A stretch of 64,000 nucleotides of DNA. It comes from Dehalococcoidia bacterium. GTDB taxonomy: Bacteria > Chloroflexota > Dehalococcoidia > Tepidiformales > Tepidiformaceae. The stretch covers positions 1 through 64,000 of the forward strand of contig JAGQHB010000029.1 of NCBI GenBank assembly GCA_020432045.1, in the 5' to 3' direction. The translations under genes were made by a program, and so were the position numbers. The notes beneath the pieces are model-generated. The model was not told the origin of the DNA and did no database searches. It saw only the letters and a program-made list of their open reading frames with translations. Numbering within the stretch: position 1 is the stretch's first letter; every line of letters begins with the position of its first letter. Positions 1-64,000 of this stretch are shown here, one piece after another.

Positions 1-2
1 AA

Positions 3-320
3 CGCACCCTCTACACCGCAACCTGCGCGGCCTGTGGCAAAGAAGCCAAGGTCCCGTTCGAACCCCGCAACGGCCGGCCGGTCTACTGCCGCGATTGCTT
101 CCAGCCCCAGCCCCGAGGTGACTTCGGCGGCAGCCGCGACTTCGGTGGCGGTAGTGGTGGCTTTGGTGGCGGTGGTTACGGCGGTGGTGGCGGCGGCTAC
201 GGCGGTGGCGGTGGTGGTTACGGCGGCGGCGGTGGTGGGCGTGGTGGCGGCGGTAGCCGCGGCGGCGCTCGCTCCGGCGGTAACCGTGGCGGCGGTGGTG
301 GTGGCCGCCGGGACTGGTAG
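3..320 (+). CDS. CxxC-x17-CxxC zinc-ribbon protein with Gly-rich tail (5' partial)
   Basis: The frame is open from the window edge, so the N-terminus is missing. It shows CAAC, then exactly 17 residues, then CRDC. This is the spacing of the small 'CxxC-x17-CxxC' zinc-ribbon domain. After the second pair the protein becomes a Gly/Tyr/Arg/Ser tail (repeated YGGGGGG blocks, then RGG-like GGRGGGGSRGG) ending RRDW. RGG-type tails commonly bind RNA. Binding zinc is expected from the four cysteines, and nucleic-acid binding is inferred from the tail. The Met-initiated reading in another frame here is Ala/Val low complexity and is an artefact of the GGY repeats. Confidence 0.8.
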   Translation, partial: RTLYTATCAACGKEAKVPFEPRNGRPVYCRDCFQPQPRGDFGGSRDFGGGSGGFGGGGYGGGGGGYGGGGGGYGGGGGGRGGGGSRGGARSGGNRGGGGGGRRDW

Positions 321-370
321 TCCTTACTACAAAGAACGGAACGTTCGCCTCACCTAAATACGTACAGCCT

Positions 371-446
371 GGGCCCGTAGCTCAGCGGTTAGAGCGGCCG
401 GCTCATAACCGGTTGGTCGCAGGTTCGAATCCCGCCGGGCCCACCA
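371..446 (+). tRNA. tRNA with CAU anticodon (Met or Ile2)
   Basis: Full cloverleaf: acceptor GGGCCCG pairs with CGGGCCC, discriminator A, and encoded CCA. The D-arm is GCTC/GAGC, the anticodon stem GCCGG/CCGGT with loop CTCATAA, and the T-arm GCAGG/CCCGC (first pair weak) with TTCGAAT. The paired 1-72 position argues against an initiator. The TTGGTCGC variable region resembles E. coli tRNA-Ile2, whose C34 is modified to lysidine, so this may be the AUA-reading Ile tRNA rather than elongator Met. Confidence 0.95.
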
Positions 447-477
447 TCCCGGCAGCAATCCCACAGAACACCAAGTG

Positions 478-514
478 AAACAGGTGCGCCGGTTGGCGCG
501 CCTGTTTCTTTGTT
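478..514 (+). terminator. Rho-independent terminator after the tRNA
   Basis: A 13-bp stem (AAACAGGTGCGCC with GGCGCGCCTGTTT, one G-U pair) closes a GGTT loop and is followed by a T-rich run. It lies 31 bases after the tRNA CCA end and insulates the tRNA from the crotonase gene. Confidence 0.8.
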
Positions 515-614
515 TGCCGGCAATCTCGCGTAGCAACCGCAAGAAGCAAAGGCGCCGTGGAAGTTGACATCGTCCTGGCGCGGCACAAACTGCGCCCTGG
601 CGATGGAGGCATGC

Positions 615-1463
615 ATGGACACCGGGAACTTTCGCGGCTTCGACACTGAGATCAGCAAACATGGCATCCTGACGATTCGCTTCAACCGGCCGGAGAAACT
701 CAACGGGCTGGACCAGTGGATCAAGCGGGACCTGGTAGAAACGCTGACGCAGGCCCAGATGGACGATGGCGTGCGCGTCATTGTCTTTGCAGGCTCAGGA
801 CGTGCGTTCTGTGCTGGCGATGACCTCGGTGGCCACGAGCAGAACCGGGAGTCCAACCTTCCGGACATTCCAGCCGGCCATCGCACGCCAATTGGTACCT
901 ACGATGGTTTACGGATGCTTTCGCAACCCGTAGCGGCGATGGTGCGGGCAGTGGATAAACTCACTATTGCGGCGATAAACGGTGTCGCAATCCAGAGCGG
1001 CTTTTCGCTGGCGCTGGCCTGCGACTTTCGGATTGCCTCGGACTCGGCGCGGATGGGCAGCGCAACGCTGCGGTTCGGGCTCCTTCCGGATGAGGGTGGC
1101 CAGTTCCTGCTCGTCCAGTTGCTGGGCGTGGCAGGAGCGATGGACTTCCTGATGCGAAAGCGGATCGTGGATGCACGGGAGGCACTGGCGCTCGGGCTTG
1201 TGCATGAGGTGGTCGGCACCGACGAACTGGATGGCCACACCTCCGCACTAGCGGCCGAACTGGCCGAAGGCCCCCAGGTCAGCATGCGGCTGCTCAAGCG
1301 TTCGCTGTACAACGCCGCCGAGATGACGTTCGCTCACGCGCTGGACGAGATCGCAAGCAAGACGGCGATTAGCGACCATCACGCGGACGCGCGCGAGGGT
1401 ATCGCTGCATTCCGTGAGAAACGCCCCCCTCGGTTCAACGGTTGGCTGGAACGGGCTGAGTGA
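615..1463 (+). CDS. Enoyl-CoA hydratase/isomerase family protein
   Basis: A 282-aa crotonase-fold protein. The CoA and oxyanion-hole signatures are seen at AGSGRAFCAGDDL and AAINGVAIQSGFSLALACDF, and a PDEGG turn sits where crotonases carry an active-site acid. Expected chemistry is hydration or isomerisation of an enoyl-CoA thioester in the cytoplasm; the substrate is not readable. The start is the ATG at 615, preceded by GGAGG with a 5-base spacer. An upstream in-frame ATG at 564 lacks a ribosome site and adds an unconserved leader. It converges on the CoA-transferase gene, with only 4 bp between the stops, which suggests but does not prove a shared acyl-CoA pathway. Confidence 0.88.
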   Translation: MDTGNFRGFDTEISKHGILTIRFNRPEKLNGLDQWIKRDLVETLTQAQMDDGVRVIVFAGSGRAFCAGDDLGGHEQNRESNLPDIPAGHRTPIGTYDGLRMLSQPVAAMVRAVDKLTIAAINGVAIQSGFSLALACDFRIASDSARMGSATLRFGLLPDEGGQFLLVQLLGVAGAMDFLMRKRIVDAREALALGLVHEVVGTDELDGHTSALAAELAEGPQVSMRLLKRSLYNAAEMTFAHALDEIASKTAISDHHADAREGIAAFREKRPPRFNGWLERAE

Positions 1464-1467
1464 CGGA

Positions 1468-2748
1468 TCAGGCGATACCGATGAAGCCAGCGGCCGCCAT
1501 TCCGGCGATTTCCTCTTCCGTGTAGCCCGCTTCCCTCAGAACCTGCGCCGTATCTGCACCGAGGACCGGGCTCGGGCCTTGCGGAGCAAGCGGCGTGCCT
1601 GACATCTGGAACGCCGGGCCGACCATCTTCATATGCCCGAGGAGCGGGTGGTCCATCTCCGTTACCAGCCCGTTTTCGACTGCCTGAGGATGTTCGAATA
1701 GTTCCTCAATGAAATGGACCGGACCCGACGGGACTCCATGTTGCTGGAGGAGCGAGCCCCATTCCGCAGTGGACTTCGTGCGGAACAGGGCCTCGGCTTC
1801 GGCGACCAGCTTCGGGCCTTCGGTTTCCCAACCTTCTGGCGCCTGGTCGAAGGTGCCGTCGGGCTTCGCCCGAGGGTCGATAAGGCCTGTCGCTGCTCGC
1901 ACCTTCGCCCAGAGTGGGCGGCTGAGGGCGCCGACGGCGAGAAACCCGTCTGCGGTCTGATAGACCCGGTAGTAGACATTGCCTGCGCCAACCGGCCTGA
2001 AGGTGTTGTGAATTTCCACCTGCTCTTCAAAGCTCTTCAAGTCGAGCCTTGCCTGCCGGATGGCCTCGATCATCGGCGGGAAGGTGGCGTCGTCGAATGC
2101 CTCGATCCAGGTGAACTGCGATGTCTGCATGGCGATCGCTGTAGCGAGGAGTGTGCAGTCGATCCGTTGGCCCTCGCCGGTCTTTTCACGGGCGTAGAGC
2201 GCAGCAGATATGGCTCCACTGATGAGGATCCCGGTGGCGTAGTCGGCGACTGCCGGATACACGTACGTGGGTACGTCACCATTCATCTTGGCTTCGCCAG
2301 CCATGAGCCCGGAAAGAGCCTGCACGATGAGGTCGTAGCCGCCCCGCTCCGCAAGCGGGCCACGCTTGCCGAAGGCCGTGTTCTCACAATAGATGAGCTT
2401 CGGGTTTACCGCCCGGAGTGTCTCATAGTCGATGCCGAGCTTTTCGGCGACGCCCGGGCGGTAATTGATCATCACGACATCCGCGTCCCGGGCGAGGCGA
2501 GCAATGACCTCGCGAGCGCTGGGGTGTGCCATATCGATGGCAACGCCACGTTTCCCACGATTGAGGCTGGCGTAGGTACGCGATTCCTTGGGGACCAGTT
2601 CGACGAAGGTTCGCCATGGTTCGCCCTCGAGTGGTTCGAACTTGGTGACTTCGGCGCCCATGTCGGCGAGGAGCATTCCGCCGAACGGACCGGCGATGAT
2701 CTGGCTGAATTCGAGTACCTTCACACCCGCAAGCGGACCGCTGGCCAT
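1468..2748 (-). CDS. CaiB/BaiF family (class III) CoA-transferase
   Basis: A 426-aa protein with the class III CoA-transferase pattern: LAGVKVLEFSQIIAGPFGG at the N-terminus, LADMGAEVTKFEP, LNRGKRGVAIDM, the GGYDLIVQA stretch that carries the family's catalytic Asp region, and REKTGEGQRIDCTL. These enzymes move CoA between carboxylic acids through an aspartyl-CoA intermediate. Start chosen at 2748, where GAGG precedes the ATG by about 8 bases. A GTG three codons upstream is too close to that site. Donor and acceptor acids cannot be told from sequence (formyl, carnitine, succinyl and racemase-like members all look alike). Confidence 0.88.
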   Translation of the reverse strand: MASGPLAGVKVLEFSQIIAGPFGGMLLADMGAEVTKFEPLEGEPWRTFVELVPKESRTYASLNRGKRGVAIDMAHPSAREVIARLARDADVVMINYRPGVAEKLGIDYETLRAVNPKLIYCENTAFGKRGPLAERGGYDLIVQALSGLMAGEAKMNGDVPTYVYPAVADYATGILISGAISAALYAREKTGEGQRIDCTLLATAIAMQTSQFTWIEAFDDATFPPMIEAIRQARLDLKSFEEQVEIHNTFRPVGAGNVYYRVYQTADGFLAVGALSRPLWAKVRAATGLIDPRAKPDGTFDQAPEGWETEGPKLVAEAEALFRTKSTAEWGSLLQQHGVPSGPVHFIEELFEHPQAVENGLVTEMDHPLLGHMKMVGPAFQMSGTPLAPQGPSPVLGADTAQVLREAGYTEEEIAGMAAAGFIGIA

Positions 2749-2818
2749 TGCCGCCACCTCTCTGTCCTGGAAATCGTCCGTTGAGCGTTATAACTGCGCG
2801 TGGCCTACCACGCACTCG

Positions 2819-3613
2819 CTATGCGGGCTGCCAGGAGCTCCTTCCAGCCTCGACGCGAAAGCGGCCGAAGCCCGGCGCGGGCAAATGGCTGGCGCCGACA
2901 AGCGACTGGTCGGCAGCGAGGCGGGCGATTGTGGCTTCCCGGGTCGCATGGGCAATGGCGTGGTCCCAATCGAATGAGCAGTCGAGTTCGGGACGCTCTG
3001 CATCGATTCGGGTCAGGACGACGTCGCCAAGCACAAATCCCCGCGTGCCACCGGAATCGATTGCAAAGCTCGTGTGGCCCGGTGTATGGCCGGGCGTTGG
3101 GACGGCCGTCAGTCCGGGTGCGAGTACGTGGCCACCGTCGATCAGTTCCAGACGACCCGACGCTTCGAGCGGGCGCATATCTCGCTCGAAGGAGCCAGAT
3201 GGCGGCTGCTGTGCCGCATAGTGCTCCCAGTCCAGTCGTGGAACGAGGTAGCGGGCATTGGCGAAGAAGCGGGCGCCGGTTCCCCGGTCAAAGTTCCAAC
3301 CGGTGTGGTCGCCGTGCAGATGCGTGAAGGTGACGACGTCGACGGAAGCGGGATCGACGCCGGCAGCTTTCATCTCGGCCGGAAGCTGGCCATCGAATTC
3401 AGGCCCCCAGCCAGTATCGACCAGCACGGTCAGGCCCGAGCCGATGAGGAGGAAGGAGGCGAAATTGAGTGCGACCGCACCCGTCGCGTCCAGATACGCG
3501 GCGTAGGCGGCGAGCGCATCTTCGGCGGCCGGGTACACGGCGGTCGCCGGGTACGACTGGACTGTGTCGGCGAGTGCTATGACCTCGTACGAACCAAGCT
3601 GACGGCGTTCCAT
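2819..3613 (-). CDS. MBL-fold metallo-hydrolase
   Basis: A 264-aa metallo-beta-lactamase-fold hydrolase. Metal ligands are seen in order: FTHLHGDHTGW (HxHxDH), TPGHTPGHTSF (third His) and VLGDVV (bridging Asp). LVDTGWGP lies upstream as usual. The quorum-lactonase/glyoxalase-II-like subgroup is plausible, but the substrate is unknown. The ATG at 3613 follows a GAGGAG site with a 7-9 base spacer. The longer in-frame extension to 3757 is not supported by a ribosome site or by family length. Confidence 0.85.
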   Translation of the reverse strand: MERRQLGSYEVIALADTVQSYPATAVYPAAEDALAAYAAYLDATGAVALNFASFLLIGSGLTVLVDTGWGPEFDGQLPAEMKAAGVDPASVDVVTFTHLHGDHTGWNFDRGTGARFFANARYLVPRLDWEHYAAQQPPSGSFERDMRPLEASGRLELIDGGHVLAPGLTAVPTPGHTPGHTSFAIDSGGTRGFVLGDVVLTRIDAERPELDCSFDWDHAIAHATREATIARLAADQSLVGASHLPAPGFGRFRVEAGRSSWQPA

Positions 3614-3807
3614 TGGCTTATCTCCTCTTCCGGCATCGCCGGGAGGTGCCAGTCTAACGAGGTTGATCGGTGGAGTTTTCGGTTGGCCTGAGCCGGAATA
3701 GGACGGATGACCTGCCCGCCATCCGCCTTCTGGCCGATGATCTGTGATATTGACCACAGATGCGGCTGCCCATACCGTGCCTTGAAGCCAAAGGAGTACC
3801 GCTCACC

Positions 3808-4692
3808 ATGCCGATGTCCCCGCACCGGCTGGCCAAGGCCGGCATTCTCGTAGCAATCGCACTTCTCTGTGCCATCCCGGCGCTGGCGGTGGCTCAGTCC
3901 TCGCCCTCCAAGCAGCTCCATCCCCTCGTCGCCGAAGCAGCCCAATACGAAGGTACCTACCAGGGTCAGTGCTGGGTCTTCGTCGACAAGGTGGTGAAGG
4001 ACGCGCTTGGCCTAGAGATGGGACACGACTACCGGCTGGGTTATCTGGACGCCGGCGCCGTCGAAGTATCGGTGGCGAAGGCCCGTGCCGGTGATGTCGT
4101 CCAGATTGCAGACGACCACTACACCGAGCCGGACGCGGATTACCCCGGCCTGCACACGTTCATCATCTCTGAGGTCGTTGCCCTGGGTGTATTTAATGGA
4201 TGGGATTCGAATTCGAACTGGGACGGGATCGTTCGGTTCCGCGAGAATTACGAGCCTGCAAAGTCGGCAGCGCGCTATCCGAACCTCAATTACCGCATCT
4301 ATCGATTCCCAACGCCCGACAACCCGGCTCCGCTAGCGGACGAGCTTGTCGGAATTCCGGATAAGACCTGGTTGCCGGCCGTGGGTGATGTGGCAGTCGT
4401 TGTCGCCGATGGTGATTCGCTCAATCTCCGCGCAGGCCCAAGCCTGACCGAACGGGTAATCACACAGCTGCGGGACGGCGCCACTGTCACGGTCACAGGC
4501 GGCCCTGTGCGCGCATTCGGGCATACATGGGTCTCAGTGGCTTCAGCGGCCGGGTCGGGATGGGTCGCATCCGAGTACCTCGCATTGAGCACTGGCAGCA
4601 GCAACACGAAGTCGGCGTCGACTGTCGACGGCACGTCGCAACCGCTGTTCGGCTACCGCACGCTGATCCCATTCATCGCCGTCGGAAACTAG
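3808..4692 (+). CDS. Secreted CHAP-like amidase/peptidase with C-terminal bacterial SH3 domain
   Basis: A 294-aa exported protein. Residues 1-30 form a signal peptide (MPMSPHRLAKAG, hydrophobic core, ALAVAQS cleavage region). Residues about 40-170 look like an NlpC/P60-CHAP fold, with GQCWVFVD holding a Cys, then LHTFIIS with a His and a following Asn/Asp (DSNSNWD). Residues about 200-265 form an SH3b domain (SLNLRAGPS ... TVTVTGGPV ... GWVASEYL), which usually binds the cell wall. Cys-His-Asn order is consistent with a cysteine hydrolase, though similarity is weak and activity is inferred. AAGGAG lies 11 bases before the chosen ATG, slightly far. A second ATG lies two codons later. Confidence 0.72.
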   Translation: MPMSPHRLAKAGILVAIALLCAIPALAVAQSSPSKQLHPLVAEAAQYEGTYQGQCWVFVDKVVKDALGLEMGHDYRLGYLDAGAVEVSVAKARAGDVVQIADDHYTEPDADYPGLHTFIISEVVALGVFNGWDSNSNWDGIVRFRENYEPAKSAARYPNLNYRIYRFPTPDNPAPLADELVGIPDKTWLPAVGDVAVVVADGDSLNLRAGPSLTERVITQLRDGATVTVTGGPVRAFGHTWVSVASAAGSGWVASEYLALSTGSSNTKSASTVDGTSQPLFGYRTLIPFIAVGN

Positions 4693-4723
4693 GCCGATCG
4701 AAAGATCAAACCCGGACCGTCCG

Positions 4724-4735
4724 TATACTTCGGAC
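4724..4735 (+). promoter_or_regulatory. Leaderless -10 element of the K+ channel gene
   Basis: TATACT followed by exactly six bases (TCGGAC) and the ATG at 4736. There is no Shine-Dalgarno between. A transcript starting 6-7 bases after the hexamer would begin at the A of the start codon. Confidence 0.6.
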
Positions 4736-5749
4736 ATGCGCTTAGTCCCCTTTCATTTGCCAATCACCGCCCGCCTCCAGCGGGCGTTGGGCTTTCTGGG
4801 GCTCGTGTTCGTAATCGGCACGGCTGGCTACATGCTGTTGTCCGGAATGAGCTTCGTGGACGCGCTCTATCAGACGGTGACAACGATCACGACCGTTGGA
4901 TTTCGTGAAGTCGTCGTGTTCGACACTGCGGACAAGGTCTTCACGATCTTCCTCATGCTGGGTGGCGTCGGAGCGGCACTGTACACACTCACGCTGCTCG
5001 TCGAAGAAGGCCTTGAGGGAGACGTCCGTAGCCGCTTCTATCTGAGGAGGATGGTCTTGGAGATCGAACGGATGGAGGGCCATTACATTCTCTGTGGCTT
5101 CGGGAGGGTGGGCGCTGAGATCGCACGGGAGCTGCACGAACGGGGCCGTCCGTTCGTGATCGTCGAAGAGACGTCCGAGACCGCCGCTCGTGCACGTGCA
5201 TTCGGCTACCACGTGATAGAGGGCGACGCATCGGACGAACGCGTCCTGGTCGAGGCCGGGTTGAGCAGAGCACGGTGTCTACTCGCTGCCAGCGACAGCG
5301 ATGCGGGGAACACCTATATCACGCTCACGGCGCGCTCGATCAACCCTTCGGCATTCATCGTCGCCCGCGTTGCCCGGCCCCACAACGAGGAGAAACTCCG
5401 GCTCGCCGGCGCCGACCGCGTGGTCTCGCTGTACGCCATGGGCGGACGGCGGATGGTGCTTCAGGCGCTGCAGCCGCTGGCTGCGGACTTCATGGACACG
5501 TTGGCAATGGGCCGCCAGGGGGACCTCGTACTAACCGAGTTCGAGGCGAACCAGGACAACGGTCTCGTGGGTGTGACGATGGACCATCTCATGTCGGGGA
5601 CAAAGAACGTGACCGTGCTCGGCATTAACCGGGGCGGCGGCAGCATTGAGGTTGGCCCGCACCAGGATGCAGAGCTCCATGACGGCGACGTGGTCATCGT
5701 CCTGGCGAGCGAGGAGGACCTGACACTCATGCGTTCGGGTCGCTGGTAG
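4736..5749 (+). CDS. Two-TM potassium channel with RCK (TrkA-N/TrkA-C) domain
   Basis: A 337-aa inner-membrane channel subunit of the MthK/Kch type. TM1 is at about 17-36, the pore loop at about 42-58, TM2 at about 67-90. From residue 116 there is a Rossmann RCK domain (CGFGRVG at 120-126, dinucleotide motif), and a TrkA-C-like domain follows at about 255-335. The selectivity filter reads TTVGFREV rather than TVGYGD; Phe for Tyr is common in prokaryotic channels, and the Arg directly after it is less usual. Such channels are gated by nucleotides or Ca2+ at the RCK ring. Its 3' end overlaps the convergent YbaK gene by 23 bp. Confidence 0.85.
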   Translation: MRLVPFHLPITARLQRALGFLGLVFVIGTAGYMLLSGMSFVDALYQTVTTITTVGFREVVVFDTADKVFTIFLMLGGVGAALYTLTLLVEEGLEGDVRSRFYLRRMVLEIERMEGHYILCGFGRVGAEIARELHERGRPFVIVEETSETAARARAFGYHVIEGDASDERVLVEAGLSRARCLLAASDSDAGNTYITLTARSINPSAFIVARVARPHNEEKLRLAGADRVVSLYAMGGRRMVLQALQPLAADFMDTLAMGRQGDLVLTEFEANQDNGLVGVTMDHLMSGTKNVTVLGINRGGGSIEVGPHQDAELHDGDVVIVLASEEDLTLMRSGRW

Positions 5750-6236
5750 CATCCAGCGCCGGTCTGGAGCACTCGCCGAGGATATCCGCACCGCAGACCG
5801 CGAGCAGGTCTGCCAGGCGAAGCCGCACGTCCGCCCCGCGCTGCCCGGCGCTGATGACGACGAGGTTTCCGGGACTCGCCGTAGTGACGATGTGAGGGAA
5901 GAAGCCCTTGCCGATCAGCGCGAGGGCGCTGATCCCGCCCACCCTGAGTCCCGTGACGCGCTCGGCATCACGCTGGCTGGCCATCCGGGCGCGCTTCAGT
6001 CCTGCGGCCGCGGCAAACGCTTTCAGGTCCAGTTCATGGTCGGCACGGACCATGACGAGATGGGGCTTGCCGCGAGGCGGCTCTTCCTCGACAACGAGCG
6101 TCTTGTAGACATCCGATGGCAGGTGGCCGATTGCCCCGGCCACCTGCATGGCGTCGCGGATGGTGTCGTCGAACAGGAAGAGTTCGTACGGCACTTTTCG
6201 CTGATCCAGCGCCCTCGCGGCTGGCGGCTTGGCCAC
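5727..6236 (-). CDS. YbaK/ProX-type aminoacyl-tRNA deacylase
   Basis: A 169-aa protein with the YbaK fold: start VAKPPAARALDQRKVPYEL, a Lys in DVYKTLVVEEE (the family's catalytic lysine is in a SxVxKT context), then LVMVRADHELDLKAFAAAAG and GGISALALIG (the GGxSPxG loop, here GGISALALIG). Family members hydrolyse mischarged Cys- or Ala-tRNA(Pro), or act in related trans editing. The start is a GTG at 6236, 5 bp after the stop of the SDR gene, so it is the third gene of a minus-strand unit. No clear ribosome site is present, which points to translational coupling. Confidence 0.82.
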   Translation of the reverse strand: MAKPPAARALDQRKVPYELFLFDDTIRDAMQVAGAIGHLPSDVYKTLVVEEEPPRGKPHLVMVRADHELDLKAFAAAAGLKRARMASQRDAERVTGLRVGGISALALIGKGFFPHIVTTASPGNLVVISAGQRGADVRLRLADLLAVCGADILGECSRPALDATSDPNA

Positions 6237-6241
6237 CCGCG

Positions 6242-7030
6242 CTACAGGTGGCCCGCGACGCCGCCATCGACGTGGAAGACCTGGCCGTTGAGGAAGCTGG
6301 CTGCGTCGGATGCCAGCAGGAGTGCAAGGCCGGCAACATCGTCTCCGGTCCCGAAGCGCTTCAGCGGGATGTAACGGAGGAGACGGTTCTGGCCGATCTC
6401 GGCGGGTCCGCGCCCTGGGGTCCATTCCATCCAGCCGGTAGCGATCGCGTTGGCGGTGATGCCGAGTGGGCCGCCCTCTTGTGCCAGTGCGGCGACAAGC
6501 CCGGCGATGCCCGCTTTGGCGGCAGCGTATGCGACAAGGTTGGGCATGCCCCGTTCGCCCAGCAGGGAGGTGACGAAGATGAGCCTGCCGTTGACGCCCT
6601 CCTCGTGCTCCTTGAAGAACGAACGTGATGTGGAAAACGCACCAGCCGTGTTCACGTTCAGCAGGCGCGCGAATTCGGTATCGGTGACCTTCGTGACAGG
6701 TCCCGCGGAGGTCGCATCCGCCGCGTAGACGATGATCGACGGGCGGCCAAAGTCCTTCACCACCTGGCGAAGCCCGACCTGGATGTTTGTCGGGAGAGTG
6801 ACGTCCCAGCCCTGCGACATCGTGGCCCGCCCCATAGCGCCAATCGCCTTGCTGAGGCGTTTCGCATCCATGATTTCGTCGCCGTCCAGGGTGGCCGAAG
6901 CGACCGCCACGTCAGCGCCCGCTTCGGCGAACCCGAGCGCGATGGCCTGTGCCGCCGGCGAGCCCGCACCGACGACCAGCGCCCGCTTGCCGGAAAGGTC
7001 GAATCCAGGTTTCCGATCCCAATCGGTCAT
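6242..7030 (-). CDS. SDR family oxidoreductase (divergent)
   Basis: A 262-aa short-chain dehydrogenase fold. The cofactor loop is VVGAGSPAAQAIALGFAEAGADVAV, a weakened form of TGxxxGxG. VTSLLG with AYAAAKAGIAG supplies the Ser and YxxxK, NAIATGW follows, and the C-terminus is NGQVFHVDGG. The glycine loop lacks the canonical third Gly, so cofactor preference is uncertain. Its ATG overlaps the TGA of the upstream SDR gene (ATGA), indicating translational coupling. The paired SDRs probably act on related hydroxyacyl or alcohol substrates; this is inferred. Confidence 0.85.
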   Translation of the reverse strand: MTDWDRKPGFDLSGKRALVVGAGSPAAQAIALGFAEAGADVAVASATLDGDEIMDAKRLSKAIGAMGRATMSQGWDVTLPTNIQVGLRQVVKDFGRPSIIVYAADATSAGPVTKVTDTEFARLLNVNTAGAFSTSRSFFKEHEEGVNGRLIFVTSLLGERGMPNLVAYAAAKAGIAGLVAALAQEGGPLGITANAIATGWMEWTPGRGPAEIGQNRLLRYIPLKRFGTGDDVAGLALLLASDAASFLNGQVFHVDGGVAGHL

Positions 7031-7854
7031 GACAGCACCGCCGTAACATCGTGGTCAATAGGCGCGACACCACCGGCGATGCCGCCGCCGTCGATGACAA
7101 ATGACTCCCCAGTTATGTAGCTTGCAAGTTCCGAGCAGAGGAACACGCAGAGTGGCCCGAGCTCCCATGCCTCGCCGAGCCGCCTGATCGGGTTGAAACG
7201 CCCGCGGGTTGCGATCATTGATTTCTGTTCATCGGTCTCGGGAGGGGCCTGGACCACATAGCCGGGGACGATGCAGTTGACCCGGATGCCTTCGCCCGCG
7301 ACCTGGGCAGCGACGCTCTTCGTGAGCGAAATCACTCCGGCTTTGGCTGATGCGTAGGCCAGGGAATCAGGGGCAGAGCGCATGGCCGTCCCGCTGGAGA
7401 CGTTCACGACCGCGCCCGGAATCCCCATCTGTTTGAAGACGCGGATGGCAGCACGAGAGCCGTACATCGCGCTATCGAGATTCACGCTCTGGCCATCCCG
7501 CCAATCATCGTCGTCGTAGTCCCAGATCCGGGAACCGGCGCCGCGGCGATCGCCGATGCCCGCGTTGTTCACCATGAAGTCCAATCGTCCGTAGGCGGCG
7601 ACCGTGGCAGCGACGAGGGCATCCATCTGCTCGCTGGACTGGACGTTGGTCGGGACGACGAGTGGACGACGGCCTGTCTTCGCCGCAATGAAGTCGGCCG
7701 TGTCCTCAAGCTGGGACTGCGTCCGCGCTGCGATGACGACATCTGCACCGTGGACTGACAGGGCGAGGGCCATTTCGCGACCGAGGCCGCGGCCACCACC
7801 CGTTACGATCGCCACCTTTCGCGGTGGCCCGTCGAACCTGAGCTTTTCAAGCAT
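7027..7854 (-). CDS. SDR family NAD(P)-dependent oxidoreductase
   Basis: A 275-aa classical short-chain dehydrogenase: VAIVTGGGRGLGREMALAL (TGxxxGxG), VNNAGIG, VVNVSSGTAM with SLAYASAKAGV (Ser, Tyr, Lys triad), VNCIVPGYV, and ITGESFVIDGG at the end. 3-oxoacyl/3-hydroxyacyl-type chemistry is typical of this shape. The ATG at 7854 matches the usual N-terminal distance to the Gly loop. Longer in-frame sequence upstream runs antisense to uppP and is not coding. It is the first of three same-strand genes, and its stop overlaps the next start. Confidence 0.88.
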   Translation of the reverse strand: MLEKLRFDGPPRKVAIVTGGGRGLGREMALALSVHGADVVIAARTQSQLEDTADFIAAKTGRRPLVVPTNVQSSEQMDALVAATVAAYGRLDFMVNNAGIGDRRGAGSRIWDYDDDDWRDGQSVNLDSAMYGSRAAIRVFKQMGIPGAVVNVSSGTAMRSAPDSLAYASAKAGVISLTKSVAAQVAGEGIRVNCIVPGYVVQAPPETDEQKSMIATRGRFNPIRRLGEAWELGPLCVFLCSELASYITGESFVIDGGGIAGGVAPIDHDVTAVLS

Positions 7855-7898
7855 GCCCGCATTCAAGCGGTTTCTCGCCGCCGGTGCAAAGGCTAAAC

Positions 7899-8717
7899 CT
7901 AAAACACCCCAAAAACTGCGAGGACGAGCACCAGCGTGCCCAGTCCGAAGCGGTAGACGACGAACACGGCGAGCGACCGCCGGCGAAGAAATCCAAGCAG
8001 AAAGTGGATGACGGCGAATCCAACGACGGCCGAGGTCAGGAAGCCCACGGCGAGGTCCGTCGAGTCGATGGCATTGCCCGTCAGGTCCTTGAACTTGAGG
8101 AGTGCGGCCCCCACGAATGCTGGCGTCCCGAGCAGGAACGCGAACCGGGCCGCAGATTCCCGGTCGAGCCCGCGCACCAGACCTGTCGAGATAGTCGCGC
8201 CGGAGCGTGAGACGCCAGGAAACAGCGCGAACGCCTGGGACACGCCGATCACGACAGCGTCGACGATGCCGAGATCGCCGATGCTGCGGTCGCGGCGGCT
8301 CCCGCGGTCGGCGATGAGCATGACCACGCCCACGGCGATCAGCATCAGAGCGACGAGCCACGGCTGTCGGAGGTTGTCTTCGATCCAGCTGTTGAACGCG
8401 AGACCAGCAGTGGCAGCCGGAATGGAGCCGAGTGCGATGAGCAGGAGCAACTGGGACGGTTGCTGGAACCGCCGCACGGCGAGGCCCCGGTTGCGGAGGT
8501 CATCAAGGCCACAGAGCGCCATCGTGGCCCAGTCCCGCCAGAAGTAGGCGAGGAGCGCTACGAGCGTCCCGGCATGGAGCCCAACATCGAACGCAAGTCC
8601 CTGGTCGTCCCAGCCGAACAGTTTCGGCACGAGGATGAGGTGGCCGGAAGACGAAACGGGAAGGAATTCAGTGAGGCCCTGCACAACACCCAGCACGATG
8701 GCGTGGAGCAGGTCCAT
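7899..8717 (-). CDS. uppP: Undecaprenyl-diphosphatase UppP (BacA)
   Basis: A 272-aa polytopic membrane protein with both UppP signatures: QGLTEFLPVSSSGHL at residues 13-27 (catalytic Glu17 and His26 region) and PGVSRSGATIST further on. It dephosphorylates undecaprenyl diphosphate to recycle the carrier lipid for peptidoglycan and other envelope polymers, and overexpression confers bacitracin resistance in other bacteria. Multiple hydrophobic helices fill the length, and the size matches the family (about 265-280). It lies 44 bp upstream of the SDR pair on the same strand, possibly in the same transcript. Confidence 0.95.
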   Translation of the reverse strand: MDLLHAIVLGVVQGLTEFLPVSSSGHLILVPKLFGWDDQGLAFDVGLHAGTLVALLAYFWRDWATMALCGLDDLRNRGLAVRRFQQPSQLLLLIALGSIPAATAGLAFNSWIEDNLRQPWLVALMLIAVGVVMLIADRGSRRDRSIGDLGIVDAVVIGVSQAFALFPGVSRSGATISTGLVRGLDRESAARFAFLLGTPAFVGAALLKFKDLTGNAIDSTDLAVGFLTSAVVGFAVIHFLLGFLRRRSLAVFVVYRFGLGTLVLVLAVFGVF

Positions 8718-8821
8718 ATACGATCAGCGTCTGCGTCGCACTGCTAAGGGGCAACGAGAACGACATGACCTTGATCTCCGCGATGCTGGACAAAGGACGT
8801 GCCGCGCCGCCTCAGGTTGCG

Positions 8822-8834
8822 TAGTATCCGTGGG
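8822..8834 (+). promoter_or_regulatory. Leaderless -10 element of a methyltransferase gene
   Basis: TAGTAT, seven bases (CCGTGGG), then the ATG at 8835, with no ribosome site. This spacing decides the start in favour of 8835 over the upstream GTG at 8799. Confidence 0.55.
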
Positions 8835-9542
8835 ATGCTGGGTGCTCTTCACCGGTTGCAGCGGATGCCGTCAGACGTGGCACGGCGGTGTCTCTGGCAG
8901 GCTCAGCATCATCCTTTTGCACGACCCACCGTGGACTACCCGGATTGGTACCTGCAGCGATGGCATTGCCTGCCGGAGGGCTATCTCTCGCGTCGCTCAG
9001 CGGAGCTCTACGACCAGACGTTCCGGCGCATTTACGCGGGGTTTCGCGAACGGGCGGTGTTCGGCGCGGTGAGGGCGGCACTGCCCGGCGCCACGGATGC
9101 AGCGGTCCTTGAGATCGGTTGTGGGACCGGGAGACTACTGACCGCCTTGAGGTCGGCGATGCCGCGAGTGAGTGTCGCCGGCGCCGACCTCTCCCCGTTC
9201 ATGGTGGAAGCGGCAGCACGAAACAGCGGACTGCAGATCCGGACATTGCACCCCGGAGAAGTGGCGACCGAGCCGGCCGGCATTGTGCACGCCGATGCCC
9301 GTCGCCTTCCGTGGCAGGACGGCCAGTTCGACGTGGTCGCCGCATCCCACCTGATTGGCCACGTGCCGATGTCGGCGGCGGCAGAAATCATTGCAGAGGC
9401 CTGGCGCGTGCTGCGGCCCGGGGGCCGGATTGTCGTGGCGGAGCATCGCTGGCACCGGCTCCCGCTCGACGGTGCGACGGTGGTTGGGCAAGGCGAGACG
9501 GCCGGCGGCACTGTCCGCTTTCTGACGCTACAGCGAGGCTAA
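8835..9542 (+). CDS. Class I SAM-dependent methyltransferase
   Basis: A 235-aa protein. After an Arg/Trp-rich N-terminal stretch (DYPDWYLQRWHCLPEGYLS) comes the SAM core: VLEIGCGTGRLLTAL (motif I), VAGADLSPFMVEAA, HADARRLPWQDGQFDVV (motif II/III) and AWRVLRPGGRIVVAEH. The layout matches UbiE/COQ5-like enzymes; the acceptor is unknown. An in-frame GTG at 8799 would add 12 basic residues, but the TAGTAT-N7-ATG arrangement favours 8835. It stands alone between uppP (divergent) and a tRNA. Confidence 0.78.
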   Translation: MLGALHRLQRMPSDVARRCLWQAQHHPFARPTVDYPDWYLQRWHCLPEGYLSRRSAELYDQTFRRIYAGFRERAVFGAVRAALPGATDAAVLEIGCGTGRLLTALRSAMPRVSVAGADLSPFMVEAAARNSGLQIRTLHPGEVATEPAGIVHADARRLPWQDGQFDVVAASHLIGHVPMSAAAEIIAEAWRVLRPGGRIVVAEHRWHRLPLDGATVVGQGETAGGTVRFLTLQRG

Positions 9543-9598
9543 CGGACCGGCATCGGGCTTCGCCCATGAGGGAGGCGTCTGGTACATTCCCAAGCCGT

Positions 9599-9675
9599 GG
9601 CAGGGTAGCTCAGCTGGTCAGAGCGCACGACTCATAATCGTGAGGTCGGGAGTTCAAGTCTCCCCCCTGCTACCA
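9599..9675 (+). tRNA. tRNA with CAU anticodon (probably elongator Met)
   Basis: A 77-nt cloverleaf with encoded CCA: acceptor GGCAGGG/CCCTGCT (first pair G-U), D-arm GCTC/GAGC, anticodon stem CACGA/TCGTG with loop CTCATAA, and T-arm GGGAG/CTCCC with TTCAAGT. It is a second CAU tRNA beside the one at 371. The GTGAGGTC variable region is closer to elongator Met tRNAs, so the pair may be one Ile2 and one Met. Confidence 0.95.
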
Positions 9676-9730
9676 CTTCCGAGTGGCATGCACGCCGAGA
9701 GGTGCTGCAACCTGCGCCAAGTCAACCCGA

Positions 9731-10867
9731 TCAGCCCGCGATGACGCCTGTAAGCCGGAACGCGTTAACTGGCCGGCTCAGGCCCTTGAGGTCGAACGAG
9801 CCGGCGGGTTCTGCCGTCACATCCCCCTCCACGATGCGGAAGACGCGTTCGCTCACCAGCACCTCGCCGCCGGCCGCGACGCCACACAGGCGCGCAGCCA
9901 GGTTTGGGACTGTCCCGATTGCCGTGTACTCGTAGCGGTCGCCGAAGCCAATACGACCACATGTGGCATACCCGCTAGCGACACCGACGCCAAGCCCGAG
10001 GACATGCCCTCTGCGCTGCCACTCCATCGAAAGTTGAGCGGCCCGGTCACGCATTTCCATGCCGAGTCGCACGCCCTGGAGCGCGGGGTTATCGCTGGAG
10101 ATGGGATCGTTCAGAAATATCATCATTCCATCGCCGGTGAAGTGGGCGAGGGTGCCGCCCCGATCGAACACGATGGGGCATACCGCCTCGTGCAGCTCGT
10201 GGAGTACGTCCATTACATCTTCCGGCTCCGCCGTTTCTGAGAAGGATGTGAAACCGCGCAGGTCACAGAACACGACCGTGATGTCACGGCGGTGGCTCGA
10301 TAGCTGCTCTTCGCCGCCCGAGACGATGAGGTCCACGATCTGCGGCGGCAGAAAGCGTCGCAACTTACTGAGCCGCGCCACCTCGTACATACCTTCCGCC
10401 ACCCGCTGTTCGAGCTGAGCGTTCCAGGCTCTCAACTCTTCCGCCTGGTTTGTGACCGTTGCCACGAGCGCCTTTTCCTGGTCCCTGAGCCTCTTCTTTT
10501 CGAGCAGCGCATCGACGCGCGCCTTGAGGATCACCGGATCGAACGGCTTCGGCAGGTAATCGTCCGCGCCCGCTTTGATACAGCGGACGATGCTCTCCAT
10601 GTCGTCGACGGCGGACACGACTACCCACGGGGTGTCACGGAGCGAAGGGACAGAGCGACGAGCATCGAGTACGCCGTAGCCATCCAGCTCCGGCATCTCT
10701 ATATCCATCAGCACAAGGTCGACAGGATTTGCTGCGAGCGTTTCAAGTGCCCGGAGCCCGTTGTCCGCCTCGATGACCTCGTGGCCGGCTTCCTCCAGGT
10801 TCATCCTCAGCAGCATTCGGTTCAGCGGGTCGTCGTCGACGACGAGTATTCGGGCAGTGCTGGCCAT
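9731..10867 (-). CDS. Response regulator receiver-class III adenylate/guanylate cyclase
   Basis: A 378-aa protein. Residues 6-120 form a receiver domain (acidic pocket DDD11-13, phospho-acceptor Asp55 in LMDIEMP, Lys107 in PKPF). A coiled coil covers about 122-165. A class III nucleotide cyclase domain covers about 180-375: VVFCDLRGFTSFSE (first metal Asp), HFTGDGMMIFLN (second metal Asp), YTAIGTVPNLAARL. Phosphorylation is expected to control cAMP or cGMP synthesis. It starts 1 bp after the stop of the giant hybrid kinase, with AAAGGGG before its ATG, so the kinase (via its Hpt domain) is the likely phosphodonor. Confidence 0.9.
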   Translation of the reverse strand: MASTARILVVDDDPLNRMLLRMNLEEAGHEVIEADNGLRALETLAANPVDLVLMDIEMPELDGYGVLDARRSVPSLRDTPWVVVSAVDDMESIVRCIKAGADDYLPKPFDPVILKARVDALLEKKRLRDQEKALVATVTNQAEELRAWNAQLEQRVAEGMYEVARLSKLRRFLPPQIVDLIVSGGEEQLSSHRRDITVVFCDLRGFTSFSETAEPEDVMDVLHELHEAVCPIVFDRGGTLAHFTGDGMMIFLNDPISSDNPALQGVRLGMEMRDRAAQLSMEWQRRGHVLGLGVGVASGYATCGRIGFGDRYEYTAIGTVPNLAARLCGVAAGGEVLVSERVFRIVEGDVTAEPAGSFDLKGLSRPVNAFRLTGVIAG

Positions 10868-10868
10868 G

Positions 10869-13800
10869 CTAATCCCCTTTCAGCGCCAGGATCGCTGGCC
10901 GGACGGCGTCGAACGCCGAACGGATAGCCGCAAGTGTCGAGGGCGCAGCCTCGGTGCGGCCAGCACGGGAAGATTCTTCCAATCCCCGCGACAGATCTTC
11001 CAGCGCGTCCGCACCGAAGTTCGCCGCGTTCGATTTCAAGGTGTGGGCTGCCCGCGTAAGCCCGGCCATATCTCCGGAAGTCAGGGCACGGTCCATTTCG
11101 TCGAGCAGGACTTGCGCGTTCGCCAGGAACGCGTCGACAAGCTGGGACATCACCGCGGGCTGCCCCGCCGGCGCCAGCCGTCGAAGGCGCTCCACGGATT
11201 CCGCGTCGAGAGCCACGGCGTGCTGCTGTTGTGCGGGCGGCGGTGCGGGCCCAGGCGATGGAGCCGGGAGAGTGGCCGCCGATCGCTTTTTCCGGCTGGC
11301 CGTTTCCAGCGCTGCCGCCAGGTCTTCAACCCGGATGGGCTTGCTGAGGTAGTCGTCCATACCGGCGGCGAGACACTCCTCGCGGTCACCCTGCATCGCG
11401 TTGGCGGTCATGGCGACGATCTGTGGCCGACGGCTGCCACCCGTGCGCCTGATGAGTTCGCGCGTCGCTTCGAGCCCGTCCATCTCCGGCATCTGGACGT
11501 CCATGAGCACGACGTCATAGGGGTGAACGGTCGCCTGGTGGACCGCTTCGAGGCCGTTCGAGGCGACATCGGCGCGGTAGCCCATGCTCTCCAACACGAG
11601 GATCGCGAGCTGCTGATTGATGGAATTGTCTTCGGCCAGGAGGATTCGCAGCGGATGCCGTTCCGCCATGCGCGGATCACCCTTGCGGGCAGGGACCGCG
11701 GGCTGGCCACGCCGAGCCTCGTCGTCGCCCAGCAACGTTACAAGGGCGTCGAAGAGCGAGGACTGCTTCACCGGCTTGGTCAGCGTTGCCGCGAACAGAG
11801 TGCCGTCCGCGCCGCCAGAACCTAGGGACGAGAGCAGCACCAGAGGGAGAGTGGTCCCGGTCACCGCGGCCCTCAGAGCGCGCGCAAGTTCGAGCCCATC
11901 CATCCCCGGCATGTGCATGTCGAGGATGCCTGCGTCGAAGGTCTCCCCGGCCTCCACCCAGGCCAGCGCCTCCTCCGGCGACTCCGTGGCCGTTGGTGAC
12001 ATGCCCCAGGCTTCGGCCTGTAGTTCGAGGATTCGCCGGTTCGTTTCATTGTCGTCGACGATGAGCAGGCGCTTGCCTGCGAAGTGCGGGCTGGCGGCCG
12101 GCCGTGGGTGCACCGGCAACGACGCTGCTGGCTTCGCATGGACCGTGAAGTGGAAGGTGGAGCCTTCGCCCGGCTCGCTCTCGACCCACATGGTCCCGCC
12201 CATCAACTCGGCAAGGCGGCGGCTGACGGCCAGCCCAAGCCCAGTGCCTCCGTATCGCCGGGTCGTGGACGAATCGACCTGGCTGAACACCTGGAACAAC
12301 CGGTCCATTCGGTCGGCCGGGATCCCGATCCCGGTGTCGCGGACGGCGAAATGGATCCCGGTCCCACCAGTCGCGGAAGAGTCTTTTTCGACGGTCAGGA
12401 CAACCTCGCCATGTTCCGTGAACTTCACGGCGTTGCTGAGCAGGTTCACGAGCACCTGCCGCAGCCGCGTGATGTCGCCCTCGATGGCTGGCGGGACGGC
12501 TTCGTCGATGATGAAGGCGAGGTCGATCACCTTGCGGGCAGCCTGCTCCGCGAGGAGATCGAACGCGGATTCAACGCATTCGCGCAGGTCAAACGGCTGC
12601 TGCTCGAGTTCGAGAGCTCCCGCGTCGATCTTGGAGAAGTCGAGGATGTCGTTGATGACGCCGAGGAGCGATTCTCCGCTGGTGCGGATTACCTCGGCGA
12701 ACTCGTGCTGGCGGGGCTGCAGGTCCGTGTCAAGAAGCAGCCCCGTCATCCCGATGACCGCGTTTAGCGGCGTCCGAATTTCGTGGCTCATTGTCGCCAG
12801 GAATGAACCCTTGGCTTCATTTGCTGCTTCGGCGAGGCGGGTCTGCTCTTCCAGTTCCCGGAACAACCGGGCGTTCTGGATGGCAATCACTGCCTGGTCG
12901 GCGAAGGTCTCGAGGATGGCGAGGTGCCGGTCGAGAAAGGGAGTCGCCGTATCGCGGAACAGCAGAAGCGCACCAATCGGTCCTTCCGCCGCCGGCAAAG
13001 GCACACCGAGCACGGCCAACTCGCTCAGGCCGTCGCCGCGATTGATCTCCGCTGCGGCGGGGTACTCCGCTTCCCAGTCCTCGATCCGGCCAACGACGTG
13101 GATGCTGGCGTTGGACTCCATCACGGCAGACCCGAACGAGCGCCGCTCCGACGTCATAGCCGCCAACGCCGCCTCCATGCTCCCCTGCTGCCAGAATCCC
13201 CGCTGGGTGTCCCACAGCGAAACGCCGCCCGGGGTGGTAAAGCTCACCGACGCACGGTCCGCGCCGCACAACTGGCGCGCCGCCTCACCGATCGCCGGCA
13301 ACGTCGCTTCCAGGGACGTCGGCGACCGTCCGATCACGTTCAGCACGTCCCCGATCGCCGTCTGCAGTTCCAGCGCTTCCCGCGTCTCCCGGTTGCTCTC
13401 TTCAAGCTCCCGGAAAAGCCGCGCATTCTCCATGGCGATCACCGCCTGATCGGCGAACGTCCGCAGCAGGTCTTTCTCACGGTCTGTAAACCGCCGCTCG
13501 CCGGGATGCGTAACGGCCAAGACGCCCAGCACCCGCTCGTCCGAGACCAGCGGGACGGCGCAGGCCGACTGCACACCGAGCATGTCGTAATACGCGCGCT
13601 CCCCTTCCGTCGCTTCCGCCAGGTGCGGACTGTCCGGCCCAAGCGTGTTCGCGACCGTCCGGCGCTCCCGGAAGGCGATCGCAAGGGCGCTGCCGGATTC
13701 AATCGGAATGTGTACTGGCGCCGCCCCCGGCAGCCTCGGATCCTTCGAAAAGCCAGCCGCGTAGACCAGGTCTGCCCCTTCGACGCGATTGATAGACGCC

Positions 13801-16103
13801 GTTTCTGTTCCCAGCAGCCTCGCCGCGTGTTCGGAAAGGGTCCCCAGCACGTTGTCGAGGTCGAACGCCGACCGGCTGATGGCCTGCAACACGCCGGCCA
13901 CAGCCGTCTGCTGCTCGAGGGCCTCGCGAACCTCGCGGTTACTCTCTTCCAACTCACGGAACAGCCGCGCATTCTCGATGGCGATGACGGCCTGATCGGC
14001 GAACGTCTCTATGAGCCGGGACTGGTCGGGTGTGAACGCGGTTGGAACTAACCGATAGAAGCCGATCGCCCCGACCGCCGTGCCGCTCCTCACCAGCGGC
14101 GCGATGATCGTCGACCGCAATCCCATCCGCTCGATCATTCCTGCAGTCGAGGGATAACGGTCAATCACCTCCCCAAGGTCGGGTTCGAGGACGGTCCGCT
14201 TCTCGAGGATCGCAGTGCCGACCACAGAGCCTAGATCGAGCGCAGCGACGAGATCTGACTCCGGAAACGCGCCCCATTGGGCGACCTGTCGGATCGAACC
14301 ATCCGAGACTACCACGGCCGCCGCCGCGTCGGCTGCGCACAGCTGCATCCCTGTCGACAGGATGGCTTCAAGGACTGGTCGAACGTCGGTTGGCGAACTC
14401 GAAATGATTTGCAGCACGTCAGCGAGGGCAGTCTGCTGCTCCAGCGCCGCCTGCGTCTCCCGGTTGCTCTCCTCCAACTCCCGGATGAGGCGGGCATTCT
14501 CGATAGCGATCACAGCCTGGTCCGCGAAGGTCTCCAGCAGCGCGATGTCTCGCGGGGTGAATCGGTACTCGCGATACGCCCCGACACCCAGCGCTCCGAT
14601 CGCGCCAGCGCCGCTGCGCAATGGGACGTACAGCTGGGATAGTGCGCGGTTGCCCCCGAACCGCCGAACATACTCGCGGTCGACATCCTCGGCGGCGGCC
14701 AGCCTCGGGTCGTCAGGGCGAAAGGTGGCCGCAACACGACGCTGCTCCCGTATGGCGACGGAGCGAAGGGTGTTGGCGTCGATCGGATAGCGGAGGGCGC
14801 GCATGAATTCGCGCTCCTCCCCCGTTGAAAGTCCTGCCTTGACGACGACCTCAGAACCCTCGAGCAGGCTGACCTCCGCCGCCTCCGCGCCGATCAGCCG
14901 GGCCGCCTCTTTGACGAGCGTCTGCAGCACGTTATCCAGGTCGAATGTCGACCGACTCAGGATCTCCAGCACGGCCGCCATTGCCGTCTGCTGCTCCAGC
15001 GCCTCCTGCGTCTCGCGGTTGCTCTCTTCCAGTTCCCGAATGAGGCGAGCGTTCGCTATCGCGATCACGGCCTGGTCCGCAAACGTTTCGAGGAGTGCCA
15101 TCTGGGCGTCGCTGAACGGCGCGTCCAGGTTGCGAGCTACGAGGATGGAGCCAATCGCTGTTCCCTGGCGCATGAGCGGGACCGCGGCGAGGGAATGGTC
15201 CCCCAGGGCTTCCCACACCGCCCCAAGGCCGGGGTACTCCCGATCTGCATCGGCCGCATCGCCGCTTATCTGGATGGAGCGAGCCTCCAGGAAGGCCCGG
15301 GTGAAGGGCCTCGAAGGGTCGAGCGGTACCCGGATCCCGGGCTGCGCGGAACTGGACGCTACGACCACCATTTCGTTTGCGTCGGCAAGGTAGACGCCCC
15401 CGCGCTCCCCACCTAGCAAACGCTGCATGCTCTGCCTGATCGCTTCGAAGACCGGCGTCGCGTCCGCCGGGGTCTGGGCCACGATCTGGAGCACCTCCGC
15501 CACGGCCGTTTGCCGCTCCAGCGCCTCCTGCTGCTCCCGGAACAGCCGGGCGTTCTCGATCGCGATGACCGCCTGGTCGGCGAAGGTCTGGACCAGTTCA
15601 ATCTCCGCGTCGGTAAAGCGGCGCGACTCAGCGCGGGCCACGACCAGCACGCCGGCGATCCCGTTTTCCTGTCTGAGCGGCACCGTCAATTCGGAAAACA
15701 CCAAACGCCCACGGGCGCGGTGGAACGACGCTGTTCCGGGGTGGGTTCGCTCCATTTCGTCGACCGTGCCGGAAAATTGAAACGCGTTCCCGTTGAGGAT
15801 GACTGCCCCATCGACGTGTTGCGGATCGATGGGCCGCCGGGACTCCGCGATCCCGCCGGTGTTCACCACGCACCATCGGAGAGCATCGCCGTCGACCAGG
15901 TGGAGCGCGCCGTCCTCCGCGCTCAGCAAACTCAAAGTCCTGTCAAGGATCGCCCGCACCACGGAGTGCATGTCCGAGGGCGACTGGCTGATGACGCGCA
16001 GGACATCGCTGATCGCGGCCGCTCGCTCATTGGCCTGCGCCAGTTCTGCCTCCAGCACCGCGTTCCTGGCCAGCGCTTCTGCGACGGTTGGCATGTCGTC
16101 CAT
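10869..16103 (-). CDS. Giant hybrid histidine kinase: six GAF modules, HisKA-HATPase, two receivers, Hpt
   Basis: A 1744-aa soluble sensor kinase without membrane segments. A short N-terminal coiled coil leads into six GAF modules. Each ends in the same signalling helix ([21 protein letters not shown]), and these ends fall at residues about 171, 339, 524, 701, 883 and 1066. HisKA follows with His1107 ([14 protein letters not shown]), then HATPase ([11 protein letters not shown]-box, [17 protein letters not shown]). Receiver 1 has Asp1395 ([12 protein letters not shown]), receiver 2 has Asp1535 ([13 protein letters not shown]), and the C-terminal Hpt has His1687 ([13 protein letters not shown]). 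A complete phosphorelay sits in one chain. The six GAFs have diverged in their pockets while the linkers stayed alike, which indicates internal duplication. The downstream receiver-cyclase is the likely output. Confidence 0.93.
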
Positions 16104-16393
16104 CTATGCGCCCCCGTGTCTCAGTCCATTCGCTGCGAGTCTACGCCGCTCGCTCCACGCCTGTGCGGCGCACATCACACGCGAGCAGAAAGGTCTGTGA
16201 CGCCCGACGCCGGGAACGTCGCCAGGTTCCCTTCCCGGCCCGAACACGCGGCGCCCGTTTTCCACGTAGGGCAGATGTCGAATCCCGGCTCGGCGGGCGG
16301 ACCCAGTACGCGATCGGTCTCTTTGCCAACGGGACCGAACACCACGATCGCCGGGTTACCACGAACACGGCATACCGGGGTCCCGGCCCCGTA

Positions 16394-17182
16394 CTAACGG
16401 GCCTTGAAGTCCCCCGGACGACGCTCGCCGTACGCTTTGACACCCTCCCGGTAGTCATCGGTCTGGCGGAGCCGCGCCTGCTCGTCGTTCTCCCGGTCGG
16501 TGGCGGCGCGATAGCGGTCGGCGAGGTCGCCGCGCATCGTCTCGCGGATGCTGGCGACGGCGAGTGGCGCGGAAGATGCGATTTCGCGCGCGAATGCGAT
16601 GGCTTCGGTGCGGACGTCTTCGAGGGCGACGAACCGGTCGAGGAGGCCGATGCGGTGGGCCTCCTCACCGTCGATGCGCTTCCCCGTGAGGAGCAGTTCC
16701 AACGCTCGCTGCTGGCCCACGAGGGGCGGGAGGAGCACGGTGAGCCCAAAGCCGTGATGGAATCCGAGCTGGGCAAAGTTGGCGGTCATACGCGTCTCAC
16801 TGCACCCGACCCTGAAATCAGCTGAGCAGGCGAGCCCGAGGCCGCCGCCAACGGCCGCGCCCTGGACTGCCGCCACGACTGGCGTCTTCGCCGCGATCAT
16901 CCGCGTAGCACGCGTGTAGAGCGGACTTCGGCCGTCAGGCGCTGCCTGGTCCGAGCTCGATGCGCGGGCGGTGAGGTTCGCGCCGGCGCAAAAGTGACGG
17001 CCTTCGGAGCAGAGGACGATCGTACGGAGGTCCGGGTCGGCATCCACGGCTTCGTATAGCTGGGAGAGGCTATCGATGAGATCGACGTCGAAGAAGTTGT
17101 TCGGTGCGCGCTGTATCTCGGCGACGAGCACGTGTCCGTCGAGCGTTTCAACCGCTACATCGCCATATCGCTTCTCAACCAC
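16394..17182 (-). CDS. Enoyl-CoA hydratase/isomerase family protein
   Basis: A 262-aa crotonase: CSEGRHFCAGANL and AAVQGAAVGGGLGLACSADF form the oxyanion hole, FHHGFGLTVLLPPLVG follows, and it ends ERRPGDFKAR. It has a Gly-Phe-Gly where active hydratases often carry a catalytic Glu (FHHGFGLT), so isomerase or other crotonase chemistry is possible. The GTG start at 17182 has GGAGG five bases upstream; the frame stays open far upstream, but that part does not resemble the family. About 290 bp with no recognisable gene separate it from the hybrid kinase start. Confidence 0.85.
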   Translation of the reverse strand: MVEKRYGDVAVETLDGHVLVAEIQRAPNNFFDVDLIDSLSQLYEAVDADPDLRTIVLCSEGRHFCAGANLTARASSSDQAAPDGRSPLYTRATRMIAAKTPVVAAVQGAAVGGGLGLACSADFRVGCSETRMTANFAQLGFHHGFGLTVLLPPLVGQQRALELLLTGKRIDGEEAHRIGLLDRFVALEDVRTEAIAFAREIASSAPLAVASIRETMRGDLADRYRAATDRENDEQARLRQTDDYREGVKAYGERRPGDFKAR

Positions 17183-17324
17183 GATCGCCTCCCGTGCGCG
17201 CACCCTGACGCGCCTGCCGTTGTGTGCCCTGCACGATACGCGAATGCATGCGCTCACCGCATGAGCGGAGGCCCGGCTTAGAACGTTTGGCACTTCGAGT
17301 GTGGACGTGGGACGCTTTGACGTC

Positions 17325-17915
17325 ATGACTTCGAACGAAAACCGATGGCTCAACACGCGCAGGACATCTGGCGACGACTACGATGCCTCCTACGTGCGCC
17401 GGGCCGCCGCCGGTGAGAACGTCCATGGCGAAGTGGATTTCATCCAGGGATTCAATCCGCAGTCGGTGCTGGACGCCGGCTGTGGCACGGGGCGTGTCGC
17501 ACGGGAGTTAGCGCGGCGCGGTATCGAAGTGTGCGGGGTGGATATCGACCCGGGGATGCTGGGCACGGCGCAGCAGAAGGCACCGGATCTCGACTGGAGA
17601 CTGGGCGACCTCGCGATGATCGATGCGGGGCGGCGGTTCGACCTGGCGGTCATGGCCGGGAACGTAATGATCTTCGTGACGCCCGGGACTGAGACAGTCG
17701 TGATTGCAAATATGGCCCGGCATCTGAACGCGGGTGGGTACCTGATCGCTGGCTTCCAGCTTCAGCCCGCCGGCCTCTCGATTGAGCATTATGACGAACT
17801 GGCGGCCGAGGCCGGCCTCTCACTCGTCGAGCGGTGGTCGACCTGGGACCGGGAGGCGTACGTGGCGGGCGGCTCGTACGCAGTATCCGTCCATCAGAAG
17901 CCCGCCGAGGGCTGA
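17325..17915 (+). CDS. Class I SAM-dependent methyltransferase
   Basis: A 196-aa methyltransferase: SVLDAGCGTGRVARELARRG (motif I), VCGVDIDPGML (acidic loop), LGDLAMIDAGRRFDLAVMAG, then MARHLNAGGYLIAGFQL. The family of short GCGTGR methyltransferases acts on small molecules of unknown identity. The ATG at 17325 is taken; an in-frame GTG at 17301 would add eight residues. No ribosome site is seen for either. The same frame stays open for about 96 codons past the TGA, but that DNA is better explained by a decayed gene on the other strand. Confidence 0.78.
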   Translation: MTSNENRWLNTRRTSGDDYDASYVRRAAAGENVHGEVDFIQGFNPQSVLDAGCGTGRVARELARRGIEVCGVDIDPGMLGTAQQKAPDLDWRLGDLAMIDAGRRFDLAVMAGNVMIFVTPGTETVVIANMARHLNAGGYLIAGFQLQPAGLSIEHYDELAAEAGLSLVERWSTWDREAYVAGGSYAVSVHQKPAEG

Positions 17916-18170
17916 GGCTCCCCGCTCGCGTCCCCGCCAGCGTTCGAGGGCAGCTTCAACTTCCAGAGCGTTGAGTTTGGCCGAGGCAATCTCATCCTGG
18001 GCCTATTGGAAGAGGACGAGTTCTTCTCAGCGGAGGTGTTGCTTCAGCGTTGCACCGAACCGCGCCAGCGGGTCCGCCAGTTTGCGTTCAATCCTGAGAG
18101 CCATGACGAGCCCGTGGTGGTGATCCCACGAGAGTTTCTTGAGCCCGGGATCTCGCCTCAGCTGGCACTG
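17916..18170 (-). pseudogene. Decayed hemerythrin-like (HHE) domain gene
   Basis: Read on the minus strand, the DNA gives LRRDPGLKKLSWDHHHGLVM, ALRIERKLADPL, ARFGATLKQHLR, then TGA (18027-18029), EELVLFQ, TAG (18003-18005), then open sequence AQDEIASAKLNALEV continuing to about 17916. RDPxLxxLSxDHHHxLV and HLRxEExxLF are the two halves of a common bacterial hemerythrin-like HHE protein. The two stops sit where Arg/Ala and Gln/Glu codons are expected, and CGA to TGA and CAG to TAG transitions would explain them. This stretch of about 350 bases holds no intact gene. Identification is by motif recognition only. Confidence 0.55.
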
Positions 18171-18249
18171 CCTTCGGCGACTAACTCTAAACCAAGGCTT
18201 CAATGAATCTTGCTGGACCGGTTCCTCGTTCCGCCGCAAACCGGGCCGG

Positions 18250-18262
18250 TAGAATGGCTTGT
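18250..18262 (+). promoter_or_regulatory. Leaderless -10 element of the MOSC gene
   Basis: TAGAAT, seven bases, ATG at 18263. An earlier in-frame ATG at 18254 lies inside the hexamer and could not be on the transcript. Confidence 0.55.
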
Positions 18263-18739
18263 ATGGATACGCCGCGAGTTGTCGGTCTGTTTACTGCCCC
18301 GGAGGCAGGTGCACCGATGGTCGCGCAGGATTCTGTAGTGCTCGTTGCTGGCGTGGGTGTAGCGGGCGACCGCTACGCGACGCGGCGGGGCCACTGGAGT
18401 GACCCGCGTTGGCGCGACCAGCAGCTAACGCTCGTGGAGGGCGAGCTGCTGGATAAACTCGGATTGGGGATCGACGGCCTCCGGCGCAACGTGGTGGTGC
18501 GGGGGATGAATCTGAATGACCTGATCGGGTTAGAGTTCGGCATTGGTGAGGCCGTGATGCGCGGCCAGCGGATCTGTTCTCCCTGCCGCTACATCGGCGA
18601 GCTAAACGACCGGCCGTCCCTTCTGAAGGAATTGGCGGGCCGCGGCGGCATCCGCGTCTCCGTGGTCCGAGGCGGCACGGTGAGGGTCGGTGAGGAGCTC
18701 CTGGTCCTCGGCATTGGCGACCCAATCGCTGAGGAATAG
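18263..18739 (+). CDS. MOSC domain protein
   Basis: A 158-aa single-domain MOSC protein: GVAGDRYATRRGHWSDP (the GDRH-like start of the fold), QLTLVEGE, LRRNVVVRGMNLNDL, and AVMRGQRICSPCRYIGEL, whose Cys-containing R(x)CxPC segment matches the conserved MOSC cysteine. MOSC domains bind or transfer sulfur or molybdenum cofactor (as in molybdenum cofactor sulfurases, YiiM and YcbX). A membrane molybdopterin enzyme is present elsewhere in this window (51753-53258), but no direct link is seen. Confidence 0.85.
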   Translation: MDTPRVVGLFTAPEAGAPMVAQDSVVLVAGVGVAGDRYATRRGHWSDPRWRDQQLTLVEGELLDKLGLGIDGLRRNVVVRGMNLNDLIGLEFGIGEAVMRGQRICSPCRYIGELNDRPSLLKELAGRGGIRVSVVRGGTVRVGEELLVLGIGDPIAEE

Positions 18740-18822
18740 CAGGACCGCAAAATAGTGCACCGGCCGTCACGGGAACGTTCACGCCGTAGAGCCAGCGCTC
18801 CACGGCGCGAACACCGCATTCG

Positions 18823-20457
18823 CTACCGAAACACGGAATAGTCGTAGGACTTCTTGGTGATGAACTCCAAGAGGGCTGGTTTGCCTGCCCGCGTCTGTTC
18901 GATGCCCCGGCGAATAGCAGGTGCGATCTGGGACGGGTCGGTTATGCGTTCGCCGTAGCCACCGAAGGCCTTCGCCATCTCGGAATAGTTACCCGAGATG
19001 TTCGTGCTGCCGTATTTCTCCTGCGAGACGGGCATGACCGGGATCTCGATGGCCATCGAGAAGTTGTTAAGCAGAATCGAGAGGATCGGGATGCGCTCGC
19101 GCACGGCCGTTTCAAAGTCCATACCTGTCATGCCGATAGCAGCATCGCCCCAGACGTTCATGCAGAGCTTTTCGGGCTCAGCCAGCTTTGCGCCCATGGC
19201 CAGGCCGAGGCCGTAGCCAAGCTGCGTTGTCTTTCCCCAGCCGATGTAGCTCAGGGGCGTCGTCGACTGCCAGAACGGCGAGAGCTGATCGCGAGGGCTG
19301 CCGGCATCATGCGTGATAACCGTGTTCGGGACGTCCACTGTCTCGTGGAGTTCGCGCAACACGCGGTAGGGCGAAAGGGGCGTCTCATCTGAATGCGTCT
19401 CCCGCCACCAATCGGCACGCCACTCCTCGTGCAGTTTGGCGATCGTCGCCTCCAGGGCCACGCGGCGGCCACGAGGTTGGCCAATCTCCACTTTGACGGC
19501 CTCGATGACGGCACGGAGGGTGATCTTCGCGTCGCCGATCAGGGCCTGCCGAGCTTCCACCGTACGGTTCAGGTCACCCGGGTCGAGAGTCGCGTGGATG
19601 ATCGTCTTGCCGGCGGGGAACTGGATGCCATAGGAGGTGGCAGCAAAGCTGCAGCCGATGCCGAATATGACATCCGCGTCGCGGATGAACTGGAACACGG
19701 CCTTGGGCAGAGCGCGGCCACCAGAGCCGAGCGAAAGCGGATGGTCTTCGGGGAACGCGCTTTTGCCTTCGAGGCTCGTCGTCACCGGCGCCTCGAGAAG
19801 CTCGGCGAGCTCCTTCAGTTCGGGCCAGGCCTTCGCGTAATGCACTCCCTGGCCTGCGTAGATGACCGGGTTCGCAGCGGCCACCAACGTGCGTGCGGCC
19901 TGTGCTACCGCACTGGATTCGGGCGCTGACTTCGCACGCACGACGGGGGTGTAGTCGGTGCTGCCTTCGAACTCTTCGTTGAGCACGTCGACAGGGATTT
20001 CCAGCAGGACGGGGCGGGGTCGGCCGTTGCGGACCTGCGAGAACGCTCGACGCAACGCTCCGACGGTCGCCGCAGCGAGCTGGAGCTGCTCTGCGTGCTT
20101 CGTTATGTGCTGATAGTTGAGGAATGCGTTGAAGTGTGGCTGCACGTTGATGACGCTGCGCGGATATCCCGCAGCGAGGTGAATGATCGGCACGGAGTCA
20201 CCCCACGCCTGGGCAACGCCGGGGAAGGCGTTCTCGGTGCCCGGCCCGTTCTGGGAGAGAAAGACGCCGATGCCATCGCCCGAGGTGAGACGGCTATACG
20301 CGTCGGCCATGTGGAGACCGATGCGTTCCTGGCGGACGATGATAGTGCGGATGTCCTGGCGGGCGGCCGCTTCAATGATCGGGTTGACCGGGTAGCCGGT
20401 GACGAACTTCACCCCCTCGGCTTTCAGGATGCTGGCGATTACGTCGGCGACTTTCAC
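18823..20457 (-). CDS. Thiamine pyrophosphate-dependent enzyme (acetolactate synthase-like)
   Basis: A 544-aa ThDP enzyme with three domains in order. The N-terminal Pyr domain has a catalytic Glu in IIVRQERIGLHMADAYSR and SQNGPGTENA. The central domain spans about 190-320 (PVIYAGQGVHYAKAWPELKE). The C-terminal PP domain has WGDAAIGMTGMDFETAVRER with ILLNN closing the GDx-NN Mg-ThDP motif, here GDA in place of GDG. Length and order match the acetolactate synthase/oxalyl-CoA decarboxylase/sulfoacetaldehyde acetyltransferase superfamily; the exact substrate is unclear. The start is a GTG with GGAGAG upstream. A 2-hydroxyacid dehydrogenase follows on the same strand side, 60 bp away. Confidence 0.85.
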   Translation of the reverse strand: MKVADVIASILKAEGVKFVTGYPVNPIIEAAARQDIRTIIVRQERIGLHMADAYSRLTSGDGIGVFLSQNGPGTENAFPGVAQAWGDSVPIIHLAAGYPRSVINVQPHFNAFLNYQHITKHAEQLQLAAATVGALRRAFSQVRNGRPRPVLLEIPVDVLNEEFEGSTDYTPVVRAKSAPESSAVAQAARTLVAAANPVIYAGQGVHYAKAWPELKELAELLEAPVTTSLEGKSAFPEDHPLSLGSGGRALPKAVFQFIRDADVIFGIGCSFAATSYGIQFPAGKTIIHATLDPGDLNRTVEARQALIGDAKITLRAVIEAVKVEIGQPRGRRVALEATIAKLHEEWRADWWRETHSDETPLSPYRVLRELHETVDVPNTVITHDAGSPRDQLSPFWQSTTPLSYIGWGKTTQLGYGLGLAMGAKLAEPEKLCMNVWGDAAIGMTGMDFETAVRERIPILSILLNNFSMAIEIPVMPVSQEKYGSTNISGNYSEMAKAFGGYGERITDPSQIAPAIRRGIEQTRAGKPALLEFITKKSYDYSVFR

Positions 20458-20517
20458 TTGCTTCTCTCCGTTTCCTCGCGGTTCGCGGGTGCGTTGGGGA
20501 CACTCATGCGGTCGACT

Positions 20518-21588
20518 CTAACGGTTTGGGCCGCGGTTCATCGGCTGAGGCTGCCAGCGTTCGAGCGCCGAGTTCTGGAGCGTCTGAGGGTTGACAGCGC
20601 TGCGCGGCCACCTGCCCTGAAGGACGAGGGCGATCTCCTGACCGAGCCGCCGGCGCGTCTCCGGCATCATCCGCGACGTTGCTGAAGCGACGTGTGGGGT
20701 GACGATCACGTTGTCCATCTGGAAAAGCGGGTTCTCCGGATCCCCGGGCTCGACTTCGAACACGTCAAGACCGGCGCCGGCGATGACGCCGCGCTCAAGC
20801 GCGTCGATAAGCGCCGCCTCGTCCTGGCTGGGGCCGCGCCCGGCGTTGATAAACATCGCCGACGGTTTCATCGCGGCGAACTGCTCAGTCGACATGATGT
20901 GATGCGTCGTGTCGTTGAGTGGCCCGTGGTTGGAGACGAAGTCGGAGCGCTGTAACAGTTCCATGAGACCCACAGGCTCGACACCAAGGCTCGTCATCTC
21001 CGTCTCGGAGACGAAGGGATCGTGGGCGATCACTCGCAATCCAAAGGCCTGGGCGCGACGGGCGACAGCACGGCCGACGTTGCCGAAGGCGATGAGCCCG
21101 AGCGTTTGGCCATAGAGGCGCGGGAAGTTCCGAAGGTAGGGATGGCCTTCTGCCCAGCGGCCAGCGCGGATCATCTGGCGCATCTCGTACAGGTGGCGGT
21201 GAGCGGCGAGCAGGAGCGCCATCGTGTGGTCAGCGACTTCTTCGGTGAAGACGTCGGGGACGTTCGTAACGGGGATGCCGTGGCGGGTCGCCGCCTCCAC
21301 GTCGACGCGGTCCGTGCCGATCGAGCCGCAGCCGATGACCTTGCAGCGGCGAAGACCGGCGATGATCTCTGCACTTATCATCCGGCCGCGGGCGATCACG
21401 GCGTCGGCATCCTTCGCCATCTGAATGAATTCGGCGTCGGACGTGGCAGGAAGCTCGACAATCTCCGCTCCGATGGGCGTGAGCGCTTCTTCTTCGAAGC
21501 TGTAGTCAGCAGCAGCGAGATTGAAGGACGAGCCTCCCGGCAGCTGGGTGGCCTGCGCGGCCTGTACGGCAACGGTGAATTTCGGCAT
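20518..21588 (-). CDS. D-2-hydroxyacid dehydrogenase (NAD-binding)
   Basis: A 356-aa dehydrogenase of the D-lactate/phosphoglycerate/formate group. The NAD loop is LGLIAFGNVGRAVARRAQAF. The catalytic triad context is visible: Arg in GCGSIGTDRVDVEAA and INAGRGPSQDE, Glu in GLDVFEVEPGDPENP, His in VIVTPHVASAT. It reduces a 2-keto acid to a D-2-hydroxy acid or the reverse. The ATG at 21588 lies about 8-10 bases after GAGGGGGCGAG; upstream in-frame sequence is not family-like. It is probably cotranscribed with the ThDP enzyme (60 bp gap), suggesting linked 2-keto acid metabolism. Confidence 0.88.
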   Translation of the reverse strand: MPKFTVAVQAAQATQLPGGSSFNLAAADYSFEEEALTPIGAEIVELPATSDAEFIQMAKDADAVIARGRMISAEIIAGLRRCKVIGCGSIGTDRVDVEAATRHGIPVTNVPDVFTEEVADHTMALLLAAHRHLYEMRQMIRAGRWAEGHPYLRNFPRLYGQTLGLIAFGNVGRAVARRAQAFGLRVIAHDPFVSETEMTSLGVEPVGLMELLQRSDFVSNHGPLNDTTHHIMSTEQFAAMKPSAMFINAGRGPSQDEAALIDALERGVIAGAGLDVFEVEPGDPENPLFQMDNVIVTPHVASATSRMMPETRRRLGQEIALVLQGRWPRSAVNPQTLQNSALERWQPQPMNRGPNR

Positions 21589-21738
21589 CGGATGCTCGCC
21601 CCCTCGGAGTCGGAAATCGCCGAATCCTACCGTACCGGGAGGGGTGGGGCACCATCGGGCGCCGTAGCGCGCCGTGCACGAGCAGCCCGGAGAAATCGCC
21701 GGAAGCTTAGAATCGAATGCGATTGGGGGAGAAGCGCG

Positions 21739-22554
21739 ATGGCCGGAACGACCCTCGGACCACCGGACGGCGAGATCACGTCGGTGCAGGACTTCCTCGG
21801 CCTTAATCTCGCCGAAAAGGCATGGTTCCGGGGCCAAAGCGACGGATCGAAGTACCCCCTGCCAGCCGTCCTCCGTACAGACGTGGCTCAGGCGATTGAC
21901 CGCACCAACGATCGGACGTGGCCTACCTCGGGCGACCAAAACATGCTGTCAGAGTTTTGGCGGCGAGGCTCAAGAATGCTACCGGCTCCGGAGGATCCGG
22001 TAGACGTCTATTTTCAAGCACAGCATCACGGCCTGCCTACGTTGCTGCTAGATTGGACCACGGATCCGTTGGCTGCGCTCTACTTCGCCGTCCGCGAACC
22101 CAGATCTGGCGTTGACGGCGGTCTGTTCGTGCTCAATCCGGTCTATCGATTTGCCGGCGGAACTGGCGGGCCGCCTCCAGACTCGATTCCAATCGTCGGA
22201 CCCGTCTCCGAGGAGCACTTTGTGCCGACCGCTTGGATTAAGCTTGCCGGTCGGCGCTGGAAGGAACTTCCTGATCGCCTGCCGCGGCTTGTTGCGTCAA
22301 TTGCAGTTTGGCCGCGGCTTCGCGATGGCAGAATGAGTCAGCAAGGGAGTTGCTTCACCCTCCATCCCCCGGCATTTCACCAGCGGGACGAGTTCTCTCA
22401 CTACCCTGCGGGCAAACTTGCTCATTTTCGAATCCCGTCGGACTCGAAGTACGCAATCAAACGACAACTCAGGCACCTTGGAATTACGGAGACTAGGCTG
22501 TTCCCGGACCTCGACCACCTTGTGGCCGACCTCTTGGAGGAGTTTCTCGGCTGA
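21739..22554 (+). CDS. FRG domain protein
   Basis: A 271-aa protein that is almost entirely an FRG domain: KAWFRGQSDGSKYPLPAVLR (the F-R-G motif), YFQAQHHGLPTLLLDWTTDP with LAALYFAV, MSQQGSCFTLHPP, and a C-terminal KRQLRHLGITETRLFPDLD. FRG domains are widespread and functionally unassigned, and they recur near defence and toxin loci. The ATG has GGGGGAG seven bases upstream; TAGAAT at 21708 is a candidate -10. The gene stands alone, faces tRNA-Arg and has a less extreme third-position GC than its neighbours by eye, so recent acquisition is possible. Confidence 0.82.
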   Translation: MAGTTLGPPDGEITSVQDFLGLNLAEKAWFRGQSDGSKYPLPAVLRTDVAQAIDRTNDRTWPTSGDQNMLSEFWRRGSRMLPAPEDPVDVYFQAQHHGLPTLLLDWTTDPLAALYFAVREPRSGVDGGLFVLNPVYRFAGGTGGPPPDSIPIVGPVSEEHFVPTAWIKLAGRRWKELPDRLPRLVASIAVWPRLRDGRMSQQGSCFTLHPPAFHQRDEFSHYPAGKLAHFRIPSDSKYAIKRQLRHLGITETRLFPDLDHLVADLLEEFLG

Positions 22555-22596
22555 GACACGGGCCGGCGTGCCAACGCAGGTTTGCGGAGCAAACGG

Positions 22597-22671
22597 TGGT
22601 ACCCCCGGCAGGAATCGAACCTGCGCCTTCGGCTCCGGAGGCCGACACTCTATCCGCTGAGCTACGGGGGC
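22597..22671 (-). tRNA. tRNA-Arg (CCG)
   Basis: On the minus strand: acceptor GCCCCCG/CGGGGGT (first pair G-U), discriminator A and encoded CCA, D-arm GCTC/GAGT, anticodon stem TCGGC/GCCGA with loop CTCCGGA, and T-arm GCAGG/CCTGC with TTCGATT. Anticodon CCG reads CGG Arg codons. Confidence 0.95.
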
Positions 22672-22725
22672 GTGTGCTGAAGAGTAGCCGGTCGAAACCC
22701 AAGCCGCATCCCGCGTTCGCCCGGG

Positions 22726-23424
22726 TCAGCCTGTCCTCGCAGACTCTAACAAGCGCATTGAGTACCCCACGGTTTGGTGGGAAACAATCTCGAATTCGAC
22801 ACCACCGGCGTCGCGCAGCTTCTTGCGGATGTGCGAAATGTGCGTCTTCAGGAGGCCAGCGTCGGGCTCGTCGAGTGAGTCCCACCCGAAGGCGAGCAGC
22901 CGGTCTATCGTGGCGACGTTCGGATGGTGCTGGCAGAGGCAGTAGAGCAAGCGGCGTTCGAGCTTGGTGAGCGCGAGTTCGCGGCCGTTCTTGGTCGCCG
23001 TGTAGGCTTCCAGGTCCACTTCAAGATCCCCGAGACGGGCACCCCCACTGGAAGCCGCAGCCTGTACGGCTTCGGGCGCCGCCCATGCTTCGATCCGGGC
23101 GAAGAGCTCGAACGGACTGCATGGCGTCTTGACGACATCCTGCGCGCCTGCCCTGAGGGCCTGCAGCGCGCCGTCGGGGCCGGGGCTTTCGGCTGCGACA
23201 AGCACGCGGATCGCCTCGAAGCGCTCGCGCACAGCGCGGATCGCGGTGAGACCACCTTCGTCCAGCGCTGTGGTCGCGACGATTGCGATTTCGGGCGTGA
23301 ACGGGAGGCGCTCCTGGAGCCGCTCGACACCAGGAAGGCCGACGGACTGGTGACCGCGGCGCTGCGCGACGAAGGAGAGGACGTCGAGAGACACGGGATC
23401 GCGATCGATGATGACGAGTCTCAT
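22726..23424 (-). CDS. OmpR-type regulator with degenerate receiver
   Basis: A 232-aa two-domain regulator. The N-terminal 115 residues keep the receiver fold (MRLVIIDRDPVSL, acidic pocket partly kept), but the phospho-acceptor position is Ala50 (EIAIVATTALDEGG) and the K-P-F switch reads VVKTPCSPFEL. Phosphorylation is therefore unlikely. The C-terminal about 95 residues are a winged helix (LTKLERRLLYCL, TIDRLLAFGW, LLKTHISHIRKKLRDAG, VGYSMRL). It starts 13 bp after the canonical regulator's stop, whose TGAGG overlaps its ribosome site, so the two are coupled. It could act as a heterodimer partner or an unphosphorylated DNA binder. Confidence 0.85.
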   Translation of the reverse strand: MRLVIIDRDPVSLDVLSFVAQRRGHQSVGLPGVERLQERLPFTPEIAIVATTALDEGGLTAIRAVRERFEAIRVLVAAESPGPDGALQALRAGAQDVVKTPCSPFELFARIEAWAAPEAVQAAASSGGARLGDLEVDLEAYTATKNGRELALTKLERRLLYCLCQHHPNVATIDRLLAFGWDSLDEPDAGLLKTHISHIRKKLRDAGGVEFEIVSHQTVGYSMRLLESARTG

Positions 23425-23437
23425 TGGCAATCGAACC

Positions 23438-24130
23438 TCATACCGGGGTGAAGCAGTAGCCGACACCGTGGACGGTACGGATGATCTCTTCGTTGCCCCC
23501 GGCCTTCCGGATCTTCTGGCGTAGGGAGCTGACGTGGCCCTTCAACAGCGTGGCGTCGTTCACGTTCTTGTATCCCCAGACGCGCTCTGACAGGAACGCG
23601 TGGCTGAGGACCTGCCCCGGGAAGCGCACCATCTGTAGCAGGATGTCGAATTCGAGTTTCGTGCACTGCAGGTTTTCGCCTTCGAGGTAGGCCGACTGGT
23701 TCGCAAGGTCGAGTTCGAGGCCCAGGACTCCGATGCGCTGCGGCTTTGGCTCCGGTGCGGACGCAGGGGAGCCGGCACGTCGAGAGAGCGCCCGTACGCG
23801 CGCCAGGAGTTCCGATGGATGGAACGGCTTGGTCACGTAGTCGTCGCCGCCGGATTCGAGACCCGCCACAACATCCGCGCTACGGTCCAGCGACGAGAGG
23901 AAGAGCACGGGGAGGCCCGGCCAGCGTGTCCGCAGATCGCGGCAAACATCCATACCGGTGCCGTCCGGGAGGACGACATCGAGGATCGCCATGCCCGGTT
24001 CCCGCTGCGAGGCAAAGCGCTGAGCAGAGGAGGTGGACGGCGCGATCACTACATCATGGCCGTCGCGACGCACGGTCTGGGCGATGATTTCGGCGTAGTC
24101 CTCGTCGTCTTCAACGAGCAGCACGAGCAT
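23438..24130 (-). CDS. OmpR family response regulator (canonical receiver)
   Basis: A 230-aa regulator with a complete receiver: EDDED at 7-11, phospho-acceptor Asp51 in AILDVVLPDGTG, and YVTKPFHPSELLARVR. The DNA-binding winged helix is CTKLEFDILLQMV, SHAFLSERVWG, LLKGHVSSLRQKIRK, VHGVGYCFTPV. The ATG at 24130 has AAAGGAG seven to eight bases upstream. It is the only regulator in this cluster with an intact phosphorylation site, so it is the natural target of the small kinase at 25617-26267. It lies 13 bp after the LuxR gene on the same strand. Confidence 0.92.
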   Translation of the reverse strand: MLVLLVEDDEDYAEIIAQTVRRDGHDVVIAPSTSSAQRFASQREPGMAILDVVLPDGTGMDVCRDLRTRWPGLPVLFLSSLDRSADVVAGLESGGDDYVTKPFHPSELLARVRALSRRAGSPASAPEPKPQRIGVLGLELDLANQSAYLEGENLQCTKLEFDILLQMVRFPGQVLSHAFLSERVWGYKNVNDATLLKGHVSSLRQKIRKAGGNEEIIRTVHGVGYCFTPV

Positions 24131-24143
24131 GGTGGGTCTCCTT

Positions 24144-24770
24144 TCAGGCCGGCACCTGGAAACGGTGGCCGTGACCTTCGTCCATCCCGGCATCAAATGC
24201 CTCAGGGACAGCGAGAGCGCGGGCGTTGGCCAACATCCGGGTGCGGCTGGATGCATCGAATTTGACCGAGAGTGCATGCAGATGGGTCCGCACTGTGTTG
24301 GTGGAGATTCGAAGCGCGAGGCCGATCTCAGCGTTGGTGTGGCCACGGGCAACGAGTTGGAGGATCTCCCGTTCCCGGCTTGTGAGCGCGGGGCGTCCCT
24401 GGCCGCTGGACGTTCGTTCAAGCGCTTCGCCCGCCATCCATCGCACTACGTCGAGTGGCACGTGACCAGGTCCGCCGGACAGGAGCTGGCGAAGCGCGAA
24501 TTCGAACTCGGTGAGGGGCGTGTCCAGCGTGGTCACTGCTGATGCTCCGCGGGAGAGCGCGGAGATGGCTGCTGTTCCTGGCCCGGCCGAGGGCGCGACG
24601 TAGAGCCACCGGCCGGCGCCATCGATAGTCACGACCGCGCCATCATCGGCTTCGGGCACGTGCGCCGCTTCAACATACGCGCCGGGCAGGAGTTCGCGTA
24701 TGAGGGCTGCGATGGCGGCCCCCAGCAAACGGTCGCGTCCGGAAACGCTTACGGTCGTCGGATGCGTCAT
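24144..24770 (-). CDS. LuxR-type transcriptional regulator with unusual N-terminal domain
   Basis: A 208-aa protein. The C-terminal about 65 residues are a clear GerE/LuxR HTH: ALTSREREILQLVARGHTN, AEIGLALRISTNTVRTHLHA. The N-terminal 115 residues have receiver-like alternation (GAVVTIDGAGRWLYVAPSAG, GASAVTTLDTPLTEFEFALRQLL) without a recognisable acidic pocket or phospho-Asp. The ATG at 24770 is preceded by AAGGAG 14 bases away, which is too far to be convincing. It is first gene of the minus-strand regulator unit and is divergent from another degenerate-receiver regulator across about 140-160 bp. Confidence 0.82.
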   Translation of the reverse strand: MTHPTTVSVSGRDRLLGAAIAALIRELLPGAYVEAAHVPEADDGAVVTIDGAGRWLYVAPSAGPGTAAISALSRGASAVTTLDTPLTEFEFALRQLLSGGPGHVPLDVVRWMAGEALERTSSGQGRPALTSREREILQLVARGHTNAEIGLALRISTNTVRTHLHALSVKFDASSRTRMLANARALAVPEAFDAGMDEGHGHRFQVPA

Positions 24771-24898
24771 ACGGTAGGCGAACGCTCCTTCATGCCAGAT
24801 ATCGGCAGGGCGGCACGTACTCGACACCCCCTCAACCCGGTGGCTGCAAGCCTCCGAACGGTGCACCTGATTGCCACCGTTTCTCAACGCGCCGCTCC

Positions 24899-24910
24899 TA
24901 TCTTCCACTG
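24899..24910 (+). promoter_or_regulatory. -10 element driving the leader peptide and regulator
   Basis: TATCTT followed by six bases (CCACTG) and an ATG at 24911 that opens a 7-codon frame. The geometry is the same as in the other leaderless genes of this window. Confidence 0.5.
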
Positions 24911-24934
24911 ATGCACATGGGCCAGTTGGTATGA
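24911..24934 (+). CDS. Leaderless 7-residue leader peptide
   Basis: ATG at 24911 begins MHMGQLV and stops at TGA 24932-24934, which overlaps the ATG (24931) of the following regulator in an ATGA junction. It starts six bases after TATCTT, so the predicted transcript begins at this ATG. The downstream gene has no ribosome site of its own, which suggests its translation depends on ribosomes ending the leader. It is too short to have an independent function that can be read. The call rests on position only. Confidence 0.42.
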   Translation: MHMGQLV

Positions 24935-25650
24935 CGACCGTCTCCGGCGGAGAGTCGGGCGCGCTCACGGCGATGCTGGTCTACCGGCGGCCGGCCGAGC
25001 GACGCGACCTCTTGCGAAACCTCGCCGACCTCGGCGTGTTCGTGGTCGAGCACCACCGGCGCGACGGGTGGGCGTCGGTCGCTTCTAGCACTGCCGCCGA
25101 TGTCGCGATTGTCCTCGCAGGGGACGACGACGACCGGAACCTGGTAGCAAACCTTGCCGGGCTCAGTGAGCGCCCGGTGATCGTGTGCGTGCCCGACGGC
25201 GTCAGTACTCACGGGTATCTAGAAGCCGGAGCGATGGGCTGCGTCTCGGAACGGGATTTTTCAAGGGCCGGAACGAGGCTAATGCTGGAAGCCGGAGTCA
25301 GGGCACGCAGCCGTCGAACCCAGACCCCGGCTGTCGCAGCGCTGGTGCTCAACGGGATCGAATTCGACCCACGTGTCCCGGCCATCCTGCACGCCGGCGC
25401 TGCCAGGACTCTCTCTCAGTCGGAGCGGTCGCTTCTGATGCGGCTGATCGAGGCCGCCGGCCGGCCAGTCGCGGTGGATGAATTGGAGCGAATGGCCACG
25501 CCACCGGGAGAAGCGATGCAGAGAGGCTTTATCAAAGCTGCCGTGCTGCGCTTGCGGCGGAAGATCGTCGAACTGGGCGGCAACCCCATGCTGATACGGA
25601 CGGTCCGGGGATACGGCTATGCGCTGGCCCTGGACGACGCGGCACTGTAG
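24931..25650 (+). CDS. Winged-helix regulator with degenerate receiver
   Basis: A 239-aa protein. The N-terminal about 120 residues have receiver-like strands (TAMLVYRRPAERRDLLRNL, ADVAIVLAGDDDDRNLVANL, RPVIVCVPDGVSTHGYLEAG), but there is no Asp at the end of strand 3 and no conserved switch Lys-Pro. The C-terminal about 95 residues form an OmpR-like winged helix (LSQSERSLLMRLIEAAG, AVDELERMA, GFIKAAVLRLRRKIVELGG, RTVRGYGYALAL). Start taken at 24931, where it overlaps the leader peptide stop. It overlaps the convergent kinase gene by 34 bp at the 3' end. Confidence 0.82.
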   Translation: MTTVSGGESGALTAMLVYRRPAERRDLLRNLADLGVFVVEHHRRDGWASVASSTAADVAIVLAGDDDDRNLVANLAGLSERPVIVCVPDGVSTHGYLEAGAMGCVSERDFSRAGTRLMLEAGVRARSRRTQTPAVAALVLNGIEFDPRVPAILHAGAARTLSQSERSLLMRLIEAAGRPVAVDELERMATPPGEAMQRGFIKAAVLRLRRKIVELGGNPMLIRTVRGYGYALALDDAAL

Positions 25651-26267
25651 CGGTTCGGCGCGCGACGGAGCGGGAGCACAACGCGGGCGATGTACTCGTC
25701 GTCCATCGTTCCGGCCGAGAGCGTCGCGTTCAGGCCTCTCGCCAGCGCATTGGTGACAATGGCGCCCATGCCACCTCCGCGATGTGCGTCGCCGTCCGAG
25801 ACCGCATTCCTCACTTCGATCACCACGCTGCCAGGCCCGCCGGATATCGCGAGGTGAACGGCCGATTCTGCGCCGCCGTGGTCGATCGCATTGCTCACAA
25901 GGGAGTGGATGAGGGCTTCAAAGCGGGCGCCGCTGCCGGGAACGGATGGCGACCCATAGGTATTGATCGTCAGGTCGACCGGCACATCGAGCCCGCGAAG
26001 TGTGTCAACCAGCTCGCGCACGATGTCGTGAGGGACGAACGTTTCGCCGGCCGATTCGTCCATAGACGGCATCGCAGTAGCGCGTGTTACAGCCTCGGCG
26101 GTGCGAAGCATTCTCTCGGCGGCGCGGACGATTATTTCGCAGCGGGAGCGCATATCGTCATCGGTGGCGTCCTCGGCGACGGAGCGCGCGGCAGTAGCGA
26201 CGAGGCCGAGCGGAGCCCGGAGTTCGTGATACACCAATGCCATCGGATCGAACCGAGCCCGTTCCAC
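25617..26267 (-). CDS. Minimal soluble histidine kinase
   Basis: A 216-aa kinase core with no sensor or membrane part. The H-box sits at the very N-terminus (ALVYHELRAPLGLVATAARS, His14). The HATPase has an N-box (ALIHSLVSNAIDHGG) and a short G2-like loop (RGGGMGAIVTNALARGL), but the usual DxGxG G1 box is replaced by RNAVSDGDAHRGG. ATP binding may be altered. The GTG start at 26267 has GAGG about 9-10 bases upstream. Without an input domain it presumably docks on another protein. It lies in the same cluster as the canonical regulator. Confidence 0.75.
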   Translation of the reverse strand: MERARFDPMALVYHELRAPLGLVATAARSVAEDATDDDMRSRCEIIVRAAERMLRTAEAVTRATAMPSMDESAGETFVPHDIVRELVDTLRGLDVPVDLTINTYGSPSVPGSGARFEALIHSLVSNAIDHGGAESAVHLAISGGPGSVVIEVRNAVSDGDAHRGGGMGAIVTNALARGLNATLSAGTMDDEYIARVVLPLRRAPNRYSAASSRASA

Positions 26268-26552
26268 CTGCGTTCAACCTCGCCGTTACGAAGCGGTCAC
26301 CTTGTACGGTACGGACCGGGGTGTGCGCCCTTCTATCCTCTAGAGAGACGGAAAGTGGACGACATTTGTCCTCGTCCAACAAAGCGGACACGGGATGTAG
26401 CCGGTCCTGCCGCTGGATGAGCTAGTCTGCGGGTTCGTCCTTTCGGTCTAGTCAACCCCGCGCAGAGCGGAGTCTTCCTGCAGCAGGATGCACGACGCGT
26501 TCCCCGCCGGTACTCTCCTCGTCACAGCCGAGAGCCAATCGAGGAGAAGCCC

Positions 26553-27401
26553 ATGGTCCGCGAGATCGATGCAGCCCTGATCACGGAGACGGTGGCCCGT
26601 CTTGCAGTCGAAGCGACTCACTACCTGCCAGAAGACGTGGAAGGAGCGATTCGGGAAGCACGGACGACCGAGCGTTCACCGCTCGGGGTCCAGATCATCG
26701 ACGAGATCCTGGAGAACGCAGAGATCGCCCGGACGCGGATGTTGCCGCTTTGCCAGGACACGGGCTCTGCCGTCATCCATGTCGAAGTCGGCCAGGACGT
26801 GCATGTCAGCGGCGCTTACCTTATTGACGCGATCAACGAGGGCATCCGGAGGGGCTATTCGGAGGGGTTCCTGCGCAAGTCGATCGCCGCGCACCCGTTC
26901 AGCACGCGCACGAACACCGGCGACAACACTCCTGGAATCATCCATACGGAGATCGTCCCTGGCGACAAGGTCCGCCTGCTGTTCATGCCCAAGGGCGGCG
27001 GTTGCGAGAACATGTCGCGGTACCAGAACTTCCTGCCCGGGATGGGAAAGCGGGCAGTGATCGATTTCGTCTGCGAGACGGTCGACATGTCGGGAGGCAA
27101 CCCGTGCCCGCCGCTGGTGATCGGCGTTGGCGTCGGCGGCACCGCGGAGAAGGCGATGACGATGGCGAAGCACTCGCTGTTCCGCAAGATCGGGTCTCGC
27201 AGTCATGACGCGGAGGTCGCGGCGTTGGAGGACGAACTACTCGAAGCCGTAAACGCGCTCGGCGTCGGTCCACAGGCTGTGGGGGGCTCCACAACGGCGC
27301 TGGATGTCTTTGTCGAAACGCACCCCACGCATATCACGGCGTTGCCGGTCGCCGTGAACATCCAGTGCCACAGCGCCCGCACCAAGGAAGCGATCCTTTA
27401 G
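26553..27401 (+). CDS. Class I fumarate hydratase, alpha subunit (FumA N-terminal type)
   Basis: A 282-aa subunit of the two-subunit iron-sulfur fumarase/tartrate dehydratase family. The three [4Fe-4S] cysteine contexts are visible: MLPLCQDTGSAVIHVEVG, KGGGCENMSRYQNFLPGMG, and GGNPCPPLVIGVGVGG. It converts fumarate to malate together with the beta subunit encoded downstream; a tartrate or mesaconate activity cannot be excluded. The ATG has GAGGAG six bases upstream. It ends with a short hairpin (TGCCGG/CCGGCA) before the next gene. Confidence 0.92.
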   Translation: MVREIDAALITETVARLAVEATHYLPEDVEGAIREARTTERSPLGVQIIDEILENAEIARTRMLPLCQDTGSAVIHVEVGQDVHVSGAYLIDAINEGIRRGYSEGFLRKSIAAHPFSTRTNTGDNTPGIIHTEIVPGDKVRLLFMPKGGGCENMSRYQNFLPGMGKRAVIDFVCETVDMSGGNPCPPLVIGVGVGGTAEKAMTMAKHSLFRKIGSRSHDAEVAALEDELLEAVNALGVGPQAVGGSTTALDVFVETHPTHITALPVAVNIQCHSARTKEAIL

Positions 27402-27458
27402 CGTGATTTGCCGGCTGCCCGGCAGTCGCCACGCCTCCTCTACTGACCAGGAACAGTG

Positions 27459-27956
27459 ATGAACTGGAATCTCCGTCCCGCACATCCCGGCGATGCTGCT
27501 GCGATCAAAGAGCTCGTCGACCTTGCCTATCGTGTCGAGGATGAGTTCGTGATTGGCAACAGGACCGACGAAGAGGACATCCCCGGGCTCATCGCCAGGC
27601 ACACCTTTCTGCTCGCCGAGTCCCCGGCGCGAGACCTTGAAGGCGCCGTCTTTGTACGCTGTGCGCCCCCACGGGGGTATTTCGGCATGCTGGCGGTGCA
27701 CCCCGTTGCACAAGGCCACGGCCTGGGAGCGTTGCTGGTCCGGGCGGCGGAACGGCACTGCCGTGATCGCAAATGCACGGAAATGGACCTTTCGGTGATC
27801 CATCTCCGGGAGGAACTGACCTCGTGGTACTCGCGCCTCGGCTACGCCGAATGTGGCACGGAACCGTTTGCCGTCCCCGCGAAGCTCCGCAGGCCCGCGC
27901 ACTTTATCCTTATGACGAGATCGCTCGTCAGCCAGCGTTCGGAGGAGACCACATGA
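27459..27956 (+). CDS. GNAT family N-acetyltransferase
   Basis: A 165-aa acetyltransferase. It starts with WNLRPAHPGDAAAIKELVDL, has the GNAT core FGMLAVHPVAQGHGLGALLV (acetyl-CoA loop Q-x-x-G-x-G/A as QGHGLG) and ends with LTSWYSRLGYAECGTEPFAV, typical of the superfamily. The acceptor amine is unknown. It is placed between the two fumarase subunit genes, 57 bp after alpha and overlapping beta by ATGA, so it is made in fixed ratio with the enzyme. An N-acetylation role on the enzyme or on a linked metabolite is possible but speculative. AGGA lies seven bases before the ATG. Confidence 0.88.
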   Translation: MNWNLRPAHPGDAAAIKELVDLAYRVEDEFVIGNRTDEEDIPGLIARHTFLLAESPARDLEGAVFVRCAPPRGYFGMLAVHPVAQGHGLGALLVRAAERHCRDRKCTEMDLSVIHLREELTSWYSRLGYAECGTEPFAVPAKLRRPAHFILMTRSLVSQRSEETT

Positions 27957-28543
27957 CCAGCTATGCACTCACCACGCCGCTTCTCGACGAAAAGATCAGC
28001 GGCCTCAACGTCGGCAAGCACGTGACGTTCACGGGTGTCATCTACACTGCCCGGGATGCGGCTCACAAGCGGCTGATCGAGATGGCGGACCGTGGCGAAC
28101 CGCTTCCAATCAACCTCCAGGGCCAGGTGATCTACTACGTTGGGCCGACGCCACCGAGACCGGGCGCGGTCATCGGCTCCGCCGGACCAACGACGGCCAT
28201 GCGGCTCGATCCGTACACGCCACGGATGCTGGAACTCGGCGTGAAAGGCATCATCGGCAAGGGCGGACGCGGGCCTGCCGTGCGGGAGGCGATCCGCCGC
28301 CACCACGCCGTGTACTGCATCGCGGTCGGTGGGACCGGCGCGCTGCTCAACCGGCACATCAAGAGTGCCGAGGTTGTCGCGTTTGAAGACCTCGGCACGG
28401 AAGCGATCCGCCGGCTCGAAGTCGAGGGCTTCCCTGCGATCGTCGTGAACGACTGCTTCGGGAACGACCTGCTCGAAGAAGGAAAGAAGGAATACCGGAC
28501 GAGCGATCGGCCGATACCACCGGTAAAGGCACTGGGAGGGTAG
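27953..28543 (+). CDS. Class I fumarate hydratase, beta subunit (FumB C-terminal type)
   Basis: A 196-aa subunit: LNVGKHVTFTGVIYTARDAA, HKRLIEM, IYYVGPTPPRPGAVIGSAGP, TTAMRLDPYTP, GIIGKGGRG, AIRRHHAVYCIAVGGTGALL, and EAIRRLEVEGFPAIVVND. These are the conserved blocks of the swivelling C-terminal domain of class I fumarases. It closes over the alpha subunit to form the active site. GGAGGAG lies 5-7 bases before the ATG, which overlaps the TGA of the acetyltransferase gene. Confidence 0.92.
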   Translation: MTSYALTTPLLDEKISGLNVGKHVTFTGVIYTARDAAHKRLIEMADRGEPLPINLQGQVIYYVGPTPPRPGAVIGSAGPTTAMRLDPYTPRMLELGVKGIIGKGGRGPAVREAIRRHHAVYCIAVGGTGALLNRHIKSAEVVAFEDLGTEAIRRLEVEGFPAIVVNDCFGNDLLEEGKKEYRTSDRPIPPVKALGG

Positions 28544-28577
28544 GCACGATCCGTCTGTGACAGTCGCTGGATCGTGC
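28544..28577. promoter_or_regulatory. 9-bp inverted repeat between fumarase operon and hemA
   Basis: GCACGATCC, 16 bases, then GGATCGTGC, a perfect 9-bp inverted repeat starting at the fumarase beta stop and ending 35 bases before hemA. It could be a terminator hairpin (only a short CTTTCCC follows) or a dimer-binding operator for hemA. Confidence 0.5.
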
Positions 28578-28612
28578 ACTTTCCCACGATTGGTGACAAA
28601 ATCGCTCCACAT

Positions 28613-29665
28613 ATGCATGAATACTCTGCCCTGACCGCATGCTGTTGGACCACACTTTCCCTGGACCGCTCCGCAATCGACCGTGTCCAGGCGGAGGCGG
28701 TCGGGGCGCACAACGGCGGAGCGGTCGTGACCACGTGCCAACGGACGGAAGCATATTCTGCCGGACCCTGTGATTGCGGTGCGCCCGTCCACTACCGTGG
28801 CCTCGATGCCCTCTACCACCTGGCCGAAGTGGCCGGCGGGGTTCATTCCGTGGTGCTTGGAGAAGCGCAGATCCTCGGCCAGGTGCGTGCAGGATTTTCC
28901 GAATCCGGGGGCAGACTCGCGGAAGCTGCCGAGGTCGCACTGCCGGCGGCCCGGGCGCTGAGGCGGGAAACGGACTTCAACAGCCACGCCGGTGCACTGC
29001 TGGACCGAGCGCTATCAGTCGCCGGGCTTCATGATGCGCGGTCGCTCCTCATCCTCGGGGCAGGCCAACTGGCCCGGCTCGTCGCCGAACGAGCGCGTCC
29101 GCTCGGTCTCCAAACGATAGTGGTGAGCTCCCGGGCGCGCCCGGACTGGTGGGCCGGTCCGTGGCATCCGTTCGCCCGGCTTTCCGCCGCCCCGGGCGCC
29201 GACGTGATTGCCGGATGCCTCGGTTCAGGAGCGAATGCCCTGGCCAGTGGGGACATTCCGCCCGCGGAGCTGCTGGTTGACCTCGGGACCCCCGCGAACT
29301 TCCGGTCCGGACAACGGGCACCGGTCGTTGATTTAGCGGCGATGATGGCGGACGAGCAGCAGCGGCCCCACGCTGTACGGCGTCGCGCGGAACTCGCAGG
29401 AAGGGTGAGAGAACTGGTTGATGCCCGTCTCGCCGCCAGGGCTACGACACGCACGAGTGCCGTGGGGATGCTGCGGGCAGAGGTGGAGCGAGTGCGGCAA
29501 TCGCAGGTGGGCCGGATTCAACACCTTCATCCGGAGATCGCCCCGGAGAGCATCGATGCGATCACGCGAGCACTGCTGAACCAGGTGTTCCACGGGCCCT
29601 CCGAGCGGCTGAAGGCCGGCGACCCGGCGTTTGGACGCCAGGTGGCCGGCCTCTTCGCGCCGTAG
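28613..29665 (+). CDS. hemA: Glutamyl-tRNA reductase (divergent, short)
   Basis: A 350-aa protein with the HemA layout. The catalytic block is VVTTCQRTEAYSA (Cys42; canonical TCNRTE has Asn where this has Gln). Then GGVHSVVLGEAQILGQVR, the NADPH fold SLLILGAGQLARLVAERARP, and a C-terminal helical region (ARTTSAVGMLRAE-like stretch, IDAITRALLNQVFHGP) for dimerisation. It reduces Glu-tRNA(Glu) to glutamate-1-semialdehyde for tetrapyrrole synthesis. Typical family members are 400-450 aa, so the dimerisation spine is short. No other heme biosynthesis gene is adjacent. The start is the ATG at 28613; an alternative at 28574 is less likely. Confidence 0.82.
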   Translation: MHEYSALTACCWTTLSLDRSAIDRVQAEAVGAHNGGAVVTTCQRTEAYSAGPCDCGAPVHYRGLDALYHLAEVAGGVHSVVLGEAQILGQVRAGFSESGGRLAEAAEVALPAARALRRETDFNSHAGALLDRALSVAGLHDARSLLILGAGQLARLVAERARPLGLQTIVVSSRARPDWWAGPWHPFARLSAAPGADVIAGCLGSGANALASGDIPPAELLVDLGTPANFRSGQRAPVVDLAAMMADEQQRPHAVRRRAELAGRVRELVDARLAARATTRTSAVGMLRAEVERVRQSQVGRIQHLHPEIAPESIDAITRALLNQVFHGPSERLKAGDPAFGRQVAGLFAP

Positions 29666-29689
29666 CTTTCGCGCCAGCCTGAGACGGGC

Positions 29690-30355
29690 CTATCGGGGCG
29701 ATGCGGTGCCGGCCGCTGATCGAAGCGTGCTTCTGGTGGCGGGGGTCGTGTGCTTCGCGGTCCTCCGCTGCTGGCTCATACGCAGGACTGTGAGCCCAGC
29801 GATAGATGCCGCCGAGAGCACGTACATCCAGTAGACGGGGGCAAGGCTCGTATCGCTCCCCGCGGCGATTCCATGGCCAAGTGCCATGAGATACCCGCCA
29901 AACGATCCGGCGTGGAGCATCCGCCACGCGCGGTGGCCAATGCGTTTCTTCATCCAGAAGCTCACGGTAATCGCGGCGATGAGCCAGGCGGCGATGATGC
30001 CTACGCCGACCCAGAACCGCTGATAGGCGCCCGCGAAGGGAACCACGAGCTCAACTGGTGTAAACGTCCCGTGCGGGTCGAAGACAAGTGATGCTACGTG
30101 AACCGCGACGAGGATGAGAGCGAGCACCGAGAGGAACTGGTGCATTTCGAACACGAACGGCCTCTTTAGCCATCGCGGGTTGTTTTTCGTGCTCAGAAGC
30201 AAACCGAGGACGACTGATGCACTGAGCGCGGCGAAAGAGGTGAGCCCGGCAGCCCGGCTGAGGTACCACGGCATGGAGCCGAGTTCCAACAGGCGCAATG
30301 CCAGGGCGGAAAGGAAGACTCCCGGGAGGAGGACGGACATGGTGCGAAGCATCAT
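29690..30355 (-). CDS. Ferric reductase-like transmembrane heme protein
   Basis: A 221-aa polytopic membrane protein with about six helices. The ferric-reductase-like transmembrane signature is present: WYLSRAAGLTSFAALSASVV, MHQFLSVLALILVAVHVASL (His pair), RMLHAGSFGGYLMALGHGI (second His pair). Two His in each of two helices fit bis-His ligation of b-type heme for transmembrane electron transfer, as in YedZ/MsrQ-type proteins. Its ATG overlaps the TGA of the small upstream gene, so it is translationally coupled in a three-gene minus-strand operon. Confidence 0.82.
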   Translation of the reverse strand: MMLRTMSVLLPGVFLSALALRLLELGSMPWYLSRAAGLTSFAALSASVVLGLLLSTKNNPRWLKRPFVFEMHQFLSVLALILVAVHVASLVFDPHGTFTPVELVVPFAGAYQRFWVGVGIIAAWLIAAITVSFWMKKRIGHRAWRMLHAGSFGGYLMALGHGIAAGSDTSLAPVYWMYVLSAASIAGLTVLRMSQQRRTAKHTTPATRSTLRSAAGTASPR

Positions 30356-30567
30356 GAACCTCGACTCTTCTTCGTGGCGGCGGGCGCCGGTGCTTTTGCC
30401 GGCGCCGTGGCTGCTGACGACACCGTTACGCCGGTGTCACGTTGTGGCGCCGTGACGGCGGAAGCGTGTTCACGGCTGGCAAGTGCGAGCGTCACGCCAA
30501 ACGTGAGCGTGATCGCTCCCACTGCAAGGGCGAGTTTCAGGTCTCCGTATTTCGTCCTGGCGCTCAA
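30352..30567 (-). CDS. Small single-span membrane protein
   Basis: A 71-aa protein starting at a TTG (30567) that overlaps the stop of the upstream gene (TTGA) and has GAGGA six bases before it. Residues about 11-30 are one hydrophobic helix (LALAVGAITLTFGVTLALAS), and the rest is Ala/Pro/Thr/Lys-rich. It is not recognised as a family. Overlaps on both sides (TTGA and ATGA) argue strongly that it is real and made together with its neighbours; it may be a small partner of the heme membrane protein. Confidence 0.68.
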   Translation of the reverse strand: MSARTKYGDLKLALAVGAITLTFGVTLALASREHASAVTAPQRDTGVTVSSAATAPAKAPAPAATKKSRGS

Positions 30568-30893
30568 TCGTGGTCCTCGTGGTCGTGATCATCGTCGTCG
30601 CCGTCATCGTGGTGGTCATCATGATCATCGTCATCGTGGTGGTCGTCGTCGTCGTAGGCGTCATGATCGTCGTCGTAATCATCGTAATTATCGTCGTTGT
30701 CGTACGAGGTGGAGAGCGCGATGCCGTCTGCCAGTGCAACGTCCTGCGCATCAATTGCGAGGGAGGCGTCTGCCCCGGCGGGGTCATCGGATGTGGCCCG
30801 TCCAAAGCCGAGCATTCCCGGCTGGAAGAAGGCGCCGGCAAGGAGCACGGCGAAGAATGCGCCTGCGGATAGGATGAGGATGCGTCGTTCCAT
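30564..30893 (-). CDS. Exported or membrane-anchored protein with extreme Asp/His-rich tail
   Basis: A 109-aa protein. The start at 30893 has GGAGG six bases upstream. Residues 4-24 are a hydrophobic signal/anchor (ILILSAGAFFAVLLAGAFF). Residues 65-109 are a low-complexity tail with 28 Asp and 9 His in 45 residues. Such a tail would bind divalent metals. It is the first gene of the operon with the small membrane protein and the heme membrane protein. It is divergent from a two-component system whose sensor loop is also Asp/His-rich. No family name is assigned; a periplasmic or surface metal buffer is inferred. Confidence 0.72.
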   Translation of the reverse strand: MERRILILSAGAFFAVLLAGAFFQPGMLGFGRATSDDPAGADASLAIDAQDVALADGIALSTSYDNDDNYDDYDDDHDAYDDDDHHDDDDHDDHHDDGDDDDHDHEDHD

Positions 30894-30948
30894 ATCGGTC
30901 CTCCGGATTCGTGGTGGACCTAGCATCGCAAGCCCAGGTTAGTTGAAA

Positions 30949-30980
30949 CTCAGAGCTCGATTAGAAATCTCTCAGCTTCG
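30949..30980. promoter_or_regulatory. Candidate direct-repeat regulator site in a divergent promoter region
   Basis: CTCAGAGCTCGA at 30949 and CTCAGCTTCG at 30971 start 22 bp apart, about two helical turns. They lie in the 132-bp region between the Asp/His-rich operon and the response regulator gene. OmpR-type dimers bind such direct repeats. Assignment is by position and spacing only. Confidence 0.3.
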
Positions 30981-31025
30981 GGAGCCATGGACGTGCTTTG
31001 ATGGGAGGAGAGACGAGGCCGACTG

Positions 31026-31703
31026 GTGCACCTGCTATTTGTCGAAGATGAACCGCGGCTGGCGCGTGCCGTGAAACGCGCGCTCCAAGAAGAGGGGCAC
31101 GTCGTGGACTGGGTCGCGGACGGCCTCGATGCATACGAGCAGGCACGAGTCGAAAGCTACGACGCACTCTTGCTCGATGTGATGCTTCCCGGTCTATCCG
31201 GGCTGGATATCGCAAGGAGGCTTCGAGCGGAAGGCTCAACGACGCCGATTCTCATGCTCACGGCGCGCGACGCGGTCCCGGACCGTGTGGCAGGTCTCGA
31301 TGCAGGGGCCGACGACTACCTTGTGAAGCCGTTTGCGCTTTCGGAGCTCTTAGCACGGGTGCGTGCACTGGGACGACGTGCCGCCGGTTCGACGGGTGAG
31401 CAGTTGTCGTTGCGCGTGGCTGGCCTGGAGTTGGACCTTCGCCGGCACGAAGCGATCCGCGAAGGCAAGCGCATTGAACTCACAGCGAAGGAATTCGCGC
31501 TGCTGGAGCTCCTGATGCGCCACCCGGGCCAGGTGCTGACGCGTACACAGCTCCTGGACCGAGTTTGGAGCTACGACACGCCCGTTGAGTCGAACGTGCT
31601 GGAGACCTACATCCACTACCTCCGCAACAAGGTGGATCGCGGGTTTGATCGACAGCTGATCCGGACCGTTCGTGGCGCCGGCTACTCGCTCCGGGACGCC
31701 TGA
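31026..31703 (+). CDS. OmpR family response regulator
   Basis: A 225-aa regulator: receiver with EDE at 7-9, Asp51 in LLLDVMLPGLSG, and YLVKPFALSELLARVRALG; winged helix ELTAKEFALLELLMRHPGQV, LTRTQLLDRVW, NVLETYIHYLRNKVD, RTVRGAGYSLR. It resembles the metal/stress regulators of the CusR/MprA kind. The start is a GTG; GGAGGAGAG lies about 13 bases upstream, rather far. Its TGA overlaps the ATG of the sensor gene by one base. Confidence 0.92.
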   Translation: MHLLFVEDEPRLARAVKRALQEEGHVVDWVADGLDAYEQARVESYDALLLDVMLPGLSGLDIARRLRAEGSTTPILMLTARDAVPDRVAGLDAGADDYLVKPFALSELLARVRALGRRAAGSTGEQLSLRVAGLELDLRRHEAIREGKRIELTAKEFALLELLMRHPGQVLTRTQLLDRVWSYDTPVESNVLETYIHYLRNKVDRGFDRQLIRTVRGAGYSLRDA

Positions 31704-33037
31704 TGTACACGCGAACGCGGCTCCGGCTGACGGCATGGTACGGGGCGGCACTTGTTGTCGTGCTCGTGGCTGTTTGCGGATCAACATACGCGCTGGTCAG
31801 CCGGAGCCTCGACGATGACATCACGGCGGCGGTCGAAGGCGCCGCATCGGATCTACGCGAAATCGGAGACGACGGCCTCATTCCCGGGAATGACGCACTG
31901 CCCCAGGCCACACCGGCCGCCGCCACCGGCAAGGATGACGACGAAGAGGACGACGACCACCACCATGACGATCAGAAGTCTGGCGCCCTGCTGGCAGCGC
32001 TTCCCAGCGACGTCTTCTACGTCATCTTCGCGGCAGATGGTTCGATCATCTCGAACCCGCGGTCGGTCAGCCTCGCCGGAATCAACATGGCGTTGCTGCA
32101 GGCCGATGCAGAAGATGACCACTGGCGTGATGTCAGGGGTAAGTCGCAGGAGTTCCGGCTTGCTACCTATGCGCTGAGTTCGGCACAGCAGGGTGATTAC
32201 TTCCTGACGGTCGGGCACGGGTTGGATGCCCGGAACCGGGATCTCCGGCGGCTCGCCATCGTGCTCCTGGCCGGGAGTGGCGGTGGACTGGCTCTGGCCC
32301 TCGTTGCGGGCTACTGGCTCTCCGGGCGGGCCCTGACGCCGATTCGCGAGTCCGTTGAGGCGCAGCGCCGGTTCGTCTCAGACGCATCGCATGAGTTGCG
32401 GACGCCTCTGGCGGTGATACGAGCGAACAACGAGCTGCTTGCCCGACACCTGGACGAACCGGTGAGGGCAAACGAAGAACAGGTAGAAGCGATCGAGGCG
32501 GAATCTGAGCACATGTCGCGGCTTGTGGAGGCGTTGCTGACGCTCGCCCGTGCCGACGAAGGCAGGCTCGTCGTAGCGCAAGAACTGGCGGACCTCGGCG
32601 AAATCGCCGAAGAGGTGGTCCGCGACATGGCCCCGGTCGCCTCGCGTAAGGGCATCGTGCTCGACCGCGATATCGGCCCGGCGCTGCTGGAGGGCGATGC
32701 GCAACGGCTGCGCCAGCTCGTCATGATTTTGGTCGACAACGCACTGAAGTACACGCCTCACGGCGGGCACGTAGCGGTCCAATGCGGGCGGTCAGGCCGG
32801 ACGGTTCGGCTTTCCGTATCCGACACGGGCCCCGGGATCGACGTTCAAGCGCAGAAGCGAGTGTTTGACCGATTTGCCCGGTTGGACAGTGCCCGGACGC
32901 GCAGTGAGTCGGGCGGCACCGGTCTTGGCCTGGCTATCGCACGAGAGATCGCACTCGCGCACCACGGCGACCTTACCGTTGAGTCGGCAGCGGGCACAGG
33001 GTCGCGTTTCACGTTCCAGGCCAAGGGCACCACTTAA
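31703..33037 (+). CDS. Membrane sensor histidine kinase with Asp/Glu/His-rich sensor loop
   Basis: A 444-aa kinase. TM1 at about 12-33, extracytoplasmic loop about 34-184, TM2 about 185-206, short HAMP-like linker. HisKA His230 is in SDASHELRTPLAVIRANNEL. HATPase has MILVDNALKYTPHGG, VSDTGPGID and [12 protein letters not shown]. Residues 78-90 of the loop are three Asp, two Glu, three Asp, three His, two Asp. That acidic/His run would bind metal cations and mirrors the Asp/His tail of the divergent gene product. The signal is therefore plausibly a divalent metal; this is inferred. Confidence 0.92.
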   Translation: MYTRTRLRLTAWYGAALVVVLVAVCGSTYALVSRSLDDDITAAVEGAASDLREIGDDGLIPGNDALPQATPAAATGKDDDEEDDDHHHDDQKSGALLAALPSDVFYVIFAADGSIISNPRSVSLAGINMALLQADAEDDHWRDVRGKSQEFRLATYALSSAQQGDYFLTVGHGLDARNRDLRRLAIVLLAGSGGGLALALVAGYWLSGRALTPIRESVEAQRRFVSDASHELRTPLAVIRANNELLARHLDEPVRANEEQVEAIEAESEHMSRLVEALLTLARADEGRLVVAQELADLGEIAEEVVRDMAPVASRKGIVLDRDIGPALLEGDAQRLRQLVMILVDNALKYTPHGGHVAVQCGRSGRTVRLSVSDTGPGIDVQAQKRVFDRFARLDSARTRSESGGTGLGLAIAREIALAHHGDLTVESAAGTGSRFTFQAKGTT

Positions 33038-33047
33038 ATCCTGGCGG

Positions 33048-33419
33048 TTAGCCCTGCGAGAGGCTGAGCAAGTTGCCGTCAGGGTCGCGGAACCAGGCGA
33101 CTTTGGAACCGCCTGGCGACGTCCAGACACCCGCCTCGTCGTGGTCGGCCATGAAGCGAACGAATGCCACGCCCCGGGCACCCAGGGCGGCGACCTCCGC
33201 GGTAATGTCGTCGACCTGCCAACCGGCGATCGTAAATGGTTGCGGTTCGAAGGGCGGAGCCGAGACGACCCGCAGTTGCGCGCCACCGCCACAATCGAAG
33301 AGTAGCGCGAATCCGTCCTCGGACAGCAACGGCAGGCCAAGCACATCTTCGTAGAAGCGGCGGGCAGCTTTGGGGTCGCGGGTGGGGACGAAGCCGACGA
33401 GCCTGGCGCCAGCGTGCAT
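33048..33419 (-). CDS. VOC/glyoxalase family protein
   Basis: A 123-aa single VOC module pair: MHAGARLVGFVPTRDPKAAR, RFYEDVLGLPLLSED, FALLFDCGGGAQLRV, then VRFMADHDEAGVWTSPGGSK and VAWFRDPDGNLLSLSQG. The FRDPDGNLL ending is characteristic of glyoxalase/bleomycin-resistance proteins. The reaction is unknown. GGAGGAATCGCC precedes the ATG, and TAGAAT upstream of it is a candidate -10. It converges on the sensor kinase gene 10 bp away. Confidence 0.85.
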   Translation of the reverse strand: MHAGARLVGFVPTRDPKAARRFYEDVLGLPLLSEDGFALLFDCGGGAQLRVVSAPPFEPQPFTIAGWQVDDITAEVAALGARGVAFVRFMADHDEAGVWTSPGGSKVAWFRDPDGNLLSLSQG

Positions 33420-33471
33420 GGCGATTCCTCCGATTGCGATTCTACGCGCTGACACGGGCGCACCGGGCAGA

Positions 33472-33484
33472 TAGGCTCGTAGGT
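33472..33484 (+). promoter_or_regulatory. Leaderless -10 element of a small Cys-containing protein gene
   Basis: TAGGCT, seven bases, GTG at 33485, with no ribosome site. It fixes the GTG as the likely start, since the upstream frame is antisense to the VOC gene. Confidence 0.5.
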
Positions 33485-33832
33485 GTGGGACGAAGAAAGA
33501 AGCGCAAAGCGGAACGCCGGCAGGGCGCCAAGACGCCCGGTGTCGCCGCGTTCCCGCGCGATCCGGACGAGTTCGAGGCGTGGCTGACGGAAAACCCGCT
33601 ACCGGAGCCCGACCCGGACGACTACATCATGGCGCTGATCACCGATCGGGGGGTCGCGCCGGCCGCTGTGAAGACCTGTGGGACGTGCAGGGAGTTCGTG
33701 CAGGATGCTGAATTCGGCCGCGGACGATGCTTGCATCCGGGAAGTGGTGTGTTCTCCCCGTGGGACGATAGCGCAGCCTGCGACTTCTATGCAGGGTCGA
33801 AGCGTCGTTACGACGGTACTACCAGATATTGA
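33485..33832 (+). CDS. Small protein with C-terminal Cys cluster
   Basis: A 115-aa protein with a very basic N-terminus (GRRKKRKAERRQG), a middle acidic segment (FPRDPDEFEAWLTENPLPEP), and a C-terminal cluster with four cysteines: KTCGTCREFVQD, RGRCLHPGSGV, DDSAACDFYAG. CxxC...C...C suggests a zinc or iron-sulfur site. It is not recognised as a named family. The basic N-terminus would allow nucleic-acid or ribosome contact, but no function is claimed. It lies upstream of nrdR with its own promoter downstream. Confidence 0.7.
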   Translation: MGRRKKRKAERRQGAKTPGVAAFPRDPDEFEAWLTENPLPEPDPDDYIMALITDRGVAPAAVKTCGTCREFVQDAEFGRGRCLHPGSGVFSPWDDSAACDFYAGSKRRYDGTTRY

Positions 33833-33862
33833 TAGCCCGGCTACGCGACTACCAGATCTGGG

Positions 33863-33890
33863 TTGACATCCGGGAAAGAACGAGTAGCAT
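33863..33890 (+). promoter_or_regulatory. Sigma-70-type promoter of the nrdR gene
   Basis: TTGACA at 33863-33868, 16-bp spacer, TAGCAT at 33885-33890, about 44 bases before the nrdR GTG. It is the best -35 match noticed in the window and precedes a gene with a normal Shine-Dalgarno. Confidence 0.65.
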
Positions 33891-33940
33891 CTCGATAGTC
33901 CGCTTAGGCGGGTAAACAGTTCCTTTCCCCGGAGGAACCC

Positions 33941-34513
33941 GTGCGTTGTCCCTTCTGCCAGGCCCGCGATTCGAAGGTGACGGATTCGCGTGGCGCCGAC
34001 GATGGCATCCGCCGCCGCCGGCAATGCATCACCTGTGGAGAACGTTTTACGACGTTCGAATCCGTGTTGGTTTCTGCTGTGCAGGTCGTCAAACGTGACG
34101 GACGCCGCGAAGAATTTCGCCGCGATAAGCTGCTCGCCGGCCTGCGAAAGGCGTGCAGCAAGCGCAACGTCGCGGTCAGCCAGATCGAGTTGGCCGCGCT
34201 TGATATAGAAGCGCGAGTCCTCGGTGATGGCCGTCCCGAGGTCCCGTCCACTCACATCGGCGAACTGGCGATGGACGCGCTCCGCGACTTGGACCACATC
34301 GCTTACATCCGCTTCGCATCGGTCTACCGGCCCTTTGCCGACCTGACCGCACTAAAGGAAGCCGTGATCGCGCTCGAAAGCAACGAGCCGGAACAGGCGA
34401 CGCTGCAGCTCAGTCTGCCCGGCACCGATGAGACAGCCGCGCCTGACGCCGAACGCCCGCGAATCGTGGCCCCGGAACCGGCCCGCATCGCTTCCCTGGC
34501 GGCGGTGCGCTAA
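33941..34513 (+). CDS. nrdR: Transcriptional repressor NrdR
   Basis: A 190-aa repressor of ribonucleotide reductase genes. Its N-terminal zinc ribbon has CPFC at residues 3-6 and CITC further on, the linker is TTFESVLVSAVQVVKRDGRR, and the ATP-cone follows (EEFRRDKLLAGLRKACSKR, IAYIRFASVYRPFAD). NrdR senses dATP/ATP through the cone. Typical length is about 150, and this one has a 35-residue C-terminal tail without recognisable motif. The GTG start has GGAGGA five to seven bases upstream. It is followed by an overlapping unknown gene and then nrdJ, so it probably controls its own operon. Confidence 0.95.
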   Translation: MRCPFCQARDSKVTDSRGADDGIRRRRQCITCGERFTTFESVLVSAVQVVKRDGRREEFRRDKLLAGLRKACSKRNVAVSQIELAALDIEARVLGDGRPEVPSTHIGELAMDALRDLDHIAYIRFASVYRPFADLTALKEAVIALESNEPEQATLQLSLPGTDETAAPDAERPRIVAPEPARIASLAAVR

Positions 34514-34848
34514 TGGCAAAGCGCATCTGGGAACTCCACAGCCACCTGCTCGGCGGCGCCATCCGTACGACAGTCATGGGCGATGCAGATGTGGCGGGCC
34601 TTGTCCTATCGGAAAGGGCGTACCTGCTCGCCGTCCGCGATTTCCGCCCGCGACAGCTTATCGACCTCGTCCGCGAAGCCGGTCCAGCCGCGGCGGCTAC
34701 GGAACTGGTCGCGCACTATGGGACGGACGAAGCGCTCAACGCCAGCGGCGGGCGTTCACTCATCGTGTGCCGCGGCAGTGATTACACGCCGGTCGTCCGG
34801 CGGAGCGACGAAGTCCCTGCGCTGGCGACCGCGCCGCCTCGATTCTGA
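34513..34848 (+). CDS. Conserved-looking hypothetical protein between nrdR and nrdJ
   Basis: A 111-aa protein whose ATG shares a base with the nrdR stop (TAATG), so it is translationally coupled. It begins AKRIWELHSHLLGGAIRTTV and contains GDADVAGLVLSERAYLL, RQLIDLVREAGPAAAATELV and IVCRGSDYTPVVRRS. It has no membrane segment and no recognised motif. Its position between the regulator and the reductase suggests a role in nucleotide reduction or control, but none can be assigned. Confidence 0.7.
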   Translation: MAKRIWELHSHLLGGAIRTTVMGDADVAGLVLSERAYLLAVRDFRPRQLIDLVREAGPAAAATELVAHYGTDEALNASGGRSLIVCRGSDYTPVVRRSDEVPALATAPPRF

Positions 34849-34866
34849 GGCATCCGGCTGGCACTG

Positions 34867-34887
34867 CGAACATCTGTTCGGTATATT
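34867..34887 (+). promoter_or_regulatory. LexA-like palindrome over the nrdJ promoter
   Basis: CGAAC-ATCT-GTTCG at 34867-34880 is a perfect 5-bp-arm palindrome of the GAAC-N4-GTTC (SOS box) type used by Gram-positive-like LexA proteins. TATATT at 34882-34887 directly follows as a -10. A repressor bound here would block RNA polymerase. Confidence 0.6.
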
Positions 34888-34919
34888 GACACCCCCTCAC
34901 TCGAAAGAAGGAACGCCCC

Positions 34920-37337
34920 ATGGTCACTTCAATTCACACCGGCCTCGACCGCTCATCGGATGATTTCGAGCCGACTCCGCTGTCCGAAAATGCGTATGTG
35001 GTCATGGAGCGGCGCATCACCGCCCGCAATGACCAGGGCGATTCCATTGAGACACCGGACGAATGCTTCCGGCGTGTGGCGAAAAACCTCGCCGAAGCGG
35101 AACTGCGATTCGGGGGCACAGAATCGGACCGGGCCACTGCCGAGGACCTGTTCTACAGGACGATGGCATCGCTGGACTTCCTGCCGAACTCGCCGACGCT
35201 GGTGAACGCGGGGCGAGAGCTGCAGCAGCTTTCCGCCTGCTTCGTGCTGCCAGTCGAGGATTCGATCGAGGGGATTTTCGAAGCGATCAAGCACACGGCG
35301 ATGATCCACAAGTCCGGTGGGGGCACGGGCTTCTCCTTCTCACGCCTGCGGCCCGCGAACGACCGCGTGCAGTCCACCATGGGCGTGGCGAGCGGCCCGG
35401 TTTCGTTCATGAAGGTCTTTGACTCCGCAACCGAGGCTATCAAGCAGGGCGGCACGCGGCGCGGCGCGAACATGGGCATCCTCCGTGTCGACCACCCGGA
35501 TATCGACGAGTTCATCGCGATGAAGGCCGATATGACGACGCTGCAGAACTTCAACATCAGCGTCGCGATCACGGATAAGTTCATGGAGGCGCTGGAGCGC
35601 GGCGAAGACTACGAGCTGTACAACCCGAAGAGCGGCGAAGTCATGGGTACTCGCAGCGCCGCGGCCCTCTGGGACACGCTGGTCAACAACGCCTGGAAGA
35701 ACGGCGACCCGGGCATGGTGTTCATCGATCGAATCAATGCGGGCCGCGCCAACCCGGTGCCGCCGCGCGGCCCGGTGGAATCCACCAACCCCTGCGGCGA
35801 ACAACCGTTGTACCCGTACGACTCCTGCAACCTGGGGTCGATCAACCTCGGCCATTTCACGAAGGGTGACGCGGGCAGCAAGGCGGTCGACTACGAGCGG
35901 CTGGGCAAACTGATCCATCGCACGGTGCACCTGCTCGACAACGTCATCGAGATGAACGCCTACCCGATCCCCGAGATCGCAGAGACGTCGCATTCGATCC
36001 GGCGCATCGGGCTCGGTGTGATGGGCTGGGCTGACATGCTCATCGATCTTCGTGTGCCGTACGACTCCAACGAGGCGCTTGATGTCGCCCGCGAGGTGAT
36101 GGCATTCATTCAGCGCGAGGCGGACAACGCGTCCGAGCGGCTCGCATCGCTTCGCGGGACGTTCCCCGAATGGAAAGTGTCGGTCTACGGCCCGGGCGGG
36201 AGCGAAGGGCCCCGGCCGATGCGCAACTCGACACGGACGACCATCGCGCCGACGGGCACGCTCAGCATCATCGCGGACTGCTCGGGCGGCATCGAGCCGG
36301 TCTTTTCGCTGGCGTTCATCCGTTCGCACTACCTGGACAAGGACGATCCGACGAAGCGGACGGAGCTGTTCGAGGTGAACCGCCAGTTCGAAGAAGCGGG
36401 CAAGGCCGAGGGCTGGTACAGCGAAGAGCTGATCCGGTTCCTCGCGGAGGGCGGCCATCTCGCGGAACGGGAAGAGGTTCCGGCGTGGGTGAAACGCGTC
36501 TTCGTCACGGCGCACGATATCGCGCCGGAATGGCACGTGCGGATGCAGTCGGCCTTCCAGGAGTACACGGACAACGCGGTCTCCAAGACGATCAACTTCC
36601 CGAACACTGCGACGGTGGAAGACGTGCGTCATGCTTATGCGCTGGCGTACGAGACCGGCTGCAAGGGCATCACTATCTACCGCGACGGCAGTCGTGACCT
36701 GCAGGTGCTCAAGCACGTTGCGAGGGAAGACGCGAGTGACGCGGCAGCGGCCGTGGAAGCGGCGCAGGCGCTGGTGCTGCAGCACGCGGGGCCGGTGCGC
36801 CGCCGTATGCCCGATGAGCGTGCTGCCATCACCCACAAGTTCCGGGTGGGCGAGCAGGAAGGCTACATGACGGTCGGCATGTTCGAGGACGGGACGCCGG
36901 GCGAAGTGTTCATCAACGTCTCCAAGCAGGGCTCGACCGTGAGCGGGCTGATGGACACGGTGGCGATGCTGACGAGCTACGCGCTTCAGTACGGCGTGCC
37001 GATCAGCGAGCTGGCATCGAAGCTGAAGAACACGCGCTTCGAGCCCAGCGGCCCGACGGGGAACAAGGAGATCCCGCTCTCAACCAGCATCGTGGACTAC
37101 GTCTTCCGCTGGCTGGAGCACAAGTTCGGCGAGCGAACGCCGGCGATCCAGTACACGTTGATCCCGGCCGACCAGGTGGCGGCGAGCACAGCCAGCGATG
37201 CCCCGCTCGCGCTCATCCCAAAGGCGCAGGACAGCCACGTCCCCAGCGGTGTGGGCTGCCCGGACTGTGGCGCAGTGCTGTTTTATGGGGAGGGATGTCT
37301 GTTGTGCCGTAACTGCGGCTACAACAAGTGTGGGTAG
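34920..37337 (+). CDS. nrdJ: Class II (adenosylcobalamin-dependent) ribonucleoside-diphosphate reductase
   Basis: An 805-aa reductase. Motifs in order: FLPNSPTLVNAG, LSACFVLPVEDSIEGIF, KSGGGTGFSFSRLRP, QGGTRRGANMGILRVDHPDI, NPCGEQPLYPYDSCNLGSIN (Cys292, thiyl radical site), APTGTLSIIADCSGGIEP, and a C-terminal zinc-ribbon-like tail VGCPDCGAVLFYGEGCLLC with RNCGYNKCG. It makes deoxyribonucleotides using coenzyme B12 without oxygen and needs no small subunit. The AAGGAA site is seven bases before the start. The third gene after nrdR, it also has its own promoter with a LexA-like box, so both NrdR and SOS control are plausible. Confidence 0.95.
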   Translation: MVTSIHTGLDRSSDDFEPTPLSENAYVVMERRITARNDQGDSIETPDECFRRVAKNLAEAELRFGGTESDRATAEDLFYRTMASLDFLPNSPTLVNAGRELQQLSACFVLPVEDSIEGIFEAIKHTAMIHKSGGGTGFSFSRLRPANDRVQSTMGVASGPVSFMKVFDSATEAIKQGGTRRGANMGILRVDHPDIDEFIAMKADMTTLQNFNISVAITDKFMEALERGEDYELYNPKSGEVMGTRSAAALWDTLVNNAWKNGDPGMVFIDRINAGRANPVPPRGPVESTNPCGEQPLYPYDSCNLGSINLGHFTKGDAGSKAVDYERLGKLIHRTVHLLDNVIEMNAYPIPEIAETSHSIRRIGLGVMGWADMLIDLRVPYDSNEALDVAREVMAFIQREADNASERLASLRGTFPEWKVSVYGPGGSEGPRPMRNSTRTTIAPTGTLSIIADCSGGIEPVFSLAFIRSHYLDKDDPTKRTELFEVNRQFEEAGKAEGWYSEELIRFLAEGGHLAEREEVPAWVKRVFVTAHDIAPEWHVRMQSAFQEYTDNAVSKTINFPNTATVEDVRHAYALAYETGCKGITIYRDGSRDLQVLKHVAREDASDAAAAVEAAQALVLQHAGPVRRRMPDERAAITHKFRVGEQEGYMTVGMFEDGTPGEVFINVSKQGSTVSGLMDTVAMLTSYALQYGVPISELASKLKNTRFEPSGPTGNKEIPLSTSIVDYVFRWLEHKFGERTPAIQYTLIPADQVAASTASDAPLALIPKAQDSHVPSGVGCPDCGAVLFYGEGCLLCRNCGYNKCG

Positions 37338-37374
37338 GAGGGGGATCCGCAGGATCGTGATGCCGGATAGGACG

Positions 37375-37386
37375 GCACTGCAGTGC
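37375..37386. repeat. 12-bp perfect palindrome downstream of nrdJ
   Basis: GCACTGCAGTGC lies 38 bp after the nrdJ stop and 76 bp before the next -10. It has no T-run, so it is not a terminator. It might be a dimer-binding site or chance. Confidence 0.3.
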
Positions 37387-37461
37387 AACCCGAAGGACTG
37401 ACTGTTCGCAGGTCCGAGTGCTCAGCGAACCAGCGTGATAGAGGCGCCCGTCGACGTCACC

Positions 37462-37473
37462 TACAATCCCTGC
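37462..37473 (+). promoter_or_regulatory. Leaderless -10 element of the ferredoxin-YHS gene
   Basis: TACAAT, six bases (CCCTGC), ATG at 37474, with no ribosome site. It decides the start against the longer in-frame reading from 37435. Confidence 0.58.
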
Positions 37474-38079
37474 ATGGACATTCACACCACCCGCGTAAAT
37501 GCACGCGGTGAGGACTACCGGGTCGTACAGCTGCAGGGAAACCTGTTTGTCTGCGCGAAGCAGAATGGGAGCTGCTGCTGCGGCTGGGACGAAAAGGGCC
37601 GGATGTCGTTCGACCACGCACTCTGGGGCGACGAGTGGGAGCGGCGAAGGCTGCGTAGCCGCCTGCACCTAACATTCACGGGCTGCCTCGGGCCGTGCAT
37701 CGCCGGAAACAACGCGCTGCTGCAGGTCCTGGGCCAGTCCATCTGGCTTAAGGACCTGAATGACGCCGCGCTGGTCCCCGCGGTCTTCGATTACGTCGAA
37801 TCAATGCTGGCAGCCGGGCAGGTGATGCCAGTTCCGGCGGTGCTACAGGACCACGTCTACCGCCGCTACCTGCCGCCTCCAACGGATGAACTGCTGGCCC
37901 TTGTGGAAAACGAGAGCGATGACGGCGGGCTAGAACGGTTGGACCCCGTCTGCCTGATGGACGTCGACCCGGCGACAGCAAAGCACACGGTCGAGTACGG
38001 CGGCCGGGTGATCGCGTTCTGCGCTCCCTCGTGCCGGAAGCAGTTTCTCGCCGACCCGGCCGCCTACCTCCCGTCCTGA
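37474..38079 (+). CDS. Thioredoxin-like [2Fe-2S] ferredoxin fused to a YHS domain
   Basis: A 201-aa fusion. Residues about 15-110 look like a thioredoxin-fold [2Fe-2S] ferredoxin (LFVCAKQNGSCCCGWDEKGR, then LTFTGCLGPCIAGNN), similar to the CbiW ferredoxins of cobalamin pathways. Residues about 155-200 are a YHS metal-binding domain: LDPVCLMDVDPATAKHTVEY, GGRVIAFCAPSCRKQFLADP. YHS domains bind iron or heavy metals. It follows the B12-dependent reductase by 136 bp under its own promoter. A cobalamin-related or metal-trafficking role is inferred from fold and place, not shown. Confidence 0.8.
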   Translation: MDIHTTRVNARGEDYRVVQLQGNLFVCAKQNGSCCCGWDEKGRMSFDHALWGDEWERRRLRSRLHLTFTGCLGPCIAGNNALLQVLGQSIWLKDLNDAALVPAVFDYVESMLAAGQVMPVPAVLQDHVYRRYLPPPTDELLALVENESDDGGLERLDPVCLMDVDPATAKHTVEYGGRVIAFCAPSCRKQFLADPAAYLPS

Positions 38080-38087
38080 CTTCCCCC

Positions 38088-39716
38088 CTACTCGAACTGC
38101 GGGATGAGCGAGAGGACGTTATTCACGTAGACGACGGTCTCGTCATACATGCCGAATTCCTGGACGGCACGCCAGCCCTGGTAGTACGAGGCCAGCGCAA
38201 TGCTGGTGTCCCAGTCAGAGCGGACGAGCCAGTGGTGCAGGATCGCCGCGCCCATGCGGGCGTTGGAGACGGCGTTGGTCTCCCAGTCGGTGGCGTCCGG
38301 CGTAAGCGTGAGAAGCGCCCAGTCGGCCGTCCAGGGCGTGACCTGCATGAGGCCAACAGCGCCGGCGTGGCTCTCGACGAACTGGTTCCAGCCACTTTCC
38401 TGCCAGGCGAGCGCCTTCAGAAGTGCCGCCGAGATGCCGAACTCGGCCGCTGCATTTTCGAGGATGACTTCGTACTCGGCGAGCGAGTAGCCGCGGCTGG
38501 CGACTGCGCCAGCCGTGCCGCCCGGGACCGAGAGGGCGCGGCCTTCCACGATGATGTTCGGGTTGCTGATGCCGTTCGCTTCGATGATCGAAGACTGGCT
38601 GACCCCATAGCGCAACGCGATCGCAGCAAGCGTTTCGCCGGGCTGGACGATGTGCGTTTGCGCCGCGGCGGCAACGGGAATCGCGCTGGCTGCGACGCCT
38701 GGGCCGCCACCGGGGATGGTCAGTGATTGGCCAACGACGACGAGGTTGAGGTTCGCGATCTGGTTGGCGGAAGCGATCTCGCCCAGCGCGACACCGTAAC
38801 GGTTGGCGATGGAGGAGAGGGTCTCTCCGGGCTCCACCAGGTGGAGTACCTGGGAGTAGCCCGTGATCTGCGAGGGCGTGCCGGCGCCAGGGATAACGAT
38901 GCGCTCGCCCACGACGATTATGTCATGGTCAGCGAGGTTGTTCGCATCCGCGAGCCGGGAGAGGGCGACGCCGTACCGATCGGCGATGGACGAGAGGGTA
39001 TCGCCGGGGAGCACGACGTGGACGACGGCGGTGGTTTCGACGAGTGCCGGACCTTCGCGGTTGGCCCCGGGAACGACCAGAATCTGCCCGGGGAAGATCG
39101 CGTTCGGGTTTGCAAGGCCGTTGGCGGCGACGAGTGCTTCCAGGCGGACGCCGTAGGTGCCGGCGATTGCCGAGAGAATTTCTCCGGCTTCGACGGTGTG
39201 GCGGATACCGCTTGCCGCGGCTGCTGGCGCCGGGGCAACGACCTCCGTGTCTGCCGGTGAAGGGGCCATGGACCCGGGAATGATGAGCGTGGCGCCAAGG
39301 TGGACACCCGTGGGATCGAAAATGCCGTTGGCGACGGCGATGTCATCTACTGAAACACCGTAAAGGTCAGCGAGGCCGGAAAGGGTGTCGCCGGGTACGA
39401 CTGTGTGGAAGCGTCCGGCATCCGGGATCGGCGCCGAGCCGGCGAACTCTGGGATGATGAGGACGTCGCCCTCGTGGATCGCATTCGGGTCCGCGATTCC
39501 ATTCACATCCATGAGCGTTTCGACGGGCAGGCCGTAGCGGCTGGCGATTGCGGTGAGTGTCTCGCCGGGCGCAACGATGTGCTGGGCAGCATGGGCAAGC
39601 GGGGGTAAAGAACTCAGGGCGGAACCAGCGACGACGGCTGCCATGAAGGCAGCGCCAAGCGCCCGCGAGGCACGCAGCCGCGCGGACGAAGAGGTTTGCT
39701 GTGGGATTGGCGTCAA
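38088..39716 (-). CDS. Secreted lytic transglycosylase with six LysM domains
   Basis: A 542-aa exported protein. The signal peptide is within residues 1-44 (RLRASR, hydrophobic AAFMAAVVAGSALSS, AHAA). Six LysM repeats follow, each like HTVVPGDTLSGLADLYGVS ... LIIPG, ending at about residue 385. The C-terminal 140 residues are an SLT-type muramidase: ALLKALAWQESGWNQ with the catalytic Glu, then GAVGLMQVTP and ASYYQGW. It binds and cleaves peptidoglycan outside the membrane. The start is a TTG at 39716, chosen because it gives a full signal peptide; a promoter is present 35 bp upstream. Confidence 0.92.
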   Translation of the reverse strand: MTPIPQQTSSSARLRASRALGAAFMAAVVAGSALSSLPPLAHAAQHIVAPGETLTAIASRYGLPVETLMDVNGIADPNAIHEGDVLIIPEFAGSAPIPDAGRFHTVVPGDTLSGLADLYGVSVDDIAVANGIFDPTGVHLGATLIIPGSMAPSPADTEVVAPAPAAAASGIRHTVEAGEILSAIAGTYGVRLEALVAANGLANPNAIFPGQILVVPGANREGPALVETTAVVHVVLPGDTLSSIADRYGVALSRLADANNLADHDIIVVGERIVIPGAGTPSQITGYSQVLHLVEPGETLSSIANRYGVALGEIASANQIANLNLVVVGQSLTIPGGGPGVAASAIPVAAAAQTHIVQPGETLAAIALRYGVSQSSIIEANGISNPNIIVEGRALSVPGGTAGAVASRGYSLAEYEVILENAAAEFGISAALLKALAWQESGWNQFVESHAGAVGLMQVTPWTADWALLTLTPDATDWETNAVSNARMGAAILHHWLVRSDWDTSIALASYYQGWRAVQEFGMYDETVVYVNNVLSLIPQFE

Positions 39717-39750
39717 CGAATGTCCAACGCTTCTCCCGCCACTGCAAAGG

Positions 39751-39780
39751 GATATATCACGCGCGAGTGATTCCCGACAA
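39751..39780 (-). promoter_or_regulatory. Promoter of the LysM transglycosylase gene
   Basis: On the minus strand TTGTCG, 18-bp spacer, TATATC. It lies back to back with the leaderless promoter of the plus-strand gene at 39811, so the 94-bp region is bidirectional. Confidence 0.5.
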
Positions 39781-39798
39781 GCGGTGAAGGCTGCGAGC

Positions 39799-39810
39799 TA
39801 TACTTCGGCA
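39799..39810 (+). promoter_or_regulatory. Leaderless -10 element of the yggS-proC-yggT operon
   Basis: TATACT, six bases (TCGGCA), ATG at 39811. The hexamer and the first base of the spacer are identical to those at the K+ channel gene (TATACT-TCGG). Confidence 0.6.
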
Positions 39811-40077
39811 ATGGGCTTCTATTACGGATCCAGCGAGCCGCCGCCGGAAGAGAAGGGCGGCTCGGCCAAAGACGTCGTTATGATGACGGTGGCCGTTTTT
39901 CGCGTGCTGGCGTTGCCGCTTGGCATCCTCGTGGGAGGGATGGCGGGCCTTGTGGGGCTGTTCTTTCTGTTCGCGTGGCTACCAATCGCAGGCCTCGGCG
40001 TAATGGCAACGGCCGTGCTCGCCGTTTGTGGATACGCCGTTTGGGAATGGCGGCACCCGCCCGAATTGAAGGGATGA
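39811..40077 (+). CDS. Small two-span membrane protein
   Basis: An 88-aa protein: MGFYYGSSEPPPEEKGG, then two hydrophobic helices (about 27-52 and 55-78: LALPLGILVGGMAGLVGLFF, LPIAGLGVMATAVLAVCGYA) and a short WEWRHPPELKG tail. It is not recognised as a named family. It is first gene of the operon, with its TGA overlapping the yggS ATG (ATGA), so it is co-translated with yggS and perhaps related to the envelope role of the cluster. Confidence 0.75.
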   Translation: MGFYYGSSEPPPEEKGGSAKDVVMMTVAVFRVLALPLGILVGGMAGLVGLFFLFAWLPIAGLGVMATAVLAVCGYAVWEWRHPPELKG

Positions 40078-40778
40078 CGGCTCCGGGACCGGCCACGGAC
40101 AGCATCGCCGCAGGAGTCCAGCGGGTCCGCGCACGGATCCATGACGCGTGTGCACGGGCCGGGCGCGACGTGGGCAGCGTGACACTGATAGCGGCCACAA
40201 AGACGCATTCGGCGGCGGCGCTCGTGGAATTGATAGCCGCCGGTGTTGCGGATATCGGTGAAAACTACGTCCAGGAGGGTGCTGCCAAGATCGAGGCGTT
40301 GGCGCCGCTGCTTGGCGCCGCCGGGCTGCCAATGCCGAGGCCGCACTTCATCGGACAGCTCCAACGAAACAAGGTCCGCGCTGCCCTGGCCGCGTTCGAC
40401 GTTCTCCATGCGGTCGACTCCGTCCGGCTCGTCGAGGCTATCGAGCGGGCCGAGCCAACGACTGCCGTCCCATGCTTCATCCAGGTGAACCTCTCAGGCG
40501 AAACGTCGAAGGGCGGCATCTGCCGGGAGGAGCTGCCCTCGCTGGTGGCGAAGATGCAAGCAAGTGCGGCGACCGAGCTCCTCGGGCTGATGATGGTGCC
40601 ACCCGCCGGCCCCTCAGAGGCAAGCCGCGCATGGTTCCGGCGGCTGCAGATGCTGGCGTCTGAGCACGGGCTGTCCCATTGTTCAATGGGGATGACGGGC
40701 GACTTCGAAGTCGCAATCGAAGAAGGCGCCACGCACGTGCGCGTGGGAAGGGCCATCTTCGGGGAGCGCCAGCATTGA
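40074..40778 (+). CDS. yggS: YggS/PROSC family PLP-binding protein
   Basis: A 234-aa PLP homeostasis protein: VTLIAATKTHSAAALVELIA (Lys that forms the PLP aldimine), DIGENYVQEGAAKIEALAP, HFIGQLQRNKVR, CFIQVNLSGETSKGGI, LLGLMMVPP, SHCSMGMTGDFEVAIEEGAT with HVRVGRAIFG. It has no known catalytic reaction and balances PLP and amino acid pools. It overlaps the preceding gene (ATGA) and the next one (TTGA), in the widely conserved yggS-proC-yggT order. Confidence 0.93.
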   Translation: MTAPGPATDSIAAGVQRVRARIHDACARAGRDVGSVTLIAATKTHSAAALVELIAAGVADIGENYVQEGAAKIEALAPLLGAAGLPMPRPHFIGQLQRNKVRAALAAFDVLHAVDSVRLVEAIERAEPTTAVPCFIQVNLSGETSKGGICREELPSLVAKMQASAATELLGLMMVPPAGPSEASRAWFRRLQMLASEHGLSHCSMGMTGDFEVAIEEGATHVRVGRAIFGERQH

Positions 40779-41569
40779 AGGTCGGGATAGTCGGTGGCGG
40801 CGTGATGGGCGAGGCAATCCTCTCGCGTGCTTTGGCGAGCGGTGCGATGGTCGCGGCGGACGTGACCGTCGCAGAACTGGTTGTGGAGCGAGCTGCACGG
40901 CTAGCGGCTGTCCACGATGTGAAGACAACAGCGAACGCCCATGAAGCCCTGGACAGCTCGGACCTGGTGATCCTCGCGGTGAAGCCGCAGGACCTCGGGT
41001 CGGTTCGCGGATCGGTTCCGCAGAGCGCCGTGATCGTGTCGATCATGGCCGGGGTGACGATCGAGACCATTGCGAGAGCGTTCAAACATGAACGCATCGT
41101 GCGCGTAATGCCGAACACGCCGGCCGCGATCGGCGCGGGGATGAGCGCGTGGACTGCCACACATGCCGTTGATGGAGCGCAGCGGGAACAGGTGCGCGGG
41201 CTCCTCGCGGCCGTTGGGCACGAACTGTACGTCGCCGACGAAAAGAAGATCGACATGGCAACCGCGCTGAGCGGTAGTGGCCCGGCTTATGTGTTCCTTT
41301 TTATCGAAGCACTGATCGAAGGGGGTGTGGCGGTGGGCCTGACACGGGCGCAGGCGTCGGAACTCGTGATTCAGACTGTCTCGGGAGCGGCGCGCTACGC
41401 GGCCGAAGCGGGCCAATCACCGGCAGACCTCCGCGCGGCCGTGACATCACCCGCGGGGACAACGGCTGCCGGGCTACTGGCACTGGAAGAGGCTGCATTT
41501 CGAGCGGCGGTGATCAACGCGGTCCGCGCTGCTCATACACGCGCCGTGGAACTCGGGCAGTCGAAATGA
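40775..41569 (+). CDS. proC: Pyrroline-5-carboxylate reductase
   Basis: A 264-aa enzyme starting at a TTG that overlaps the yggS stop. It has KVGIVGGGVMGEAILSRAL (NADP fold), DLVILAVKPQDL, IVSIMAGVTIETI, RVMPNTPAAIGAGMS and the family signature ATALSGSGPAYVFLFIEALI. It catalyses the last step of proline synthesis. The TTG start is supported because the glycine loop begins four residues later, as in other ProC proteins. Its TGA overlaps the next ATG. Confidence 0.94.
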   Translation: MKVGIVGGGVMGEAILSRALASGAMVAADVTVAELVVERAARLAAVHDVKTTANAHEALDSSDLVILAVKPQDLGSVRGSVPQSAVIVSIMAGVTIETIARAFKHERIVRVMPNTPAAIGAGMSAWTATHAVDGAQREQVRGLLAAVGHELYVADEKKIDMATALSGSGPAYVFLFIEALIEGGVAVGLTRAQASELVIQTVSGAARYAAEAGQSPADLRAAVTSPAGTTAAGLLALEEAAFRAAVINAVRAAHTRAVELGQSK

Positions 41570-41826
41570 ATCCGGCAATCGCGACAGTCTTCCTCGTGTT
41601 CCTCTGGACGCTCGTAGGGTTTGTCATCGTCCGGGCAATTCTGAGCTGGGCCCCGAACCGGCCGAACAACGAGTTCGTTCGACTTGTTTACCGGGTGACG
41701 GACCCGCTGATGGAGCCGGTGCGCCGGATTCTGCCCCCGCTGGGAGGGCTCGACCTGAGCGGCATCGCCGTGATCGTCATACTTCAAGTCATGATCGCGG
41801 TCGTCAACCGCGTCAATGCCGGGTAA
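41566..41826 (+). CDS. YggT family membrane protein (copy 1)
   Basis: An 86-aa two-helix protein: VFLVFLWTLVGFVIVRAILS, WAPNRPNNEFVRLVYRVTDP, LMEPVRRILPPLGGLDLSGI, then IVILQVMIAVVN. The VTDPLxEPxRRxLPxxGGxDxSP pattern is the YggT signature. These proteins have been linked to cell division, septum formation and osmotic tolerance in other bacteria. It is coupled to proC by ATGA. A second yggT follows 48 bp later. Confidence 0.9.
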   Translation: MNPAIATVFLVFLWTLVGFVIVRAILSWAPNRPNNEFVRLVYRVTDPLMEPVRRILPPLGGLDLSGIAVIVILQVMIAVVNRVNAG

Positions 41827-41874
41827 TGCCGGCGTGGCCAGACTCCGCGATCTGGTATTCTGAAGGGGACGCCG

Positions 41875-42138
41875 ATGAACCCATACGTCGCACAGATTAC
41901 CGTTACGTTTCTTCAGATCATGTTCTGGGCGATCATCGCCCGGTCGCTGCTGAGCTTCTTTCCTATCGACCAGTCCAGCCCGCTGTTTCAGCTGCTGCAC
42001 CGTGTGACGGAACCGATCATCGAGCCAATCCGCCGGGTGATGCCACAGACCGGGATGTTCGACCTGAGCCCGATGATCGCAATTATTATGATCATTGTCA
42101 TTCAGCAGGTGGTGTACAGCGTGGCGCAGCCGCTGTAG
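41875..42138 (+). CDS. YggT family membrane protein (copy 2)
   Basis: An 87-aa paralogue of the preceding gene: ITVTFLQIMFWAIIARSLLS, FFPIDQSSPLFQLLHRVTEP, IIEPIRRVMPQTGMFDLSPM, then IIMIIVIQQVV. GAAGGGGA lies five bases before the ATG, and TATTCT at about 41852 is a possible internal -10. Tandem single-repeat copies replace the double-repeat YggT of E. coli; the two small proteins may form a heterodimer. Confidence 0.9.
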   Translation: MNPYVAQITVTFLQIMFWAIIARSLLSFFPIDQSSPLFQLLHRVTEPIIEPIRRVMPQTGMFDLSPMIAIIMIIVIQQVVYSVAQPL

Positions 42139-42154
42139 TGCGGAGCAGCCTCTT

Positions 42155-43087
42155 ATGACCGACTCTACTGCCGTTTCCGCAAGGGACGTGGTGCACCGGT
42201 ATGGAGACCGGCTGGCGCTGGCGCACTTCGATCTCGATGTCCCGGCTGGTAGGGTATTCGGGATCCTCGGGCCAAATGGAAGCGGCAAAACGACCTTCGT
42301 GTCGCTCCTCGCGGCCATGCAGCAGCCTCAGGAGGGCACGCTCGAGGTCTTTGGGCTGCCACCATCGGCTGCACTCCGGGCACGAGTTGGAACTGTGTTC
42401 CAGGAGAACGCGCTGGACCCGCTGATGACGCCGTCCGAGCACCTCGCGCTCGCGGGACGGATGTTTGGGCTCGACCGCTCGACAGCCCGCTCCCGGGCCG
42501 CGTCGTTGCTGGACCAGTTCGGCCTGGGAGGGCGGGAACGGGAGCGTATCGGGAGTCTTTCGGGTGGCATGCGGCGGCGGCTTGAGATGACGCGGGCGCT
42601 CCTGCACAAACCGGAGTTGCTGCTGCTCGATGAACCAACAACCGGTGTCGACGCCGACGAACGCGCCTTGCTGTGGGAGCAGCTTCGCGACCAGGGGACG
42701 ACGATCATCCTCGCAACGAATGACCTCGCGGAGGCAGACCACGTCTGCGACGACGTCGCCTTTCTGCGTGAGGGGCACGTCGTGGCCGTGGGTTCGCCGG
42801 CGGCGCTGAAGGAAGGGCTGCGACGGGACTCTGTCAGGATCGGCTGGGCGGGAGACGCCCGCGCGACCGGTGACGAGCTGCGTTCGTGGTTGGGCGTGGG
42901 CACCGTTGTGGAACGCGATCGAGAAGTCATTGTGACGGTAGATGACGCGTCCAGCTTCGTACCACATCTGTTTGCGCGGTGGCCGGGTGCAATCCGTGCG
43001 GTCGCGGTGGAACCAGCATCGCTGGAGGATGCCTACTTCCATCACGTCGGCCGGCGTGGCGACGCTGCTGCCAGGGAGGACCGCTGA
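42155..43087 (+). CDS. ABC transporter ATP-binding protein
   Basis: A 310-aa ATPase with GILGPNGSGKTTFVSLLAAM (Walker A), ERIGSLSGGMRRRLEMTRAL (signature), LLLLDEPTTGVDADERALL (Walker B, D-loop) and ILATNDLAEADHVCDDVAFL (the switch position reads Asn where His is usual). About 85 C-terminal residues follow the ATPase core, as in the DrrA/NodI exporter subfamily. It supplies energy to the ABC-2 permease whose ATG overlaps its TGA. Asn in place of the H-loop His is an oddity that may lower turnover. Confidence 0.92.
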   Translation: MTDSTAVSARDVVHRYGDRLALAHFDLDVPAGRVFGILGPNGSGKTTFVSLLAAMQQPQEGTLEVFGLPPSAALRARVGTVFQENALDPLMTPSEHLALAGRMFGLDRSTARSRAASLLDQFGLGGRERERIGSLSGGMRRRLEMTRALLHKPELLLLDEPTTGVDADERALLWEQLRDQGTTIILATNDLAEADHVCDDVAFLREGHVVAVGSPAALKEGLRRDSVRIGWAGDARATGDELRSWLGVGTVVERDREVIVTVDDASSFVPHLFARWPGAIRAVAVEPASLEDAYFHHVGRRGDAAAREDR

Positions 43088-43878
43088 TGCGTGCGAACCT
43101 CACGGCCTGCCTGGCTCTCTTCGAACGGGATCTGAGCGCGATCCGCCGCAGCCGTTCGCAGGTGTATTCGTCAGTCCTTACGCCCCTGCTGCTGCTGATC
43201 TTTCTCGGTACGGGCGTTTCCCGGGGGCTCCAGCCATCATCGCTGCCGGCCGGCAACTTCACCGCGTACCTGGTGCCGGGCGTTGTCGTCATGACCGCTG
43301 TATTTGCAGCCACTTTTGCGAGCGCCTCGTACTATCGCGACCGGGACTCGGGCGTGCTCCGCATGTTGCTGTCGTCACCGGCGTCGAGCCGCACGGTACT
43401 GCTTGGAAAGAGCATGGCGGGCGTCACGCTCGGGACCGTCCAGGCGTTTGCTGTACTCGTCATCGCGGCGCCATTTGTCGATTTTGAGTGGCAGCATGGC
43501 GTATTCACGGGGCTGCTATTGTCGGTCGCGACGATCGTCCTGCTGAACCTCGTACTGGCGGGCGTGGCCCAGGCACTGGCATCCAGGATCGAGACCATGC
43601 AGGGGTTCCACCTGCTCATGAACCTCGTGCTCTTCCCGCTGCTGTTCTTTTCGGGCGCGTTCTTCCCGGTCGAGAACCTGCCCGTCTGGCTGGAGGTGCT
43701 GGCGCGGATTAACCCGCTTTCGTACGCGGTGGACGCGCTCCTCCTCGCCGCGTACGCGGATAGCAGCACCGGCTTCTTCGGGCTCACGATCGACTTCGCG
43801 GTCCTCGGCGGGCTGGCCATCGTCGTGTACGCGCTGGGGTTTGCGCGGATGCCGCGTCTCACCTGGTCCGGCAAGTAG
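43087..43878 (+). CDS. ABC-2 type transporter permease
   Basis: A 263-aa membrane protein with six predicted helices: SSVLTPLLLLIFLGTGVS, YLVPGVVVMTAVFAATFAS, LLGKSMAGVTLGTVQAFAVL, GLLLSVATIVLLNLVLAGVA, LLMNLVLFPLLFFSGAFFPV, and a last span near 235-255. LFFSGAFFPVENLPVWLEVL and NPLSYAVDALL are the ABC-2/DrrB signature. Together with the ATPase it forms an exporter for an unidentified hydrophobic compound, lipid or polysaccharide precursor. Confidence 0.9.
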   Translation: MRANLTACLALFERDLSAIRRSRSQVYSSVLTPLLLLIFLGTGVSRGLQPSSLPAGNFTAYLVPGVVVMTAVFAATFASASYYRDRDSGVLRMLLSSPASSRTVLLGKSMAGVTLGTVQAFAVLVIAAPFVDFEWQHGVFTGLLLSVATIVLLNLVLAGVAQALASRIETMQGFHLLMNLVLFPLLFFSGAFFPVENLPVWLEVLARINPLSYAVDALLLAAYADSSTGFFGLTIDFAVLGGLAIVVYALGFARMPRLTWSGK

Positions 43879-43900
43879 ACGACGGAACAACGGCCATCTC

Positions 43901-43945
43901 AAAAACACGCGAAAGCGCCCTGCCGCGCGAAAGCAAGCAGGGCGC
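43901..43945 (-). terminator. Terminator of the infC-rpmI-rplT operon
   Basis: A 9-bp perfect inverted repeat (GCGCCCTGC/GCAGGGCGC, 13-base loop) followed on the minus strand by TTTCGCGTG and a run of five T. It lies 26 bp after the rplT stop. The T-run is split, so efficiency is uncertain. Confidence 0.55.
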
Positions 43946-43971
43946 CTCCCGCATGAGTCGCGCTGTAAGCG

Positions 43972-44328
43972 CTAGACGAGCGCTGCCCTTGCCTGGTCTG
44001 CAAGCTGCCCGAACGCATCGGGCCGGGTGACCGCGAGGTCCGCCAGCTGCTTCCGATCAAGGTCGATACCGGCTCGCCTGAGGCCATTGATAAGCCGGCT
44101 GTAGGAAAGGCCATGGAGCCGGGCGGCCGCGTTGATTCGGATGATCCAGAGCTTCCGGAAGTCGCCCTTGCGGTCACGGCGGTTTTCGTAGCTGTAGCGC
44201 AGGGCGTGCAGCATGCTTTCGTTTGCACGACGGAAGATGCGATGTCGCTGCCCGCGATGGCCCTTGGTAAGGCCAAGGATCTTCTTGTGCCGGCGACGTG
44301 CGACAACGCCCCGCTTGACTCGGCTCAT
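43972..44328 (-). CDS. rplT: 50S ribosomal protein L20
   Basis: A 118-aa ribosomal protein with the standard L20 sequence: SRVKRGVVARRRHKKILGLT, KGHRGQRHRIFRRANESMLH, ALRYSYENRRDRKGDFRKLW, IIRINAAARLHGLSYSRLIN. It binds 23S rRNA early in 50S assembly and, in other bacteria, represses this operon. It is the last gene of infC-rpmI-rplT. Confidence 0.98.
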   Translation of the reverse strand: MSRVKRGVVARRRHKKILGLTKGHRGQRHRIFRRANESMLHALRYSYENRRDRKGDFRKLWIIRINAAARLHGLSYSRLINGLRRAGIDLDRKQLADLAVTRPDAFGQLADQARAALV

Positions 44329-44344
44329 GAGTGACTACCCCTCG

Positions 44345-44551
44345 TTAGCTCGGTTCCTGACCCGCAAGCAGGCGCTTGATGCGCGGAGCCACGGTCGGGG
44401 AAAGGTCCACCATCCGGCCGAAGAGGACTTTGAACGATCCTGACTTCTTACGGCGGAAGTTGTTGCGGTGACCTTGCATCCGCATGATCTTGCCACTGCC
44501 GGTTACACGGAAGCGGGCGGCCGCTCCCTTGTGCGTCTTCATCTTGGGCAT
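44345..44551 (-). CDS. rpmI: 50S ribosomal protein L35
   Basis: A 68-aa basic protein: PKMKTHKGAAARFRVTGSGK, IMRMQGHRNNFRRKKSGSFK. Length and sequence match L35. The gaps to infC (3 bp) and rplT (16 bp) show a single transcript. Confidence 0.97.
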   Translation of the reverse strand: MPKMKTHKGAAARFRVTGSGKIMRMQGHRNNFRRKKSGSFKVLFGRMVDLSPTVAPRIKRLLAGQEPS

Positions 44552-44554
44552 TGC

Positions 44555-45313
44555 TCAGTCTCCTGCCTTCGACGCCGCCGCGACGGGCGTATCCGCCTCG
44601 TCGTCGATGTCGTCGTCGTCTTCATCTTCGTCGATATCGTCGGACTCTTCGTCCTCAGACACCACCCGGGCGGCTGCTGCTGCTCGTTCAATCTCTTCGT
44701 CGTCTTCCGGCTCAGAGGCGGCGCCTTCCGCTGCAGCTGCAGCCTTGGCACGCTCAGCCGCGGCAAGCTTCTTCTTGTCTGCGACAAGGATCATCGTCAT
44801 GTGCCGGCCTTCAAGTGAGGCGTCTTTTTCGAGGATCGCGATGTCGTCGAGCGTGTGAAGCACGCGGTCGAGCAGGTTCTTGCCGATCTGCGGGTGCGTA
44901 ATCTCACGGCCGCGAAACATGACCGTGACCTTCACCTTGTCGCCCTGCTTCAGCAGCTTGGCGGCCGTGCGCGTCTTAAAGTCGATGTCGTGGTCGTCGA
45001 TCTTGGGTTTCATCCGCACTTCGCGGAGCTGGACGTTCGCCTGGTGCTTCTTTGCGTCGCGATCCTTCTTGGACTGCTCGTACTTGTAACGGCCGTAGTC
45101 CATGAGACGGGCGACGGGCGGGCTTGCCTGAGCGGCAACCTCGACCAGGTCGACTCCTGCTTCGCGGGCCATCCCGAGCGCCTCTGGCGTTCGGACGATC
45201 CCGACCTGTTTTCCATCGGCGTCAATCAGCCGGAGTTCCGGCACGCGAATGCGTTCATTGATCCGTGGTTCGGGCGGTGTGGGCTTTGGTGGCGGCTTTG
45301 GTCGTTTCCTCAA
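44555..45313 (-). CDS. infC: Translation initiation factor IF-3 with long acidic tail
   Basis: A 252-aa IF-3. Core: PRINERIRVPELRLIDADGK, EALGMAREAGVDLVEVAAQA, PPVARLMDYGRYKYEQSKK, VRMKPKIDDHDIDFKTRTAA, GDKVKVTVMFRGREITHPQI. It binds the 30S subunit and checks start codon choice. The start is TTG, in line with the rare start codons through which infC autoregulates. After residue about 190 comes an Ala-rich linker and a Glu/Asp-rich tail (EDEESDDIDEDEDDDDID) of about 60 residues, absent from most IF-3. A -10 (TATGCT, minus strand, 45344-45349) lies about 30 bp upstream. Confidence 0.95.
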   Translation of the reverse strand: MRKRPKPPPKPTPPEPRINERIRVPELRLIDADGKQVGIVRTPEALGMAREAGVDLVEVAAQASPPVARLMDYGRYKYEQSKKDRDAKKHQANVQLREVRMKPKIDDHDIDFKTRTAAKLLKQGDKVKVTVMFRGREITHPQIGKNLLDRVLHTLDDIAILEKDASLEGRHMTMILVADKKKLAAAERAKAAAAAEGAASEPEDDEEIERAAAAARVVSEDEESDDIDEDEDDDDIDDEADTPVAAASKAGD

Positions 45314-45388
45314 ACTACTTCCCAGTTAGATTCAGAGGTGTAAAGCATAGCAAATTAGAGGCGTTCGTGTATATGAACGGCCGCACCG

Positions 45389-45400
45389 TACGATAAGGAC
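45389..45400 (+). promoter_or_regulatory. Leaderless -10 element of galU
   Basis: TACGAT, six bases (AAGGAC), ATG at 45401. The spacer contains AAGGA directly against the ATG, too close for normal Shine-Dalgarno pairing. Confidence 0.55.
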
Positions 45401-46273
45401 ATGCCAGTCACCCGTGCGGTAATCCTCGCTGCCGGTCTCGGAACGCGCATGCTCCCTGCCACGAAGTCGGTCCCAAAGGAAATGCTTCCGATCGTTGACC
45501 GGCCGCTTATCCAGTACGCGGTGGAGGAGGCGGTAGAAGCGGGTATCACGGACATCATCTTTGTCGTGGCCGACGGGAAAGAATCGGTCCGCGATCACTT
45601 TTCGCTCGGCGGGCGCGTGGAACATCTGGTCAGGGCGAAGGGCGACGCGTCGTTGGACGCACTCGTGACGGAACCTGCAGGACTCGCTCGTTTCCATTAT
45701 GTGCACCAGGACGAACCACGCGGGCCGGGCCACGCCGTGCTCTGCGCGCGCGCACTGATCGAAGGCGAACCGTTTGTCCTGATGTTCCCGGATGACCTTA
45801 TCCTCGGAGCATCATGCACGGCCGAACTCGTCGCGGCCTACGGACAGTCCGGCGGCAGCATCGTCGCCGTCGAACGCGTGCCCCGGGATGAGATCCCGCA
45901 ATACGGAATCGTCGCGCCGGCGGGGGAAGGCGACCCGATCCCGCTCAAAGATCTTGTTGAGAAGCCACCCCTTGCGGAAGCGCCGTCGGACCTGGCCATC
46001 GTCGGCAGGTACGTCTTGACGCCCTCGATCCTGGACCATATCGAACGCGCACCGACGGGCAAAGGCGGCGAGAAATATGTCACCGAGGCCTTGCAGGGGC
46101 AGATTGCAGCAGGTGAGGGCGTATTCGCCTCCACCTATTCCGGCGACCGATTCGATACTGGCCGGCCAGCTGGCTACATCGCCGCATGCGTCGCGGCAGC
46201 ACTGCGGCGGCCGGACCTGGGCGAGCAGGTACGCGCTCGTGTTTCGTCAATCCTGGAAGGAGCGCCGAGATGA
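45401..46273 (+). CDS. galU: UTP-glucose-1-phosphate uridylyltransferase
   Basis: A 290-aa nucleotidyltransferase: TRAVILAAGLGTRMLPATKS (nucleotide loop), VPKEMLPIVDRPLIQYAVEE, GPGHAVLCARALIEGEPFVL, MFPDDLILG, DLVEKPPLAEAPSDLAIVGR, YSGDRFDTGRPAGYIAACVA. It makes UDP-glucose for polysaccharide and glycolipid synthesis. Length matches the GalU family. Its TGA overlaps the ATG of an uncharacterised gene, so the two are co-translated. Confidence 0.94.
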   Translation: MPVTRAVILAAGLGTRMLPATKSVPKEMLPIVDRPLIQYAVEEAVEAGITDIIFVVADGKESVRDHFSLGGRVEHLVRAKGDASLDALVTEPAGLARFHYVHQDEPRGPGHAVLCARALIEGEPFVLMFPDDLILGASCTAELVAAYGQSGGSIVAVERVPRDEIPQYGIVAPAGEGDPIPLKDLVEKPPLAEAPSDLAIVGRYVLTPSILDHIERAPTGKGGEKYVTEALQGQIAAGEGVFASTYSGDRFDTGRPAGYIAACVAAALRRPDLGEQVRARVSSILEGAPR

Positions 46274-47625
46274 GACTGCTAGTCGTGGGCTTTCCCATGC
46301 CGGAGCCGCGGATTGACAACTACAACCCGTTCAACGCGCCGAGCTTCTTCGACTACGACGCCATGGTCGTGGACCCTGCTTCGTTCACGGCGGTAACGGC
46401 TGACCTGCTCGCGGGAACGCGCGAGTTCGAAGCACAGGACGGGCGGCCAGTGCTTAACGTACCAACGAGCGCAAGTGTCGTGTCGGCGGCGGACCAGCTA
46501 CGGCGACGGGCGGATGAGACCCAGCGGCTGCTGGCGGCCGGCGGAACGGTGGTGGTCTTGGCCCGGCCGAACGCCACCCAACCGGGACTCGTCGGGTTCG
46601 AAGGATGCGACCGGTACTCGTGGCTGCCGGCACCGGCGGGGATTTCCTGGGGCCCGCCCTACCTTCGCGCGGCCGAAGGGAAGACTATCCGCATTGTCGC
46701 CGACGACCATCCGTTTGCGCCGGTGCTGCGGGACTACCGGCAGCGGATGAACTATCGCGCGGTGTTCGACGAAGCCCAGGCGGTCCTTCGTAGCGGGACC
46801 CGCGTAATCGCCCAGGGTGGGGTCGGTGCACCCGTCGCGGTGGAATTCGCCGTGGGGGGCGGGCGCGTGGTGTTCCTCCCGATCCTGCCCGACGATGGCG
46901 GGTCGATACGGGCTGAGATCGCAACTCGAATAATCACGGCGCTTGAACAGATGCGCCCGACCGCCGCGGCCGAGAACGCGCCCCACTGGGAGCGGACGGT
47001 AGCGGTCCCAGGCCTCGAACAGGTGGAGGCCGAGTTGGATGAGGCTGAGAAGGTCGTTGCTGACGCGAACGAACACCGCGCCACGGCGCAGTCGCGAGCC
47101 GATGCACTTCGCGCGCACCGGCGACTCGTCACGCGGGAGGGCGCCACGCTCACCGAGGCCGTGGCGGATGCGTTGTTGCTGCTGGGATTCCAGGTTAGCG
47201 AACGACACACTTCGGCCATCGAGGTCGAGGCCGAGGGAATGAAGGCAGTGGTCGAGTGCGAGGGCAGCCTCGGCGAAGTAGTAGAGTGGCCGTATATCCG
47301 GCTCCAACGGCGGCTGGAGGAGCGGCTATTGAAGTCGGGCGAGACGGCCCGTGGGCTGGTTGTCGTGAACGGCTTTCGAGCGAAGGCGCCCGATGACCGG
47401 CCGGTCCAGCATAGTGAGCCGCTCCGTATCGCCTGCCAGAATTACCGTTACGGGCTCCTGACCGGCGAGACACTGTTCACGCTGGCACAGCGGGCCCTTG
47501 GCGGGGCCGATGAGGCGGCGTTGTCAGGCATCCGGCGCAGGTTACTTGGTTCGAGCGGCCTTATCGAGGCCGGCATCGCGCTGGGACAGGCCGAACCGGC
47601 GGAGGACGCAGGCCCGATCTTCTGA
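46270..47625 (+). CDS. Uncharacterised protein: N-terminal alpha/beta domain, coiled coil, PD-(D/E)XK-like C-terminal domain
   Basis: A 451-aa protein coupled to galU by ATGA. Residues 1-230 form an alpha/beta region (MRLLVVGFPMPEPRIDNYNP, FFDYDAMVVDPASF, RVIAQGGVGAPVAVEFAVGG, GRVVFLPILPDDGG). Residues about 235-285 are a charged coiled coil. From about 287 the pattern LTEAVADALLLLGFQVSERH, KAVVECEGSLGEVVEWPY, GLVVVNGFRAKAPDDRPVQH resembles restriction-endonuclease-fold proteins (helix, GF-V strand, VVE-x-E strand, then vLvxNxxR). The usual ExK reads E329-C-E331, so metal catalysis may be lost or changed. No membrane segment. Function unknown. Confidence 0.68.
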   Translation: MRLLVVGFPMPEPRIDNYNPFNAPSFFDYDAMVVDPASFTAVTADLLAGTREFEAQDGRPVLNVPTSASVVSAADQLRRRADETQRLLAAGGTVVVLARPNATQPGLVGFEGCDRYSWLPAPAGISWGPPYLRAAEGKTIRIVADDHPFAPVLRDYRQRMNYRAVFDEAQAVLRSGTRVIAQGGVGAPVAVEFAVGGGRVVFLPILPDDGGSIRAEIATRIITALEQMRPTAAAENAPHWERTVAVPGLEQVEAELDEAEKVVADANEHRATAQSRADALRAHRRLVTREGATLTEAVADALLLLGFQVSERHTSAIEVEAEGMKAVVECEGSLGEVVEWPYIRLQRRLEERLLKSGETARGLVVVNGFRAKAPDDRPVQHSEPLRIACQNYRYGLLTGETLFTLAQRALGGADEAALSGIRRRLLGSSGLIEAGIALGQAEPAEDAGPIF

Positions 47626-47629
47626 GGCC

Positions 47630-47647
47630 GGCGCACCAGGGTGCGCC
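47630..47647. promoter_or_regulatory. Perfect 8-bp inverted repeat over the cupin promoter
   Basis: GGCGCACC-AG-GGTGCGCC, centred about 28 bases before the cupin ATG and 8 bp upstream of its -10. There is no T-run, so an operator is more likely than a terminator. Confidence 0.5.
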
Positions 47648-47654
47648 CATTCCG

Positions 47655-47666
47655 TAGGATAGCGCG
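47655..47666 (+). promoter_or_regulatory. Leaderless -10 element of the cupin gene
   Basis: TAGGAT, six bases (AGCGCG), ATG at 47667, with no ribosome site. Confidence 0.58.
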
Positions 47667-48056
47667 ATGGTGAAAGTAACTCGTCCGAACGAACGTGATG
47701 GCGGCACCGCGCAGACGCCCGGGATGAAGCGCGAGGCCGGCATTTCCGACAGGCTGAGCGGCTCAAACGGCCTCTGGATGGGCACGGCTGTGAACGCACC
47801 CGGCCAGAATTCGGGCGCGCACCACCACGGACCGAACGAAAGCGGCATCTACATCCTGCGCGGCCGCGTCCGCTTCCGCTGGGGCTCAAAGCTGGAGAAC
47901 GTGGTCGACACGGAACCCGGCGACTTCGTTTTCGTACCCCCGTACGAGGTGCACCTGGAAGAAAACCTGGATACCGCGGGCGAAGCTGAGCTGCTGCTCG
48001 CCCGGAACGCCCAAGAACAGGTCGTCGTGAACGTCCCTGACCCGCGGACTCCGTAG
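47667..48056 (+). CDS. Cupin domain protein
   Basis: A 129-aa single-domain cupin. The metal-binding motif 1 is SGAHHHGPNESGIYILRGR (His-His-His ... Glu), and motif 2 is EPGDFVFVPPYEVHLEEN (His). WGSKLENVVDTEPGD sits between. Enzyme, isomerase and sensor cupins look alike at this level. It has its own promoter with an inverted repeat over it, hence regulated expression is likely. Confidence 0.87.
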   Translation: MVKVTRPNERDGGTAQTPGMKREAGISDRLSGSNGLWMGTAVNAPGQNSGAHHHGPNESGIYILRGRVRFRWGSKLENVVDTEPGDFVFVPPYEVHLEENLDTAGEAELLLARNAQEQVVVNVPDPRTP

Positions 48057-48258
48057 GGACACTCGCGAGCACTCGCAACGGAACCGCGACAGCGCATTGC
48101 ATCGACGGACCCGGACCACGATGACGCCGTTCTGCTTGGCGGGCAGCAACTCTATTGCTGGGTATCACCACGGTTTGCGCACCCGAACATCGTCCCAGCT
48201 TCGCCACGGCGGCCGGTGACAACGTCGTGCGACCTTTACGTGATGGCTCCGGTAGCGG

Positions 48259-48501
48259 TTAGCTTGCTCCGGGGAAGGTCACGCAGGTCGTCGTGCTTTC
48301 GATGCCCTCAACTGCGCGGATATGCCGGCTGATGACCGACGGGACCTCGCTGAGGTTCGCGACATCGACAACAGCAACGATGTCGTACGGGCCCATGACC
48401 TGGTGCACCTCACTGATGCCATCCACGTTCGAGAGTCTTTCAAAAACCTCGATGGTCTTCGCCGGATCAACGACGATCAGGACAAATGCTTTGACGGACA
48501 T
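48259..48501 (-). CDS. Stand-alone Lrp/AsnC ligand-binding (RAM) domain protein
   Basis: An 80-aa protein made only of the Lrp effector domain: VKAFVLIVVDPAKTIEVFER, GISEVHQVMGPYDIVAVVDV, EVPSVISRHIRAVEGIEST, TTCVTF. There is no DNA-binding helix-turn-helix. Such SMLRP proteins bind small ligands, mostly amino acids, and may modulate other regulators. GGGAGG lies about 10 bases before the ATG. The 200 bp between it and the cupin gene show nothing recognisable. Confidence 0.88.
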   Translation of the reverse strand: MSVKAFVLIVVDPAKTIEVFERLSNVDGISEVHQVMGPYDIVAVVDVANLSEVPSVISRHIRAVEGIESTTTCVTFPGAS

Positions 48502-48597
48502 GTGCGACGAACCTCCCTGCGGCCACTGCCACTACGATAGAGGGAGCATAGGGCCGTAACGTTTCGTGCGCGTTTCGCGAGGCGGAGTGAGGCCATC

Positions 48598-50424
48598 CTA
48601 GTCATCGCGGAGCTTGAGAACGGCCATGAACGCTTCCTGCGGGATTTCGACGTTGCCGACCATCTTCATCCGCTTCTTGCCTTCGGCCTGCTTCTCCAGG
48701 AGCTTTCGCTTTCGCGTGATATCGCCGCCGTAGCACTTCGCAAGCACGTTTTTGCGGACGGCGCGGATCGTCTCGCGGGCTATGACTCGACCTCCGACCG
48801 CAGCCTGAATCGGCACATCGAACATCTGCCTTGGGATCAGCTCGCGGAGCTTGGAAACGAGCACGCGGCCTTCGCGGGATGCGTTGCCGCTGTAGGTGAT
48901 CAGCGAGAGTGCATCGACCGCCTGACCGTTGACAAGGACGTCGACCTTCACGAGGTTGGCAGCACGATATTCGAGCAGGTGGTAGTCGAGGCTGGCATAG
49001 CCGCTGGTGGAGCCTTTGAGCTGGTCGTAAAAGTTGACGAGGATCTCGCCCATCGGGATTTCGTATTCGAGGAGGACACGGGCCTCGCCCTGTGCCATTT
49101 CGCTTTCGGGTTCCAGGTACTCCATGCGCATGAACTGGCCGCGGCGCGTGGTCACGAGTTCCATCACCTGGCCGATGTAACGGCTCGGCGTAATGACGTC
49201 GATTTTTGCCCACGGCTCCAGGATCTCGCCGATGCGCGAGGGGTCGGGGAGCTGCGAGGGGTTGTCGATCGCCGCCTCTTCACCGGTGGTGAGGATAACG
49301 CGGTACTCGACGCTCGGAGCGGTGGTAAGCAACGAAAGGCCGTACTCTCGTTCAAGGCGCTCGGAGACGATCTCCAGGTGGAGCAACCCAAGGAAGCCAC
49401 AGCGGAACCCGAACCCGAGGGCGGCTGAGGATTCCGGTTCGTAGACGAGTGACGCGTCGTTGAGCGCAAGCCGGGAAAGCGCTTCGCGGAGGTCCTGGTA
49501 CTCGTCTGAGTCCGTGGGGTAGATGCCGGCAAATACCATAGGCTTGACCGCTCGATAGCCGGGGAGCGCCTCGGAAGCAGCATGTGCCGCGAGCGTGATG
49601 GTGTCGCCGACGCGGCACTCGGCGACGTCTTTCAGGCCGGTCGCGACGTAGCCAACCTCACCGCAGTGAAGCATGGGAAGGGGCCGCATCACGGGCATGA
49701 AGGCGCCAAATTCAAGCGGGTCGAAGGTTACATCCGTCTGCATCAGCTTAAGTGGGTCGCGGCCCTTGAGTTCGCCGTTAAAGACGCGGACGTACGCGAG
49801 TACGCCCTTATACGCGTCGTACTTTGAATCGAAGATCAGGGCCTGTACGGGTGCATCCGGGTTCCCTTTCGGAGGCGGGATTCGCCCTGCGATAGCCGAG
49901 AGGATCTCGTCGACGCCTTTGCCTTCCTTTGCACTCGCGAGGATGATCTCGTCCTGGGAGAACCCGACCACGCGCTCCAACTCCTGTGCGACGCGCAGTG
50001 GTTCGGCGTGGGGAAGGTCGATCTTGTTGAGCACGGGGATGAGCGTGAGATCCTGGTTCATCGCGAGGTAGACGTTGGCGAGTGTCTGGGCCTCTATCCC
50101 CTGCGATGCATCGACCACGAGCAGCGCGCCTTCACAGGCCGCGAGGCTGCGGGAGACCTCGTAGGCGAAGTCCACATGGCCCGGTGTATCGATAAGGTTG
50201 AATTCGAACTCTTCACCATCGGGCGCAACATACTTCATCCGCGCTGCGGCAGCCTTGATGGTGATGCCCTTTTCGCGTTCGAGGTCCATCGAGTCAAGGA
50301 CCTGCTCGGCCATTTGGCGGTGGCTGAGCGTCCCGGTGCGTTCCAGCAAGCGGTCGGCGAGCGTCGACTTCCCGTGATCGATATGGGCAATGATGCAGAA
50401 ATTGCGGATCTTGGACTGGTCCAC
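48598..50424 (-). CDS. lepA: Elongation factor 4 (LepA)
   Basis: A 608-aa translational GTPase. G1 is [19 protein letters not shown], then [13 protein letters not shown] (G2), [16 protein letters not shown] (G3), [11 protein letters not shown] (G4) and the LepA C-terminal domain ending [20 protein letters not shown] and [20 protein letters not shown]. It back-translocates or rescues stalled ribosomes. The start is a GTG that lies six bases after TACACT on the minus strand, so the mRNA is probably leaderless. Confidence 0.97.
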
Positions 50425-50436
50425 GAACTGAGTGTA
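50425..50436 (-). promoter_or_regulatory. Leaderless -10 element of lepA
   Basis: On the minus strand TACACT (50436-50431), six bases (CAGTTC), GTG at 50424. No ribosome site is present. Confidence 0.55.
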
Positions 50437-50468
50437 GAGCCTCGGCGGCTACGATCCGGGCGATTTCC

Positions 50469-50496
50469 TTGCGACCATCCCCGTACCCTGTAGGAT
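50469..50496 (+). promoter_or_regulatory. Promoter of the crotonyl-CoA reductase gene
   Basis: TTGCGA, 16-bp spacer, TAGGAT, about 27 bases before a GGAGG site and 34 bases before the ATG. This is a conventional leadered promoter, in contrast to the leaderless ones. Confidence 0.5.
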
Positions 50497-50529
50497 CCAT
50501 GCACTTCACCCCGAGGCGCGGAGGCCGAG

Positions 50530-51756
50530 ATGACTGAGAAAGACCTGTATGAACTGGGGGAACAGCCGCCGCTTGGCTACATCCCGAAACAGATGCATGC
50601 GCAGGTAATCCGCCAGGATCGTTTTGGCGAGCCGATGAAGGCGTTCCAGCGCGAGGTCATTGGTGTGCCCGAAATCGGCCCGCACGACGCGCTCGTGTAC
50701 GTAATGGCCGCGGGAGTGAACTACAACAACGTCTGGGCTTCGCTCGGCAGCCCGGTCGATGTAATCGGCGCCCGCATGAAGGGCGGCGAAAAGGAAGATT
50801 TCCATATCGGTGGTTCCGACGCCTCGGGCATCGTCTGGGCCGTCGGGGACAGGGTCACCAACGTGAAAGTTGGCGACGAAGTGGTGGTGCACTGCGGTCA
50901 GTGGGACGTGAACGCTCCAGACGTTGTGGCCGGTGACGACCCGATGTTCAGCCCCAGCTTCAAGATCTGGGGTTACGAGACCAACTGGGGCTCGTTCGCG
51001 CAGTTCACGAAGGTTCAGGCGCACCAGTGCCTGCCGAAGCCGAAGCACCTCGACTGGGCCGCGGCTGCCGCCTACATGCTCGTCGGTGCGACGGCGTACC
51101 GGATGTTGCACAACTGGGCTCCGCACGACGTCCGCGAAGGCGACGTGGTCCTCATCTGGGGTGGTGCTGGCGGACTGGGCTCGATGGCGATCCAGATCGC
51201 AGCGCTGGCCGGTGCGAAGCCGATCGCGGTCGTCTCCAAGACAGAGAAGTTCGAGTTCTGTCAGCAGCTCGGCGCGGTGGGCTGCATCAACCGCAAAGAC
51301 TTTACTCACTGGGGCCGGCTGCCCGACTGGGAAGACAATGGGGCGATGGGCGGCTTCACGTCCGGAGCACGAGCGTTTGGCAAGGCGATCTGGGACATCC
51401 TTGGAGAGCGCAAGAACCCGCGGATCGTGTTTGAGCATCCGGGCCAGGACACCGTACCGACATCCGTCTTCGTGGCGGATAGTGGCGGGATGGTGGTGAT
51501 TTGCGCCGGCACGACGGGCTATAACGCTGATGTCGACCTGCGCTACCTGTGGATGCGCCAGAAGCGACTCCAGGGCTCGCATTTCGCCAACGACGACAAC
51601 TCGCGCGAGTTCAACGAACTGGTGCTGGCCGGCAAGATCGACCCGTGTCTCTCTCGCGTGTTCCCGTTTGACGGGACCGCGGAGTGCCACCAGCTCATGT
51701 ATGAAAACCGCCATCCCGACGGAAACATGGCAATCCTGGTGGGTGCGAAGAGCTAG
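50530..51756 (+). CDS. ccrA: Crotonyl-CoA carboxylase/reductase
   Basis: A 408-aa medium-chain reductase of the CCR family. CCR-typical blocks: [79 protein letters not shown] (NADPH), [44 protein letters not shown]. The Asn, Glu and His used for CO2 binding in characterised enzymes fall in the NYNN, YETN and GSHF blocks. It converts crotonyl-CoA to ethylmalonyl-CoA (ethylmalonyl-CoA pathway) or makes longer alkylmalonyl-CoA units. No other pathway gene is adjacent, so the role is open. Start has GGAGG upstream. Confidence 0.9.
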
Positions 51757-53258
51757 GGCTGAGGCGGCGAGTCGCCGGCTACATCGATCAGCTGGAGGTC
51801 CAGTCCCGACGAGCCGGACGGATGCGGTGCGCGTTGGGTGGCGTCCTGCACGTCGTCGCCCACGTAGGCGCGGGCCCGTACGTCGTGGCGTCCAGCGGCC
51901 AGGTCGCTTGTGAGTTTCCAGCGCGTCCAGGAGTACTCGCCGGGCGGTGGTTCCAGCTCAGCGGAAGCAGCAGCCCAGGTGACGCCGTCATCGAACGACA
52001 ATTCGACGGCGGTGACGGGCCCGAAACCGTAGGCCGTGCCGGCGATGGTCACGGGGTTTTGGCGGTCTCCTCTCCCGGTGGGCGATTCGATGCTGGAGCC
52101 GATGCGCATCCTGGCTTCGCGGTCCCAGCCGCGGTCGTGCCAGTAGCTGCCCGGGTCCTCAGCCGTGAATTCAAAGCTGGAGACCCATTTCACGCTTCGC
52201 ATGCCGTAATGGCCGGGATGAAGCAGCCGCACGGGAAAGCCGTGATCAGCGGGCAGTTCGTGGCCACCCATCCCAACAGCCACAAACCAGGTCTCCGCTT
52301 CCGAGAGCGGAAACGATTCAAAGTAGCCGTCGTGTGCGCGTACAGACACCATCGTTGCGCCGGGCAATGGCTTCACTCGTTCCAGGAGTGCCGTGAACGG
52401 AAAACAGGTCCAGGTTGCGTTGCCGATGAGCGGACCGGCGGGCCAGTTCGAAATGCATTGAAGCAGGACCGCACGCTCCACGAGCTCGAACGAGAGCAGG
52501 TCGTCAAGAGTGAAGGCAGACGGAGAGGCGACGAGCCCGTTCACGCGTAGTTCCCAATCTTCGCGGGGGATACGTGGACGCTGAAGGTTGATGTCGACGA
52601 GATAGTGGTCTTCCGGGGCGGTGATCAGCGGGGGAAGTCCGGGGAGGGCAGCGAAACCGGGATCCTCCTTGGCTGTGAGCTGACGTGCCGACGCGATGCC
52701 CCGGGGAGGTTCGCGCCGGACTCGGGCGATGACCATGAGGCCGGTGAGGCCCAGGAAGCCGGCCGAGAGTCCACCGAGCAGAAGCGTCCGCCGCCGACCT
52801 GACGGGGACCCACCGGTCACTGGATGCGTGGTATTCGCGAGCCCCAGGATGGCGGCCGCCGCGAAGGCGCCCACGACAGCGGCCGCCAAAGTGAGTCCGA
52901 TTGGAGGAGTGGCAGGCGCCAAGGCGGCGCCCAACAGTGTCAGCACGAAGACAGCGCCGGGGACGAGCCAGCCACGCGCGATGCTCAACGCAGCCCCAAG
53001 TGCGAGCAGGGTGACGACCCCGCCGAAGACGATGGATTCACGGGCCAGCGGCCCAAGCTGTTCGATGGCTTCGGTGGCCAGGGGGCCCGGCGTCCGGCGG
53101 ATGAACCAATCTCCGTAAGAAAAGGGCGGGAATGGAGCACGGTCGATCGCGCGCGCGAGGAGCCACTGCGCGACAAGCGCCGCGGCCATCGCGGTCACGC
53201 CGATCAAGAGCCTCGACGCGAGCGGAACGGGAGTAGCTGCATTCGCAGGCTGGGTCAC
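51753..53258 (-). CDS. Membrane-anchored molybdopterin-dependent oxidoreductase (sulfite oxidase family)
   Basis: A 501-aa protein. The N-terminal 180 residues hold about five hydrophobic helices. Residues about 200-385 form the sulfite-oxidase-type Moco domain, with [39 protein letters not shown] (Cys268, molybdenum ligand), [20 protein letters not shown] and [21 protein letters not shown]-terminal Mo-co dimerisation (Ig-like) domain covers about 395-490 ([20 protein letters not shown]). It probably oxidises or reduces a substrate at the outer face of the membrane. Start is a GTG six bases after TACGGT. Its 3' end overlaps ccrA by 4 bp. Confidence 0.88.
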
Positions 53259-53270
53259 GCGACTACCGTA
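53259..53270 (-). promoter_or_regulatory. Leaderless -10 element of the molybdopterin oxidoreductase gene
   Basis: On the minus strand TACGGT (53270-53265), six bases (AGTCGC), GTG at 53258. No ribosome site is present. Confidence 0.5.
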
Positions 53271-53364
53271 CGAAACGCGTGGCCGCCACGTAAGCCCGGC
53301 TGCTGTGCGTTACCACCTATGACGGGGATAATGCCAACCACTCCCGAGAACAATGAGGTGGCCC

Positions 53365-54537
53365 ATGGCCCGAGACTTCGCAGCCGATATCCAGGACCCG
53401 ATCGCCGGAGAGATCGTCACGAACGTTGGCGTCTGGGTCGACAAAGAGGTGAAGCCCCAGGCCAGCGAGTTCGAACATGCTGACCAGTTCCCGGAGCCTT
53501 TGCTCCAGGGGATGTCTGACATGGGACTCTTCGGGATCAAGATCCCGGAGCAGTACGGCGGTCTGGACCTCTCGTTCGAGTGCTACGCCGGCGTCTGCAT
53601 GGAGCTTGCGCGGGGTTGGATGAGCCTCGCAGGAATCATCAACACGCACGTGTTGGTCGGGTATGCGATCAATGAGTACGGCACGCAGGAACAGAAAGAC
53701 ATGTACCTGCCGAAGTTCGTGAAGCCGGACATGCGCTGCGCACTGAGCATCACCGAGCCGGATGCCGGTTCGGACGCCCAGGCAATCAAGACGACTGCCC
53801 GCCGGGACGGTGACGACTACGTCATCAATGGGCAGAAGATGTGGGTGACAAACGGCCACCGCGCGGGCGTCTACCTCGTGATGACGAAGACGGACACGAC
53901 GGCACAACCCCGCCACAAGGGCATCACGGCGTTCCTTGTGCCGCACGAAACGCCGGGCTTCATCAAGGGCAAGAAGTTCGAAAAGCTGGGTTACAAGGGC
54001 GTGGAGACGACTGAACTCGCGTTCGAAGATGCCCGCGTGCCGGCCACCGCGGTCCTCGGCGGGAACGAAGGCAGGGGCTTCCAGCACATCATGAGTGCGC
54101 TGGAGGTCGGCCGGATCAACGTTGCGGCCCGCGGCGTGGGTGTCGCCCAGGCGGCGTTTGACGATTCGATCCGGTATGCGCAGCACCGGGAAGCGTTCGG
54201 TGTGCCTATCTTCCAGCACCAGGCGCAGCAGATCCGGCTGGCAGAGATGATCGTGAAAATCCGGGCCGCCCGCTTGCTCACGCTGGACGCCGCACGGAAG
54301 AAGGACTCGGGCGTACGAAGCGACCTTGATGCTGGGATCGCGAAACTCTATGCAACAGAGATTGCGAACGAATGCGCGCTGGACGCGATGCGCATCCATG
54401 GCGGCGTGGCCTATTCGAAGGAATTGCCGGTGGAGCGCTACTACCGTGACGCGCCGCTGATGATCATCGCCGAGGGCACAAGCGATATTCAGAAGACCGT
54501 GATCGCCCGCAACATCGTCAAGGAATACCCGATCTAG
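53365..54537 (+). CDS. Acyl-CoA dehydrogenase
   Basis: A 390-aa FAD enzyme: LLQGMSDMGLFGIKIPEQYG, CALSITEPDAGSDAQAIKTT (flavin loop), KMWVTNGHRAGVYLVMTKTD, YAQHREAFGVPIFQHQAQQI, MRIHGGVAYSKELPVERYYR and IIAEGTSDIQKTVIARNI, where the Glu of AEGT is at the position of the catalytic base of MCAD-type enzymes. It introduces a trans-2,3 double bond into an acyl-CoA and passes electrons to ETF. GAGGT lies five bases before the ATG at 53365. A MaoC hydratase gene follows 50 bp later, giving a dehydrogenation-hydration pair. Confidence 0.93.
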   Translation: MARDFAADIQDPIAGEIVTNVGVWVDKEVKPQASEFEHADQFPEPLLQGMSDMGLFGIKIPEQYGGLDLSFECYAGVCMELARGWMSLAGIINTHVLVGYAINEYGTQEQKDMYLPKFVKPDMRCALSITEPDAGSDAQAIKTTARRDGDDYVINGQKMWVTNGHRAGVYLVMTKTDTTAQPRHKGITAFLVPHETPGFIKGKKFEKLGYKGVETTELAFEDARVPATAVLGGNEGRGFQHIMSALEVGRINVAARGVGVAQAAFDDSIRYAQHREAFGVPIFQHQAQQIRLAEMIVKIRAARLLTLDAARKKDSGVRSDLDAGIAKLYATEIANECALDAMRIHGGVAYSKELPVERYYRDAPLMIIAEGTSDIQKTVIARNIVKEYPI

Positions 54538-54587
54538 GTCTGTCCGGGAGCCGGAGAGACGCACGCACGAGCCGAGGAGAGACCGCG

Positions 54588-55058
54588 ATGACCATTTATG
54601 ACGGACGAGACCGTTACGGCCGCTACTATGAGGACTTCGTTGTCGGCGATGTCTATAAGCATTGGCCGAGCAAGACCATTACCGAAGCCGAAGACCACCT
54701 CTTCTGCGACATCACCATGAACCACCATCCGCTGCACAGCGACCGCTGGTACGCCGAGGAAGAGTCTCAGTACAAGCAGAACGTCGTTGTCGGCAACCTT
54801 GTCTATTCGGTGATTCTCGGCATGAGCGTAATCGACGTATCCGGCCGGGGTATCAACCTCGAAGTGGAATCGCTCAAGCACGCGAAGCCGACGTTCCACG
54901 GCGACACCATCCGCGCGGAGACGACGGTGTTGGAGAAGCGCGAAACGTCGGCAGGGGACCGGGGTATCGTCACGGTCGAGACCCGCGGGGTGAACCAGCG
55001 CGGCGAAGAGGTCTGCTACTTCAAGCGCAAAGTAATGGTGCCGAAGCGACCGGCGTAA
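54588..55058 (+). CDS. MaoC family dehydratase
   Basis: A 156-aa hot-dog-fold enoyl-CoA hydratase: RYGRYYEDFVVGDVYKHWPS, TITEAEDHLFCDITMNHHPL with HSD (hydratase-2 Asp/His motif), YKQNVVVGNLVYSVILGMSV, HGDTIRAETTVLEKRE. The layout matches MaoC-like dehydratases acting on mesaconyl-CoA, 3-hydroxyacyl-CoA or related substrates. GAGGAGAG lies seven to nine bases before the ATG. It is downstream of the acyl-CoA dehydrogenase and probably in the same transcript. Confidence 0.9.
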   Translation: MTIYDGRDRYGRYYEDFVVGDVYKHWPSKTITEAEDHLFCDITMNHHPLHSDRWYAEEESQYKQNVVVGNLVYSVILGMSVIDVSGRGINLEVESLKHAKPTFHGDTIRAETTVLEKRETSAGDRGIVTVETRGVNQRGEEVCYFKRKVMVPKRPA

Positions 55059-55125
55059 CCTTGCCGGGGGCCGGGTGGGCATTGTACAAGGCCGAGCGGG
55101 ACGCCCCGAACGGACCGGGCGGAAT

Positions 55126-55665
55126 CTATTCCTGCGGGTCGATAATAACCGTCGACGAGAGATGTTCGCCCGTGACATCGCCAATGATCACTTCCACCGT
55201 GACCGTCGCTGGCACACCGGCGGCGTCCGTCGCGCCCGTCCGGCGCAGGACGACAAGCCACACAGCCTCGGCGAGGTTGCTACGCTCATAGGCAGAGCCG
55301 GAATACGCCGAGCGGACGATCCGGTCGGTGCCATCCCGAGCCGCGGGGACGAACTGGACATCGATGATGTCGAGGTCGGGCGCCGCCAGCGCACTTCCGT
55401 TCAGCCGCGCGAACGGTTCGCCGGCGGCACGGCCCGGTTCCGGCGAGCTATTCATCCGGTCGAACTGCGCCTGTGCGAATGATGTAGCTGGCCCGGTCAC
55501 GGCCGCTTCCGACGATATCTGTCCGCTTACACGCACGTTTTCGGCGCGTGACCACGCCGGAAGCGACGAGAGTGAATCGGTACCTATCGACACCAGGAGT
55601 GCGACCGCCGGGCTCACCGCAGCGATCGAAAGAACGGGAATCATGCTGCGCCGAAGCTGAATCAC
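55126..55665 (-). CDS. Exported protein of unknown function
   Basis: A 179-aa protein with an N-terminal hydrophobic signal/anchor (RRSMIPVLSIAAVSPAVALL). The rest is beta-rich: AENVRVSGQISSEAA, LAAPDLDIIDVQFVPAARDG, NLAEAVWLVVLRRTG, VPATVTVEVIIGDVTG. The GTG start has GGAGGGG about six to eight bases upstream; a Met at codon 8 is an alternative. It is divergent from the archaellin-type gene across 258 bp in which nothing else was recognised. It might be an associated surface or pilin-like component, but no family match is claimed. Confidence 0.7.
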   Translation of the reverse strand: MIQLRRSMIPVLSIAAVSPAVALLVSIGTDSLSSLPAWSRAENVRVSGQISSEAAVTGPATSFAQAQFDRMNSSPEPGRAAGEPFARLNGSALAAPDLDIIDVQFVPAARDGTDRIVRSAYSGSAYERSNLAEAVWLVVLRRTGATDAAGVPATVTVEVIIGDVTGEHLSSTVIIDPQE

Positions 55666-55923
55666 TTACTCCCCTCCACTGTGCGGGACTGGCCCACAGC
55701 GCACACGGGACTCACCGAGTATTCACCCTACTGCATGTTCCCGCCGCAGACGACAGTAGAGGCAGGCAGGGAAGGCGATCTGGGCCACCCCCCGTCCAAT
55801 GGCTTCCATGGCTGCGTAGTTCGGCTGTCCGTCCCGGGCACCCGCGCTTCTCCCTGCGGACGCGAAGCAGGCGGGCCGGTCAAGTGATCACCATCACTAC
55901 GGGAGAACGACACGCGACACCAC

Positions 55924-56535
55924 ATGCCATCTCCGACGCGCAGTAACGAGCGATACACGCGACTCGACGTCATGCGCGGTGAAGAGGGCATCACAGGCCT
56001 CGAAACCGCGATCATCCTGATCGCCTTCGTGATTGTTGCCAGTTCGTTCGCCTTCATGGTGCTGAGCACCGGGCTCTTCGCTGCTGAACGCGGCAAGCAG
56101 ACGGTGCTCGCGGGGCTCGATCGAGTATCGGGCAACATTGAAGTGCGCGGGTCACTCATCCTCCAGGATGTGGGTTCCGACGGCCTGATCGACAGCACGG
56201 ACCCGGACGTCTTCATCGTCACGCTCAGTACGGCGGCGGGCGGCCGCCCTGTCCTCATCGACCCGGCCGCGACGACCAATACGCTCGTCGTGAACCTTGT
56301 TGATTCGGGGGGACGCGTCGCAGGCCTGAACTACTCGGTCGCCAAGACGCTCGGGGACGCTGACGACCTCCTCGAAACGGGCGAGCTGTTTGAGCTCACG
56401 ATCGCAATGCCAGCCGGGATCACGCTGGATGCGAACGAGGAGTTCTCCCTCGAGCTGATCCCGCAGTCCGGGGGGACGATGGTCCTGAACCGGCTGATGC
56501 CTCCCGGGATCGCAGATGTCATGGACCTGCACTGA
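55924..56535 (+). CDS. Archaellin/flagellin-type (class III signal peptide) protein
   Basis: A 203-aa protein (187 if it starts at the in-frame ATG 55972). It shows the archaellin N-terminus: MRGEEGITGLETAIILIAFV, then IVASSFAFMVLSTGLFAAER and GKQTVLAGLDRVSG. A prepilin-type peptidase would cut after RGEEG, leaving a hydrophobic assembly helix. The C-terminal part is beta-rich with the archaellin-like pattern FELTIAMPAG, EEFSLELIPQSGGTMVLNRL and MPPGI. Archaellins build the archaeal motility filament; homologues occur in some Chloroflexota. No motor genes (flaI/flaJ type) are in this window. No ribosome site precedes either ATG. Confidence 0.82.
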   Translation: MPSPTRSNERYTRLDVMRGEEGITGLETAIILIAFVIVASSFAFMVLSTGLFAAERGKQTVLAGLDRVSGNIEVRGSLILQDVGSDGLIDSTDPDVFIVTLSTAAGGRPVLIDPAATTNTLVVNLVDSGGRVAGLNYSVAKTLGDADDLLETGELFELTIAMPAGITLDANEEFSLELIPQSGGTMVLNRLMPPGIADVMDLH

Positions 56536-56542
56536 ACTGCCC

Positions 56543-57313
56543 TTAGAACGGCAGGATGATGCGCCTGAGCTCCTGGCGGAGCCGCGGGGCTTCCGGCATC
56601 ACCTGCTCGACGAGCTGCCAGAAGGATGCCGAGTGGTTCGGGTGGCGAAGGTGGCAGAGCTCGTGGACCACGACGTAATCCGTGAGATGCGGATGCAGCA
56701 TCGAGAGGCGCCAGTTGAAGCGCAGGACACCCGTTGCGGAGCAGCTACCCCAGCGCCGCTTCTGGTCGCGGACTGACCAGGTGACCGGCGAACGGCCGAC
56801 GACCGGTGTCCAACGAGCGAGTGCGCGGCGCACGAGGAACCGGGTCCTTTGGCGGTACCACAGTGAAATCGCCAATGCGACCACTGCCTCGCCCTCTGAC
56901 CCCGTTTTCCCGATTGGGACATCCACCTGGAGCGATTGCTGGCAGTACCGGGCCGTTGGGTAGCGGATCTGAGCGACGGACACGGTGAGCGCAATATCGC
57001 GGCCGAAGAAAGACAACGAATGGCCCGATTCCAACCGCACGGGTGGCGGGGCGGTATCCAGCCGCGAAGTGATCCAGGCGGCGCGGCGACTGAGTAGCGA
57101 CTCGATGGCGGCCTCGGATGTCGCGGCGGGTGCCCTGACAACGACGGCCCCGGCTTCTATCGAGAGCTGGATAGTCCGTGTGCGCCGGGCACTGCGGACC
57201 ACGGTGTAGGGAACGGTCCTGCCACCGAGTTGGAACCGCCGGGGTTCCCGCACAACTGCTGATTCCGAAGGACGGAGCCCCCTGGCGGGGCCAGCGATTC
57301 GATCGCGACGCAT
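56543..57313 (-). CDS. YgjP-like metallopeptidase (DUF45, SprT-like) protein
   Basis: A 256-aa protein ending 7 bp from the archaellin-type gene, convergent. The C-terminal half has the YgjP/DUF45 zinc site: DQKRRWGSCSATGVLRFNWR, then VVHELCHLRHPNHSASFW (HExxH-like HELCH and a third His). The N-terminal half has RTVPYTVVRSARRTRTIQLS, typical of the family's beta-domain. It is a putative zinc peptidase of unknown target; members often neighbour type I restriction systems, but none is here. Start at 57313 lies eight bases after TACCAT, slightly beyond the leaderless spacing; later GTG codons are possible. Confidence 0.82.
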   Translation of the reverse strand: MRRDRIAGPARGLRPSESAVVREPRRFQLGGRTVPYTVVRSARRTRTIQLSIEAGAVVVRAPAATSEAAIESLLSRRAAWITSRLDTAPPPVRLESGHSLSFFGRDIALTVSVAQIRYPTARYCQQSLQVDVPIGKTGSEGEAVVALAISLWYRQRTRFLVRRALARWTPVVGRSPVTWSVRDQKRRWGSCSATGVLRFNWRLSMLHPHLTDYVVVHELCHLRHPNHSASFWQLVEQVMPEAPRLRQELRRIILPF

Positions 57314-57410
57314 ACGCGGGGATGGTACGTGATAGGTACGGACAGGGTGCCGTGTCAGAGTCCGTGGCGGGTAGAACCCGTATGCTCGTATGAAACGCCA
57401 GACCCGGCGG

Positions 57411-57422
57411 TATAACTGAGCC
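57411..57422 (+). promoter_or_regulatory. -10 element upstream of the quinone reductase-like gene
   Basis: TATAAC, six bases (TGAGCC), then an in-frame ATG at 57423. A second in-frame ATG at 57465 has a Shine-Dalgarno. The transcript would start at the first ATG. Confidence 0.5.
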
Positions 57423-57464
57423 ATGCGTGGCCAGCCTTGCCGCGCGGCGAAATGGAGAAACCAA

Positions 57465-58604
57465 ATGCCACAGCACGAGAGGACGGGGCTCCAGCTCCGA
57501 TCGACGATCAAGCCGGAGGGGGTCGTGGAACTTGCCCTCGTACCGGTACCTGTTCCCGCGCCAACTGGAGATGAGGTGCTCGTCAGGATCGAGGCAGCCC
57601 CTATCAACCCTTCAGACCAGGGGCTACTGTTTGGCGGCGCGGACATGACCGCTGCCGAGCAACTAGGGACGGCAGAAAACCCGGTCGTCCGGGCCCCGCT
57701 GTCCCCACCCGTCATGGCTGCGATGGCAGCGCGGGTCGGTCAGTCGCTTCCTGCCGGGAACGAAGGCGCGGGCGTCGTGATCGAGGCGGGACCGGACCCG
57801 AGCGCCCAGGCGCTGCTGGGCAAAACCGTGGCAATCTTCGGCGGGGCGATGTACGCCGAATACCGGACGCTCCGGGCGTCGCAGTGTCTCGTGCTGCCGC
57901 CGGGTACAACGGCCGCAGAAGGCGCTTCCTGCTTTGTGAACCCGCTGACCGTGCTCGGCATGGTGGAGACGATGCGGATGGAGGGGCACACCGCCTTGGT
58001 CCACACCGCGGCGGCCTCCAATCTCGGCCAAATGCTGAACCGCCTCTGCATCAAGGATGGCATCGGGCTCGTGAACGTGGTGCGGAGGCCCGAGCAGGTT
58101 GCCTTACTCCGCGAAGCGGGGGCACGGCACGTCGTCGACTCCAGTTCGCCAAACTTCATCGCCGAACTAACGGATGCGATCGAAGCGACTGGCGCCACCA
58201 TTGGCTTCGACGCGACGGGAGGGGGGCGCCTCGCGGGACAGGTCCTCGCTGCGATGGAGAGCGCACTCACGCGGTCCGCGACTGAGTTCAGCCGCTATGG
58301 GTCGACGGTCCACAAGCAGGTCTATATCTACGGTGGCCTGGACCGCAGCCCGACCGAGTTCACCCGTGCGTTCGGCATGTCGTGGGGGCTTGGCGGATGG
58401 CTGCTGATGCCGTTCCTGCAGAAGATCGGCGCGACGGCAGCGCAAGCCCTGCGAGAGCGTGTCGCGGCGGGGGTGAAGACGACCTTTGCGAGCAGCTATA
58501 CAAAAGAGGTCTCGTTGGCAGGGATGCTGCAGCTCGAGGAGGTCGCCGTGTATGGCCGGCAGGCAACTGGCGCCAAGTACCTGGTGGCCCCCACGAAGCG
58601 CTGA
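57465..58604 (+). CDS. Zinc-independent quinone oxidoreductase-like (MDR) protein
   Basis: A 379-aa medium-chain reductase: LVPVPVPAPTGDEVLVRIEA, APINPSDQGLLFGGADMT, GNEGAGVVIEAGP, FVNPLTVLGMVETMRMEGHT, ALVHTAAASNLGQMLNRLCI (NADPH fold), LREAGARHVVDSSSPNF, IGFDATGGGRLAGQVL. No structural zinc Cys cluster is present. Substrate is likely an enone or quinone. Start: ATG 57465 has GGAGA six bases upstream. A 14-residue longer form from ATG 57423 would fit a leaderless start (TATAAC-N6), so both forms may be made. Confidence 0.82.
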   Translation: MPQHERTGLQLRSTIKPEGVVELALVPVPVPAPTGDEVLVRIEAAPINPSDQGLLFGGADMTAAEQLGTAENPVVRAPLSPPVMAAMAARVGQSLPAGNEGAGVVIEAGPDPSAQALLGKTVAIFGGAMYAEYRTLRASQCLVLPPGTTAAEGASCFVNPLTVLGMVETMRMEGHTALVHTAAASNLGQMLNRLCIKDGIGLVNVVRRPEQVALLREAGARHVVDSSSPNFIAELTDAIEATGATIGFDATGGGRLAGQVLAAMESALTRSATEFSRYGSTVHKQVYIYGGLDRSPTEFTRAFGMSWGLGGWLLMPFLQKIGATAAQALRERVAAGVKTTFASSYTKEVSLAGMLQLEEVAVYGRQATGAKYLVAPTKR

Positions 58605-58667
58605 ACGGCTTGAGCCGCGTCTCTTCGCCGGGCTACAGCCTCCGACGTCGAGGCGTAAAGGCGGGGC

Positions 58668-59369
58668 TCAGTCGAGCTTCAACGACCAGTCGTAAGTCCT
58701 ATAGCGCAGGCCCGGGGATGCGCCAGCGGGGATGATGTTGGAGCGTTTCAGCATGCGGAGGATACCCTCCGAGCCGCCGAAATCGCCGCGAAACCAGAGG
58801 AGCAGCCTCGGGACCTCGACGCGGTTGCTGGCCGGGTCGTAGCGGCACTCGGCCCGCAGGTATGCGCTGGCGGCAAGGTCGAGTTGGGCATCGATCCTGG
58901 CATCATCGTAGGCGGCGATGGGCGGGCAGCTCGCGGCCCCGCAGTTGAGTGCGAAGTGGACCCTCGGGTCTCGTTTCGCGAGCCGGAAATGGCGCTCGAA
59001 GTTGCCCGGGAGTGGGTTCGCCAGGTAGCCAAGCGAGTACGCGAACATCGAGCGCCGCAGTAAGCCATGCTCAATGGCGTTGAAACTGAGGTGGCGTCCG
59101 GCAACCGTGACGCCGCTACGTGCGAAAAACCACCAGCGGAAACGATAGGCTCTCGGATTCTGGCGGAGTTCCCGCTGGATACCCGCGTTGTACACATTGA
59201 TCCAGAACGCGAGCTTCTGCTCATCCATCTGGATCGAACGGTAAAGCTGCGGAAGTGCGAGGCGGGCGATAGCGGCCAATTCAGGTTCGCCGCGGCCAAC
59301 GCGGGTCTCCCGCAACGCGGCGGCCGAGAGGGCGACCGCTTCGACCGCTGGACTGGTGGGTTCGCTCAC
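58668..59369 (-). CDS. DUF547 domain protein
   Basis: A 233-aa protein with both DUF547 hallmarks: EQKLAFWINVYNAGIQREL and HFALNCGAASCPPIAAYDDA. The domain is widespread in bacteria and plants and has no proven role; the conserved Cys-His context has led to suggestions of a papain-like fold. No signal peptide is seen. Start is a GTG at 59369, seven bases after CATACT (or five after TACTGT) on the minus strand, in keeping with leaderless starts here, and no ribosome site is present. Confidence 0.87.
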   Translation of the reverse strand: MSEPTSPAVEAVALSAAALRETRVGRGEPELAAIARLALPQLYRSIQMDEQKLAFWINVYNAGIQRELRQNPRAYRFRWWFFARSGVTVAGRHLSFNAIEHGLLRRSMFAYSLGYLANPLPGNFERHFRLAKRDPRVHFALNCGAASCPPIAAYDDARIDAQLDLAASAYLRAECRYDPASNRVEVPRLLLWFRGDFGGSEGILRMLKRSNIIPAGASPGLRYRTYDWSLKLD

Positions 59370-59554
59370 CGTCTACAGTATGCGGGCCCGATTGGGCCGA
59401 CGCGGAAACGAAAGTGCCAACCGAACGTTGGAAGCACGCCGGCGGGTCCAACGTGGCGGCTGTCGCCGTCCATCGAGTATCCCTGTCGAATGCGGCCCGA
59501 GTACGGTACGTTTTCAAGACGTAGCTGTGCCGGTAACCGGCAGTGGAGGCACCG

Positions 59555-60220
59555 ATGATGTTCCGCAAGCGAATCCTGGAAATTCCGACGGCCGCGGATG
59601 CGCTTCCGGGCCGCGCAGAGCGCATGCCCGTATCCGAAAGCCATCTCGTCCTTGGAACGCCACTGGTGGGTCCCTGGCCGGACGGTATGCGGCAGGCCAT
59701 GTTCGGGATGGGCTGCTTCTGGGGCACAGAGAAGTTTCTCTGGAAGGTCCCGGGCGTCTATTCGACCTTTGCCGGGTACGCGGGAGGGCCGACACCGAAC
59801 CCCACGTACGAAGAGGTGTGCTCGCAGCGGACGGGCCATGCCGAGGTCGCGGTCGCGATGTACGACCCCAGGACGGTCAACTATGAGGATCTCCTCAAGG
59901 TCTTCTGGGAGAACCACGACCCAACACAGTGGATGGGCCAGGGTAACGACATAGGGACGCAGTACCGGTCCGTGATCTTCGTTGACGGGGAGGACCAGCG
60001 CGAGGCGGCCATCGCATCGAAAGAGCGCTACCAGCGGGCACTGGACGCCGCCGGATTCGACAAGATCGTGACGGAGATCGTCGACGCGGGGCCGTTCTAC
60101 TACGCCGAGCCTTACCACCAGCAGTACTTGCACTGGAACCCCGGCGGCTACTGCAATCACGGATTCTGCCAGGCTGCGTATCCGGTGCGAGTGGATCTGC
60201 CGAGCGCTGGCGGCGGCTGA
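59555..60220 (+). CDS. msrA: Peptide-methionine (S)-S-oxide reductase MsrA
   Basis: A 221-aa repair enzyme. The active site is [20 protein letters not shown] with Cys54, followed by [60 protein letters not shown] and YRSVIF. The C-terminal [16 protein letters not shown] holds the resolving cysteines. It reduces methionine-S-sulfoxide at the expense of thioredoxin. The ATG at 59555 has GGAGG five bases upstream. The 45-residue N-terminal extension before the core is like E. coli MsrA. Confidence 0.95.
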
Positions 60221-60389
60221 CAGGCCGCAGCAGAACGTAGCGAGCCGCCCGGGAAACCTGACTCGCCGGTCGCGAACCCTTCCACAGCCAGGTGTCCCGG
60301 CCAGCGGCAGAAGGGCGGGCAAGGTGCATGCCGGCCATGACGGGAAGCCGTGGTAGTCCGTACGACTGCAACGGCCCCATCATGGATCC

Positions 60390-62237
60390 ATGGAATTTCG
60401 CCGGTCCGATGTCCGAAACATCGCAATCATTGCCCATGTCGACCACGGCAAGACCACGTTGGTCGATGCTCTCCTGAAACAGTCCCATATCTTCCGCGAG
60501 AACGAACACGTCGGAACGCTGATCCTCGATTCAAACCCGCTCGAACGCGAGAAGGGGATCACGATCTTCGCGAAGAACGCGGCTGTCGACTACAAAGGCG
60601 TCCGTATCAACATCATCGACACTCCCGGGCATGCCGACTTCGGCGGCGAGGTGGAGCGCGTCCTGAACATGGCGGACGGCTGCCTCCTCCTGGTCGACGC
60701 GGTCGAGGGCCCGATGCCCCAGACCAAGTTTGTGCTTCGAAAGGCGTTGGAAGCGGGCCTCAACGCGATCGTGGTTGTCAATAAGATCGACCGGCCGAAC
60801 GCGCGTATCGCACACGTCGTGGCGGCGACACAGGACCTGTTCCTGGACCTTGCAACGGCCGACCACCAGATCGATTTCCCGGTGCTCTACGCAAACGCAC
60901 GGGATGGACACGCCTCGTTGGACCCGGCGGCAACGTCCGGTTCCATGGAGCCGCTGTTCAACACGATCCTCGAACACATCCCGGGGCCCGTCTCGGATGT
61001 CGATGCACCGTTCCGGATGCTGGCAACGACGCTGAGCTACGACACTTACCGGGGCCGCGCGGCCATCGGGCGGATTAGTGAGGGTGTGGTCAAGAGTGGT
61101 ATGTCCTTGATCCGGTTCGATCACGATGGACAGACATCCCAGCACAAGATTGCACAGCTCTTCGGGTTCCAGGGCCTCGGCCGGATGGAACTGCAAGAGG
61201 CGCAGGCGGGCGACATCGTCGCAATCACAGGCATCCCGGACATCCTCATTGGCGAGACGCTGGCAGACCCCGCGGTGACGACACCGCTGCCTGTCGTGAT
61301 CATCGAAGAGCCAGCGATGCAGATGACCTTCCGGATCAACGATTCGCCGTTCGCGGGCCGCGAGGGCCAGTTCGTGACGAGCCGTCAACTACGGGAGCGC
61401 CTGTACCGCGAGGTGGAGACGAACGTTGCGCTTCGCGTCGAAGATGGCGAAAGCCCGGAGTCATTCGTCGTCAGCGGGCGCGGCGAACTGCACTTCGCCA
61501 TCCTGATCGAGACGATGCGCCGCGAAGGTTTCGAGTTCACCGTCACGCGGCCCGAAGTGATCTTCCGGCAGGGTCCGGGCGGGCTGGAAGAGCCATTCGA
61601 ACAGCTCTACATCGAAGCACCGGAGCCTGCCACGGGCTTCGTCATCGAGTCGCTCTCCGGGCGGCGGGCGCAGCTCACGGGCATGCACAGCGACCGCGAC
61701 GGCGACGTCCGGTTGGAATTCGTCGTACCAACCCGCGGGCTCATCGGGTACCGCGACTCGTTCATCAGCGGCACGAGCGGCGAAGGCATCATGAACACCG
61801 AGTTCGCCGGCTACCGGCCCACGGTCGGTGAAATCGCGCGCGTACGGAACGGCGCACTCGTGGCAGCGGAAACCGGAAAGACGCTCGCCTTCGGGATCGC
61901 GAACGCCCAGCAGCGCGGGATCATGTTCATCGACCCGGGTGAAGAGGTGTACGCGGGCATGATCGTCGGGCTCCACGCCAAGGAGAACGACCTCGAGGTA
62001 AACGTCTGCAAGGCGAAGCAGCTCACGAACATCCGTAGCTCGAACGCGGACATCGCCGTCAAGCTCACGCCGCCGCAGCCGCCCAGCCTGGAACGCAGCC
62101 TGTCCCTGATCTCAGACGATGAGATGGTCGAAGTGACACCAAAGACGATTCGCCTTCGGAAGGCCGAACTGAACCCGACGATTCGCGCGCGAGAAGCGAA
62201 GCGGGCCAAGTTCGCGATGGCGGGGGCGCGCAGCTAG
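60390..62237 (+). CDS. typA: GTP-binding protein TypA/BipA
   Basis: A 615-aa translational GTPase: [20 protein letters not shown] (G1), [12 protein letters not shown] (G2), [20 protein letters not shown] (G3), [11 protein letters not shown] (G4), and the BipA C-terminal pattern [53 protein letters not shown]. It assists 50S assembly and stress adaptation. The start is the ATG at 60390, no ribosome site and no TANNNT at the leaderless distance. Another ATG at 60382 is out of frame. The 169 bp upstream hold no other recognised feature. Confidence 0.96.
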
Positions 62238-62246
62238 AGACGCCTA

Positions 62247-62756
62247 TCAGGGCACGACGATGTCGTAGCGGAACACGGGGTTGGCGGCTTCGTCGCCAAC
62301 CTTGAGTCCCGTGTCGAACAGCTTGCCGGCGACGACCACCTGGATGGCCGCGCCAACCTTGTTTGAGCAGGAGGTTGCCGAACCCGCCGCGTAATCGATG
62401 CCGTAGCCAGACGACGAACTGCCGCGCGTGGCCGCATCCGCGGGGCCCGCTTTGCCGTCGAAAAAGATCTGGACGATGGTGTCTTGCGGTGCGGGGGCGC
62501 CACCGATCGACACGGTGCCAAAGACGGCGTTCGGCGGCACGGACGGCCCCTGGGAGCCGGCGCAATAGCTGGCGTCGGGAGGCGGCAGTATCACGGTTGG
62601 TGCTGGCTCTGGCGTGCCATCGGCAGCGGCAACGGCGATGATCGCCCGCCGCGGGAGGTTCGACTGGGCCGAAGCCCCGAAGGTCACGGCCAGCGCGGCT
62701 CCGAGGACGAGGACCAGCAAGGCGCCAGCAGCACCAAAGCGATATGTAGCTTTCAT
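62247..62756 (-). CDS. Secreted protein of unknown function
   Basis: A 169-aa exported protein. Residues 1-31 are a signal peptide (KATYRFGAAGALLVLVLGAA, LAVTFGASAQS). A Pro/Ala linker (DGTPEPAPTVILPPPDASYC) leads to a beta-rich domain: AVFGTVSIGGAPAPQDTIVQ, IFFDGKAG, GAAIQVVVAGKLFDTG. Two Cys (PDASYCAG, ATSCSNK) might pair. It is not recognised as a family; similar small secreted beta-domains with FDGK-like turns are common in Chloroflexota. GGAG lies five bases before the ATG at 62756. Confidence 0.75.
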   Translation of the reverse strand: MKATYRFGAAGALLVLVLGAALAVTFGASAQSNLPRRAIIAVAAADGTPEPAPTVILPPPDASYCAGSQGPSVPPNAVFGTVSIGGAPAPQDTIVQIFFDGKAGPADAATRGSSSSGYGIDYAAGSATSCSNKVGAAIQVVVAGKLFDTGLKVGDEAANPVFRYDIVVP

Positions 62757-62910
62757 CGATTCTCCGTGCCCGGCGGGCTTCCGTGGGATCGTGCGAAAGC
62801 CCATGTTCCAGAAGTATGGCCGTGGCGTCTATCCCGGCGGGAAGTCCGCGTTACCTGTGACGTCGCGGCTCCCGTAAGCTCTGGCCAACTTTGGTCCCAG
62901 AGGGAGCACA

Positions 62911-63687
62911 ATGCCGGACCTTCTGTACGAAAAACATGAGCACTATGCCGTCTTCACGATGAACCGGCCGCACCGCCTGAACGCGCTCGGCGGCACGATG
63001 CAGGCTGAACTGACCGAAGCGTTGAAGGATTTCGGCAGTGACCCTGAAATGCGCTGTGGCATCATCACGGGGGCGGGCCGGGCGTTCAGTGCGGGAGCAG
63101 ACCTGAAGGAGATGAGTGAGCGCAACTCCGGAATGGCCGCGGGCGCGGCTCGCGGCAGCACGCTCACGCCAACGACAGTGCAGTTTTCCAGGCACCCGAA
63201 GCCGTTCATCGCGGCCATCAATGGGCTCTGTCTCGCTGGGGGATTGGAACGTGCGCTCGATTGTGACATCCGGATCTGTTCGAGCGATGCGTATTTCGGC
63301 CTGTTCGAGGTGAAACGCGGGATTCTGCCCGGTTACGCGATCCACCACCTCGCGCGGCTCGTGCCATTCGGCGAAGCAATGTACATGATGCTGACTGCCG
63401 ATCGGATCGAGCCAGAAGCGGCACTGCGATGGGGTCTCGTCCACGAAATCGTCACTCCCCCGAAGCTCATGGAGCGCGCCGTTTCGATCGCCGGGATGAT
63501 CGCGGCCAATGCGCCGCTGGCCGTGGAAGGGACGAAAGCTGTCGCCCAGCAATGGCGGCAACTGGCGATCGACGAGTCCTACCGCTTCGGCGAATGGGTC
63601 GGGCGCACTGTGCTGAACTCGGCGGACGCAAAAGAAGGTCCGCTTGCGTTCGCCGAGAAGCGGCCGCCGGTCTGGCAATCGAAATGA
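62911..63687 (+). CDS. Enoyl-CoA hydratase/isomerase family protein
   Basis: A 258-aa crotonase: HYAVFTMNRPHRLNALGGTM, GAGRAFSAGADLKEMSERNS, FIAAINGLCLAGGLERALDC (oxyanion hole, with LERA where GLELA is common), YFGLFEVKRGILPGYAIHHL. The Glu of FEVKRG sits near one usual catalytic position. The substrate is unknown. GAGGGAG lies before the ATG. It is the third crotonase in this window, and the three are clearly not recent copies of each other. Confidence 0.9.
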   Translation: MPDLLYEKHEHYAVFTMNRPHRLNALGGTMQAELTEALKDFGSDPEMRCGIITGAGRAFSAGADLKEMSERNSGMAAGAARGSTLTPTTVQFSRHPKPFIAAINGLCLAGGLERALDCDIRICSSDAYFGLFEVKRGILPGYAIHHLARLVPFGEAMYMMLTADRIEPEAALRWGLVHEIVTPPKLMERAVSIAGMIAANAPLAVEGTKAVAQQWRQLAIDESYRFGEWVGRTVLNSADAKEGPLAFAEKRPPVWQSK

Positions 63688-63712
63688 AGGCAGACCGGGC
63701 TGCGCCGGCGAA

Positions 63713-64000
63713 TCAATCGCCCGTAGGCGTGATCGTGGAGTCATCACCGACCGGGCTCGGCGTCGTGCCCGGATCCGCGGGTATGGTGGGCGTGCTCCCC
63801 GATCCGTCGATGGTGGGCGTGGCAGTCACACCGGGGTGCGTCGGCGTCACGCCAGGCGCCGCCGCTGATACCGCGGGCGAGGATACCGTCGACTCCGCTG
63901 TACCGGTGGCACTGAGCGCCGGACTGGTTCCGGGCGAATCAGTTGTCGCCGGGGTGCCGGGCTGACCGTTGTCTCGTGCGACATTCACGACCGGGATCAC
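63713..64000 (-). CDS. C-terminal part of a Pro/Ser/Thr/Gly-rich protein (partial)
   Basis: The frame is open from the stop at 63713 to the window edge. It is composed of Thr, Pro, Ser, Gly and Ala in loose repeats (PGVTPTHPGVTATPTIDGSG, STPTIPADPGTTPSPVGDDS), like the disordered tail of a secreted or wall-linked protein. The gene begins outside the window. Choice of strand is uncertain because the opposite strand is also open and gives a Val/Gly-rich reading; the PTS-rich reading is more like known protein sequence. Confidence 0.5.
   Translation of the reverse strand: MIPVVNVARDNGQPGTPATTDSPGTSPALSATGTAESTVSSPAVSAAAPGVTPTHPGVTATPTIDGSGSTPTIPADPGTTPSPVGDDSTITPTGD

Follow-up and report, generated by a model that had tools for sequence, protein, structure and literature searches.

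A dispersed archaellin gene in a bacterium of the family Tepidiformaceae (Chloroflexota) with a predicted archaellum cluster

Bacterial archaella are a recent discovery. In the archaellum of Litorilinea aerophila, the archaellin ArlB carries four metal ligands, D121, D127, E131, and E134, and both a gene order designated arl2, in which arlG precedes arlF, and a peptidase encoded outside the archaellum locus are known from Chloroflexota (PMC12488501). Archaella and flagella are reported to be mutually exclusive in this phylum, and the archaellum was perhaps gained after flagellar loss (PMC12488501). ‘Candidatus Lucifugimonas marina’, a member of SAR202, carries six tandem flaB genes in its archaellum cluster and six scattered ones (PMC10444878). 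Among archaea, Haloarcula marismortui possesses salt-dependent archaellin ecoparalogues (PMC6528647), divergent archaellin pairs are stabilising in Halorubrum (PMC7349177), and archaellin subunits alternate in Methanocaldococcus villosus (PMC8821640). These multiple archaellins provide a functional model for the gene described here, with the difference that they were experimentally tested, in archaea, whereas the present case consists of genes alone. The gene belongs to a member of the Tepidiformales, an order of Dehalococcoidia with a single, often flagellated family, Tepidiformaceae (PMC10284905).

The gene occupies positions 55924–56535 on the forward strand of the window, that is, the whole 64,000-nucleotide stretch of DNA analysed here, which is part of a contig of 137,245 bases (C89) in a genome of 3.48 Mb (115 contigs, 96.9% complete, 3.7% contaminated). 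The first-pass annotation claimed an archaellin-type gene at this location, and the open reading frame is exactly as given there, intact, encoding a precursor of 203 amino acids without an internal stop. The protein matches Arch_flagellin (PF01917; E-value 6.5e-18, 66 bits against a cut-off of 29.5), with residues 22–188 aligned to positions 1–160 of the 162-position profile, so that the whole domain is covered; the Pfam search detected no other family in this reading frame. In NCBIfam, the archaellin/type IV pilin N-terminal domain (TIGR02537) was recognized as well (23.9 against a cut-off of 20), and no further pilin family was found in either database. The start codon is either the ATG at 55924 or codon 17 at 55972, the latter of which would leave a leader of 6 residues.

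The N-terminus is that of a predicted class III signal peptide (55924–55989), as the first-pass annotation had read it, with cleavage expected between Gly22 and Ile23, after EEG. In the alignment, the cleavage region EEG/ITGLETAII coincides with the mature start of L. aerophila ArlB (9i5h), which begins with the equivalent Ile. A hydrophobic helix, in which Glu takes position 5 of the mature protein, comes after the predicted signal peptide (EEG/ITGLETAIILIAFV). Across 32 aligned sequences, G22 and the uninterrupted stretch T24, G25, L26, E27, T28, A29, and I30 are invariant, E27 being the mature Glu5. Because this motif recurs, with the same length, in two further archaellins of the same genome and in dozens of archaellins of the class, it is not a chance resemblance.

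An AlphaFold2 model built from the 32 aligned sequences (pLDDT 88.2) consists of a long helix and a beta-sandwich head. The N-terminal filament-core helix, residues 23–68, is encoded at 55990–56127 (DSSP assigns helix to residues 25–68 of the model), and the head domain, delineated by the model strands and by Foldseek matches to archaellins, at 56128–56532. A Foldseek search with this model retrieved 17 PDB chains at E < 1e-3, every one an archaellin; the best solved fold match, 9i5h, is also the nearest known structure by sequence (E-value 1.9e-31), at ~39% identity in the structural alignment. A metal-site motif, D145-x-D147-x3-E151-x2-E154 (56356–56385), aligns with the four ligands of L. 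aerophila ArlB in the order D121, D127, E131, and E134, with D145 placed across a gap, which suggests that the window archaellin may bind metal. By these sequence and model criteria, the product is a genuine archaellin with a bacterial host: the PF01917 match and the restriction of the fold matches to archaella bear out the earlier identification, as does a lepA gene 5.5 kb away whose product falls within the bacterial family.

The genes on either side show no evident tie to the filament. The divergent neighbour (55126–55665, reverse strand) encodes an exported protein of 179 amino acids that matched no Pfam or NCBIfam family and had no relatives in the loci that we fetched. Such a protein was correctly noted beside the archaellin at first pass, and a candidate role for it as a part of the filament system was dropped on these grounds. 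The convergent neighbour (56543–57313, reverse strand), which lies outside the system, encodes a metallopeptidase-like protein with a HELCH motif (YgjP-like) and has homologues in 18 of 38 relatives. The archaellin gene is not located in a pilus cluster. In 11 genomes of the family, the surroundings of lepA contain none of the window genes that flank the archaellin, so that its insertion cannot be dated by synteny.

The first-pass annotation described the archaellin as lacking motor or assembly genes, which holds for the window but not for the genome, where a complete archaellum cluster is predicted on another contig, C44. The order of genes in this cluster is two arlB, a gene of 244 amino acids, arlG-like, arlF-like, arlH, arlI, arlJ, and a gene for a LysM protein. 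The ArlI ATPase (NF058587, 659.8 bits against a cut-off of 550) and ArlH (NF052589, 222.1 against 215) are recognized above the model cut-offs; ArlJ matches NF004703 with an E-value of 1.4e-123 over residues 23–522, at 413 bits, below the cut-off of 570. Matches to ArlG (E-value 2.1e-11) and ArlF (0.003) are both sub-cut-off and were assigned partly by their location before arlH, with arlG preceding arlF as in the arl2 arrangement, whereas the 244-amino-acid gene, which matched no family, was assigned to arlCDE by position alone. Only two T2SSE ATPases were found in the genome: one is ArlI, and the other is encoded in a Tad-like cluster on contig C2. The sole prepilin peptidase above the cut-off (Peptidase_A24, PF01478; 53.4 bits against 26.5) adjoins this Tad-pilus cluster and may act on the archaellins. 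Along with the archaellin family, the predicted cleavage before Ile, and the metal-site residues, the genome has in common with L. aerophila the arl2-type order, here of the arlG-like and arlF-like genes, a LysM gene after the cluster, and a peptidase outside it; unlike in L. aerophila, one archaellin gene is far from the cluster. Since the dispersed gene is at least 55 kb from both ends of its contig, it is not adjacent to the C44 cluster.

Several other genes of this genome deserve mention. The gene for the LysM-domain protein lies immediately 3′ of arlJ (L007:18758-19900, on C44), and soon after it there is a gene for an M23-like peptidase-type protein (L008:622-1323, on C44; the M23 reading comes from sequence only); the two products could possibly anchor the archaellum machine in the wall. 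On contig C23, between genes for an HtrA-like protease and a sirtuin, we found an archaellin-like protein (L009:7805-8749, reverse strand) that scores at the PF01917 cut-off and is 32% identical to the dispersed archaellin. Its mature start, TVTAIVLTC, lacks Glu5, a residue that all of the aligned archaellins share. The protein may be a minor subunit with a specialised role, or else its gene may be a copy in decay.

The closest relatives of the dispersed archaellin are the two operon archaellins of C44, with 73% and 75% identity, the next best among 84,980 genomes being 58% identical, at the sensitivity of that scan. In the maximum-likelihood tree, which we rebuilt without long-branch sequences, including the divergent C23 protein, that distorted the first tree, the three archaellins of this genome are monophyletic (support 100/100), and the nearest outside clade consists of the archaellins of MAG B103T1B8 (99/97). 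That genome (L018/G038) is alike in having operon archaellins on one contig and isolated copies on two others, but these differ from the window archaellin in identity (58%) and in neighbour genes. The arrangement in ‘Candidatus Lucifugimonas marina’ is the same in kind but occurs in another, marine lineage of the class.

Within the trio, the dispersed copy is the most divergent, with a branch of 0.26 compared to 0.02–0.07 for the operon copies and a core-helix identity of 84% against 98% between the operon copies. Pairwise comparison with the operon copies gave dN/dS of 0.11–0.12 at dS of ~1.4–1.5, figures that are rough given that dS is nearly saturated, whereas dS between the two operon copies is 0.40; hence, the dispersed copy split off before the tandem pair arose, unless homogenisation has kept the two operon copies alike. 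The low ratio indicates that the dispersed gene is kept under purifying selection, as expected of a maintained gene, with the caveat that pairwise estimates can take in constraint predating the split or acting on the other copy.

Both operon archaellin genes are preceded by a leader of 178 nucleotides, ~80% alike between the two (L007:11110-11290 and L007:12153-12332, on C44), with the core GGTGGGCAAACCGGA..GGCCGAGATGGCC. A search of the genome yielded no copies beyond these two sites, the remainder being at chance level, and a comparison with Rfam detected no known riboswitch in the archaellin leaders. This element could be either a remnant of the tandem duplication or a regulatory leader. 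It is missing upstream of the dispersed gene, which suggests separate control of the latter.

We consider it probable that the dispersed gene is an arlB paralogue whose product joins the C44-encoded archaellum as an additional archaellin. This interpretation builds on the gene itself, its family, its paralogy, the purifying selection, and the core machinery genes (several of them placed by position), all of which are observed, and the retention of the core helix, Glu5, and the metal-site motif along with a complete C44 cluster supports it. The precursor would be inserted in the membrane, its class III signal peptide would be cut after Gly22 by the C2 prepilin peptidase, and the mature subunit would then be extracted and polymerised by ArlI and ArlJ into a filament together with both operon archaellins. 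The product might be a minor subunit of this filament, alternate with the other archaellins, or be used only under certain conditions.

The chief rival to the extra-subunit interpretation is that of a maintained but scarcely expressed duplicate, which was copied without the leader, is largely silent, with little or no expression ever, and adds nothing measurable. The lack of the operon leader and of a sigma-70-like promoter upstream implies that the gene could indeed be little expressed; its ribosome-binding signal is weak and at a suboptimal distance, and its branch is longer. The promoter scan, however, was limited to sigma-70 sites, and an intact reading frame that, after a divergence of dS ~1.4–1.5, retains dN/dS of ~0.11, a value that bespeaks long-term purifying selection within the limits of pairwise estimates, together with Glu5, the metal-site motif, and the C-terminus, makes a silent duplicate rather unlikely.

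The possibility that the window or C44 is a contaminant of the bin, such that the archaellum is foreign to the family, comes to mind given the metagenome-like assembly with its 3.67% contamination and an archaellum that is unique among the 38 genomes of the family. For the window contig C89, to which the LepA marker applies, LepA is 75–85% identical to homologues from the family and at most 69% to others, and the LepA tree places this genome inside the family (100/100); C44 is tied to C89 by the 73–75% identity of the archaellins and by a tetranucleotide correlation of 0.96. We accordingly regard contamination as very improbable. Similarly improbable is that the dispersed gene encodes a pilin for the C2 Tad system or for a separate adhesive pilus: the genome does have a second type II/IV secretion ATPase in a Tad cluster adjoined by the prepilin peptidase, but PF01917 is the only Pfam match of the protein, its solved-structure matches at E < 1e-4 are archaellins alone, and it is 73–75% identical to archaellins encoded directly 5′ of arlG-F-H-I-J. 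Matches to archaellins rather than to bacterial pilins, in a genome that encodes ArlI, leave the initial assignment unrefuted.

Archaellin genes away from the cluster are frequent throughout the class. Among 393 class genomes, PF01917 matches were detected in 70 and ArlJ in 55. Of the 48 genomes that have ArlJ as well as an archaellin among the matches listed, at least 6 have an archaellin gene that shares a contig with arlJ but is separated from it by more than 14 kb; these include three single-contig assemblies (G182, G202, and G216). In at least 26 of the 48, an archaellin gene is on a contig other than that of arlJ, a count that fragmented assemblies may inflate, and in 16, every archaellin among the matches listed is near arlJ. 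The isolated archaellins of G216:C1, G182:C1, and G202:C1 are hundreds of kilobases from arlJ, with no assembly gaps, which makes these three genomes useful for the study of dispersed archaellins. Archaella in Chloroflexota, to which the first-pass annotation alluded, had already been published (PMC12488501), as had scattered flaB in SAR202, and the window gene is a further example. The dispersed gene shows that, in bacteria as in some archaea, archaellin families also grow beyond the operon; whether bacterial archaella are built of several subunits thereby becomes a question that can be put to the test.

Within the family, the presence of an archaellum was less expected because most of the other members carry bacterial flagellum genes. 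Among the 38 genomes of the family, which are also those of the order, an archaellin was found only in the window genome, and ArlJ, too, was confined to it among the family members sampled in the class search. FlhA, the flagellar export protein, was detected in 22 of the 38 but not in the window genome, FlhA being the sole flagellar marker searched. In the LepA tree, the window genome belongs to a subgroup (87/84) in which most of the 16 genomes are positive for FlhA, and the FlhA-negative genomes G016, G029, and G035 lie apart from this subgroup. The contrast fits the mutual exclusivity of archaella and flagella, on the basis of FlhA alone, an unclosed genome, and one modestly supported LepA marker. 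The pattern is consistent with replacement of the flagellum by the archaellum inside one family. We put at about even the chances of the fuller scenario, under which this lineage lost an ancestral flagellum, gained a complete archaellum, and then spread archaellins over the chromosome. If true, this would be a recent exchange, at the level of a family, between two unrelated rotary machines for motility, in which the order of flagellum loss and archaellum gain could be worked out. A single archaellated member among many flagellated kin offers a compact test case for the view that the two machines are mutually exclusive and that the archaellum is acquired after the loss of the flagellum.
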